Made by a program: the position numbers and the translations under genes. A DNA stretch of 43,435 nt from Clostridiaceae bacterium (GTDB taxonomy: Bacteria; Bacillota; Clostridia; SK-Y3): positions 1 to 43,435 of the forward strand of contig JAAYHJ010000065.1 of the NCBI GenBank assembly GCA_012735465.1, in the 5' to 3' direction. The notes under the pieces are model-generated. The model was not told where the DNA came from. It saw nothing but the letters and a program-made list of their open reading frames with translations, and did not search any database. This document shows, in pieces, positions 1-43,435 of this stretch. Within the stretch, counting starts at the first letter, position 1; every line of letters starts with the position of its first letter.

Positions 1-60
1 GAATATCCAAGAAGAATGTTTGGTTATAGGTCAGCCATAGAAATGGCGGTATATACATAG
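1..60 (+). CDS. IS30-type transposase, C-terminal tail (partial)
   Basis: Frame 1 is open from the window edge to TAG at 58-60 and encodes 19 residues, EYPRRMFGYRSAIEMAVYT. A Pro-Arg-Arg followed by a Gly-Tyr-x-Ser step close to the stop is typical of the end of IS30-family DDE transposases. The rest of the gene, including any catalytic residues, lies upstream of the window, so I cannot tell whether it is intact. The family call rests on this short tail and on the IS-like end that follows. IS3-type integrases end in a similar motif and remain an alternative. Confidence 0.5.
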   Translation, partial: EYPRRMFGYRSAIEMAVYT

Positions 61-122
61 AATTTATTCCAATAAGCAATGGATTTACCAAATTTTGCAC
101 GGCATTTAATATTGCAATTTAT
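1..122 (+). mobile_element. Right end of an IS30-like insertion sequence (partial)
   Basis: After the transposase stop come about 60 non-coding bases ending in an AT-rich stretch (99-122) that has the look of an IS30-type terminal repeat and abuts the cotJC terminator. The left end is outside the window, so neither the inverted-repeat pair nor a target duplication can be seen. The right boundary is therefore approximate. Confidence 0.4.
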
Positions 123-124
123 AA

Positions 125-149
125 AAAAAAGGGCTTTTCGCCCTTTTTA
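125..149 (-). terminator. Terminator of the cotJ operon
   Basis: AAAAAGGGC and GCCCTTTTT pair around a TTTTC loop and end in a T-run on the minus strand. The hairpin overlaps the cotJC stop codon (147-149), so termination follows directly on the last codon. The near-symmetric A/T flanks would also stop transcription entering from the insertion sequence on the plus strand. Confidence 0.8.
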
Positions 150-746
150 TTTCATGCCTTCAGGTTTTTTAATCGGGAATACTCTTTGACTATCCAGGTA
201 ATCTCTCACAATTCTCAATGCTTCTCCAAATCGCTGAAAATGTACCACTTCTCTTTGACGGAGGAATTTTAAAGGTTCTATTACATCCGGGTCATCAGCA
301 AGGTTTATGAGCCACTCATAAGTTGCCCGTGCTTTCTCCTCTGCAGCCATATCTTCATACAAGTCAACAATGGGATTCCCCTTAGACTGTATGTATGCTG
401 CCGTAAAAGGATTCCCTGCCGCACTGATAGGATAAATACCCCTGTCGTGATCCGCATAATAGGGATCGAGTCCTGCTGCCTTTATTTGCTCAATACTTGC
501 GCCTTTAATTAGCTGATACACCATGCTGCCTATCATTTCCAGGTGGGCCAATTCTTCTGTTCCGATATCATTTAATGTAGCTTTTGCCTGAGGTGTGACC
601 ATTGAAAACCTTTGGCTTAGGTATCTTAGCGATGCAGCCAGTTCACCGTCCGGCCCACCGTATTGTGTAATTATCACCTTTGCCATCCTGGGATCAGGTC
701 TTTTTATTTTAACCGGATACTGTAACTTTTTCTCATATATCCACAT
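147..746 (-). CDS. cotJC: Spore coat protein CotJC, manganese-catalase-like
   Basis: A 199-residue protein of the CotJC family, which is related to dimanganese catalases and forms part of the spore coat. Family-typical ferritin-like helices are visible. A first E-x2-H pair lies at about residues 65-68 (EELAHLE) and a second set (AAEEKA, then REVVHFQ) at about 135-170, consistent with a dinuclear metal site. The start has an upstream GGAGAGGAG site inside the end of cotJB. The gene is last in a cotJA-cotJB-cotJC operon with 3-15-base gaps. Expression in the mother cell during sporulation is expected from the family, not read from a promoter here. Confidence 0.95.
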   Translation of the reverse strand: MWIYEKKLQYPVKIKRPDPRMAKVIITQYGGPDGELAASLRYLSQRFSMVTPQAKATLNDIGTEELAHLEMIGSMVYQLIKGASIEQIKAAGLDPYYADHDRGIYPISAAGNPFTAAYIQSKGNPIVDLYEDMAAEEKARATYEWLINLADDPDVIEPLKFLRQREVVHFQRFGEALRIVRDYLDSQRVFPIKKPEGMK

Positions 747-749
747 GTA

Positions 750-1031
750 TTAGCACTCCTCTCCTGCGAGCTCAAAATTAAATTCATAGCTCCAAGGCCA
801 CGGGTTATTAATCCACTGCCATGGATAACAGCTTGTCGAATGATAAGCCGTCAATGGGCCATACAGGCTTTCATACTGATTTTTTAGCATCCTCGACTGC
901 ATTACGGCGGCATTATACCGCATGAGTGCATTTTGATCATAGGGGTGCGTATTTAAATACAGGTTCAAATCCACAATAGTAAAATCCAAAGCCATTATCT
1001 GTTTCAAAAGTTCATCCCTATTCATGTCCAT
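750..1031 (-). CDS. cotJB: Spore coat protein CotJB
   Basis: A 93-residue protein matching CotJB in length and composition: an N-terminal helix starting near the MDMNRDELL segment, then a Tyr/Trp-rich tail with PWQW and PWPW motifs. It is a coat component usually co-deposited with CotJA and CotJC. AAGGAGG lies 8 bases before the ATG. The stop is 3 bases before cotJC, implying translational coupling. No enzymatic role is known, and none is implied by the sequence. Confidence 0.93.
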   Translation of the reverse strand: MDMNRDELLKQIMALDFTIVDLNLYLNTHPYDQNALMRYNAAVMQSRMLKNQYESLYGPLTAYHSTSCYPWQWINNPWPWSYEFNFELAGEEC

Positions 1032-1046
1032 TGTATTGCCTCCTTT

Positions 1047-1322
1047 TTATTCATACTCCGGCGGTCTGCTTCTTTTATCTACCCCCGTATAAGGGCTGTA
1101 TAGTTCAGGAAAAATCGTACCTTTCTTTAATCCTTCAATTGGTGAGAACAGATTACACATGTTCTGAAAAGGTACATATGCGTTTGCCAGTTTTACATTT
1201 CTGATAACGGTTTCCTGCGGTATACAGGGCTGCCCCGGCATACATGGCATTCCCGGCATAGGCTGAACATGCTGGAAAGGCATTTCATGCTCACGCGGGT
1301 CTGGGATTCTCCTATCCTTCAT
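1047..1322 (-). CDS. cotJA: Spore coat-associated protein CotJA
   Basis: The 91-residue product begins MKDRRIP and carries a Pro/Met/Cys-rich segment (residues about 18-36, with repeated PGMPCMPGQP-like units) before the conserved CotJA core (LANAYVPFQ, then FPEL and PY). The open frame extends 28 codons further upstream, but AAGGAGGTTA at 1331-1340 sits correctly only for the ATG at 1320-1322, and the extension is hydrophobic and unlike the family. It is the first gene of the cotJ operon. CotJA is needed with CotJC for coat assembly in Bacillus. The Cys-Met-Pro repeats could crosslink or bind metal, which is inference. Confidence 0.9.
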   Translation of the reverse strand: MKDRRIPDPREHEMPFQHVQPMPGMPCMPGQPCIPQETVIRNVKLANAYVPFQNMCNLFSPIEGLKKGTIFPELYSPYTGVDKRSRPPEYE

Positions 1323-1389
1323 AATGTTATTAACCTCCTTATTACTAAAAAATACTACATACCTTAGGCTGTCAATGCATATCAAAGCC

Positions 1390-1403
1390 AATACTATAGT
1401 ATT
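1390..1403. promoter_or_regulatory. Perfect 14-base palindrome upstream of cotJA
   Basis: AATACTATAGTATT is a perfect inverted repeat lying about 70 bases before the cotJA start, in the gap between the cupin gene and cotJA. It could be an operator for a sporulation regulator or a chance AT palindrome. I see no second copy in front of the cupin gene. Confidence 0.25.
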
Positions 1404-1441
1404 CAAGAGTATCGAAATCTGTTAACGTTTTAAAAGTTATA

Positions 1442-1978
1442 TCAGGAATGTTCGGCATCTTTTTTTGTTTTATGAACCGTACCATGTGGATGTTCCGGGG
1501 GAGCATAGATAGAGTATAGTTTAAGCGGTGTTATTCCTGTATTAATAAGGTTGTGCCATTTGCCTGCCGGTATAAATATTACATAATCCTCATATACATT
1601 CTTTTGGAAGGATAAATTATCCTTACTATCACCCATCTTTACAAGACCTTGCCCCTCCTCGATGCGTATAAATTGATCTACATCCGGGTGAAGTTCCAAG
1701 CCTATATCATCTCCAACATTTATGCTCATAAGGGTTAGTTGCAGGTGCTTTCCTGTCCATAAGGCAGTGCGAAAATTATTGTTTTGTTCTGCAGCCTCTT
1801 CAATATTAACAACAAAGGGCTCAGGTCCATAATCCTTAAGCTCAAGGGGTTGTTTCCCATAACCAGGGTAATATATGGGGATATCATTCCAGTAAGGAAA
1901 GTTATAATTGTATGGATTGTATATTGGGCTGTTATAATAAAAAACAAAGGGATATACACCATAGTTTTTACTGTACAT
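1442..1978 (-). CDS. Cupin-domain protein with Tyr/Asn/Pro-rich N-terminus, probably spore-associated
   Basis: A 178-residue protein. Residues 1-45 are a low-complexity Tyr/Pro/Asn stretch (PIYNPYNYN, YWNDIPIYYPGYG) resembling coat or exosporium proteins. Residues about 65-165 form one cupin barrel: motif 1 has GLELHPDVDQF followed by EEG, and motif 2 has PAGKWHNLIN, giving His, Glu/Gln and His as candidate metal ligands. A ribosome site (AGAGGTAG) precedes the ATG. It is upstream of and co-directional with cotJA, separated by about 120 bases. Similar cupins are known in clostridial spore formers, but substrate and reaction are not evident. A structural coat role is inferred from the N-terminus and neighbours. 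Confidence 0.8.
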   Translation of the reverse strand: MYSKNYGVYPFVFYYNSPIYNPYNYNFPYWNDIPIYYPGYGKQPLELKDYGPEPFVVNIEEAAEQNNNFRTALWTGKHLQLTLMSINVGDDIGLELHPDVDQFIRIEEGQGLVKMGDSKDNLSFQKNVYEDYVIFIPAGKWHNLINTGITPLKLYSIYAPPEHPHGTVHKTKKDAEHS

Positions 1979-2060
1979 ATCTCTACCTCTTTCATATATT
2001 TTTATTCATTAGCATCATATGTTTTATTCAATAAAAATGTGTACTATAGAGGTTAATATA

Positions 2061-2092
2061 AAAAAAACACCTTGTAATCGGTGTTTTTTTTT
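2061..2092 (-). terminator. Terminator after the chemoreceptor gene
   Basis: AAAAAAACACC (2061-2071) pairs with GGTGTTTTTTT (2080-2090) around an 8-base loop. Read on the minus strand it ends in a T-run. It lies 42 bases beyond the chemoreceptor stop and isolates it from the cupin gene. A-tracts on both sides make it potentially bidirectional. Confidence 0.8.
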
Positions 2093-2133
2093 ATTTAATA
2101 TGTGTTCCATGCGTAATATGTATTCCATGTGCA

Positions 2134-3891
2134 TTATTCTAACTCTGCCGGTTCCGGCGGCAATTCAAATTTATCTATCAATTCTTTTAATTCAAGAACA
2201 AAACTATCCAGCTTCCGACCAATATTATTAATGCTGGACATTGTATTGCTAACCTCCACTGTCGTGGCAGAAGTTTGCTGTGTACTGGCCGCATATTCTT
2301 GTGAAATACTGGATACTCTCGACCCGATACTCATAACGGTGAAACGACTGCTTTCTATATTCTTAATTACCGAATCAAGATTTGCTATTTCCATGTTTAT
2401 TTTGTTTAAAGTCCTGACTATAGCAATATACTTATCCTTTGTATCATTTACACTTGCCGTCTGGGCCGAAACAGCGCCCTTAAGTATATTGCTCTGCTCC
2501 ATTATGCTATTGATGCTGCTTTTTAGCTCTTCTATTACAGCTTGTATTATTTTAATTGACTTTTCGGACTGTTCCGAAAGCTGGCGAATCTCATCTGCAA
2601 CTACTGCAAATCCCCTTCCGGATTCCCCCGCCCTTGCTGCTTCAATTGCAGCGTTTAACGCTAATAGTTTCGTTCTTTGCACAATAGCTGAAATAAGCGA
2701 ACTGGCATTAACAATCTTACCTGCATTTGCATGGGTCGTATTAATGCTGTTAAATATGGATTGGAACGAGTTCTCATTTTTCAGGGTAATCTCTTCAAGG
2801 TGATTCACGCTTTTCAGACCTTCTTCGCTGGCAGCTTTTATTTGCAAGCTTGCCTGCGAAAGCTCGTTGGAGCTTAATCTTCCCTTATTAACCGCATCCC
2901 CCAGAATAGCAATCTCCTCAACAAGCTGTCTTGAATCCTCCGCCTGTTGTGCAGCCCCACTTGCAACATCCTCCATATTTTTAGATATTTCATTCATTGA
3001 GGCCGAAACATCGTTGGAATTACGAATCATTATGCTGGAGGCATTTGCCAGGCTATCTGCATAATGGCTTAACTTTGCAACTATTCCCCTCAAAGAATAA
3101 ATTAAAATAGATATGGACCTTGACAGATCCCCTAACTCATCCTTGCTGTCTATAATGTGCGGTTCAAAGGCTAAATTATTCATTGCAAGGGCATTCATAT
3201 CATCGGTAAGTTTCAATATATTGTTTCTTAAATAGTTTATAATAATAACTGCAAACGATAACATTACTAAGAATAATACCAGTATAAAAATGGTACTTTG
3301 AATTATTGTAACTGAAACGGATTTTTCAATAGCATTTGTACAATGAACACTAAACTCTTCCAATATATCAGTCATGTAGTTTAAATAGTCAATTGCATAG
3401 TCGAAAGCTTCTTCCTTGGCCTTTAAATCTCCAATCCCGGTTTCAGGGTCATAGGCCTCCTCCCATTCTTTAAATCCGGAACGAAAAATATCATTCAGCT
3501 CATATAAGGTGTATTTGGGACCGGAAAACTTAAAATCAACAAGCATGGGATTATTCCTTAGATTTGCAAGAGCTTTATCTATTTCTTCCAATACCTTGCC
3601 TTTCTTAAAATTATATTCTCTCAGTAAAGCCTTTCTTCCCTCTTCATCAAGACGGGAACCTGATAACGCCAGCGTTCTTTCTGCAAGCATAGCTTGATAA
3701 AAAGACCTTTCTGCATTTAATATAAGGCGTGTATTGACATATACTTCATCATAATAGGTTTTCCTGGTCAGATTATTAATCTTTTTTGATTGAAAGCTGA
3801 TCTGGAAAAGAAAAAAAATTGTCATGATAAATGTGGGTATTAATATTAACCAGAGTTTAGTAGCAACTTTACCGTTACGTAGAAAATGCAT
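2134..3891 (-). CDS. Methyl-accepting chemotaxis protein
   Basis: A 585-residue transmembrane chemoreceptor. Residues 12-33 form the first membrane helix. Residues 34-190 are an extracytoplasmic, mostly helical sensor resembling four-helix-bundle sensors. Residues 193-220 form the second helix, followed by a HAMP-like linker (about 221-270). The cytoplasmic hairpin tip at about 407-440 carries the conserved [13 protein letters not shown] and [10 protein letters not shown] segments that bind CheA and CheW. The tip has QRTKLLALN where QTNLLALN is usual. No C-terminal CheR-docking pentapeptide is visible. The gene stands alone, divergent from the hyd operon, and no che or flagellar genes are in the window. 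The ligand is unknown. Confidence 0.93.
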
Positions 3892-4086
3892 AATTTATAC
3901 CCCTCTCTTTTATGTAAATTATATAAATGTTCTATTAATAAAATATCATGACTATAAATATATTGTCAAACAATACCTAACATAATATAAAAATTTTTCT
4001 TAAAATTCTCCTATTTTTTGTTATTTTCTCATATTATTAAATTGTTGCATTACAATAACAAAACAAGGTTCTATTTCCAATTAACA

Positions 4087-4115
4087 TTGACATTTATTTA
4101 ACATTATGTTATTAT
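4087..4115 (+). promoter_or_regulatory. Sigma-A-type promoter of the hyd maturation operon
   Basis: TTGACA (4087-4092), a 17-base spacer and TATTAT (4110-4115) form a near-consensus vegetative promoter. Initiation about 7 bases later (around 4122) would give a leader of about 178 bases before the first start codon. This start places the whole hairpin series at 4128-4258 inside the transcript. Confidence 0.75.
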
Positions 4116-4121
4116 TTATTT

Positions 4122-4265
4122 ACCTGAGTTAAGAGTTTTTCTCTTAACGAAGCCAATAAAAAATGAATAACAGGGTAAGCCATTTCTAACACTGAAATTT
4201 TTTAAAGTGAAAGATACAATGGTCTGTAAATGAGGATAATTGCGTCTTTTACAGACGCTTTTTTT
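4122..4265 (+). promoter_or_regulatory. Riboswitch-like attenuation leader of the hyd operon
   Basis: The predicted leader RNA contains four pairings. (1) An 8-bp hairpin has GTTAAGAG (4128-4135) with CTCTTAAC (4141-4148). (2) A long-range stem pairs ACAG (4170-4173) with CTGT (4224-4227) and CCATT (4180-4184) with AATGG (4218-4222). It encloses a CACT/AGTG hairpin (4190-4193, 4206-4209). (3) A 9-bp stem has GTCTGTAAA (4222-4230) with TTTACAGAC (4248-4256). (4) A terminator is at 4242-4265. Stem 2 competes with stem 3 for 4222-4227, and stem 3 competes with the terminator. That is the layout of a transcriptional OFF switch. I recognise no known aptamer consensus in it. The ligand, or a protein partner, is unknown. 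Confidence 0.55.
4242..4265 (+). terminator. Intrinsic terminator in the hyd leader
   Basis: GCGTCT (4242-4247) pairs with AGACGC (4253-4258) around TTTAC, followed directly by seven T. It lies between the promoter and the first gene, 35 bases before the start codon. It therefore acts as an attenuator rather than an end-of-operon signal; nothing upstream on this strand needs terminating. Confidence 0.8.
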
Positions 4266-4299
4266 AATATTTTCCCTTGATAAGGAGGTTTACTAAAAC

Positions 4300-4569
4300 A
4301 TGGAAACAAGGGTAGCCGTAATAGGAATAATTGTAGAAAACAAGGACTCGGTTGAAAAGCTGAATGCCATTCTCCATGAATACAGCGAATATATAATAGG
4401 AAGAATAGGTATTCCCTACCGTGAAAAGAAAATCAATATAATTAGCATTGCCATCGACGCCCCCCAGGATATAATAAGCGCGTTATCCGGAAAAATAGGC
4501 AGGCTAAAGGGCGTCAGCGCAAAAACAGCCTATTCAAATATTATTACAAAAGCAGGTAACAGCCTATGA
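4300..4569 (+). CDS. TM1266-type iron-only hydrogenase system regulator
   Basis: An 89-residue small protein with a ferredoxin-like/ACT-type alpha-beta fold pattern: METRVAVIGIIVE opens a first strand, a helix follows, then GRIGIPYREKKINIISIAID and a final GVSAKTAYSNI strand. This matches the TM1266 family named as the putative iron-only hydrogenase system regulator, related to the NikR C-terminal domain but without a DNA-binding part. AAGGAGG lies 10 bases before the ATG. Its stop overlaps the hydE start (ATGA). It may bind a small effector and modulate hydrogenase assembly. A regulatory role is a family label rather than proven. Confidence 0.88.
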   Translation: METRVAVIGIIVENKDSVEKLNAILHEYSEYIIGRIGIPYREKKINIISIAIDAPQDIISALSGKIGRLKGVSAKTAYSNIITKAGNSL

Positions 4570-5612
4570 TTATGATTAACCTAATTGACAAGCTTTCAAG
4601 AGAAAATAACTTGACCCGGGATGAACTGCATTTTCTTATCGAAAACCGCACTAAAGAAACAGCAGAATATTTATTTGAAAAAGCCAGGCAGGCACGCATC
4701 CAAAACTACGGATATGATGTTTATATGCGCGGCCTTATTGAATTTACAAATTACTGCAAAAATGATTGCTATTACTGCGGGATAAGAAAAAGCAATCGTA
4801 ATGCCGATAGGTATCGCCTGACCAAGGAGCAGATACTCCACTGCTGCGCCGTGGGCTATGAACTGGGCTTTCGTACCTTCGTGCTTCAGGGGGGCGAGGA
4901 TGGCTATTACAGGGATGATATTATTGCCGATATCGTTAGCACCATTAAAACAAATTATCCTGATTGTGCCATTACCCTTTCAATAGGGGAAAGAAGTTAT
5001 GAAAGTTATAAATTGTTCTTCGAAGCAGGAGCTGAAAGGTACCTCCTCCGCCATGAAACAGCAAACCTTGAGCATTATTCAAAGCTTCATCCTTCAAACC
5101 TTTCTCTTGAAAACAGAAAACAGTGCTTATACAATCTAAAGGAAATAGGCTACCAGGTAGGATGCGGTTTTATGGTAGGTTCACCTTTTCAGACTATTGA
5201 CTGCATTGTTGAAGATTTACTTTTCATAAAAGAATTCCGTCCGCACATGGTGGGTATCGGTCCCTTTATACCCCATAAGGACACGCCTTTTGAAGGCAAA
5301 CCAGCCGGTACGTTGGAATTAACATTATTCTTATTGGGTATCATACGCCTTTTACTTCCCGGGAGCCTAATTCCTGCCACCACCGCATTAGGCACCATTC
5401 ATCCTAGGGGCCGGGAACTGGGCATTCTTGCAGGAGCAAATGTTGTGATGCCCAATCTTTCCCCTGCTGACGTAAGAAAGAAATACATGCTTTACGATAA
5501 TAAAATATGCACTGGGGATGAAGCGGCAGAATGCAGGATGTGCTTGCAAAGGCGTATAGAAAGTATTGGGTACAGATTAGTCGTATCAAGAGGGGACTGT
5601 AAATATATATAA
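4566..5612 (+). CDS. hydE: [FeFe] hydrogenase H-cluster radical SAM maturase HydE
   Basis: A 348-residue radical-SAM enzyme that helps make the dithiolate-bridged diiron subcluster of [FeFe] hydrogenase, acting on an iron-cysteine precursor supplied by HydG. The radical-SAM cluster motif C-x3-C-x2-C is at C64, C68 and C71 (CKNDCYYC), inside a TIM barrel with FVLQGGEDG as the SAM-binding glycine motif at about residues 111-119. Length and the N-terminal helical cap match the HydE family rather than biotin synthase, and no bio genes are nearby. Translation is coupled to the regulator by the ATGA overlap. An alternative ATG two codons later is possible. Confidence 0.95.
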   Translation: MIMINLIDKLSRENNLTRDELHFLIENRTKETAEYLFEKARQARIQNYGYDVYMRGLIEFTNYCKNDCYYCGIRKSNRNADRYRLTKEQILHCCAVGYELGFRTFVLQGGEDGYYRDDIIADIVSTIKTNYPDCAITLSIGERSYESYKLFFEAGAERYLLRHETANLEHYSKLHPSNLSLENRKQCLYNLKEIGYQVGCGFMVGSPFQTIDCIVEDLLFIKEFRPHMVGIGPFIPHKDTPFEGKPAGTLELTLFLLGIIRLLLPGSLIPATTALGTIHPRGRELGILAGANVVMPNLSPADVRKKYMLYDNKICTGDEAAECRMCLQRRIESIGYRLVVSRGDCKYI

Positions 5613-5685
5613 AAACTACTAATGAGGAAGATGCCTTATTACTTATTAAAAGCGGGTATCTGACTCAGAAGAAAGGAGAATAATC

Positions 5686-7104
5686 ATGTATAATCCAAAA
5701 TCATTAAAAGCAGAAGAATTTATTGATCATGAAGAAGTATTGGCATCCATTGAATACGGGGAAAAGTACAAGAATAATGTGGAGGTTATCGATGAGATAA
5801 TAGAAAAGGCAAAGCTGCGCAAGGGCCTTAACCACAGGGAAGCCTCCGTATTACTTGCATGCGAAATCCCTGAAAAAATCAATGAGGTTTATGAACTTGC
5901 TGAACAGATTAAAAAAGACTTTTACGGCAATAGGATCGTTTTGTTTGCACCTTTGTACCTGTCAAATTACTGTGTCAACGGATGTGTTTACTGTCCTTAT
6001 CACCGTCAGAATAAACACATAACAAGGAAAAAACTTTCGCAGGAAGATATTGCACGGGAAGTTATTGCTCTTCAAGACATGGGGCATAAGCGCATCGCAA
6101 TTGAATCAGGAGAAGATCCTGTAATGAACCCCATTGAATACATCCTGGAAAGCATTAAAACAATCTACAGCATCAAGCATAAAAACGGTTCAATACGCCG
6201 CGTAAATGTAAACATAGCCGCCACAACCGTTGAAAATTACAGAAAGCTAAAAGAAGCCGGTATAGGAACATATGTATTGTTCCAGGAAACATACAATAAA
6301 GAAAGCTATGAAAAACTTCATCCGACAGGACCCAAGCATGATTATGCATATCATACGGAAGCAATGGACAGGGCTATGCAAGGTGGAATAGATGATGTGG
6401 GTTTGGGAGTCTTATTTGGACTGGAATCCTATAAATACGAGTTTGCTGCGCTCCTGATGCATGCTGAACACTTGGAAGCAGTGTATGGTGTAGGGCCCCA
6501 TACCATAAGCGTACCGCGTATAAAACCTGCCGATGACATTGATCCCAACGCCTTTGACAATGCCATCAGTGATGATATTTTTGAAAAAATATGTGCATGT
6601 ATACGTGTAGCAGTTCCCTATACCGGAATGATCATTTCTACAAGGGAAAGCAAAGCCGTTAGGGAAAAAGTGCTTCGGCTTGGTGTTTCCCAGATAAGCG
6701 GAGGTTCAAGAACCAGCGTTGGCGGTTACTGCGAACCTGAGCCGGAAGACGAAAACTCGGCACAATTTGAGGTAAGCGACAGGCGAACCCTTGACGAAGT
6801 CGTAAGATGGCTTATGGAAAACGGTTATATACCGAGCTTCTGCACCGCCTGTTATCGTGAAGGCAGAACCGGCGATCGGTTCATGAGACTTTGTAAGAAC
6901 GGACAAATTCAAAATTGCTGCCATCCAAATGCACTCATGACATTGCAGGAATATCTCGAAGACTATGCTTCCCCCGAAACCAAGGAAATCGGAGAAACCC
7001 TAATAAACAGGGAAATAAACAATATCCCTAAGGAGAAAGTCAGAAGAATAGTTAAAGAAAACCTTGTTAATATAAAAAACGGCCAGAGAGACTTCAGATT
7101 ATAG
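5686..7104 (+). CDS. hydG: [FeFe] hydrogenase H-cluster radical SAM maturase HydG (tyrosine lyase)
   Basis: A 472-residue enzyme that splits tyrosine into p-cresol and dehydroglycine and converts the latter to the CO and CN- ligands of the H-cluster. The radical-SAM motif C-x3-C-x2-C is at C96, C100 and C103 (CVNGCVYC). The C-terminal cluster motif C-x2-C-x22-C is complete at C386, C389 and C412; it binds the auxiliary cluster with the dangler iron where CO and CN- assemble. This tail separates it from the thiamine enzyme ThiH. AAAGGAG precedes the ATG at the usual distance. It follows hydE by 73 bases and precedes hydF by 12. Confidence 0.97.
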   Translation: MYNPKSLKAEEFIDHEEVLASIEYGEKYKNNVEVIDEIIEKAKLRKGLNHREASVLLACEIPEKINEVYELAEQIKKDFYGNRIVLFAPLYLSNYCVNGCVYCPYHRQNKHITRKKLSQEDIAREVIALQDMGHKRIAIESGEDPVMNPIEYILESIKTIYSIKHKNGSIRRVNVNIAATTVENYRKLKEAGIGTYVLFQETYNKESYEKLHPTGPKHDYAYHTEAMDRAMQGGIDDVGLGVLFGLESYKYEFAALLMHAEHLEAVYGVGPHTISVPRIKPADDIDPNAFDNAISDDIFEKICACIRVAVPYTGMIISTRESKAVREKVLRLGVSQISGGSRTSVGGYCEPEPEDENSAQFEVSDRRTLDEVVRWLMENGYIPSFCTACYREGRTGDRFMRLCKNGQIQNCCHPNALMTLQEYLEDYASPETKEIGETLINREINNIPKEKVRRIVKENLVNIKNGQRDFRL

Positions 7105-7116
7105 GGGGGAAGTATC

Positions 7117-8316
7117 ATGGGACTTAATGACACACCATCTGCCAACAGAATACATATAGGCTTTTTCGGAAGACGAAATGCAGGAAAATCAAGCGTGGTT
7201 AATGCTGTAACCCAACAGGAAATGTCCTTGGTATCGGATATAAAAGGTACTACCACCGATCCCGTATACAAGTCCATGGAATTGCTTCCCCTGGGCCCGG
7301 TGATGATTATTGACACTCCGGGTTTTGACGATGAAGGTGCACTGGGAGAATTGCGAGTCAAAAGAACAAAGCAAGTTTTAAACAAAACCGATGTTGCTGT
7401 ACTTGTGGTTGACACATCCGTAGGGAAAACGGAAACGGATCTTGAACTTATTAAATTGTTTGAAGAAAAAAACATTAACTATATTGTCGCATACAATAAA
7501 AGCGACCTTGTTGAGAACCTCCCTGCCATAAACAATGACAATGAGTTGTATATCAGTGCAAAAGAAAAAACTGGGATTCATGAGCTTAAAGAAAAAATTG
7601 CATCCCTATCAGTAACGGGACAAACAAATTTAAGAATTGTCGGGGATTTGATTAAACCACTGGATTTTGTAGTGCTTGTGACACCCATTGACAGCGCTGC
7701 ACCAAAGGGAAGATTAATCCTTCCACAGCAGCAGACAATACGGGATATTTTAGATTCAGGCGCAACCGCAATAGTTGTAAAAGAGTTTGAACTGGCGGAT
7801 ACTTTAAAGAACCTTGGCAAGAAACCTGTCCTTGTCATTACCGACAGTCAGGCCTTTGAAAAAGTAGCAAGGGACACCCCAAAGGACATACCAATGACAT
7901 CCTTCTCCATTTTGATGGCAAGGTATAAAGGGTTTCTTGAGACAGCCGTAAAAGGGGTTTATACAATAGAAAAACTGGAGGACGGAGATACCATATTGAT
8001 TTCCGAAGGTTGTACGCATCACCGGCAATGTGATGATATAGGAAGCGTTAAAATTCCAAGATGGATAAATAATTATACAAAAAAACAAATTAACTTTGAA
8101 TTTTCATCGGGTATGGGTTTCCCGGAAGACTTATCCAAGTATAAGCTGATAATACACTGTGGCGGCTGCATGCTAAACGAACGGGAAGTAAAATACAGGG
8201 TTAAATGTGCCCTTGAGCAAAATATTCCAATAACAAATTACGGAATTTTAATTGCTTACCTGAAGGGAATCTTGAAGCGAAGCCTTGAAATTTTCCCTCA
8301 TCTGGCTATAAACTAG
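7117..8316 (+). CDS. hydF: [FeFe] hydrogenase maturation GTPase HydF
   Basis: A 399-residue scaffold and GTPase that receives the diiron subcluster from HydE and HydG and transfers it to apo-hydrogenase. The N-terminal Era-like G domain (about 10-175) shows the P-loop GRRNAGKS (18-25), the G2 region KGTTTDPV, G3 DTPG and G4 NKSD. A middle dimerization domain follows. The C-terminal cluster domain has C299 and HCGGC (347-351), the Cys ligands of its [4Fe-4S] cluster. Weak GGGGG precedes the ATG. It is the last gene of the operon, followed by a strong terminator. No structural hydrogenase gene lies in the window, so the target is elsewhere. Confidence 0.97.
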   Translation: MGLNDTPSANRIHIGFFGRRNAGKSSVVNAVTQQEMSLVSDIKGTTTDPVYKSMELLPLGPVMIIDTPGFDDEGALGELRVKRTKQVLNKTDVAVLVVDTSVGKTETDLELIKLFEEKNINYIVAYNKSDLVENLPAINNDNELYISAKEKTGIHELKEKIASLSVTGQTNLRIVGDLIKPLDFVVLVTPIDSAAPKGRLILPQQQTIRDILDSGATAIVVKEFELADTLKNLGKKPVLVITDSQAFEKVARDTPKDIPMTSFSILMARYKGFLETAVKGVYTIEKLEDGDTILISEGCTHHRQCDDIGSVKIPRWINNYTKKQINFEFSSGMGFPEDLSKYKLIIHCGGCMLNEREVKYRVKCALEQNIPITNYGILIAYLKGILKRSLEIFPHLAIN

Positions 8317-8346
8317 TATATTTTGACAAAATCCAAGCTCATTAAT

Positions 8347-8388
8347 AAAGAAAATTCCTACCTCTGTACAGAGGCAGGAATTTTCTTT
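8347..8388 (+). terminator. Terminator of the hyd operon
   Basis: AAAGAAAATTCCT and CCTC (8347-8364) pair with GAGG and AGGAATTTTCTTT (8371-8388) around TGTACA, with one mismatch in the stem. The long stem with A- and T-rich flanks ends the hydF transcript. Confidence 0.85.
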
Positions 8389-8505
8389 TACTGTTAAAAT
8401 AGTTCTTTAATAAAAATAATTCTGTACAATTGTATAAATATAAGATAAAATAATTATTGATGCGCATTTCTACAAAAATAGAAAAATATTGAAGGAGGCG
8501 AAGTT

Positions 8506-10068
8506 GTGAACAGTGGAGGCTTACAAATTATCTTTTCTATGACTTTATACATTGTGGCAGTCATAGGTATTGGATTTTATTATGCAAAGCGTGCCAGTGA
8601 AAGCAGTGGCAACTATCTTATTGGTGGAAGGTCACTAAGCCCATGGGTCACTGCTATGGCTGCTGAGGCTTCTGACATGAGCGGATGGCTTTTGATGGGA
8701 CTACCGGGAGTTGCATACTGGTTTGGCTTAAGCGACGCAGCCTGGACTGCCATAGGACTTGGCATAGGTACATATCTTAACTGGTTGTTTGTGGCAAAGA
8801 GACTTCGTGTATACTCACACATTGCAGGAGATGCCATAACAATACCGGATTTTCTCAGTAACAGGTTTAAGGAAGATAAAAAAGTCATCATGACAATAGC
8901 AGCACTTTTTATTTTGGTATTTTTCAGTGTTTATGCTGCAAGTTGTTTCGTTACTGTAGGTAAGCTATTTAGCACTTTGTTTAACACAAAATACATATAC
9001 ATGATGTTAATAGGTGCTTTGTTTGTAGTTTTATACACTTTTATAGGTGGGTTTTTAGCAGAAAGCGCATCGGATTTTATGCAAGGTATTGTCATGATAT
9101 TTGCCTTGTGTGCGGTATTTATTGCAGGGATTGCTGCTGCGGGAGGTATTTCGTCCGTTGTTGAAAATGCAAAGAATATTCCGGGATTCCTTGATTTCTT
9201 TGGCATTGCACAGCCAAAGCTTATTGATGGAGTTCAACAGGTTGGAGAAAACGGAAAACCTTTATTCAACGAAGCAGGAAAGTACGGTTTTTTGACCATA
9301 ATTTCCACCCTTTCATGGGGGCTCGGCTATTTTGGAATGCCCCAGGTCTTAATAAAGTTTATGGCTATAAGAAAATCAAATGAATTGAAATTATCAAGAA
9401 GAATAGCAGTTATTTGGGTTGCCATTTCTCTTTTCGCTGCTGTTGCTATCGGTATTATGGGAAGAATCCTTTATCCTGCTGCGCTTCTTACGCAAAGTGA
9501 AGCAGAAAGAATATTCATTCTCATGTCTTCTGATTTCTTTGTACCGCTGATTGCAGGTATAGTAATGGCAGGCATTCTTGCGGCAACCATCAGTTCTTCG
9601 GACTCATACTTGCTTATTGCCGCTTCTGCATTTTCGAAAAATATTTATCACGGTATTCTTAAAAAAGAGGCTTCAGATAAAGAGGTTTTGCGTGCATCCA
9701 GGATTACCCTGGTTGTGATTGCCATTATTGCAGCAATAATTGCAATGGATGAAAACAGTATTATTTTCAAAGTAGTTTCATTTGCATGGGCAGGTTTTGG
9801 TGCTACCTTTGGACCCATAATGCTGTTCTCTTTATTCTGGAAAAGAGTCACAAGGTCCGGCGCAATTGCAGGTATGATATCTGGAGGCTCCATGGTATTT
9901 ATTTGGAATAAGCTAATTAAACCATTAGGAGGAGTATTTGGAATATATGAATTGCTTCCTGCTTTTGTAATATCTTGTATATTTATAGTAATTGTATCTT
10001 TGCTGTCAGGGGAAGAGTCAAAGGAGATACAAGAAGAATTTGAATTAGCAAAAACAATGGAGGTTTAA
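8506..10068 (+). CDS. putP: Sodium:solute symporter, PutP-like (Na+/proline)
   Basis: A 520-residue inner-membrane symporter of the SSS family, with about thirteen hydrophobic helices throughout. Signatures seen are the N-terminal NYLIGGRSLSPWV and EASDMSGWLLMGLPG motifs of PutP and the unwound helix with ATISSSDSYLL (about residues 362-372), whose Ser/Thr residues form the Na2 site. The start is GTG with AAGGAGG (8492-8498) 7 bases upstream. It transports proline or a related solute with Na+; proline is inferred from PutP-like motifs. The C-terminal EIQEEFELAKTMEV is almost repeated by a relic at 15308-15354, so a paralogue once lay nearby. Confidence 0.9.
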   Translation: MNSGGLQIIFSMTLYIVAVIGIGFYYAKRASESSGNYLIGGRSLSPWVTAMAAEASDMSGWLLMGLPGVAYWFGLSDAAWTAIGLGIGTYLNWLFVAKRLRVYSHIAGDAITIPDFLSNRFKEDKKVIMTIAALFILVFFSVYAASCFVTVGKLFSTLFNTKYIYMMLIGALFVVLYTFIGGFLAESASDFMQGIVMIFALCAVFIAGIAAAGGISSVVENAKNIPGFLDFFGIAQPKLIDGVQQVGENGKPLFNEAGKYGFLTIISTLSWGLGYFGMPQVLIKFMAIRKSNELKLSRRIAVIWVAISLFAAVAIGIMGRILYPAALLTQSEAERIFILMSSDFFVPLIAGIVMAGILAATISSSDSYLLIAASAFSKNIYHGILKKEASDKEVLRASRITLVVIAIIAAIIAMDENSIIFKVVSFAWAGFGATFGPIMLFSLFWKRVTRSGAIAGMISGGSMVFIWNKLIKPLGGVFGIYELLPAFVISCIFIVIVSLLSGEESKEIQEEFELAKTMEV

Positions 10069-10103
10069 TACAGGATTAATACTTAGGCTAAAAGCGAGTC
10101 ATA

Positions 10104-10125
10104 CTCCCGCTTATAGAAGCGGGAG
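10104..10125 (+). other. Perfect 9-bp hairpin, possible IS200/IS605-type end or weak terminator
   Basis: CTCCCGCTT (10104-10112) pairs perfectly with AAGCGGGAG (10117-10125) around ATAG. No T-run follows, so it is a poor intrinsic terminator for the symporter. The preceding AAAGCGAGTCATA and the hairpin resemble the subterminal hairpins of IS200/IS605 elements. No tnpA or tnpB gene is present, so at most this is a leftover end. Confidence 0.35.
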
Positions 10126-10157
10126 GATGAATTGTTAATATTTGATAAACAGTATTT

Positions 10158-13100
10158 TTAATTTAACACCACCTGCTTAGAAAGAGGCTGCATTTTTGTA
10201 GTGTCTAGACTTGTTCCATCCCAAACAAACACCCTTACTTCATGATTATCTGTATTTTCCGGAAGTCTAAATCCTGCGTTAAGAATATCTGTTTTACCCG
10301 GCTGAATTTGCCTTGAAATATAGGACAAATTTAGCATGCTATTATTCTGATCATATAGCGCTACTATCGCTAAAACGGAATCTTCCTTAACTGTGTTATT
10401 TGTTACCTGTACACTGGCATTTAGTAACTTGTTTGCTTCCAGCTCGTCCATATTAAATGTTGTCACTACTGTATAATCTGTTTCAGGCACAGGTCCATCA
10501 GTAACGGTAACCGTCGCTGTACCACTTATAGTTTTAAAATATTCGTGAGTATGCGTGGCGCGAACAATGAGACTCTTACTCTTCTCGTCGTTGGCAACCG
10601 TCAATACGCCTGTAGTAGGATCAATTTTAGTTCCGGCGCTTGTCGCACCTTCAACAGACCATACCACAGACTGGCTCGGATTGTTCTCGCCTAAAACATT
10701 CGCCGTAAACTTCGTTTCCGAACCGACGCCAACTACGGCTTTGCCCGGCTCAACGGAAATAGATTTAACCACCCAGCCGAGAGCAGGATAATCCATTGTA
10801 CCGTACTTAGCTATCAACTGCCAATACTCCTCATTGGAAATTAACATGATCGTACCATGTTTCATGCGAAGGGATGAGACAGTGCCTCCAGAAGATCCAG
10901 GACGTTGATTCGTGAGACCCGGGTTTAGGGATATAGCAGGATGTTGATATACTTGCTCTTTAAATTTGGCCTCTCCCTCTGCATTGGATGCCACCGGGCC
11001 TACCAAGAGATCCGCAAGACTTCCTGTCTTTATCATGTCGAATCTTACATAAGTTCTGAAGTTGTCCAGCATCACGGACCAACTCCCGTCAGGACGCTGA
11101 AATGTGGTAGCTCCCTCATAGTTAGAGTTGCCATGATATATTGGAGTTAAATCAACCCAAGGGCCGTCCAAGCTCCGACTTCTTTCAACAAAGCATCTGT
11201 TGCTGGAAGCAAAGCGATAATAATACCCGTCGCTTTCATCATAGGCAATATGCGTATCTACAACATACTTGGTATCGTTATAAACCAATGCTTCTTTTAC
11301 ATCATCGTAACCGTACCAGAATTCCGGCTCAGTGAATGTGACAAAATCACGTGTATAGCATTTGTACATAACTCCAAGCTTTTGCTGGTTTGGTATGTAG
11401 TTACCGTTACTATCCAACTTATCGTTTTCATTTTGCTGCCAGTAAACAAGATAGGCTTGTTTTTGAGGATCCCATATCGCCTCAGGCGCAAAAGCATTTC
11501 CGGCAGTTTGACTGGCGGCACGTATTAGGCGTTGCTCGCCCCAATTGGTAAGGCTGTCGGCATCCCATGTAACTATTGTGCGGTTCTGCGCAGCACCGTC
11601 ATAAGTGGCACCGTGGGAAAGATAACCTTCTTTGAAGCCCTTCCTGGACAAGACAGTACCTGCCCAGTGCAAATCAGTTGCCATGGCATGGAACCTGTCT
11701 CCATAAGGGGAGCGGATAATAAATGCGTCACGCAGGCCCATATCACCCATATTAGATTTCAATATAGGTTCGGTGTAATGGGAACCATCTTCACGTGTCT
11801 TGAGGTTCAGTGTTTTCCACACCTCGGCGTCTTCGCTGACGGCAAAATATATTTCTTCGGTGTTTTCCCCGTCCTCATCCCAGTCGTAGCCTTCCGCGTA
11901 GAACGCAAAGAGATACTTGGCATCTTTGTATGAAGGAGTAACGCACTCTTCGGAAAGAGGTGTGATCGTAAGGTCAAATTCTTTGGTCAATTCACCCGGT
12001 ACGCCGTCCATTGTGATTGTTGCCGTTAGTTTTACATTAACGGGATTCTCACCGACGCCGGGACGCTTAACAACACCTCCGCCCGGGAATGGGTCGTCAA
12101 TGCCCGGAATAGGGGTATCAGAAACGACACCCGGGTTGCTGGATTTCCAACTGATCTTGGAACCGTATTTCCCTCTCGTTAGAAGCGGCAAATTTTCCCG
12201 GACGTCATTGGGCGTCTGGATCTGAATAGCGTCATAGTCCATCTGACGGCGGGTGGTCCATGATGGGACGGTCAGCTTCATCTTCTTTTCCGCGGTTAAG
12301 AACTCGCCCGGAGCATTGGGATCAGGCGCGTGAATCGTTGCCGTCAGCGTTACGGTCTTGTCCACAACAACATCTATCGCGTCTTCGTTTAACCTGGCAA
12401 AGATATTATTGCCGAGGTTATCGGACTCTATTCTAAGAATATTCTCATCACTGGAAGTATAAGTAATAGGATACCGCTGTCCTTCACCCGTACCTATACC
12501 TCTGCTGATCGGGAACAGCATAACGTCATGGATAACCGGGTTGTGTATACCTTGCTCATTGAACATGTAACTGGGTTCATCATCAAGCCTTAGATACTGC
12601 AAGTCGCGCAACATACGCTGCCGTACGTGCATCTCGGCGATGTCGGCATCGGATAAGACGGAATTCCAAATCATGATATTATCCAAGCTGCCCCTATAAA
12701 ATTGGGGAGGATTTTCAAGTGGACTGACTTGTATAGGCTCACCGATGGAATACTTGGCCCCCGGGGCGGTTAGGATATCCATAAGATCGATACCTACGTC
12801 GCTCAGTTTACCTCGCTGGACACCTTGCGTATAAAAGATAAGTGTTCCCCCATCAGCAGGACTGTAGGATAAGGCAAAGCTACGCCACTGAGGATCGTTA
12901 AGTATGTTAGCGGATCCGGTAACTTTGATCTCTTTACGCTGGGTCCCGTTAGAAATAGCGGCATTTATACTGTTTGATGTGGCATATACATAGAGAGCGG
13001 TTTCTATTGGATCATCGCCGCTTGCAGGAGCACCTATAGCCAGAAGCGTACGCTCAGTGTTTGCAGGAAACGCCGGTCCCGAGAATAGCCTTGCGTTGAA

Positions 13101-13491
13101 AAATATGGTGATAGAATTGCCTATACCGTTCAAATTGATGTTATTAACAGTCGCACATAATCCTTCCCAACCGGTTAGAAAAATTACACCGTTTTCAACC
13201 CAAGCACCGCTTCCCACGTTCAGCCCGGCATCGTCGCTAAAATCTAGCATATGGTATGGCTCACCGATATTTTGCGCGTCAATAGATATATCCTCAAAGG
13301 TCTGGAACGGCGACGGCATACCGACAAACTCCTCAATTTCCTCAACCGCTTCAGAACCGTCGTCTAGCGGCGGCGCATCAATATCGTCTACGATACCATC
13401 CATCGTATCCGCATAAGCAAATGGAACCATGCTGAAGAACATTGAAAATGTAATAAACCAACGCGATAAATGCCTTCTTCGTTAAAATCAT
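10158..13491 (-). CDS. Secreted multidomain GH43-type glycosidase, frameshifted in its signal peptide
   Basis: The continuous frame (10158-13442) encodes 1094 residues. Visible parts are a signal-peptide end (FFSMVPFAYA-DT), a LamG-like lectin fold (about 65-275), two Ig-like segments (290-395, 400-495), a five-bladed GH43-like propeller (about 505-830, with RDAFIIRSP and FAPEAIWD), a Big_2-like domain (890-980) and a beta-rich C-terminal domain (985-1094). It is probably an arabinan- or xylan-side-chain hydrolase; the substrate is unproven. The likely start is ATG at 13491 with AGAAGGG upstream, but a one-base shift around 13471-13482 separates it from the signal-peptide frame. The gene is richer in G+C than its neighbours except at the 3' end, suggesting transfer. 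No dockerin or SLH repeats. Confidence 0.75.
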
Positions 13492-13959
13492 TTTATACCC
13501 TTCTTTCTAATTTTTCACTAAAGTAAAGTTTTTTTACTATACGGAATCGGCTTTCCCGTACAGAAACCTTTTAAATAACAACATTTACACAAAGGTAAAT
13601 GAACCTTATCCCGATTTCCGCTCCGGTTTGCCGGATAAATGCTGGAGTTCCACTCAAAACCTCTGCCGTATACCGCGTAAGCACTACGTATCAATTCCCT
13701 CCTTCCGCTCCGTATTTTGTATACACGCAAATAAAACAAGAAATTGAATATCACTCCAGCCCGTATGGCCAATCATGAATGCTGCCAAGGTTGTAGGCCT
13801 GTCGATATTTTAGGTCCTGCGCCCCTCCAACACGGTCTGCGCTCGCTTTCCGCTGCCCTAAAAGAAAATCAACTGCGTTGGCTTTTCCGGCACCACACCT
13901 GCCCATCCTCAGCAGATCCTTGTTTTATAGGTATAAATTTACTTTTATTCTCATATTTT
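13492..13959 (-). other. Long GC-rich leader upstream of the GH43 gene
   Basis: About 470 bases between a candidate promoter and the GH43 start. The stretch 13610-13920 is strikingly G+C-rich and purine-rich on the minus strand, with several potential stems (for example AGCGGAAAGCGAGCGC and GCCGGAAAAGCC segments). Frames across it give Arg/Cys-rich products without recognisable domains or well-placed ribosome sites, so I read it as untranslated. It may be a structured leader carried in with the gene, or debris of a lost upstream gene. I do not recognise a known RNA family. Confidence 0.4.
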
Positions 13960-13987
13960 ATTGTATCATATAAGTCATGTAAATCAA
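13960..13987 (-). promoter_or_regulatory. Candidate sigma-A promoter of the GH43 gene
   Basis: On the minus strand TTGATT (13982-13987), a 16-base spacer and TACAAT (13960-13965). The elements are good but the spacing is short by one. Initiation near 13952 would give a leader of about 460 bases. Confidence 0.4.
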
Positions 13988-14102
13988 GCATAATATCGTT
14001 AATATATCAATTTATTTCTAAAATGCGATATCTCCTTACGATACAGTATTTACCGGTAGATTTCATGCAGACATCCTTGAAACATTAAACGTACAAAACT
14101 AA

Positions 14103-14199
14103 TGCCCTCTCTTTGAGAGGGCCAATTACTTATTTTGAGATTTATACTTTGCTTGTCTAAAGGCATTGCTTTTTACAGCTTTCTCGTATTGAATACTAT
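14103..14199 (-). other. Possible 3' remnant of a lost gene with its terminator hairpin
   Basis: On the minus strand a 24-codon open stretch (14125-14199, from DSIQYEKAVK to QAKYKSQNK) has coding-like charged composition and ends in TAA. It is followed 3 bases on by a perfect 8-bp hairpin, GCCCTCTC/GAGAGGGC (14103-14110 with 14114-14121). An in-frame stop lies directly upstream, so only a tail could remain. The source protein is not recognised; a transposase tail is one possibility. The rest of 13988-14360 shows no gene. Confidence 0.25.
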
Positions 14200-14359
14200 C
14201 TTAATTAGCTTAGTTTGCATCTCACTCCAATATTGTAACATTGGAAAGAGGTCGTATGTTGGATGTTACAACACTCGTTCGTGCCTTGCAAATCCTTTTA
14301 CCATATTATTATCTACGTTTACAGTAAGAGTAAACCCTGCGCTAAATGATTATGTGTAA

Positions 14360-15228
14360 CTAATTGGAAAGTGTAATTACCGATATTTCTGGCCGATTGA
14401 ATATCCTAATTCCAAAAACACCATTGCCCAATCCTCTATTTACAATTAATATTTTGCCATTAACTTGATACTTACCCGCATCATATTTAGGAAAAACCTT
14501 CTTTCAGGTGAAAGCAATCCGCCAAGAAAAGGTATTCTTATCATGCCCCCATGAATATGTCCGGATAGAGTCAAGTCTGCTCCCCAATCGGAATAGGCAT
14601 CAGCATATAGCGGATTATGAGTTAATAAGATGTTATATGAATCATTATCCAAATTACCTAAAATGGTTCGAATTTGTTCTGCTCCAAAAAACACATCCTT
14701 TGTATATTCATTGTTCAAACCTTTATAATATCTGGGATTAAACCATAACCCGTATAAATTTATACTATCCGTGCCTCTTGTTATTGTAACCCTTTCATTA
14801 TCAAGTACTATGACTCCAATTTCATTAAGATTATCTATTAATGCTTTTCTTTTATCATCACTTAATCTTTGTTCATGATTACCAACAACATAATATGTAT
14901 TATATGTATTACTTATCCGTTTGGCAAAATTAATAAAGACTTCAAAATCGGTATCTATTGAATTAACCATGTCACCTGTCATAACAACAATATCGGGATT
15001 TTCACTGGTTATCTTCTTTATAAGTTCATCATTGGAATTTCCAAAGCTCTTGCTGTGCAAATCTGATAATAGTATTATTTTAAAACCTTTAAATGCCGTT
15101 GGAATTTTATTTGATTTTACTATGTATTGCGACACTTCTAAAGAATTATTATCAAAATATATCCTTACTGTAGCAATAATGACCAACAAGAACATAACTA
15201 TTAGAGTATTTTTTATCCTAAATTTCAT
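14360..15228 (-). pseudogene. YkuE-like membrane-anchored metallophosphoesterase, frameshifted near the C-terminus
   Basis: Starts at ATG 15228, preceded by GGTGGA. Residues 1-30 hold one membrane helix (NTLIVMFLLVIIATV). The calcineurin-like core follows with SDLHS, GDMV, GNHEQ, THNP and GHIHGG, all metal-ligand motifs of the YkuE class, which acts on phosphoesters at the membrane face. After SPERRFF the frame breaks and stops at 14446. Adding one base to the A-run at 14492-14496 restores a typical end (PKYDAGKYQ, VNRGLGN, IRIFNRPEI) to TAG at 14360-14362. So the gene is either inactivated by one deletion or misread at a homopolymer. The open frame reaches 30 codons upstream of this start, without family support. 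Confidence 0.85.
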
Positions 15229-15307
15229 TTTTATCCACCGTTCTTTCAGGATATTTTGTCTTACTTTATTATTATACAATGAATCCCTTCCATATTTTAC
15301 ACAAAAA

Positions 15308-15354
15308 GGGAAATACAAGAAAAACTTGAATTGGCAAAAACAATTGAGGTTTAA
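15308..15354 (+). pseudogene. 3' relic of a second PutP-like symporter gene
   Basis: From 15310 the plus strand reads EIQEKLELAKTIEV and TAA. The putP end reads EIQEEFELAKTMEV and TAA. At the DNA level the match runs from about 15308 through the stop and is followed by a strong terminator, as expected of a gene end. The body of the gene is missing; the metallophosphoesterase lies immediately upstream on the other strand. This points to deletion or insertion that removed a tandem or duplicated symporter. Confidence 0.8.
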
Positions 15355-15367
15355 TTATGATAATAGT

Positions 15368-15399
15368 AAAACCGCTTATCCCTACGGATAAGCGGTTTT
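15368..15399. terminator. Strong bidirectional terminator between symporter relic and tRNA-Pro
   Basis: AAAACCGCTTATCC (15368-15381) pairs perfectly with GGATAAGCGGTTTT (15386-15399) around CTAC, a 14-bp stem flanked by A- and T-runs. On the plus strand it would have ended the lost symporter; on the minus strand it ends the tRNA transcript. Confidence 0.9.
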
Positions 15400-15402
15400 C
15401 TT

Positions 15403-15479
15403 TGGTCTGAGTGGGGAGACTTGAACTCCCGGCCTCTTGAACCCCATTCAAGCACGCTACCAAACTGCGCCACACCCAG
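15403..15479 (-). tRNA. tRNA-Pro (anticodon GGG)
   Basis: A 77-base cloverleaf including encoded CCA (15403-15405). The acceptor stem CTGGGTG/CACTCAG has one G-T pair and discriminator A. The D arm is GCGCAGTTTGGTAGCGTGC, the anticodon stem is CTTGA/TCAAG with loop ATGGGGT (anticodon GGG), and the T arm is GGGAG-TTCAAGT-CTCCC. C1-G72 and A73 agree with proline identity. It reads CCC and CCU codons. No other tRNA is seen nearby. Confidence 0.95.
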
Positions 15480-15517
15480 ACATTTTATAAAATAATCTTT
15501 TCCTTCGGCCAGTTATT

Positions 15518-15546
15518 ATTATAAGACAATTATTAAAAAATTTCAA
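15518..15546 (-). promoter_or_regulatory. Promoter of tRNA-Pro
   Basis: On the minus strand TTGAAA (15541-15546), a 17-base spacer and TATAAT (15518-15523), a near-perfect vegetative promoter whose start point falls about 32 bases before the mature tRNA 5' end. Confidence 0.85.
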
Positions 15547-15653
15547 GCATTTTTATAATAAAAATATTTAATGTTTCGCCTTAACATACTCAAGCATACT
15601 TAGAGTTTTTTATGGAACCCTTCATGAAAAAATAATAAACTTTAGTATTTACG

Positions 15654-15682
15654 TTGATGATTCAAACAATAATTAGTATAAT
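15654..15682 (+). promoter_or_regulatory. Promoter of the sugar-binding protein gene
   Basis: TTGATG (15654-15659), a 17-base spacer and TATAAT (15677-15682). The predicted leader is about 80 bases. In it AGTTACCG can pair with CGGTAAACT (one bulge) shortly before the ribosome site. The promoter looks functional although its gene is broken. Confidence 0.75.
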
Positions 15683-15768
15683 GTTTACAAATAGGGAAAT
15701 ATTAGTTACCGTTTTCTGATAATTCCCCATCAAAAATCTGCGGTAAACTTCAAAAGGAGGAAACAAGT

Positions 15769-16595
15769 TTGAAAAAGATTGTATCATTAGTTCTATCTGT
15801 TCTTCTTACGTTTACCCTTGCAGGTTGCAGTACATCTCCCTTGGTCCCTTCGGAAGATGTTTCTAAGGAATTAAGATTATCTCTTATCGTAACCTCATAA
15901 TGGACACTCCGTATGTTAACTATTTTGTCGACTTTAACCACTACGATATGGGTAGAGTGCCAGGGACCTTTATTGAAGATAAACTGAACCTTAAGTACAG
16001 CGATGGCCCATTCAATATAGAAGTGTTCTTAGGCGATCCTACCAGTGCCGGCGGTTATTTTTACCTTTCAGGTGCCATGGAGGTTTTAGAACCCTATATA
16101 AACAGCGGCAAACTGACTGTCAGAAACAAGATGATAGGTATTAATGTGACTAATGTAAGTGACTCGGAACCGGAAAAAGCTCAGGCAATCATGGATAAAA
16201 TCCTTGCTGAATACTACACTGACGCAAAGCTGGACGCAGTGCTTTGCGAAAATGACAGTATTGCTCGCGGTGTTATCGCTTCCCTTGAAGCTGCCGGATA
16301 TACTGAATTTCCTATAATCACCGGTCATAGCCGCACGAAGGAAAACATCAAACTCATAAAAGACGGCAAACAGACTATGTCCGTATTTTTTGGCTATCGC
16401 ATTCTTACCTCAAAGACCGTTGAAATGGTTGATGCTATAATTGCCGGAAAGAAAGTTCCGGTCAACGATTCTGTGAATAATGACAAAATTGAAATTCCAG
16501 CTTTCCTGTGCAGTCCAGTTGTAGTAACGGCTGACAACTATAAGGAAATACTAATCGGGGGCGGATACTATACCGAGGCCGAGTTAGAGGAATAA
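15769..16595 (+). pseudogene. ChvE/XylF-type sugar-binding lipoprotein with internal deletion
   Basis: The TTG start at 15769 (AAAGGAGG 8 bases upstream) opens a lipoprotein signal, MKKIVSLVLSVLLTFTLAGC, but the frame stops at TAA 15897-15899. A second frame, open without ATG from about 15864 (GIKIISYRNLIMDTPYVNYF), continues to 16595 and matches the middle and C-terminal lobes of periplasmic-binding-type multiple-monosaccharide receptors (GPFNIEVFLGDP, GHSRTKENI, SPVVVTADNYKE). Full-length relatives carry roughly 90-100 residues between lipobox and this point. A deletion near 15855-15868 therefore removed most of the N-terminal lobe and shifted the frame. No ABC ATPase or permease gene is nearby. 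Confidence 0.88.
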
Positions 16596-16605
16596 ATAAA
16601 AATAA

Positions 16606-16652
16606 AAAAAAGTGCAACTATTAGTTCATTGCACCTAATAACTGCACTTTTT
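16606..16652. terminator. Bidirectional terminator between sugar-binding pseudogene and spoIVA
   Basis: AAAAAGTGCA plus TATTAG pairs with CTAATA plus TGCACTTTTT across an imperfect stem (two mismatches). The A-tract on one side and T-tract on the other let it serve both convergent genes. The spoIVA stop overlaps its edge. Confidence 0.85.
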
Positions 16653-18129
16653 ATAGTATTATACAGATTAAACCTCCACTACCTTCGTTGATAATCTTCT
16701 GAAGGGTCTCCCTAAGTTTTTCCTGGGCATCTTCAGGCATCCTGTATAGTTTGTTATGCAGCCCTTCATTAACAAGCTCGTGCAAGGACTTGCCAAAAAT
16801 ATTTGATTCCCATATTTTACGCGGATCCACTTCAAATTCTTTCAGCAGATAATGGACCAGCTCTTCACTTTGTTTTTCCGTTCCCACAATAGGCGATACT
16901 TCCGTTTCTATATCGGCCCTAATCATGTGGATAGAGGGAGCACTGGCACGTAGCCTTACCCCAAACCTGTTGCCCTGCTTGACGATTTCCGGTTCTTCAA
17001 GAGTCAGTTCATCAATTGAAGGGGACACAATACCATATCCTTTTTCTCTTACCTGGTGAAGTGCAAAGGCAATCTTATCATATTCCTTTTTAATGGCTGA
17101 CAGCTCTTTCATTAAAGTAATCAGTTTATCTTCTCCGTCAATATCAAAGCCGGAAGTTTCACCCAAAATCTTATAAAACAAGCTTTCAGGGGTAGCAATA
17201 TCAATTAATACTTTTCCTTCGCCAAGATTGATTTTTTCAAAATAAATTTTTTCAATAAAATCATATTCATTCAACGTTGTTGCAGCCGTCTTAACTTCCC
17301 TTATTTTTGACACGCTTTTCAGAGAATCTCTGATCGCATCCAGCATGTTTGTTCTGAGCCAATGATTGCTGTCCAGGACATCAAACCATCTTGGCAGGTT
17401 AATACCTATTTCCTTAAGCGGGAATTCAAACAGTATTTTTTCCATTATGGTATTTATATCATCAATCTTCAACTGGGCACAATTTACAGGTATTACAGGC
17501 ACTGAATATTTGTTTTCCAACTCATCTTTTAGTTGCTGCACTTCCTGATCATAGGGCCGTGTGGAGTTAAGCAGTATAATAAAAGGTTTATTTATCTCTT
17601 TTAATTCTTTGACCACCCTTGCCTCGGCATCAACATAGTCATTTCTTGGAATATCCGTTATGCTTCCGTCCGTAGTAACCAGCAAACCAATGGTTGAATG
17701 CTCCGTGATTACTTTACGAGTGCCTATTTCAGCAGCCTGGGCAAAGGGAATTTGTTCTTCAAACCATGGTGTTGTGACCATCCTAGGCGCATTATTTTCT
17801 ATATGGCCCAAGGCACTGTTCACAATGTATCCCACACAGTCAATTAATCTTACCTTAAACGTCGCATTATCTCCCAAAACAACTTCCACCGCTTCATTTG
17901 GCACAAACTTAGGTTCAGTAGTCATAATGGTTTTCCCTGCCGCACTTTGGGGCAACTCATCCCTTGCCCTTTCTTTTCTGTAAGTGTTTTCTATATTGGG
18001 AATTACCAAAAGATCCATGAATTTTTTAATGAAAGTAGACTTACCGGTACGCACAGGGCCAACTACACCGATATATATATCACCGTCCGTCCTTTCAGCT
18101 ATATCCTGATATATATTGTAGTTTTCCAT
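16651..18129 (-). CDS. spoIVA: Stage IV sporulation protein A (spore coat basal ATPase)
   Basis: A 492-residue cytoskeletal ATPase that polymerizes on the forespore surface and forms the base of the coat. The N-terminal TRAFAC-like domain has Walker A GPVRTGKST (24-32), a switch region with TTEPKFVP and a DCVGY Walker B-like segment. The middle domain and the C-terminal tail, which in Bacillus binds SpoVM on the membrane, match the family length of 492. AAAGGAGG precedes the ATG. SpoIVA is made in the mother cell under sigma-E; I see no clear sigma-E promoter by eye. It is near gpsA, plsY, der and the YIEGIA pair, a common clostridial arrangement. Confidence 0.98.
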   Translation of the reverse strand: MENYNIYQDIAERTDGDIYIGVVGPVRTGKSTFIKKFMDLLVIPNIENTYRKERARDELPQSAAGKTIMTTEPKFVPNEAVEVVLGDNATFKVRLIDCVGYIVNSALGHIENNAPRMVTTPWFEEQIPFAQAAEIGTRKVITEHSTIGLLVTTDGSITDIPRNDYVDAEARVVKELKEINKPFIILLNSTRPYDQEVQQLKDELENKYSVPVIPVNCAQLKIDDINTIMEKILFEFPLKEIGINLPRWFDVLDSNHWLRTNMLDAIRDSLKSVSKIREVKTAATTLNEYDFIEKIYFEKINLGEGKVLIDIATPESLFYKILGETSGFDIDGEDKLITLMKELSAIKKEYDKIAFALHQVREKGYGIVSPSIDELTLEEPEIVKQGNRFGVRLRASAPSIHMIRADIETEVSPIVGTEKQSEELVHYLLKEFEVDPRKIWESNIFGKSLHELVNEGLHNKLYRMPEDAQEKLRETLQKIINEGSGGLICIIL

Positions 18130-18263
18130 TTCTTTTCCTCCTTTACTTACATGTTCAAGAAAATTGGTAGTGGATGTTTTATTTACATATAAGGTCGTGC
18201 TAGTACATGTTAATCAATATATATATATTGTTGTTTACCTGCCTTTATTACTATAAAAATAAA

Positions 18264-18300
18264 TAAAAGAGCAAAAGTATTTTCGGCTTTTGCTCTTTTA
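18264..18300 (-). terminator. Terminator after gpsA
   Basis: TAAAAGAGCAAAAG (18264-18277) pairs perfectly with CTTTTGCTCTTTTA (18287-18300) around a 9-base loop, 8 bases beyond the gpsA stop. It separates the gpsA operon from spoIVA. Confidence 0.9.
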
Positions 18301-18308
18301 TGAATATA

Positions 18309-19334
18309 TTACCAACTGTATTGTTCCATGACAACTTCTTCCACTTCATGGGTTTTATTACGCATCATCAAATCCATTACCGCTGCTCTGGGGTCTTTTT
18401 TCTCGAACAATACCTTATATGCTTGATTTACAATGGGCATTTCAACCTGATACCTTTGGGCCAATTGATATGCAGCCCGTGTCGTGTTTACTCCCTCAAC
18501 CACCATATGTACCTCTTTGAGCGCCTCTTCCAGGGTTCTGCCCTTCCCAATGAGAATCCCGGCCCTTCGGTTCCTGCTGTGCATGCTGGTGCACGTTACT
18601 ATAAGGTCTCCTATGCCCGACAACCCTGAAAAGGTCTCCGGTTTTGCTCCCATCGCAGTACCCAAACGGGAAATTTCCGCAATACCCCGCGTCATCAATG
18701 CTGCCTTCGTGTTATCTCCAAAGGATAATCCGTCACATATACCGGCAGCCAATGCAATGACATTTTTAAGGGCACCCCCTAACTCCACTCCTACTATATC
18801 CGGGTTTGTATACACCCTAAATTGGGGGTTCATAAAAATATCCTGTACATATTCGGCAATTTTCCTTTGTTTGCTTGCCACAACACTTGCCGTGGGTACA
18901 TCCCTTGCAACTTCTTCCGCATGACTGGGACCGGACAAAACAGCAATATTGGCATCAGAAATCTCCTGCTCAATTACCTGTGAAAGCCTTAGAAGGGAAC
19001 CTTCTTCCAAGCCTTTGGATACATTGACTAGCGTCTGGTCTTTTTTCACCAATGGTCTTAAATTTCGAGCCGTTGTCCGTACTGCATGGGAAGGAACGGC
19101 AATCACAATCAATTCCACGTTTTGTACGCATCTTTCCAAATCCCACGTAAAGGATACATTATCCGGAATCCTAACACCCGGAAGAAATTCAATGTTTTCC
19201 CTTGCTTCCGCAAGCCTTTTTGACTCTTTCTCAAGCCATGACCACAAATTAACATGATACCCCTTTTTGGCAAGCATTACCGCTAAAGCAGTACCCCAGC
19301 TTCCTGAACCTACAACCCCAATATTTATACTCAT
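18309..19334 (-). CDS. gpsA: Glycerol-3-phosphate dehydrogenase [NAD(P)+]
   Basis: A 341-residue cytosolic enzyme that reduces dihydroxyacetone phosphate to sn-glycerol 3-phosphate for phospholipid synthesis. The N-terminal Rossmann motif GSGSWGTA (10-17) and conserved SKGLE, LSGPSHAEE and GGALKNVIALAAGI (catalytic Lys) segments are present, and length fits the family. GAAGGGGAAGGGA precedes the ATG. It lies 29 bases after plsY, which consumes its product, so the two probably share a transcript ending at the hairpin at 18264-18300. Confidence 0.97.
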   Translation of the reverse strand: MSINIGVVGSGSWGTALAVMLAKKGYHVNLWSWLEKESKRLAEARENIEFLPGVRIPDNVSFTWDLERCVQNVELIVIAVPSHAVRTTARNLRPLVKKDQTLVNVSKGLEEGSLLRLSQVIEQEISDANIAVLSGPSHAEEVARDVPTASVVASKQRKIAEYVQDIFMNPQFRVYTNPDIVGVELGGALKNVIALAAGICDGLSFGDNTKAALMTRGIAEISRLGTAMGAKPETFSGLSGIGDLIVTCTSMHSRNRRAGILIGKGRTLEEALKEVHMVVEGVNTTRAAYQLAQRYQVEMPIVNQAYKVLFEKKDPRAAVMDLMMRNKTHEVEEVVMEQYSW

Positions 19335-19363
19335 TTCCCTTCCCCTTCTTAATATAAATAATT

Positions 19364-19960
19364 TTATCCTTTTACCTTTGTCCCCAACTTTAATTCGGTT
19401 CCATTTAACAACCTTTTTATATTGCCTTTATGCCTGTACACAGCCAAAGCTGCAAGGCAAAGGGAAAAGATCATGTATTCAATTTTATTATTATACATGA
19501 AATAAACAAACAAAGGATATAAGAATGCTCCAATAACGGAACCCAATGAAACGTAGCGAGTGATTGCAATAATCAGGAGTACAATAACCACCAACAACAC
19601 TCCTATCTTCCAATGAATCATCATTACTACACCCGCAGAAGTCAAGATACCCTTTCCGCCCTTAAAACCGAAATATAAAGGATAATTATGCCCTAGTACA
19701 CTGGCAATCCCTGCTGCCAGGCCCCCTATTTCACCGGCCAGGTACCATCCTATTATTACCGAAACAACTCCCTTTAGCACATCTCCTATGACTACAACAG
19801 CGGCAGCCGTCTTACCAAGAGTTCTAAGGGTATTGGTTGCTCCGGCATTTCCACTGCCATGTTTTCGGATATCCGTATTGGCCCATAACTTGCTTATGAT
19901 AATGGAGCTGTTAACACTTCCCAGTAAATACGCAATCAATACTGATAATGCTATGTTCAT
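19364..19960 (-). CDS. plsY: Acyl-phosphate:glycerol-3-phosphate acyltransferase PlsY
   Basis: A 198-residue membrane enzyme that acylates glycerol 3-phosphate from acyl-phosphate, the first committed step of phosphatidic acid synthesis. Conserved motifs are GSGNAGATN near residue 40, GHNYPLYFGFKGGKG near 100 and a third near the C-terminus, with about five hydrophobic helices. The start chosen is MNIALSV, with GAAGGAGTGAGG just upstream. The longer open frame adds 32 residues that merely overlap der. Only 4 bases separate it from the der stop, so translation is probably coupled. Confidence 0.96.
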   Translation of the reverse strand: MNIALSVLIAYLLGSVNSSIIISKLWANTDIRKHGSGNAGATNTLRTLGKTAAAVVVIGDVLKGVVSVIIGWYLAGEIGGLAAGIASVLGHNYPLYFGFKGGKGILTSAGVVMMIHWKIGVLLVVIVLLIIAITRYVSLGSVIGAFLYPLFVYFMYNNKIEYMIFSLCLAALAVYRHKGNIKRLLNGTELKLGTKVKG

Positions 19961-19964
19961 TTCC

Positions 19965-21287
19965 TCACTCCTTCGATCTCTCTCGAATGATAAACCTAAT
20001 AGGAGTCCCCTCCAGGCCAAAGGCATTTCTAATTTGATTTTCCAAATACCTTTCATAGGAAAAATGCATTAATTCCCTGTCATTTACAAAAATAATAAAG
20101 GTAGGAGGTTTTACAGATGCCTGGGTGATATAAAATATCTTCAGCCTCTTTCCTTTATCCGACGGCGGCTGTGCCTTGGCCACGGCTTCATTAATGATAT
20201 CATTTAACATACCTGTAGAAATTCGAGTCGCATGTTGATTTGAGACATAGTCTATAAGTTCAAACAACTTTCCAACCCTCTGACCTGTTTTGGCCGATAT
20301 GAATACAATAGGCGCATAGGTCATAAAACTCAGTTTTTCCATTATATTTTGGCGGTAGACATTCATTGTCTTATCGTCCTTTTCTATAGCATCCCATTTA
20401 TTCACGGCAATTATGGACGCTTTTCCGCTTTCATGGGCAAATCCTGCAATTTTAGTATCCTGCTCCGTAACTCCTTCTGTGGCATCAATCATTATTATAC
20501 ATACATCGGACCTCTCAACCGCCGTAAGGGAGCGAATAACACTATATCGTTCTATGGCTTCGGATATCCTGCTTTTTTTCCTCATTCCTGCTGTATCTAT
20601 AAATATATACTTACTCCCGTTTCTTTCAAAGTATGTATCAACCGCATCCCGGGTTGTCCCCGGAATGTCGCTTACAATTACCCGTTCTTCTCCCAACACC
20701 TTATTTATTAAAGAAGATTTTCCCACATTAGGCTTTCCGATAACAGCTACCTTTATGATATCTTCTTCATATTCCTCTTCTTCCGCATCAGGAAAATACT
20801 TGGCTACCTCATCCAAAAGGTCTCCAATTCCCAAGCCATGTATGGATGAAATTGGCATCGGTTCACCCAGCCCCAGATTATAAAACTCATATAATTCCAA
20901 GGGCGGCTCTCCTACATTATCAACTTTATTGCAGGCAAGCACAACAGGTTTCCCTGATTTCTGCAGCATATCGGCTACATCCTTATCGGAGGCCGTCATT
21001 CCATCCTTTATATCAACCAAAAAGATAATCACATGGGCAGTTTCAATGGCTATTTCTGCTTGCCTGCGCATCTGGGTTAAGATTGGGTCCTTGCTTTCCG
21101 GCTCAATCCCACCCGTATCTATAATGGTAAACTTTTTATTCAGCCACTCGGCTTCTTCATAAATCCTATCCCTTGTAATTCCCGGTATGTCATCTACAAT
21201 AGAGATCCTTCGCCCCACAATTTTATTAAATAGGGTGGATTTGCCCACATTGGGCCTGCCCACAATAGCAACAATAGGTTTTGCCAC
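19965..21287 (-). CDS. der: Ribosome biogenesis GTPase Der (EngA)
   Basis: A 440-residue double-GTPase needed for 50S subunit maturation. The first G domain has GRPNVGKS near residue 10, DTGG and NKVD; the second has GKPNVGKS near 185, DTAG and NKWD. A KH-like C-terminal domain ends in [14 protein letters not shown]. Two GTG codons are available. GGAGG at about 21294-21298 is at correct distance only for the second (21287), giving [10 protein letters not shown]; the first would overlap the ribosome site. It follows the DUF512 gene with a 2-base gap and precedes plsY. Confidence 0.97.
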
Positions 21288-21289
21288 TT

Positions 21290-22636
21290 TCACACCTCCA
21301 TCCAGTCAAAATCCTTTAGTCCTGCAACCTTTTCAATAAATTCAAATCCATTGTTTTCCACAGCAACAATTTTTGTATGCAGCTCCTTTTCCAACTGTTC
21401 CGTTGTAACATCATCCAAAAATACATTTTCATCTTTACGCAACATGGTAATTGGGATGAACAGCTGTTCTCCTAAATCCTTGCCCTTTAATTGGCGCAAA
21501 ATATCCTGCCCTGTTACCAAACCTGCAACAGTAACATTTTCTCCAAAAAATTCATTCCTTATTGCATAAACTGTCACTTTCAAGCCTTCCACCACTGACT
21601 CTAATTGGGCACACAAGGTTTCTATAAAAGGTTTTGCTGAGACACCGGTGGCAATGCTGACATACCTATGAGGGATAGTAAGCTTTTCACCCAACCGGGC
21701 AATCCCCTGGCGGAACTCTTCCTGCATGGATGCAATTAAGCCTACACCGTTTTCAATCTGAGGGAATCCTTCATAATGGTCAAAAGGAGGAATTGGCCTT
21801 GAAGCAAGGATATAAAATTCATCAGCTAAAAAAACTATACGCGAGTGGAACCTTTCCATAAATTTTTTCTGCCACTTCTCCACCTGCTCAATTACTGCCT
21901 TTGAAGCTTCCCCGTCATAGGGCTCCAGCTTATAAAGGTTATGCCTATGGGACGTTATACCCACAGGTACAACCGAAATACTGTGCACCCACGGATGTAG
22001 GGAAGAAAGGTCATCCAATGTGCGGTCCAATTCCTGCCCGTCGTTTATATGCCTGCATAATACTATCTGAACATTCATCATGATATTATTCCGTGCCAGT
22101 TTTGTCATCTGGTCCATAATCTTTGCCGCTCTCGGATTACCCAGCATTTTAACCCTTAACTCGGGATTGGTCGTATGAACGGATATATTTATGGGGCTCA
22201 ACCTAAACCTAATAATCCTGTCAATATCCTGCTCAGACATATTGGTCAATGTGACATAATTACCCTGTAAAAAAGATAATCTTGAATCATCATCTTTAAA
22301 ATACAAACTTTTTCTCATATTCTTCGGAAGCTGGTCTATAAAGCAAAAAATACACTTATTTGAGCAAAACCTTGCCCTATCTATAAGGGGATTCTCAAAC
22401 ACAATTCCCAAGTCTTCGTATTCCTCGTTCACAATGGAAATAATCTCCACATCCCCGTTTTCCTTTATTATTTCCAATTCCAATTCTTCATCCGCCGTAA
22501 GAAACTTATATTCCAATATATCATGAAGGATTTCACCGTTTATTTTATAGATAATATCCCCCGGCACTATCCCTGCTTCCTCGGCAATGCTACCTTCCCG
22601 TACTTCCTTTACTTTAGCCATTAATTTTTCCGACAA
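21290..22636 (-). CDS. DUF512 protein: PDZ plus radical-SAM-like Fe-S protein
   Basis: About 448 residues. An N-terminal PDZ-like segment ([13 protein letters not shown]-like, about 10-70) precedes a cysteine-rich region ([14 protein letters not shown]), a C-x3-C-x2-C radical-SAM-type motif, then a barrel-like body and a C-terminal DUF512 domain with DDVT near the end. The family is widespread in clostridia next to der; its substrate is unknown. Start choice: AGGAG at about 22647-22651 is 10 bases before TTG at 22636; an ATG at 22621 lies 25 bases away and the frame reaches 22657. I prefer TTG 22636, with moderate certainty. Confidence 0.88.
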
Positions 22637-22758
22637 CTTATCAGCGCTCCTATACAAAATTTATTTTTCGTTATTAGTATTACTTAAAATATGCCATAAG
22701 TCAAGATCAACATTGATATGCAAACCGGCATCAGCCATGTGGTACTGCAAAATAAATC

Positions 22759-22953
22759 TTAGTGACGTACGATAATATATACCCCGTTTTCAAGATTATG
22801 GGCCATGCCTTGTGTAATTTTTGCAATCAGGAAAGCTGTTTTTTCGCTTTCTTCTTCATTTTCTGTATAAAATACAGGTGCAAAACCGCTCTGTACCTTA
22901 TCCCGCTCACAAGTTACAATTGCCATAATAAAATGGCTGATTTCTATGTTCAT
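22759..22953 (-). CDS. Capping complex subunit for YIEGIA
   Basis: A 64-residue soluble protein (MNIEISHFIMAIVTCERD ... VYIIVRH) matching in size and position the small partner encoded with YIEGIA-family membrane proteins. GGAGGTAGAAG lies directly before the ATG. The start overlaps the YIEGIA stop (ATGA, 22950-22953), so both are co-translated. The family name implies a complex, presumably in sporulating cells. No catalytic motif is visible. Confidence 0.8.
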   Translation of the reverse strand: MNIEISHFIMAIVTCERDKVQSGFAPVFYTENEEESEKTAFLIAKITQGMAHNLENGVYIIVRH

Positions 22954-23849
22954 CTTCTACCTCCCTTTCCATAGGCAGCTCCCGATTCAGTGGGTTTTCT
23001 TCGTGCGCTTTCCAGTACCGGGGCATATCTTACCGCTCTTAACAGGGCTTCTTCACTTTGTATGGAGGGATAAAATATAAATGCCACGTTTCCGTTATTT
23101 ACATTTCTTCTTGCAAGAGGGGTAAAGTCCGGCTCATCCAAATCTTTTTTAATACCAACCTGGGTAACCACATCATGAATAATTGCCTGCCTTTGTCCGA
23201 TATTTGCAAGGGTGATATTGGCATTTTGATCCACAGGCTCCAGTACTACCCCAATGCCTGTTTTTAATATCCTTTCTTTTGTTTCCTTTAACCCCACATT
23301 CATTATTACCACATCATCCACACAAAGCAGCGAGCCGTCAAACCATACTTTACCAATCCTGACCTTTGCAATTTCTTCAATTCGCTGTCCTTTCATGGAA
23401 TATTTCAGTAAAACCAAGATTATAATTCCCACCATTACGGCAGCATAGGTATTGGAAAAAGCATATAACATCAGTGACGTGGTCAGAGAAGTAAGCATCA
23501 CAATATAGTTTCGTCCTTCAAATATCTTTGCAATTTCTTCAATATATGACCTGCCCCTGGGCACAAGTTCAAAGTCCTCAATCAGTGAAAGATTTTCCCT
23601 TTCCATGGTTCTGACACTGCGAAACTGTTCTGCCGCAAGGGTCAAAAAGGTAACAGCAGCGTAATCCTTTGCCAGAAGAGCAGGTATGGCAATGGAGCCC
23701 AATGCGGCACTGATAATGCCAAAGGTAAGATGCATGATCACCCCTCTTGGATAGCTTGGGTATTGTCTATAGTCAACCCTCATCAGGTACACCCTGCCTA
23801 ACACACCCATTATAAGGCTTATGGTAAAAAAGAATAGAAATTGATCCAA
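22950..23849 (-). CDS. YIEGIA-family membrane protein, sporulation-linked
   Basis: A 299-residue protein with hydrophobic segments at about 2-18, 38-60, 96-112 and 115-130, and a soluble C-terminal domain. The family's name-giving signature appears as SYIEEIA at about residues 76-82. The family is conserved in spore-forming Firmicutes and found beside spoIVA, gpsA, plsY and der, as here. The TTG start at 23849 follows AGGTGGTGG. Its biochemical role is unknown; the tight coupling to the small downstream partner suggests a two-protein complex. Confidence 0.85.
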   Translation of the reverse strand: MDQFLFFFTISLIMGVLGRVYLMRVDYRQYPSYPRGVIMHLTFGIISAALGSIAIPALLAKDYAAVTFLTLAAEQFRSVRTMERENLSLIEDFELVPRGRSYIEEIAKIFEGRNYIVMLTSLTTSLMLYAFSNTYAAVMVGIIILVLLKYSMKGQRIEEIAKVRIGKVWFDGSLLCVDDVVIMNVGLKETKERILKTGIGVVLEPVDQNANITLANIGQRQAIIHDVVTQVGIKKDLDEPDFTPLARRNVNNGNVAFIFYPSIQSEEALLRAVRYAPVLESARRKPTESGAAYGKGGRR

Positions 23850-23900
23850 AAAACCACCACCTAATTTATGCTACTCATTAGGTTTACCCGCAAAAAAATA

Positions 23901-23955
23901 AAGTATACTAAAAAAGAATCGTGAAAATACACTCCACGATTCTCTTTGTATACTT
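23901..23955 (-). terminator. Terminator after rpmF
   Basis: AGAATCGTG (23915-23923) pairs with CACGATTCT (23935-23943), and the outer arms AAGTATAC (23901-23908) and GTATACTT (23948-23955) can also pair, giving an unusually long, interrupted stem just beyond the rpmF stop. The minus strand reads into A/T-rich DNA ending the DUF177-rpmF transcript. Confidence 0.8.
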
Positions 23956-23964
23956 ATTGTATAC

Positions 23965-24144
23965 TTAAGCTTCAACTTTTATTACTTCCCTATTCTTATA
24001 ATACCCACAGGAACCGCAAACTCTATGTGGGAGCTTGTATTCATGACATTGCGGACACTTAACCATGCCTGGTACTGCCAACTTCCAGTTTGCTCTCCTC
24101 TTATCCCTTCTTGCTTTAGATGTTTTTCTCTTTGGTACTGCCAT
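23965..24144 (-). CDS. rpmF: 50S ribosomal protein L32
   Basis: The 59-residue product begins [16 protein letters not shown], the standard L32 N-terminus, and carries the zinc-ribbon pairs CPQC and CGSC (residues about 30-48). This is the zinc-binding form; many genomes also have a Cys-less paralogue. AAGGAGGTG precedes the ATG. It lies 38 bases after the DUF177 gene, the usual bacterial pairing, and is followed by a strong terminator. Confidence 0.98.
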
Positions 24145-24182
24145 CCTTCTAACACCTCCTTAACAAATAATGGCTGAGGTAA

Positions 24183-24692
24183 CTACTCCTTATTGTTTAA
24201 TAACTTTTTTAAGACTTCCAATCTTGGGTCGATAACTTCGGTACTACATTTGCATTCCGTCACATTCAAGTCTGCACCACACTGCGGGCATAAACCTTTA
24301 CAGTCTACAGAACACAAATGTTTCATGGACATATTTATTAAGATATTATTAATTACAACTTCCGTTATATCAATTTTGTCTCCATTAAAACGAATGGCTT
24401 CATCATCTTCAGTATCATGGGAGTCATTGCTAACTAAAATCTCGTCCAATTGAAAGTTGAAGTCCTTTTGCACTTCTTTCATACATCTATAGCAGTTAAC
24501 ACTCATAACACCTGAAACCCGACCGGTTAACTGCAGCGGGCCACCGGATTTATGTATACTGCCCGTAACCCGAATAGGTTCTAAAAACCTGTACGTATCT
24601 CCTGCAAAAGATACTTCTTTTATATCCAGGCATGAATCAAATTCAACCTTTGCATCCTCATACTTTAAAACCTTTGATAAATCTATGATCAT
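24183..24692 (-). CDS. YceD/DUF177 family protein (ribosome-associated)
   Basis: A 169-residue protein of the DUF177 family encoded before rpmF in most bacteria. YceD homologues are linked to 23S rRNA accumulation. A beta-rich N-terminal half includes YRCMKEV at about residues 101-107. The C-terminal CSVDCKGLCPQCG holds cysteine pairs, with a further CKC, able to bind zinc. GAGGTGG precedes the ATG. A role in ribosome assembly follows from the family and the rpmF neighbour. Confidence 0.9.
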   Translation of the reverse strand: MIIDLSKVLKYEDAKVEFDSCLDIKEVSFAGDTYRFLEPIRVTGSIHKSGGPLQLTGRVSGVMSVNCYRCMKEVQKDFNFQLDEILVSNDSHDTEDDEAIRFNGDKIDITEVVINNILINMSMKHLCSVDCKGLCPQCGADLNVTECKCSTEVIDPRLEVLKKLLNNKE

Positions 24693-24783
24693 GAAACCAC
24701 CTCAATAGTCAACAAGAGTTATTATACTAAGTTATGCAACATTTGTCAATAAAAATCTGAAAGGTGTGAGCAGCCTAATTATT

Positions 24784-24823
24784 CCAATAAAAAAGCATCT
24801 GTTGACAGATGCTTTTTTATTGG
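24784..24823. terminator. Terminator after ackA
   Basis: An 18-bp perfect stem, CCAATAAAAAAGCATCTG (24784-24801) with its complement at 24806-24823, and a TTGA loop. It carries A- and T-tracts on both arms, so it can work in either direction. It ends pta-ackA. Confidence 0.95.
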
Positions 24824-24853
24824 GCTTACCATCTCCTCTTTTATCCTTTTTAT

Positions 24854-26053
24854 TTATTGGGCTTCCACAAGCCTTTTTGTTTCCAGAGCAATCATCAATT
24901 CTTCATTGGTCGGAATAACCAATGTCTTTACCGTTGCATCAGGAGTACTTATATCAATTTCTTTTCCTTTAATATTATTCTTCTCCAGGTCAATTTTTAT
25001 ACCCAGGAATTCCAAACCTTCTACAATTCTCTTCCTCATATCAGGATTGTTTTCTCCGATACCTGCCGTAAATACGACTGCGTCCACTCCTCCCATAACT
25101 GCTGCATACTGACCGATGTACTTTTTCACGCTATATGCAAATAGTTCCAACGCCAGCTTAGCCCTTTGATTGCCTGCCTCCACTGCTTCGTCCAAATCCC
25201 TGAAGTCACTGCTTACACCGGATACTCCCAACACCCCGGATTCCTTGTTCAGTAAATCATTTATTTCCTTATAGGACAGGTTTTCTTTTTCCATCAGGAA
25301 AGTTATAATAGCAGGGTCAATGGTCCCCGACCGCGTGCCCATGCAAACACCTGCCAAGGGTGTGAAGCCCATGCTGGTATCAACCGACTTACCATTCTTT
25401 ACAGCGGTAATACTTGAACCATTACCCAGATGGCACGTAATTATTTTTAAATCTTCAATAGGTTTGCCCATCATTACGGCAGCCCGCTGTGCTACATATT
25501 TGTGGGAGGTCCCATGGAATCCATATTTTCTTATTTTATGTTTTTCATACAGTGAATAAGGCAATGCATATAAATAGGCATAAGGAGGCATAGTTTGATG
25601 AAATGCGGTATCAAACACTCCTACCATGGGTACCCCTGGCATTACCTCCTGGCAAGCCTTAATACCTATTATGTTCGGCGGATTATGTAAAGGCGCCAGA
25701 TCGCTGCATTCGCTGACTACTCTCATCACTTGTTCATCAACAATAACCGATTGACTGAAGGCTTCTCCACCGTGAACAATCCTGTGCCCAACGGCAGAAA
25801 TCTCGCTCATGCTTTCAATAACACCATGCTCCGGATCAATTAGCGCATCAATAACCATCCGGATTGCATCCCCATGATTATTCATAGGCTTTGAAATGAT
25901 CACCATGTCCCTGTCCTTCGGACGGTGTTTAAGCTGGGAACCCTCTATTCCAATCCTCTCACATAATCCTTTTGCCAGCACTTCTTCCTTATCCATATCA
26001 AATAACTGATATTTTAAAGAAGAACTGCCTGCATTAATAACAAGTATTTTCAC
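24854..26053 (-). CDS. ackA: Acetate kinase
   Basis: A 399-residue cytosolic enzyme that makes ATP and acetate from acetyl phosphate in the last step of acetate fermentation. Family signatures are NAGSSSLKY at the N-terminus, GHRIVHGGE near 86-94, VFDTAFHQ (catalytic Asp) and [15 protein letters not shown] near 320. The GTG at 26053 is chosen because AAAGGAG lies 9 bases before it; the ATG three codons earlier would sit on the ribosome site. It is 15 bases after pta and forms one operon with it. Confidence 0.98.
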
Positions 26054-26068
26054 AAAAAACATCTCCTT

Positions 26069-27118
<1,050 letters not shown>

Positions 27119-27133
27119 TCAAATCCATCCCTT

Positions 27134-27162
27134 ATTATATATGATCTGATTTTTGTATACAA
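27134..27162 (-). promoter_or_regulatory. Candidate promoter of pta-ackA
   Basis: On the minus strand TTGTAT (27157-27162), a 17-base spacer and TATAAT (27134-27139), with a start point about 60 bases before pta. The -10 is perfect, the -35 weaker. Confidence 0.6.
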
Positions 27163-27207
27163 TATTACATAATGAATTTGTTGTAAAAATATATAATGTT
27201 TAATAAC

Positions 27208-27237
27208 TTGAACAGGACATCTAAAATGTGCTATATT
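27208..27237 (+). promoter_or_regulatory. Candidate promoter of tmcAL
   Basis: TTGAAC (27208-27213), an 18-base spacer and TATATT (27232-27237). A run of TA-rich alternatives (27241-27255) follows, so the exact -10 is uncertain. It is back-to-back with the pta promoter. Confidence 0.45.
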
Positions 27238-27310
27238 GTGCTATATATAGTATAAAAATAATGCATTCCTACTATACTTATTTTAATTTTTATAAATAGC
27301 AGGTGATTAG

Positions 27311-28561
27311 GTGAAAGTACTGGGACTGGTTACTGAATATAATCCTTTTCATAATGGGCATAAATACCACCTGGATTTATCCAAAAAAATAACGGGCGCA
27401 GACTTTACAGTTTGTGTAATGAGCGGCAACTTTATACAAAGAGGCGAACCGGCGCTGCTGAATAAGTGGTCAAGAGCAAGAATGGCGCTGGAAAACGGTG
27501 TGGACCTGGTTATTGAGCTGCCTGTAAGCTATGTTCTTCAATCGGCAGAATTTTTTGCTTTTGGCGCAGTGAAAATACTTGACAGTTTGAACATAGTTAC
27601 CCATTTATGTTTTGGGAGCGAGTGGGGACAAATAGATGAACTTAAGGAAATTGCCAAAATATTGATTGAAGAGCCTGAAGAAATATCCCAAAAATACAAG
27701 TACTATCTAAAGGAAGGGCATAGCTTTGTCAAAGCCAGGGAAAGGGCAGTGGTGGATTACCTAAAAGGCTCCGTTGATGCCCAATCAATAGGACATATTC
27801 TTTCTTCCCCCAATAATATTTTGGGTATAGAATATATAAAAGCATTGTACCGGCTTGGAAGCAGTATACAGCCTGTCACCCTGAAGCGCCATAAAGCAGG
27901 CTATCATTCCCTCGAAGCCTATGATAACATTACAAGTGCTACCGCCATCCGCAACCTATTGGAAAGCAGCCATTACCCGGACCGGATTAAGCCCTATATG
28001 CCCGCCGCATCTTTTTCCATCTTAGCCAATGAAATAGATATGGGAAAAGCCCCTGTTTTTACACAGCAATTTGAGCAGGTTTTGCTCACCTTATTAAGGA
28101 AAATGAGTGCAGCCCAATTATCTAATTTCCCCGATGTAAATGAAGGATTGGAAAACAGGATAAAGGATGCTGTAAACCGGTTTGGCACGTATGAGTCGGT
28201 CATTTCAAACATAAAGACCAAAAGGTATACAAGGACAAGACTGCAAAGGATAATGTTTAATGTGCTTTTAGGCATAACAAAGGATTTATTAAACACTTTC
28301 CAGAAGTACGGAGGGCCCCAGTACATACGCATTTTGGGTTTGAATTCAAAAGGAAGGATACTGTTAAAAGAAGCGGCTAAAAAAGCTTCCCTCCCTATTT
28401 TCATCAAACCTTCGCTGTACCGGAAATCATGCAATCCGTTGCTAAGGCAAATGATGGAGCTGGACTTTTTATCCACTGACTTATATGCCCTCCATTACCC
28501 AAATCCCAGGGAACGTCTGGGTAATATTGATATTACCACTTCTCCCATTATTATGGAATAA
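27311..28561 (+). CDS. tmcAL: tRNA(Met) cytidine acetate ligase TmcAL (YlbM)
   Basis: A 416-residue nucleotidyltransferase-fold enzyme that activates acetate with ATP and acetylates C34 of elongator tRNA-Met. The N-terminal TEYNPFHNGHKYH carries the HxGH-type nucleotide-binding motif, followed by MSGNFIQRGEPAL and the conserved SSPNNILGIEYIKAL. It starts at GTG 27311 after AGGTGATT. It is divergent from pta-ackA, which produces its substrate acetate, and convergent with a patatin gene 2 bases beyond its stop. Most homologues neighbour ylbJ and coaD, as here. Confidence 0.93.
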   Translation: MKVLGLVTEYNPFHNGHKYHLDLSKKITGADFTVCVMSGNFIQRGEPALLNKWSRARMALENGVDLVIELPVSYVLQSAEFFAFGAVKILDSLNIVTHLCFGSEWGQIDELKEIAKILIEEPEEISQKYKYYLKEGHSFVKARERAVVDYLKGSVDAQSIGHILSSPNNILGIEYIKALYRLGSSIQPVTLKRHKAGYHSLEAYDNITSATAIRNLLESSHYPDRIKPYMPAASFSILANEIDMGKAPVFTQQFEQVLLTLLRKMSAAQLSNFPDVNEGLENRIKDAVNRFGTYESVISNIKTKRYTRTRLQRIMFNVLLGITKDLLNTFQKYGGPQYIRILGLNSKGRILLKEAAKKASLPIFIKPSLYRKSCNPLLRQMMELDFLSTDLYALHYPNPRERLGNIDITTSPIIME

Positions 28562-28563
28562 AT

Positions 28564-29343
28564 TCACAAGCTGCTGTTAAGTGCCTCCAGTATATAGGGA
28601 ACAGCCCGTTCCGCTGCTTCCCTTCCCCTTTGCACGCACTTTTCTGCCTCTTCAAAAGAAGCCGGATTAATATCCTCCACTTCCGGCTTAATCACTACAT
28701 CTGCATGAATAGTTTTCAATGTTGCAGCCTCTTTTTCCATGATTCCCAGAGAACGAATTACCACGTCAAAAAAACTTTTTATCTTAAAATTTCCACCATT
28801 GAATCCTACATCGGAAGCAATAACAAAATCCGCACCCATTTCTTTTACTACCGTTACAGGAACCCGGTCGGTCACACCCCCATCCACCAGTATCTTATCC
28901 TTATACTTAACGGGAGCAAAAACGCCGGGTATAGAAATACTTGCGCGTAATGCCTCTGATATACTCCCCTGGTTTAAGATTACCCTTTCACACTTTACCA
29001 AATCCGTTGCAATTACGCAAAGGGGAGTTTTTAAATCTTGAAAAGTTCGATTTCTTAATAGAAGGCTCATGATACTTTTTATTTTATGCCCTGCAATCAA
29101 ACCGTTTTTTGAAAAAGAAAAATCAAGTATGGTTTTTGTAGGGACATGCGCTGCCAGCCTGCTAAAGTATTCAAGATCAACCCCCGCACAGTACAGTGCT
29201 CCTATTACCGCTCCGATACTGCTTCCTGCTACAAAATCAATTGGTATATCATATTTTTTTAAAACCTCAATCACCCCTATATGGGCCATGCCCCTGGAAG
29301 CTCCCGAACCCAAAGCAATACCTACTTTTTTCCTGTTTTTCAT
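28564..29343 (-). CDS. Patatin-like phospholipase (RssA/NTE type)
   Basis: A 259-residue serine hydrolase with the oxyanion glycine motif GSGASRG (about 13-19), the nucleophile elbow GSSIG and a DGG triad motif (DGGVTDRVP). All three catalytic elements of the patatin family are intact. Lipid substrate and location are not evident; no signal peptide is seen. GAGGTG is at correct spacing for the second ATG (29343), not the first (29349). It sits between tmcAL and ylbJ, a conserved spore-former neighbourhood. Confidence 0.92.
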   Translation of the reverse strand: MKNRKKVGIALGSGASRGMAHIGVIEVLKKYDIPIDFVAGSSIGAVIGALYCAGVDLEYFSRLAAHVPTKTILDFSFSKNGLIAGHKIKSIMSLLLRNRTFQDLKTPLCVIATDLVKCERVILNQGSISEALRASISIPGVFAPVKYKDKILVDGGVTDRVPVTVVKEMGADFVIASDVGFNGGNFKIKSFFDVVIRSLGIMEKEAATLKTIHADVVIKPEVEDINPASFEEAEKCVQRGREAAERAVPYILEALNSSL

Positions 29344-29447
29344 GAACATACACCTCTATTTTATCTTTCATATTTGGAAGTTCCAAGAAATATATATACA
29401 TTAGGTCCTTTGCAATATTACTACTTTCCTGGGATGAGGTGTTTATA

Positions 29448-30728
29448 ATGCTTCAGGCACTCACTATAATTGGCATTTCCTACATGCTATATTTTATATT
29501 CAGGCTAATACTAAAAAATGTTTATTTTATGCATATCTACCTTTCGTCCCTCTTTTGGTGCGTATTGGTTTTACTTGCGATGCTTGCAATTGCATCCCAT
29601 CCAAAGCAAAGCTTTGAAGCTGCCCTTCAAGGTATCAATCTGTGTATAAACGTGGTATTTCCTTCCCTATTTCCTTTTTTCGTTGTAACCGATCTGTTAG
29701 TTAATATGGGGGTAGTACAAATATTGAAGGCACTTCTTGAACCGGTGATGAGGCCCCTTTTCAATGTTCCCGGCAGCGGAGCCTTTGCTTTTTGCATGGG
29801 AATAATCAGCGGCTACCCGGTAGGTGCCAAAATTACAGCGGATTTATACAGCAAAGGCTTATGTTCAAAAGAAGAAAGTGAAAGGCTTTTAAGCTTCTGC
29901 AATAACTCAGGACCTTTATTTATTCTTGGTGCCGTTGCCGTAGGCATGTTCAACTCCCCGTCTTCAGGGATAATATTATTTATTTCCCATATAGCCGCTT
30001 CTCTAACAGTGGGTTTCTTATTTCGATACTATAAATATAACAGCATTAAAAGCATTAACGTTATAGATAAACGTACCAGTCCAATCAACAGTTTTCTCAA
30101 TAAAATCCGAGATTTTAAAAGAAGTGGTAATAAAAATTTTGGGGAATTATTTGGAGATGCAATAAAAAAATCAGTAAACCTTTTACTGATTATATGCGGA
30201 TTTATTATATTTTTTTCCGTATTAATTCATCTCCTTATGGACTTAAAAATAATATCCCTCTTTTCGCATCCTATACGGGGAATATTAAACGCTTTTGGTT
30301 TTTCACCGGAATTAGCGCTACCAATAGCCAGCGGTTTTTTTGAAATAACAACAGGCATACGGATATCCAGTATGCTAAATTCCGTGCCTATTGCACAAAA
30401 ACTAGCTGTTACAAGTCTTATTCTTGGATGGGCAGGCTTATCCGTACATTGCCAAGTAATAAGCATAATAAGCAAAGCCAAAATCAGCGTAATTCCCTAT
30501 CTTGCAGGAAAGGGAATGCATGGCATATTATCGGCAATATATACTTTCTTTCTTTGCAAATATTTACCCCTTTACATTGAAGTAGCATTACCCCTGGCTT
30601 CACCGCTATTTAAGCCGTCAAACTTCGAAATAATCAATTCTTTTTTATCGTCCCTTGTTTACCTGGGGAGTATCATATTTCTGCTTGTACTATTTTGCAT
30701 CTTTGCTTATATACAAAACAAATCATAA
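29448..30728 (+). CDS. ylbJ: Sporulation integral membrane protein YlbJ
   Basis: A 426-residue membrane protein of the YlbJ/nucleoside-recognition (Gate) family, required for efficient sporulation in Bacillus. It has about ten hydrophobic segments and Gate-type sequences FPFFVVTDLLVNMG, GIISGYPVGAKI and SGFFEITTGI, with FLGW-like LGWAGLSVHCQV near residue 328. An ATG at 29448 with GAGGT 7 bases upstream is preferred over an upstream GTG. Divergent from the patatin gene, convergent with the coiled-coil protein. The transported solute, if any, is unknown. Confidence 0.93.
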   Translation: MLQALTIIGISYMLYFIFRLILKNVYFMHIYLSSLFWCVLVLLAMLAIASHPKQSFEAALQGINLCINVVFPSLFPFFVVTDLLVNMGVVQILKALLEPVMRPLFNVPGSGAFAFCMGIISGYPVGAKITADLYSKGLCSKEESERLLSFCNNSGPLFILGAVAVGMFNSPSSGIILFISHIAASLTVGFLFRYYKYNSIKSINVIDKRTSPINSFLNKIRDFKRSGNKNFGELFGDAIKKSVNLLLIICGFIIFFSVLIHLLMDLKIISLFSHPIRGILNAFGFSPELALPIASGFFEITTGIRISSMLNSVPIAQKLAVTSLILGWAGLSVHCQVISIISKAKISVIPYLAGKGMHGILSAIYTFFLCKYLPLYIEVALPLASPLFKPSNFEIINSFLSSLVYLGSIIFLLVLFCIFAYIQNKS

Positions 30729-30730
30729 GC

Positions 30731-31180
30731 TTACTTCTTAAACTCTTTTAATTCTTGCCTATTCTGATGTATTACTTCCAAGGTTTGCTTAATTATATTT
30801 TCCAAGTTCTCCAGGATTTCATCGGCATACTCTTTTGTACCCAAACGAATTTCTCTGGCATTTTTCTGTGCATTGGATATTATTTCATTTGCCTGCTCAT
30901 AAGCTTTTTTAGTAAGCTCATGCTCATCAATCAATGAATTAATTTTGCTCTCCGCATCCTTGATAATATTACTGGCCTCTTTTTGAGCCTCCAAAAGGAT
31001 ACGCTGTCTTTCTTCCTTTACCCATTTTGCCTGTTTCAGGTCATCAGGAAGCTTAAGGCGAATATCCTGTATAAGCTCCAACAACTCTCCCTTATCCACA
31101 ATTATTTTGCCGGACAAAGGGAGAGGAACACCCTTCTCTATGATATCTTCCAAAGCATCGATCAACGCAAAAACTTCCAT
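30731..31180 (-). CDS. Coiled-coil protein resembling ATP synthase b/E subunits
   Basis: A 149-residue highly charged, almost wholly helical protein. A short N-terminal helix and SGKIIVDKGELLELI lead into a coiled coil (about 45-145) rich in Ala, Glu, Lys and Gln (EAQKEASNIIKDAE, AQKNAREI). No membrane segment. Similar clostridial proteins next to coaD are often labelled ATPase or DivIVA-like. I regard the function as unknown. It starts 4 bases after the coaD-facing gap and ends 2 bases before the ylbJ stop, with convergent overlap of 3' ends. Confidence 0.75.
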   Translation of the reverse strand: MEVFALIDALEDIIEKGVPLPLSGKIIVDKGELLELIQDIRLKLPDDLKQAKWVKEERQRILLEAQKEASNIIKDAESKINSLIDEHELTKKAYEQANEIISNAQKNAREIRLGTKEYADEILENLENIIKQTLEVIHQNRQELKEFKK

Positions 31181-31184
31181 AATG

Positions 31185-31682
31185 CTACCCCCTGGTTTCT
31201 CTTATCTCTCTAACCTTTCTGACAATGTCCATTATGATCTCGTCAGGAACAAGCTCTTTTAAACATCCTCCCAGAGATGCCACTTCTTTTACAACACTGG
31301 AACTAAGGTAGGAATACTTACTGCTTGTGGTCAAAAACAGCGTCTCTATTTTAGGCTCCAGTTTTTTATTTACCAATGCCATTTGGAACTCATATTCAAA
31401 ATCTGAAACCGCTCGTAGCCCTTTTATTATAAAATGTGCCTGTTTTTTCTTTACATAGTTCACCAACAGACCGGTACCCCAGTCAATTTCAACATTGGGT
31501 AAATCTTTTGTAACCTTTCTTAATAATTCCATTCTTTCTTCAACCGTAAACATTGCTACTTTATTGCTATTCTTCATCACTGTAACAATTACTTTGTCAA
31601 AAATCTTTGAAGCACGTTCAATAATATCTAAGTGCCCATTTGTAACCGGGTCAAAACTTCCTGGATAAACTGCTATTTTCAT
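31185..31682 (-). CDS. coaD: Phosphopantetheine adenylyltransferase
   Basis: A 165-residue enzyme of the fourth step of coenzyme A synthesis, adenylating 4'-phosphopantetheine. The N-terminal [16 protein letters not shown] holds the HxGH motif (TNGH), and the C-terminal SSSVVKEVA with ISSTxxR-like signature is present as YSYLSSSVV. The start [10 protein letters not shown] at 31682 is preferred, with AGGATGG upstream; the open frame extends 4 codons. It follows rsmD by 17 bases, the classical rsmD-coaD operon. Confidence 0.97.
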
Positions 31683-31699
31683 TTTTACTACCATCCTGC

Positions 31700-32257
31700 C
31701 TATTTTATTTTTTTTTTAATAAATGTTAGCACTGTCCTGCCATATTTCTGCTCACGCATTACATCTAAATCTTCTATAACATCTGGAATAATGTCGGTGT
31801 TATCCCTTTCAACTATTATCATCCCATCGTCGTTTAACATGTTCTTACTTGCAATTTCCTTCAACACCGGAACTATGAAATCCTTTCCATAAGGAGGATC
31901 CATAAAGATTATATCATATTTACACGTTGAATTATAACGTCTGTTAATATAGTCTTTCCAATCACAAACATGAACTTTTGCCCTGTCCGATAGCTTTGTA
32001 TGCACCAGATTTTCAGAAATAATCCTTGCTGTTGATGAATTTTTTTCCACAAAGTCTGCAAATTTTGCTCCTCTGCTAAGGGATTCTATGCCTAAAGCTC
32101 CCGTACCCGCAAATAAATCCAATACATAAGAACCAGGAACATGGGCTGCTATAATATTAAACAAGGACTCCTTAATGCGATCGGAAGTAGGCCGTGTTGC
32201 CATGCCCCTCGGACTCTTTAATTTATGACCCCTTGCGGAGCCGGAAATTACCCTCAT
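31700..32257 (-). CDS. rsmD: 16S rRNA (guanine966-N2)-methyltransferase RsmD
   Basis: A 185-residue SAM-dependent methyltransferase for G966 of 16S rRNA. It opens [33 protein letters not shown] (SAM loop) and FMDPPYGK (catalytic DPPY) are all intact. TGGAGGAT precedes the ATG. It is the first gene of rsmD-coaD and the coiled-coil gene. Divergent from the ferredoxin-like gene, leaving a 292-base intergenic region. Confidence 0.97.
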
Positions 32258-32471
32258 TGGTATCCTCCAAAAAACACAAAATTTTCATGTTTATATTTTA
32301 TATTAACTGGATTAAAAGTCAACAGTTTTAACTATTTACAACAATAAAAATCAATCTTTATATTTAACCCTCATTATTTAATGATTATACCATACAATCA
32401 TCATTTTTATTAATTTATTTTTAAAAAATGATTCTTAAGCACTAGTATTTATTAAAAATAATTTTAATCTG

Positions 32472-32485
32472 GTAGCCATGGCTAC
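32472..32485. promoter_or_regulatory. Perfect 14-base palindrome upstream of the ferredoxin-like gene
   Basis: GTAGCCATGGCTAC is an exact, G+C-containing inverted repeat inside an otherwise AT-rich gap, 65 bases before the gene start. It could be an operator or a stem in the leader. I see no second copy in the window. The rest of the gap 32258-32549 has no gene. Confidence 0.35.
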
Positions 32486-32549
32486 GGTGTATATATGTGA
32501 TTTCGTATATAATTTTAATAACAAATAAAACTATAGGAGAGCGATTGGT

Positions 32550-33254
32550 ATGATAAGAAAAATAGTATATATTGATGAAAATAAATGCAATGGTTGCGGC
32601 TTGTGCATCCCCAACTGCGCCGAAGGCGCAATCAAAATAGTGGATGGAAAGGCAAAACTTATTTCCGATAATCTTTGTGACGGATTGGGTGCATGTCTTG
32701 GACATTGTCCCCAGGATGCTATCAGGATTATTGAACGGGAAGCAGAAGAATTTGATGAAAAGGCGGTAAAAGCTCATCAACAAGAAAGTAAAAAAATGGG
32801 CTTTGGTGGTTGTCCCGGCAGCCAAATTCGTATGTTTAGCGAAGAAGAATCTTCAGACGAGACTTACCCAGATGTACAGGTAAAATCCCAGCTTCGCCAG
32901 TGGCCAATACAGCTTATGCTTGTACCGGTAAGTGCTCCGTACCTTAAAAATGCCGATTTATTGGTTACTTCCGACTGTGTACCCTTTGCCTATGCAAATT
33001 ATCATAATGATTTGTTAAAGGGTAAAAAAGTTGTTATAGGCTGCCCTAAGCTGGATGACCTTAACATATATATTGAAAAGTTAACAAAAATAATAAAGAA
33101 TAATTCACTGTCAAGTATAACTGTAGCCTTCATGGAAGTACCTTGCTGTTATGGTATTGTGTATGCCGTTGAAAAAGCCGTTCAGGCATCAGGTAAAAAT
33201 ATACCTGTCACAAGGATTCAAATAGGAATTGATGGGACGAAGAGCATACAATAA
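32550..33254 (+). CDS. 4Fe-4S ferredoxin-domain protein, two-domain
   Basis: A 234-residue protein. Residues 1-62 form a two-cluster ferredoxin domain: CNGCGLCIPNC followed by a variant second set, CDGLGACLGHCP, whose first spacing is C-x5-C. Residues 75-234 form a conserved partner domain with CPGS at about 89, CPKLDDL and VPCCYGI, cysteines that might bind a further cluster. AGGAG precedes the ATG. Similar proteins occur in anaerobes, often beside nitrate or hybrid-cluster genes, but none is here. A role in electron transfer is likely; the redox partner is unknown. Confidence 0.82.
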   Translation: MIRKIVYIDENKCNGCGLCIPNCAEGAIKIVDGKAKLISDNLCDGLGACLGHCPQDAIRIIEREAEEFDEKAVKAHQQESKKMGFGGCPGSQIRMFSEEESSDETYPDVQVKSQLRQWPIQLMLVPVSAPYLKNADLLVTSDCVPFAYANYHNDLLKGKKVVIGCPKLDDLNIYIEKLTKIIKNNSLSSITVAFMEVPCCYGIVYAVEKAVQASGKNIPVTRIQIGIDGTKSIQ

Positions 33255-33265
33255 GATACAAATGT

Positions 33266-33295
33266 AAAAAGGAATAGCCGAAGCTATTCCTTTTT
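33266..33295 (+). terminator. Terminator after the ferredoxin-like gene
   Basis: AAAAAGGAATAGC (33266-33278) pairs with GCTATTCCTTTTT (33283-33295) around CGAA. A 13-bp perfect stem ends in five T. The SASP gene on the minus strand ends just beyond, so it probably serves both. Confidence 0.92.
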
Positions 33296-33323
33296 ATTTA
33301 TATTAAATTAACTAATTATCCTC

Positions 33324-33524
33324 TTATTTTCCGGCCATGCTCTGTTCAACCTGCTGTATCATCTTTTTAACCATATTTCCACCAATTGAACCTGCCTGTC
33401 TGGCCGTTAAGTCTCCATTATACCCTTGTTTAAGATTTACTCCAATTTCGTTTGCAACTTCATACTTGAACCTATCCAAGGCTGCTCTTGCTTCAGGAAC
33501 CAGCTTTCTGTTTCTGCTAGGCAT
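33324..33524 (-). CDS. Alpha/beta-type small acid-soluble spore protein
   Basis: A 66-residue DNA-binding spore protein. EIGV (the GPR protease cleavage region) and the GSIGGNMVKKMI segment are the two family signatures, and KLVPEARAALDRFKYEVA matches the first helix. It coats and protects spore DNA and is degraded on germination. AGGAGG is 8 bases before MPSRN; an upstream GTG overlaps it and is rejected. CATATATTA, about 50 bases upstream, vaguely resembles a sigma-G -10 element. Confidence 0.95.
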   Translation of the reverse strand: MPSRNRKLVPEARAALDRFKYEVANEIGVNLKQGYNGDLTARQAGSIGGNMVKKMIQQVEQSMAGK

Positions 33525-33639
33525 CCTTTTCACCTCCTGTTGGTTAGTTCAGTATTAATATATGCAGTTTACGAAATGTTAAACAAGTAAATTAAACATA
33601 AAAGGGCAATAAATGGAGCTTGAAAATTTTTCTTTAAAT

Positions 33640-35259
33640 TTATTCTACAGCTAAAATGTAATAATAAAGGGGCTGACCGCCATTATGAATCTCCACTTCG
33701 CAGTCAGGAAACTTTTCTTCTATGTAATCGGATAATTGTCTGGCTTTCTGCTCCTCCGTATCTTTTCCATAAAAGATGGTTACAATTGAGCTATCTTCAT
33801 CAATTAGCCTGTCAATAAGCTCCTGGCACACCTCAACCATATCCTTACCTATCACGGCTATATGCCCATCTTCCATTCCTAATATGTCTCCCTGCCGTAT
33901 CTGTGTACCTTCCACTATTGAGTCCCGTACCGCATAGGTAACCTGTCCTGTTTTTACATTCGCCAACGCTTCTGTCATTTTTATTTCATTCTCTTCAACT
34001 TTTGCTTCAGGATTAAAGGCTAACATGGCAGCAATACTTTGAGGTATACTTTTTGACGGAATCACAATTACATGCTTATCGGTAAGATATTTAACCTGTT
34101 CCGCCGCAGGTATAATGTTTTTATTGCTTGGCAGGACAAAAATATGATTTGCATGGACCTGTTCAACCGCTGTCAAAATGTCATTGGTACTCGGGTTCAT
34201 TGTTTGCCCGCCTTCAATAACCCTGTCTGCACCTAAATCTTTAAACAGTTCGACAATTCCTTCTCCTACTGCAACGGTTATAAATCCATACTCCTTATTC
34301 TTTATTGTTTGCTCATTTTGTAAGAGTAAATTATTATGCTGTTCTTTCATATTATCAATTTTAATGCTTGTAAGCTCGCCCAGCTTTATTCCTTCCTGTA
34401 TTACAATACCCGGATTGTTTGTATGGATATGCACCTTAATCACGTTTTCATCATCAATTACCAATAAACTGTCTCCATAGGTACGAATAATATCCTTAAA
34501 ATAAGAGCCGGCTACGGAAGGACTTTTTTTAAGTATTAAAAACTCCGTACAATAGGTGTAACGTATATCTTCAGCCATGATTCCCTTTGCACTATTATCA
34601 ATATCATCATAGGACCGTTCAATGCTTAGTTCTACTTCCATGTCTTCTTCCAGAACTTTCAGCGCACCCTCTAAAATATAAATCAGCCCGCTCCCGCCTG
34701 CATCCACCACTCCTGCCTGCTTCAAAACGTGCAGCATATCAGGAGTTTTTTCCAATATTACCTTGGCATGGTTTAACGATCGCTTAAACACCTCGGTGAT
34801 ATTGTCCTCTGTCTGACTTGCGGCCACAGCCGCTTTTGCTCCTTCCCGGGCAACGGTTAATATGGTGCCTTCCGTAGGCTTCATCACCGCCTTGTATGCC
34901 GTATCGGCTGCTGATTTTAACGCTTGTGCAAAAACGGTTGCATTTACTCTGTCATATCCTCTCAGACCTTTTGCAAATCCCCTGAAAAGCTGGGATAATA
35001 TAACTCCTGAATTTCCCCGTGCTCCCCTCAAAGAAGCCGCTGCCAACTTTTCGGCAATTGCGGAAACGGAATCGTCATCAACAGTTTTCAGCTCATTAGA
35101 GGCAGTAAGGAGTGTAAGGGACATATTTGTTCCCGTATCCCCATCCGGAACAGGAAACACGTTTAATGCATCCACCTTTTTCTTATTATTTTCTAAATGG
35201 TTTGCTGCAGATATAACCATTCTTTTTAACATTTTCCCATCAATATATCTTGTTATCAA
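33640..35259 (-). CDS. DAK2-domain protein YloV/FakA-like (fatty acid kinase type)
   Basis: A 539-residue protein with an N-terminal DhaL domain containing the ATP and metal signature NVFPVPDGDTGTNM (about 34-47), a middle linker with GVVDAGGSGL, and a C-terminal DegV-like/FakB-docking region. FakA-type proteins phosphorylate fatty acids bound by FakB for lipid synthesis. The TTG start at 35259 has GAGGAGG 7-8 bases upstream and yields the family's MITRYIDGKMLK. A conserved pair with Asp23 gene 18 bases upstream, as in yloU-yloV of Bacillus. No fakB is in the window. Confidence 0.92.
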   Translation of the reverse strand: MITRYIDGKMLKRMVISAANHLENNKKKVDALNVFPVPDGDTGTNMSLTLLTASNELKTVDDDSVSAIAEKLAAASLRGARGNSGVILSQLFRGFAKGLRGYDRVNATVFAQALKSAADTAYKAVMKPTEGTILTVAREGAKAAVAASQTEDNITEVFKRSLNHAKVILEKTPDMLHVLKQAGVVDAGGSGLIYILEGALKVLEEDMEVELSIERSYDDIDNSAKGIMAEDIRYTYCTEFLILKKSPSVAGSYFKDIIRTYGDSLLVIDDENVIKVHIHTNNPGIVIQEGIKLGELTSIKIDNMKEQHNNLLLQNEQTIKNKEYGFITVAVGEGIVELFKDLGADRVIEGGQTMNPSTNDILTAVEQVHANHIFVLPSNKNIIPAAEQVKYLTDKHVIVIPSKSIPQSIAAMLAFNPEAKVEENEIKMTEALANVKTGQVTYAVRDSIVEGTQIRQGDILGMEDGHIAVIGKDMVEVCQELIDRLIDEDSSIVTIFYGKDTEEQKARQLSDYIEEKFPDCEVEIHNGGQPLYYYILAVE

Positions 35260-35277
35260 ACCAAGTCCTCCTCACTA

Positions 35278-35631
35278 TTATTCCACTCTTATGCTTTCAA
35301 CAAATACATTAATTTTTTTAACAACAAGACCTGTAGTAGATTCAACGGTATACTTTACAGTATTTATGATGCTCTCACAAACCGCTGAAATATTAACTCC
35401 ATATTCTACAATAATATGCAAATCAATGATAAGATCCTGTCCTTCCACTACAACCTTAACACCCTTGGTCATTGCCTCCTTTTTCAAAAGGCTAACCAAT
35501 CCATCAGCTGCATTGCGTGAGGCCATCCCCACCACGCCGTAACACTGGGTAGCAGCCATACCCGAAATATTAGCAATAACATCTGTGGATATGATTATAC
35601 TTCCATTGCTATTGTCAAATCTTCCAGCCAT
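35278..35631 (-). CDS. Asp23/Gls24 family protein (YloU-like)
   Basis: A 117-residue alpha-beta protein of the Asp23 family: ISTDVIANISGMAATQCYGV, the central DLHIIVEYGVNI strands and a C-terminal INVFVESIRVE. Asp23 proteins bind the membrane periphery and are linked to envelope stress. GGAGGGAATGGT precedes the ATG. It is first in an operon with the DAK2 gene, a fixed pairing in Firmicutes. Confidence 0.92.
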   Translation of the reverse strand: MAGRFDNSNGSIIISTDVIANISGMAATQCYGVVGMASRNAADGLVSLLKKEAMTKGVKVVVEGQDLIIDLHIIVEYGVNISAVCESIINTVKYTVESTTGLVVKKINVFVESIRVE

Positions 35632-35743
35632 ACCATTCCCTCCGTATCAATAATCCAATTATGTACCAGCCATTCATTATATCTCGTTATATTTTATTAC
35701 ATTTATACAATTATTACTACCCTTTTCGTGATTCAATATTAAG

Positions 35744-35773
35744 AAAAAAAGAGTCCGGGCAGACTCTTTTTTT
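35744..35773 (-). terminator. Terminator after the small helical protein gene
   Basis: AAAAAAAGAGTC (35744-35755) pairs with GACTCTTTTTTT (35762-35773) around CGGGCA. On the minus strand it lies 11 bases beyond the 35784 stop. Confidence 0.9.
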
Positions 35774-35783
35774 AATCATTATA

Positions 35784-36014
35784 TTATTGTCCATCACCTA
35801 CCTTATTGTTATGCAATGCGCTATCCATCGGTTGTCCCTTGTACTTTATCAAAAGTTCCCGAAGCTGTCTTGCCGTTTCGCCTTCCTGTTCGGCAAACCT
35901 CTTAAATGCTGAGCTTATTTCCCCTTCCTTTATGCGTTTAGAATACATTTCATAGTCTCTCACGGCTTCCTGGGCATTTAACCATGCTCTTTCCAGGCAA
36001 TCAATAGCATCCAA
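35784..36014 (-). CDS. Small helical protein, ferritin/rubrerythrin-like length
   Basis: A 76-residue protein with two predicted amphipathic helices (residues about 3-25 and 32-58), rich in Glu, Arg and Ala: ERAWLNAQEAVRDYE and KRFAEQEGETARQLR. A single E-x6-Y pattern recalls half of a ferritin-like bundle, but no full metal-binding set is present. The start must be TTG at 36014, because AGGAGGTGATGG is followed by ATG codons only in another, short frame. It is downstream of rpoD in position but has its own terminator. Function unknown. Confidence 0.7.
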   Translation of the reverse strand: MDAIDCLERAWLNAQEAVRDYEMYSKRIKEGEISSAFKRFAEQEGETARQLRELLIKYKGQPMDSALHNNKVGDGQ

Positions 36015-36114
36015 TCAGCCATCACCTCCTGATATTCATTCTTATTTTGTACAACTTACTCTGGTTTATAACGCAAAGAAAAGATTTTTTTATAGCTTTT
36101 TACCCGAAACATGA

Positions 36115-36155
36115 TAAAAGGCTCGATTGACCTTAAATGTCAATCGAACCTTTTA
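36115..36155 (-). terminator. Terminator after rpoD
   Basis: AAAAGG and TCGATTGAC pair with GTCAATCGA and CCTTTT (one mismatched pair, about 36116-36154). It overlaps the rpoD stop codon. Confidence 0.88.
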
Positions 36156-37229
36156 ATCAAGATAATCCTTTAATTTTTTACTCCTACTGGGATGTCTTAG
36201 TTTTCTTAGTGCCTTTGCTTCTATCTGCCTAATCCTTTCCCTTGTTACGTTAAACTCCTTCCCAACCTCTTCCAATGTCCTGGCTCTTCCGTCATCCAAA
36301 CCAAATCTCAGTCTTAATACCTTTTCTTCTCGCGGTGTAAGGGTATCCAACACATTAATCAGCTGCTCTTTCAACAATGTAAAGGATGCGGCTTCAGCAG
36401 GAGCAGGTGCATCATCATCGGGAATGAAATCGCCTAAATGGCTATCCTCTTCTTCCCCGATAGGCGTTTCCAGCGATACGGGTTCCTGCGCTATTTTCAT
36501 AATTTCTCTGACCTTATCAACACTCATTCCCATTTCCTTTGCAATCTCTTCCGGCTGAGGCTCCCTTCCCAGTTCCTGAAGCAGCTGCCTGGAAACACGT
36601 ATCAATTTATTTATAGTTTCTACCATATGAACAGGAATACGAATGGTTCTGGCCTGATCTGCAATAGCCCTCGTTATTGCCTGACGAATCCACCAGGTAG
36701 CATATGTGCTAAACTTAAAACCCTTTTCATAGTCAAATTTTTCAACTGCTTTTATCAATCCCAGGTTCCCTTCTTGTATCAAGTCAAGGAATAACATACC
36801 TCGGCCCACATATCTTTTTGCAATGCTTACAGCCAGCCTGAGATTTGCTTCAGCCAATTTTCTCTTTGCTTCCTGGTCTCCTTTTTCCATCCTCTTGGCA
36901 AGTTCAATTTCTTCTTCAGGAGTAAGCAGTGGTACCTTCCCAATTTCTTTGAGATACATTCTTACGGGGTCATCAATGCTAATCCCTTCAGGAATACTTA
37001 AATCAAGGTCTTCTTCATTAATCTGAATATCTTTCAGCTCCTGTTCTATATCCCCGACTACTTCTACCCCTAGCTTTTCGAAAGTATCATAGACTTTTTC
37101 AATTTGATCTGGATCCAGTTCTATTTCTTCAAGGGTATCCAATATTTCCTTGTAAGTAATCATTCCCTTGCTTTTTCCTCTATCCAGCAATTCCTTTATT
37201 ACGGCTTTTTTACTTTCGTTATCCTTCAT
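36153..37229 (-). CDS. rpoD: RNA polymerase primary sigma factor SigA/RpoD
   Basis: A 358-residue vegetative sigma factor. Region 1.1 is a short N-terminal form (about 1-75). Region 1.2 has [11 protein letters not shown], region 2 runs from about 120 to 190 with [12 protein letters not shown] (DNA melting and -10 recognition), region 3 lies at 200-270 and region 4 near the C-terminus with [24 protein letters not shown] (-35 helix-turn-helix). The vegetative promoters listed here are its expected targets. GAAAGGAGGG precedes the ATG, 19 bases after the dnaG stop. This pair is the remnant of the classical rpsU-dnaG-rpoD operon. Confidence 0.98.
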
Positions 37230-37248
37230 CTGCTACTATCCCTCCTTT

Positions 37249-39042
37249 CTAGTCGTTTTGTAACCCCTTGTATTCTATCAACAGTGCTTGTAATTTCTCA
37301 ACATTCCCTTCTTTTAAACTGGATAAAATACCTTTCATAGTTTTTTCCTTTTTAATTGTATCAATAAGCTCCATTGCAGCATCATTATTATCGTCAAAAA
37401 AGGTTTCCATATGAAGTATTGAAGTTACCTGTTTTACTTCCTCATCTTCAAACATTGATATCAATCGGGCGGCATCAAAGTTTATGCCCTTCTCCCTTAA
37501 GTCATAAATTACTTCTGCCATTTTTGCATGAACCTTATAAGTAAAGTCCTTCGGTCCAATCATTCCTTTAACCGCATTAAAAACAGACTTATCATAACAT
37601 AGTAAATTTAAAAGCATTTTCTCAGCGTTAAGCAGCTTGACATTACTTTCAGGCTTTTGTGTTTTAATCAGATATTCTTTTTGTGGAATACTTTCTGCCG
37701 GTCTTACCGGCTTCAATTTCAAATTTTTCTTGTTTTTATATGAATTCTTTGATGCTATTTTTTCTATCTCCGTAAAAATCGCCTGGCTGCTAATTCCCGT
37801 TTTCTCAGAAATCCTTTTCACATAAGCATCTCTTTCTACTGCATTGTCCACTGCTGCAAATATTTTAGCAATTGCGTTCACAAAAGCAATCTTTTGTTCA
37901 ATATCATTTATATCATACTTTGTCTTTAGCAAATCTATTTTATATTCTATGTGGCTTTTAGAATTTTTAACAGCTTTCTCAAATCTTTCAACACCCCGGC
38001 TTCGGATAAATTCATCAGGGTCCTTTCCTTCATCAAGTACCAGTACCTTTACTTTGCAGCCTGCCTCACTGAGCACTTCAATACCCTTAATGGTTGCTGC
38101 TTGTCCCGCTTCATCCGAATCATAGGCAATTACTACCTCGCTACAGAACCGGGCAATCATCTTTGCCTGCTCAGGAGTCAGGGCTGTTCCTAAAGAAGCT
38201 ACGGTATTTATTATTCCATTTTGATGAAGAGATATAACATCCATATATCCTTCTACCACAATTAATTGATTCTTTTTTGAATTTTTAGCAAAATTCAGTC
38301 CATATAAATTTCTACTTTTATTAAAAACAATTGTTTCGGGTGAGTTCAAATACTTAGGCTTGGAATCCCCCATCACCCTGCCACCAAAACCTACAACATT
38401 GCCCCTTACATCAATTATAGGAAACATTATCCTGTTGCGAAAACGGTCATAATAAGTATTTTTATTCTTATTCTCGACAATGAGGCCCACATCTAAAATA
38501 TCCTGTACAGTATATCCGCAATTTATTAAATGCTTAAACAGAGCATCCCATGAATTGGGTGAAAATCCCAAACCAAAGCTTATAATCGTCTTAGGCTTTA
38601 TTCCCCTGTTTTCAAGGTATTCCCTTGCATATCTTCCTTCATCGGACATTAAGCACTTATGAAAAAAATGGGCAGCTTCTTTATTAATATTTAAAGCAAG
38701 TTGCTTTTTTTCAAATCTCCTGGCTTCATCCCCGTCGGAATTACCTTCCGGAAGATGAATACCGGCCCGTTCTGCAAGGAATTTCACAGCTTCAATAAAA
38801 TCAAGCCCTTCAATAGACATGATAAACTGTATTACAGTGCCGCCGGCTCCACAGCCAAAGCAGTGGTAAAGCTGTTTATCCTGCGAAACGCTGAAGGAAG
38901 GAGTTTTCTCATTATGAAAGGGGCAAATGCCAACAAATCCCCGCCCCACCCTTTTTAGCTTCACATAGCCGGATACAATATCTACAATATCATTTGCTGC
39001 TACTACTTCCTGTATAACTTCCTCAGTATAAAATAAAGCCAT
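37249..39042 (-). CDS. dnaG: DNA primase
   Basis: A 597-residue enzyme that lays RNA primers at the replication fork. The N-terminal zinc site is C40, H43, C61 and C64 (CPFH and CFGCGAGG). The Toprim core has IVVEGYMDVI and the acidic AYDSDEAGQ pair, and the C-terminal helicase-binding domain (about 450-597) is present. ATG at 39042 is chosen because AAGGGAAG precedes it and MALFYTEEV aligns with the family; the frame runs 11 codons further upstream. No rpsU or DnaB gene is visible. Confidence 0.97.
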   Translation of the reverse strand: MALFYTEEVIQEVVAANDIVDIVSGYVKLKRVGRGFVGICPFHNEKTPSFSVSQDKQLYHCFGCGAGGTVIQFIMSIEGLDFIEAVKFLAERAGIHLPEGNSDGDEARRFEKKQLALNINKEAAHFFHKCLMSDEGRYAREYLENRGIKPKTIISFGLGFSPNSWDALFKHLINCGYTVQDILDVGLIVENKNKNTYYDRFRNRIMFPIIDVRGNVVGFGGRVMGDSKPKYLNSPETIVFNKSRNLYGLNFAKNSKKNQLIVVEGYMDVISLHQNGIINTVASLGTALTPEQAKMIARFCSEVVIAYDSDEAGQAATIKGIEVLSEAGCKVKVLVLDEGKDPDEFIRSRGVERFEKAVKNSKSHIEYKIDLLKTKYDINDIEQKIAFVNAIAKIFAAVDNAVERDAYVKRISEKTGISSQAIFTEIEKIASKNSYKNKKNLKLKPVRPAESIPQKEYLIKTQKPESNVKLLNAEKMLLNLLCYDKSVFNAVKGMIGPKDFTYKVHAKMAEVIYDLREKGINFDAARLISMFEDEEVKQVTSILHMETFFDDNNDAAMELIDTIKKEKTMKGILSSLKEGNVEKLQALLIEYKGLQND

Positions 39043-39197
39043 CCGGACTTCCCTTCTTAATTTTACACTTTTCATGCTCTCAAACGAATTTTCATTCGAC
39101 TTATTCTATTCGACATAACAATAAAAATTCCTTCTTTTTTTGCAAATTATCTTTTATTTAAAGAGCTATTTATTAGTTTTATGCATAATTTACAATT

Positions 39198-40208
39198 TTA
39201 TACATAATATACACTTCTCCAAGGAGAAGGGATAAATAAGTTATAAAATATGTGAATTGCATACCGGTCGGTCATACCGGCAATGTAATCACATACCACC
39301 CTATGCACATCCGAATGTTTAAGAAATGCCTGAAATTCCTCCGGCATCAATTCGGGATGTTTGATAAAATGATTGTAAATCTCGGCAACTATGTGTTGTG
39401 CTTTTTGTTCTTCCTTTTTTGCAGCAGAGCCTATGTATACATTGTCAAACATGAATCCGCGCAATTCCATTGTTACTTTATATATTTCTTCACTCATTTG
39501 TATGGTGTTTTTTCCAAGGCTGTTCTGGATTATGTCTGTAATCATGGTATTAATTCTTTGACTATGGGTCTCACCCAGTATATCCAGGCAATGTTTAGGT
39601 ATGCTTTCTTTTTTAATAATTCCCCCTCGGATTGCATCATCAATATCATGATTTATATATGCAATTCTATCCGCGTATTTTATAACCTGGCCTTCTAACG
39701 TAGCTGCCGTATTCTCCCCTGTATGATTAACAATGCCATCCCGTACCTCTTCCGTAAGATTCATACCCTTCCCGTTTTCTAAAAGGTCCACCACCCTTAA
39801 GCTTTGCTCATAATGCTTAAAGCCATAAGGGCAGATAGCATTTAATACATATTCCCCCGAATGACCAAAGGGGGTATGGCCCAGGTCATGGCCCAGAGCA
39901 ATTGCTTCCGTCAAATCTTCATTTAATCGCAGAGCCCTTGCAATGGTCCTGGCTATTTGGGCAACCTCCAATGTGTGCGTCAACCTGGTTCTATAATGAT
40001 CACCTTCCGGGATTATAAATACCTGCGTTTTATGCTTTAATCTTCTAAAAGACTTAGAATGTATAATCCGGTCCCTATCCCTCTGAAATTCGGTCCTTAT
40101 ATCACACTTTTTCTCAGGTCTTTTCCGCCCCTTACTTTTGGAGCTTAGTTGAGCAAAGGGTGATAATAATTGCTCCTCAAGCTTTTCCGTATGCTCGCGT
40201 ATATTCAT
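39198..40208 (-). CDS. dgt: dGTP triphosphohydrolase-like HD protein
   Basis: A 336-residue HD-domain hydrolase of the deoxyguanosinetriphosphate triphosphohydrolase-like family, which removes dNTPs as nucleoside plus triphosphate. Metal ligands are visible as RLTHTLEVAQ (H), GHDLGHTPFGH (HD) and YADRIAYINHDIDDA (D). The N-terminal REFQRDRDRIIHSKSFRRLKHKTQV-type segment is typical. A weak AAGGT precedes the ATG. It lies in many clostridia just before dnaG, as here. Substrate preference cannot be read from the sequence. Confidence 0.93.
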   Translation of the reverse strand: MNIREHTEKLEEQLLSPFAQLSSKSKGRKRPEKKCDIRTEFQRDRDRIIHSKSFRRLKHKTQVFIIPEGDHYRTRLTHTLEVAQIARTIARALRLNEDLTEAIALGHDLGHTPFGHSGEYVLNAICPYGFKHYEQSLRVVDLLENGKGMNLTEEVRDGIVNHTGENTAATLEGQVIKYADRIAYINHDIDDAIRGGIIKKESIPKHCLDILGETHSQRINTMITDIIQNSLGKNTIQMSEEIYKVTMELRGFMFDNVYIGSAAKKEEQKAQHIVAEIYNHFIKHPELMPEEFQAFLKHSDVHRVVCDYIAGMTDRYAIHIFYNLFIPSPWRSVYYV

Positions 40209-40296
40209 ATTATCACGACCTTATAAACTGATAAAATCAAGCAGATAATTTATACGCCCTTAAGCAGTACATTAATTAATAAATGCACAGACAAAT

Positions 40297-40905
40297 TCAT
40301 CTTTTCGCCCTTAAATTAGCGTCTTTAATAGCTCTACATACCTCAATCATTCTGTTCGCTAACACGATACATCTTTTTTCAGCAAAATCATCGGTTTCTG
40401 CAGGCCTCTGGGCACTTACTCCATGGTGACCGGCATCATAGTCGACATGTCCGTCACCAATAATAATCATACCCTGCACCAGCATCATATCATGAATTGC
40501 TTTTATTGTCGTCTCCTGTCCTCCGTACTTGGATCCTCCGACCGTTACCGCAGCACCTACAAGATTAACAAACGCTCTTTCACCCCGAATCTTTCTGCTT
40601 TTATCAAAAAAAGCCTTCAACTGGGCCGACGCCGACCCAAAGTATACAGGGCTACCAATAAATACTCCGTCCGCTTTCTTTAGTTTATTATATGTGGTTT
40701 CAAGCTCTGTATTCTGATAACATTGACCGGTACAGGGATTAGAACATGCTGTGCAGAAGGGATTCTTCAAAGTGCTAAGTACCTGAGGTATATTGATGAT
40801 TTCCGTTTCTGCTCCTTGTTCTCCACAGTATTTAAGCAATTTATCCAGTAAATAGTAAGTATTTCCTTTTTTATTAGGACTTCCGTTTATACCTATAATA
40901 TACAT
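40297..40905 (-). CDS. Flavodoxin-like NADPH-dependent FMN reductase family protein
   Basis: A 202-residue alpha-beta protein of the NADPH-dependent FMN reductase type. GINGSPNKKGNTYYLL is the FMN phosphate loop and GSPVYFGSASAQLKAFFD the second flavin-binding stretch. Between them CTACSNPCTGQC gives four closely spaced Cys plus one more, characteristic of the subgroup with an iron-sulfur or disulfide-prone loop. TTAGGAGGA precedes the ATG. Substrate is unknown; an oxidative-stress or electron-transfer role is likely. It stands alone with large gaps on both sides. Confidence 0.9.
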   Translation of the reverse strand: MYIIGINGSPNKKGNTYYLLDKLLKYCGEQGAETEIINIPQVLSTLKNPFCTACSNPCTGQCYQNTELETTYNKLKKADGVFIGSPVYFGSASAQLKAFFDKSRKIRGERAFVNLVGAAVTVGGSKYGGQETTIKAIHDMMLVQGMIIIGDGHVDYDAGHHGVSAQRPAETDDFAEKRCIVLANRMIEVCRAIKDANLRAKR

Positions 40906-41276
40906 ACCCTTCCTCCTAAAAAAATATCTACTATGTATATATACTACACAAAAAAAATATTTCCTTCTTTATTTACGCTAATTCAAATAAAACGTACACA
41001 AAAACACAAGGTGTTTGGCAAACATCACCAATCACCTTGATTAAACATTATACTTATTATCTTTTTGATAAATCCAGAATCAATTAAAACCAACCAATAT
41101 ATATTTTATTTAAAAGTGATAATTTGTCAAGGAAAAGTTATTATGTTAACTAAAATTTTTTCAACAATTAATTACAAGTTTAATAACACTTTATAAATAA
41201 ACTACTCAACTTCATATTTCATCTTTGCTATTTGATTGCAAATTACTTGTTAGGCTTAGTCTCTCAATCGCTAATA
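40906..41276. other. AT-rich intergenic region without a gene
   Basis: About 370 bases between the FMN reductase start and the sensor kinase stop. Frames are short. One inverted repeat, CAAGGTG (41007-41013) with CACCTTG (41033-41039), could fold but has no adjacent T-run on either strand. I see no convincing promoter or RNA gene. The AT-rich first part (40906-40960) presumably contains the FMN reductase promoter. Confidence 0.5.
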
Positions 41277-42980
41277 TCATTGAAATTTGAACCAGAATAC
41301 TACACCTTCTTCCCTATTTTTCACTCCATAAGAAAACTTGTGCAATTCCAATATTTTACGCACAATAGCCAACCCTAAACCGGTGCCTTTTGAATTACCC
41401 CGTGCTGTATCTCCTTTCTTAAAGGGCAGCCATATTTCTTCGATTTTATCTTCAGGTATATAACTGCCGCTGTTATAAACTTCTAATGTATCATCCAGTA
41501 TTCTTACACTAATCTTTCCACCTTCGGGTGTGTTGTCAAGGGCATTAACAAAAAAGTTATCAATAACCCTTAACATTAGGGAGTGATCTGCTTTGATGGG
41601 AGCTTCTCCTTCTAAGGAAACATTTATTTGTTTATCTTCCCAAACCGGCTTGTAACGTTCAATGATTATTTTACACACATCAGCAAGCGCCACATCCTCA
41701 AGACTAATTTTAATGGGACTTGATTCTAACTTTGTTAATTCAAGCATTTTATGAATTATTCTATCCATGCGTTTGATATTTTCCCGAATATGTTCTATAT
41801 AATGTTCCCTTTTTTCCGGATGTATGTCTGCTTGCAAATTTTCTGCGTACCCTGAAATAATACTCAGGGGAGTTTTTAGATCATGGGCTAAGGCACTCGT
41901 CATTTCCTTGCGCCGGTTTTCAAGTTCCTCTTGTTGTTTATAAGTTTTATAAGTTTGTCGTGCAAGCATTAATGCCGCGGCACTAAAGGTTATAAAACAG
42001 GATACCCAAACAAATCCTAAGGTAGGAAAGCACTTCTCTCCAATATTTACGTCCCGGCCTATCACCGTCCAAAAACTGCTTTCCAGACTTTGGTCATCTT
42101 TTACTCTAGCCGTATTTTGATAGGGTACCGGCAAATAGTAACGATAAGTTAAAAACCCTATCCTTTGAGTCATGCTGCGTAAACCGGTAAATTTATTAAT
42201 GGCTTTTTTTAGTTGGGCCTCATCCGTCACCATCGTGCGAAGCCCAATTCTCCTTTCAGTATTTGGATTGCCGTTATTATCTTCAATGATACTTCCATGT
42301 TCAAAATATGGCAAATCAGAGGTATTTTTATAATCCGAAAAATACACTATATCATCTGTATGGATACCGCTACTTGAACTTATATTTCCTTTTTTATCAA
42401 AACTTTGAGCATACATGGGAGTTACGGTTACTTTTTCCGGAATTATCATCATATCATCAACCCAAAATCCTTCTAAACTTACGGAATATCCTGAAAGGTC
42501 CCCTATCTTTCTGGCTTTGGGCATTGCATATAAATATCCTTCAATCTCCCTTATTTCCTGCTCGCTAAACCAATCCTTTGGGTTTAAATAGCTATATCCT
42601 ATATAATGGGTATTCCCCTTTTTATACTTTGTATAGCTGCATAACCAATAATTGTTTGTATTAAAAAGCAGTTTACAGTCCCGGGTAAATATTGCTACTT
42701 CTGAACCCATTAGGGTTAAAAAAGAGTGCTCCTGTAATAATTCCTCTTTTACTTTAGAAATATCCGTTATATTTTCGTCATTATCTAAATAGTTTTGTAT
42801 GATATTTTCAATCCTATTATTAATTTGTAAAGCATAGGTCTGGAGTTCCATGTCGGCAGCCTTTTTTTCCTGGAATACTAAGAACACGCTGAAACCTATC
42901 ATCAGCACTAAATAAATAGCAAAAAAAGTACTAACAGTACGTATGTAAATTTTCTCCTTTTGTTTATTCTTTTCCATCAT
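41277..42980 (-). CDS. Membrane sensor histidine kinase
   Basis: A 567-residue two-component kinase. The first membrane helix is at about 13-36, a large extracytoplasmic sensor of roughly 285 residues follows, and the second membrane helix is at about 320-342. HisKA carries the phosphoacceptor H366 (SALAHDLKTPLS), the N-box is NFFVNALDNTPEGG (475-488), and the G-box GTGLGLAIV is at 532-540. All catalytic parts look intact, and there is no HAMP domain. ATG 42980 overlaps the regulator stop (ATGA), with a second ATG at 42977 also well placed after GGAGG. The ligand is unknown. Its cognate regulator upstream seems broken. Confidence 0.93.
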   Translation of the reverse strand: MMEKNKQKEKIYIRTVSTFFAIYLVLMIGFSVFLVFQEKKAADMELQTYALQINNRIENIIQNYLDNDENITDISKVKEELLQEHSFLTLMGSEVAIFTRDCKLLFNTNNYWLCSYTKYKKGNTHYIGYSYLNPKDWFSEQEIREIEGYLYAMPKARKIGDLSGYSVSLEGFWVDDMMIIPEKVTVTPMYAQSFDKKGNISSSSGIHTDDIVYFSDYKNTSDLPYFEHGSIIEDNNGNPNTERRIGLRTMVTDEAQLKKAINKFTGLRSMTQRIGFLTYRYYLPVPYQNTARVKDDQSLESSFWTVIGRDVNIGEKCFPTLGFVWVSCFITFSAAALMLARQTYKTYKQQEELENRRKEMTSALAHDLKTPLSIISGYAENLQADIHPEKREHYIEHIRENIKRMDRIIHKMLELTKLESSPIKISLEDVALADVCKIIIERYKPVWEDKQINVSLEGEAPIKADHSLMLRVIDNFFVNALDNTPEGGKISVRILDDTLEVYNSGSYIPEDKIEEIWLPFKKGDTARGNSKGTGLGLAIVRKILELHKFSYGVKNREEGVVFWFKFQ

Positions 42981-43435
42981 CTTTCCTCCAGTTTATAACC
43001 TTTTTTAAACACCGTTTTAACCTGAGAAGAAGCACTGCCTAAAGCTTGGCGCAGCTTTTTTATATGATTGTCCACCACCCTGTCATTGCCTTCAAAGTCA
43101 TATCCCCAAATCTTAGTAAGTAAGCTTTCACGGCTCAATACTTTACCGCGATTTTCCATAAGTATTTTTAAAATGGCAAATTCTATAGGTGCCAACACTA
43201 CTTCCTTATCATCTACCATAACCATACATCGATAGGGGTCCAGCTTGATGCTGCCTACCATTATTGCTCCGGTTCTTACCATGCCCTTGGCACGTTTTAA
43301 CAAAGCTGTTACTTTAGCATAAAGTTCCGCCAAGGAAAAGGGCTTAACTACATAAGATAGTGTCAATTTGTTGTAGGATAATTAAACTTAAAGGTATCCC
43401 CATCTTTTTGATACAACGGGCTATATCACATACCC
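42977..43435 (-). pseudogene. OmpR/PhoB-type response regulator, disrupted receiver domain (partial)
   Basis: The readable frame (42977 to about 43384) gives SYVVKPFSLAELYAKV, i.e. the receiver's KPFS loop and alpha5, then a complete winged-helix output domain (KLDPYRC, EFAILKILMENRGKVLSRE, VVDNHIKKLRQAL). In the same frame TAA lies only six codons before the first TTG. Receiver-like sequence upstream (VCDIARCIKKMGIPLSLIIL, up to the window edge) is in another frame. The normal stretch between the beta4 strand and the VVKPF loop is about 18-20 codons too short. So a small deletion with frameshift seems to break the receiver. A partner of the downstream kinase by the ATGA overlap. The 5' half lies outside the window. 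Confidence 0.6.

What the first reader, a model, noticed from the sequence alone, without database searches (positions are those of the whole stretch)
4087..4299. Candidate new riboswitch or attenuator in front of the [FeFe] hydrogenase maturation operon
The sequence shows a consensus promoter, then stems that exclude one another. An aptamer-like closing stem (4170-4184 with 4218-4227) shares 4222-4227 with an antiterminator (4222-4230 with 4248-4256). The antiterminator in turn shares 4248-4256 with a terminator (4242-4265). The terminator sits before the first gene, so it can only regulate. If the closing stem is stabilised, the terminator forms and the operon is off. I do not recognise a named riboswitch consensus. 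A signal tied to the H-cluster or to iron-sulfur, tyrosine or redox status would make sense, and the first gene product (TM1266 family, which lacks a DNA-binding part) could be an RNA-level partner. The ligand is speculation.
Basis: partly seen in the sequence, partly recalled or inferred. Interest (0 to 1): 0.85.

Follow-up and report, generated by a model that had tools for sequence, protein, structure and literature searches.

The report
New leader RNA controlling hydrogenase maturation
Bacteria that build the [FeFe]-hydrogenase cofactor carry a small, apparently undescribed folded RNA switch in front of the cofactor-assembly genes; it probably turns those genes off through a terminator or by covering the ribosome site, and a small protein encoded by the same operon is the first candidate for what controls it.

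Summary
It is a conserved family, not a quirk of this window. The conserved part is a ~28-nt hairpin, window 4186-4213: CURA-[4 bp]-RA-[stem-loop]-GA-[4 bp]-RAAG. In 89 distinct sequences 94% of base pairs hold and 7 of 8 covary. In a search of 293 genomes all 34 hits lie before H-cluster genes: TM1266, hydE, hydF, hydG, aspA. No Rfam family matches; the papers I could read do not mention it.

In 73 of 75 leaders with room, a terminator follows. The hairpin's 3' strand pairs with the terminator's 5' arm (window 4207-4219 with 4240-4252), so a held hairpin should mean OFF.

Ligand unknown. The RNA follows TM1266 across genomes (19/63 with TM1266, 0/16 without, p = 0.007; 1/17, p = 0.03, counting one broken contig), so PyrR-like control by TM1266 is my leading, untested guess; a metabolite riboswitch is the main rival.

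The parts
4087..4115 (+). sigma-70-type promoter TTGACA-17 nt-TATTAT, TG before the -10
   Evidence: 11/12 consensus matches
4124..4152 (+). likely degenerate first (tandem) copy: CUGA-[GUUAAGAG-UUUUU-CUCUUAAC]-GAAG
   Evidence: weak hit with model R1, 11.2 bits, E=1; an upstream copy occurs in 9 of 73 leaders including this one, 1.65 expected from shuffles
4186..4213 (+). conserved hairpin core: CUAA 4186-4189, P2 CACU 4190-4193 with AGUG 4206-4209, loop, AAAG 4210-4213
   Evidence: covariance model hit 4183-4218, 34.1 bits; family covariation. The window sequence is in the R1 training set
4207..4219 (+). 3' strand of the core plus conserved tail GUGAAAGAUACAA, 5' half of the conserved antiterminator
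   Evidence: pairs with 4240-4252, 12 pairs and one mismatch; conserved pairing, p=1e-10
4240..4252 (+). 3' half of the conserved antiterminator UUGCGUCUUUUAC; overlaps terminator 5' arm and loop
4242..4265 (+). intrinsic terminator GCGUCU-UUUAC-AGACGC followed by a U-run
   Evidence: terminator present in 73 of 75 homologous leaders with room
4282..4288 (+). Shine-Dalgarno AAGGAGG of the TM1266 gene
   Evidence: sequence
4300..4569 (+). TM1266-family gene (PF21699, TIGR03959), candidate RNA partner
4566..5612 (+). hydE
   Evidence: TIGR03956
5619..5671 (+). second copy of the hairpin before hydG: CUAA-UGAG-GA-AGAU-(25 nt)-AUCU-GA-CUCA-GAAG
   Evidence: only match of the strict pattern in the window on both strands; 1 of 20000 shuffles of the intergenic region (pattern post hoc)
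5672..5678 (+). Shine-Dalgarno AAAGGAG of hydG, directly after the second copy
   Evidence: sequence; same layout in homologs
5686..7104 (+). hydG
   Evidence: TIGR03955
7117..8316 (+). hydF
   Evidence: TIGR03918

Best explanation
This is a conserved cis-regulatory RNA family of [FeFe]-hydrogenase H-cluster assembly operons. Its sensor is a short hairpin: a 4-bp helix flanked on both sides by purine-rich 2x2 internal loops (CU-GA/RA-AG outside, RA/GA inside), capped by a variable stem-loop. In the terminator form, the 3' strand of the hairpin (GAAAGRYRC) pairs either within the hairpin or, as an antiterminator, with the 5' arm of a downstream terminator. If a factor holds the hairpin, the terminator forms and the operon is off. 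In the translational form before hydG, the same hairpin lies directly against the Shine-Dalgarno, so holding it should block ribosomes. The window has both forms: terminator form before TM1266, translational form before hydG. Shown by sequence: conserved structure, covariation, gene association, terminators, alternative pairing, SD contact. Inferred: the direction (bound = off). Most likely trans-acting factor, inferred and untested (about 50%): the TM1266 protein itself, with or without a small effector, in the manner of PyrR and the pyr operon attenuators.
For: P2 by sequence-only anchors: 66 with at least 3/4 pairs against 9.6 in shuffles, 3 on the reverse strand. Covariation on 89 distinct rows: 94.4% paired vs 72.8% shuffled, score 0.609 vs 0.193, slid controls at most 0.137. 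Genome search not conditioned on TM1266: 34 of 34 R1 hits in 293 genomes before TM1266, hydG, hydE, hydF or aspA; aspA is an established hyd-operon gene (PMC11736057). Second search, phylum: 20 of 24 R2 hits in hyd operons, the other 4 about the number of chance hits expected at the cut-off. Terminator in 73 of 75 leaders with room; own core 3' strand x terminator 5' arm duplex -12.4 vs -8.8 kcal/mol swapped, p=3e-10. Window states nearly isoenergetic: core plus terminator -30.8, conserved antiterminator -31.5. 16 of 18 close-to-gene hits overlap a Shine-Dalgarno. TM1266 link: RNA in 19 of 63 HydG+TM1266+ genomes, 0 of 16 HydG+TM1266- genomes, p=0.007.
Against: No transcript, binding or reporter data. 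Direction of switching rests on base-pairing logic. p values treat related genomes as independent. Models R1 and R2 were trained on structures I proposed, and the A3 alignment is fitted to the model. TM1266 link: three RNA+ genomes show no TM1266 (G020, G177, G538); all have congeners with it, and the G020 contig ends about 300 nt past hydG, but true absence is not excluded; counting G020, p=0.033. Many TM1266+ genomes show no detectable RNA. TM1266-family proteins have no known RNA-binding activity.
Confidence: 0.75

Rival explanations
1. A metabolite or ion riboswitch: the hairpin binds a small ligand directly (an H-cluster intermediate, Fe, a HydG or HydE substrate or product) and TM1266 is only a neighbour.
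For: Conserved purine-rich internal loops, an expression platform of both riboswitch kinds, tandem copies in 9 of 73 leaders, and use in front of enzyme genes and a FecCD-type transporter in hyd operons.
Against: The core is very small, with few conserved unpaired bases and no multi-helix junction or conserved pseudoknot seen. In the hydG form the Shine-Dalgarno is beside, not inside, a helix, which suits a bulky bound protein better. The RNA tracks TM1266.
Confidence: 0.35
2. Some other protein (a maturase such as HydF, or a general RNA-binding protein) reads the hairpin.
For: All RNA+ operons encode HydE, HydG or HydF; autoregulation by a pathway protein is common.
Against: HydG is present in 80 of 118 genomes, but the RNA was found in none of the 16 HydG+ genomes lacking TM1266, not expected if a maturase alone were the partner.
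Confidence: 0.12
3. A constitutive leader terminator or RNA-stability hairpin without sensing.
For: Terminator hairpins occur by chance or for tuning; no expression data exist.
Against: Conserved internal-loop bases, conserved core x terminator pairing, and the same hairpin used at ribosome sites without a terminator.
Confidence: 0.04
4. One reading: closing stem 4170-4184/4218-4227 and antiterminator 4222-4230/4248-4256 as the working switch in this species.
For: Both can form; the antiterminator is the best of 72 swaps for its own terminator, -11.7 kcal/mol, and appears in the minimum-energy fold.
Against: Neither is conserved. In many homologs a -10 box lies about 11 nt before the core, leaving little room for a closing stem.
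Confidence: 0.15

Closest known systems
PyrR-controlled attenuators of the Bacillus pyr operon
   Same: Regulator gene first in the operon; several copies of one RNA element in one operon (before pyrR, pyrP and pyrB, compare TM1266, a FecCD transporter in some operons, hydG); a hairpin with conserved purine-rich internal loop acts as anti-antiterminator, so binding means termination (PMC7430163).
   Different: Different sequence and structure, no Rfam match; TM1266 is unrelated to PyrR (PF21699); a translational form exists before hydG; protein binding not shown.
Metabolite riboswitches with terminator and ribosome-site platforms (Rfam riboswitch classes)
   Same: Conserved aptamer-like unit, terminator or Shine-Dalgarno platform, single-pathway gene association, occasional tandem copies.
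   Different: No class matched; no ligand known; core only about 28 nt.
LicT/SacY RAT antiterminator hairpins (from general knowledge)
   Same: Short hairpin with two internal loops recognised by a protein dimer.
   Different: RAT is itself the antiterminator, stabilised by protein to turn genes on; here the hairpin competes with the antiterminator.
Kink-turn RNA (from general knowledge)
   Same: Tandem G.A-type pairs next to a short helix.
   Different: No conserved three-nucleotide bulge and no conserved outer helix.

Membership tests
Any Rfam 15 RNA family | covariance-model score above the family's gathering cut-off | tested here: not met
   window, 20 homologous loci, sensitive scans of two strong homologs: no match apart from tRNA at gathering; weak scores far below cut-offs
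PyrR-type protein-dependent attenuator | mutually exclusive anti-antiterminator hairpin, antiterminator and terminator | tested here: met
   by sequence only
PyrR-type protein-dependent attenuator | PyrR binding-loop family (Rfam model) and PyrR protein | tested here: not met
   no Rfam match; first gene is PF21699, not PyrR. It may work like PyrR control; it is not a member
PyrR-type protein-dependent attenuator | regulator encoded in the operon binds the hairpin | not testable with these tools
   only co-occurrence available
Riboswitch (functional class) | conserved structured sensor domain with covariation in leaders of a coherent gene set | tested here: met
Riboswitch (functional class) | direct binding of a small ligand without protein | not testable with these tools
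   needs in-line probing or similar
T-box | T-box covariance model (stem I, antiterminator with conserved T-box sequence) | tested here: not met
   no T-box match in any Rfam scan
Kink-turn | outer helix and three-nucleotide bulge beside tandem G.A pairs | tested here: inconclusive
   outer loop G.A and A.(A/G) near invariant, no conserved outer helix; three-dimensional fold not tested

The most novel reading that the evidence does not exclude
A new class of protein-RNA switch: the TM1266 protein, a DNA-binding-free relative of the NikR sensor domain, reads a pseudo-symmetric RNA hairpin and reports the state of H-cluster or iron supply, shutting maturation genes by termination and by ribosome blocking in the same operon.
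Probability: 0.4. Interest if true: 0.92.

Novelty: new variant of a known kind. Interest (0 to 1): 0.8.

Why it matters
How cells control assembly of the H-cluster, the active site of [FeFe]-hydrogenases, appears little studied: the H-cluster paper I searched has no text on regulation, and TM1266 is only named a 'putative regulator'. This RNA supplies a concrete control element with defined bases, a ready list of target genes (TM1266, hydE, hydF, hydG, aspA, a FecCD transporter) and a candidate partner, so both the function of TM1266 and the signal that limits hydrogenase maturation become directly testable. If the ligand is an H-cluster intermediate or iron species it would also be a new kind of sensing target and a handle for hydrogen-producing strains.

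Tried and rejected
Known family: rejected, no Rfam match. Extra copies elsewhere in the window's genome: none at E<=0.01 with R1 or R2; DNA search found only the window itself. Some R2 hits outside hyd operons (L160, L165, L170, L171) were judged chance or coding repeats. First script read several loci on the wrong strand and was redone. P2 was used to choose the first training set, so its covariation is partly circular; the sequence-only anchor test and the unselected P3 pairs were used instead. Literature: no mention of hydrogenase or hyd genes in the main texts of PMC6429828, PMC2864571, PMC8632094, PMC11109978, PMC2965389; their supplements and Weinberg 2017 could not be read.

Full report
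Observation. The window holds TM1266 (4300-4569), hydE (4566-5612), hydG (5686-7104) and hydF (7117-8316) in one row. Upstream are a near-consensus promoter at 4087-4115 and one terminator at 4242-4258 before the first start codon. The leader folds better than its shuffles, z = -2.5. Rfam gives nothing here.

Homologs. TM1266 genes from 60 relatives and 80 named genome contigs gave 109 leaders. By eye and by scan many carry one motif: YCUGA-NNNN-RA-stem-loop-GA-N'N'N'N'-RAAGR, usually followed by a terminator. A sequence-only anchor test (C[UC][GA]A ... RAAG) found 66 sites with at least 3 of 4 P2 pairs, against 9.6 in dinucleotide shuffles and 3 on the reverse strand. This does not select on pairing, so P2 is supported independently of my training choice.

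Structure. A covariance model R1 from 41 cores and then R2 from 91 hits give 8 pairs. On 89 distinct rows 94.4% of cells pair against 72.8% when shuffled; covariation 0.609 against 0.193, and at most 0.137 when the partner strand is slid; 7 of 8 pairs show two-sided changes. A3 is fitted to the model, so part of this leans towards the structure; P3 pairs in A2 were not selected and also covary. The outer loop is almost invariant: G.A in 78 and A.A in 13 of 91, then A.A or A.G in 90. The two strands read alike, so the hairpin is roughly two-fold symmetric. Tandem sheared G.A pairs are my inference.

Gene association. R1 searched 293 genomes of the class without regard to TM1266: 34 hits in 33 genomes at E<=0.01. 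All lie before TM1266, hydG, hydE, hydF or aspA. aspA supplies ammonia for the H-cluster and is a known hyd-operon gene (PMC11736057). Some of these genomes had given training sequences. R2 in 398 genomes of the phylum gave 24 hits, 20 in hyd operons; the four others have E>=1e-4 and match the few chance hits expected at E<=0.01. In L100 and L043 a second copy sits before a FecCD permease inside the hyd operon. A few gut MAGs labelled Alphaproteobacteria or proteobacterium also carry it before hydG.

Switch. Of 75 hits with a gene at least 25 nt downstream, 73 have a terminator in between. The core's 3' strand pairs with its own terminator's 5' arm better than with others', -12.4 against -8.8 kcal/mol, p = 3e-10 (a second cut gives -12.1 against -8.6, p = 1e-10). 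These p values ignore relatedness. In 40 of 71 leaders a -10 box ends a median of 11 nt before the core, against 23.5 in shuffles, so transcripts often start right at the hairpin.

Second platform. Before hydG the hairpin abuts the Shine-Dalgarno; 16 of 18 close hits show this. The window has the same layout at 5619-5671: UGAG/CUCA and AGAU/AUCU pair, followed by GAAG-AAAGGAG and the hydG start at 5686. The strict pattern occurs once in the window on both strands and in 1 of 20000 shuffles of the intergenic region. I found it by eye first, so this figure is post hoc; its 25-nt loop is longer than usual and R1 scores it poorly (11.1 bits). A likely first copy, 4124-4152, belongs to a tandem arrangement seen in 9 of 73 leaders, 1.65 expected.

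Partner. Of 118 genomes at least 95% complete, 80 have HydG and 63 of these TM1266. The RNA is in 19 of the 63 and 0 of the 16 without TM1266 (p = 0.007), or 1 of 17 (p = 0.033) if G020 is counted. The TM1266+ count pools strict and loose searches. G020's contig ends about 300 nt after hydG, near where its congener G102 has TM1266; G177 and G538 also have congeners with it. TM1266 is PF21699, relates to 2NZC and weakly to the nickel sensor NikR, and lacks a DNA-binding part. The same domain ends an ABC ATPase in some hyd operons, which suggests a sensor. This fits a PyrR-like scheme: regulator gene first, several copies of the element, hairpin as anti-antiterminator (PMC7430163). It is inference; binding was not tested.

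Verdict. A real, apparently undescribed regulatory RNA family; switch logic likely; partner open. Novelty is limited by what I could read: Rfam 15 and five motif papers show nothing, but supplements and some papers were out of reach.

Noticed in passing
L043:5431-6537 and L100:5466-6536: FecE-type ABC ATPases with a C-terminal TM1266-like domain, next to a FecCD permease, inside hyd operons. Looks like a sensor domain on an iron-type importer, comparable to NIL domains.
   Followed up: partly
window 5619-5671: Second copy of the RNA hairpin directly before the hydG Shine-Dalgarno.
   Followed up: yes
L009 (G013), L004, L032, L069, L119: Leaders with two complete tandem hairpins.
   Followed up: partly
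L121:1501-1538 and L133:1501-1538: The RNA sits before aspA, supporting the published ammonia-lyase role in H-cluster assembly.
   Followed up: yes
L053, L039, L057: Gut MAGs labelled Alphaproteobacteria or proteobacterium carry TM1266, hydG and the RNA, suggesting transfer across phyla or mislabelled bins.
   Followed up: no
G000:C10:18522-18743: A second, distant TM1266-like gene in the window's genome, 33% identity.
   Followed up: no
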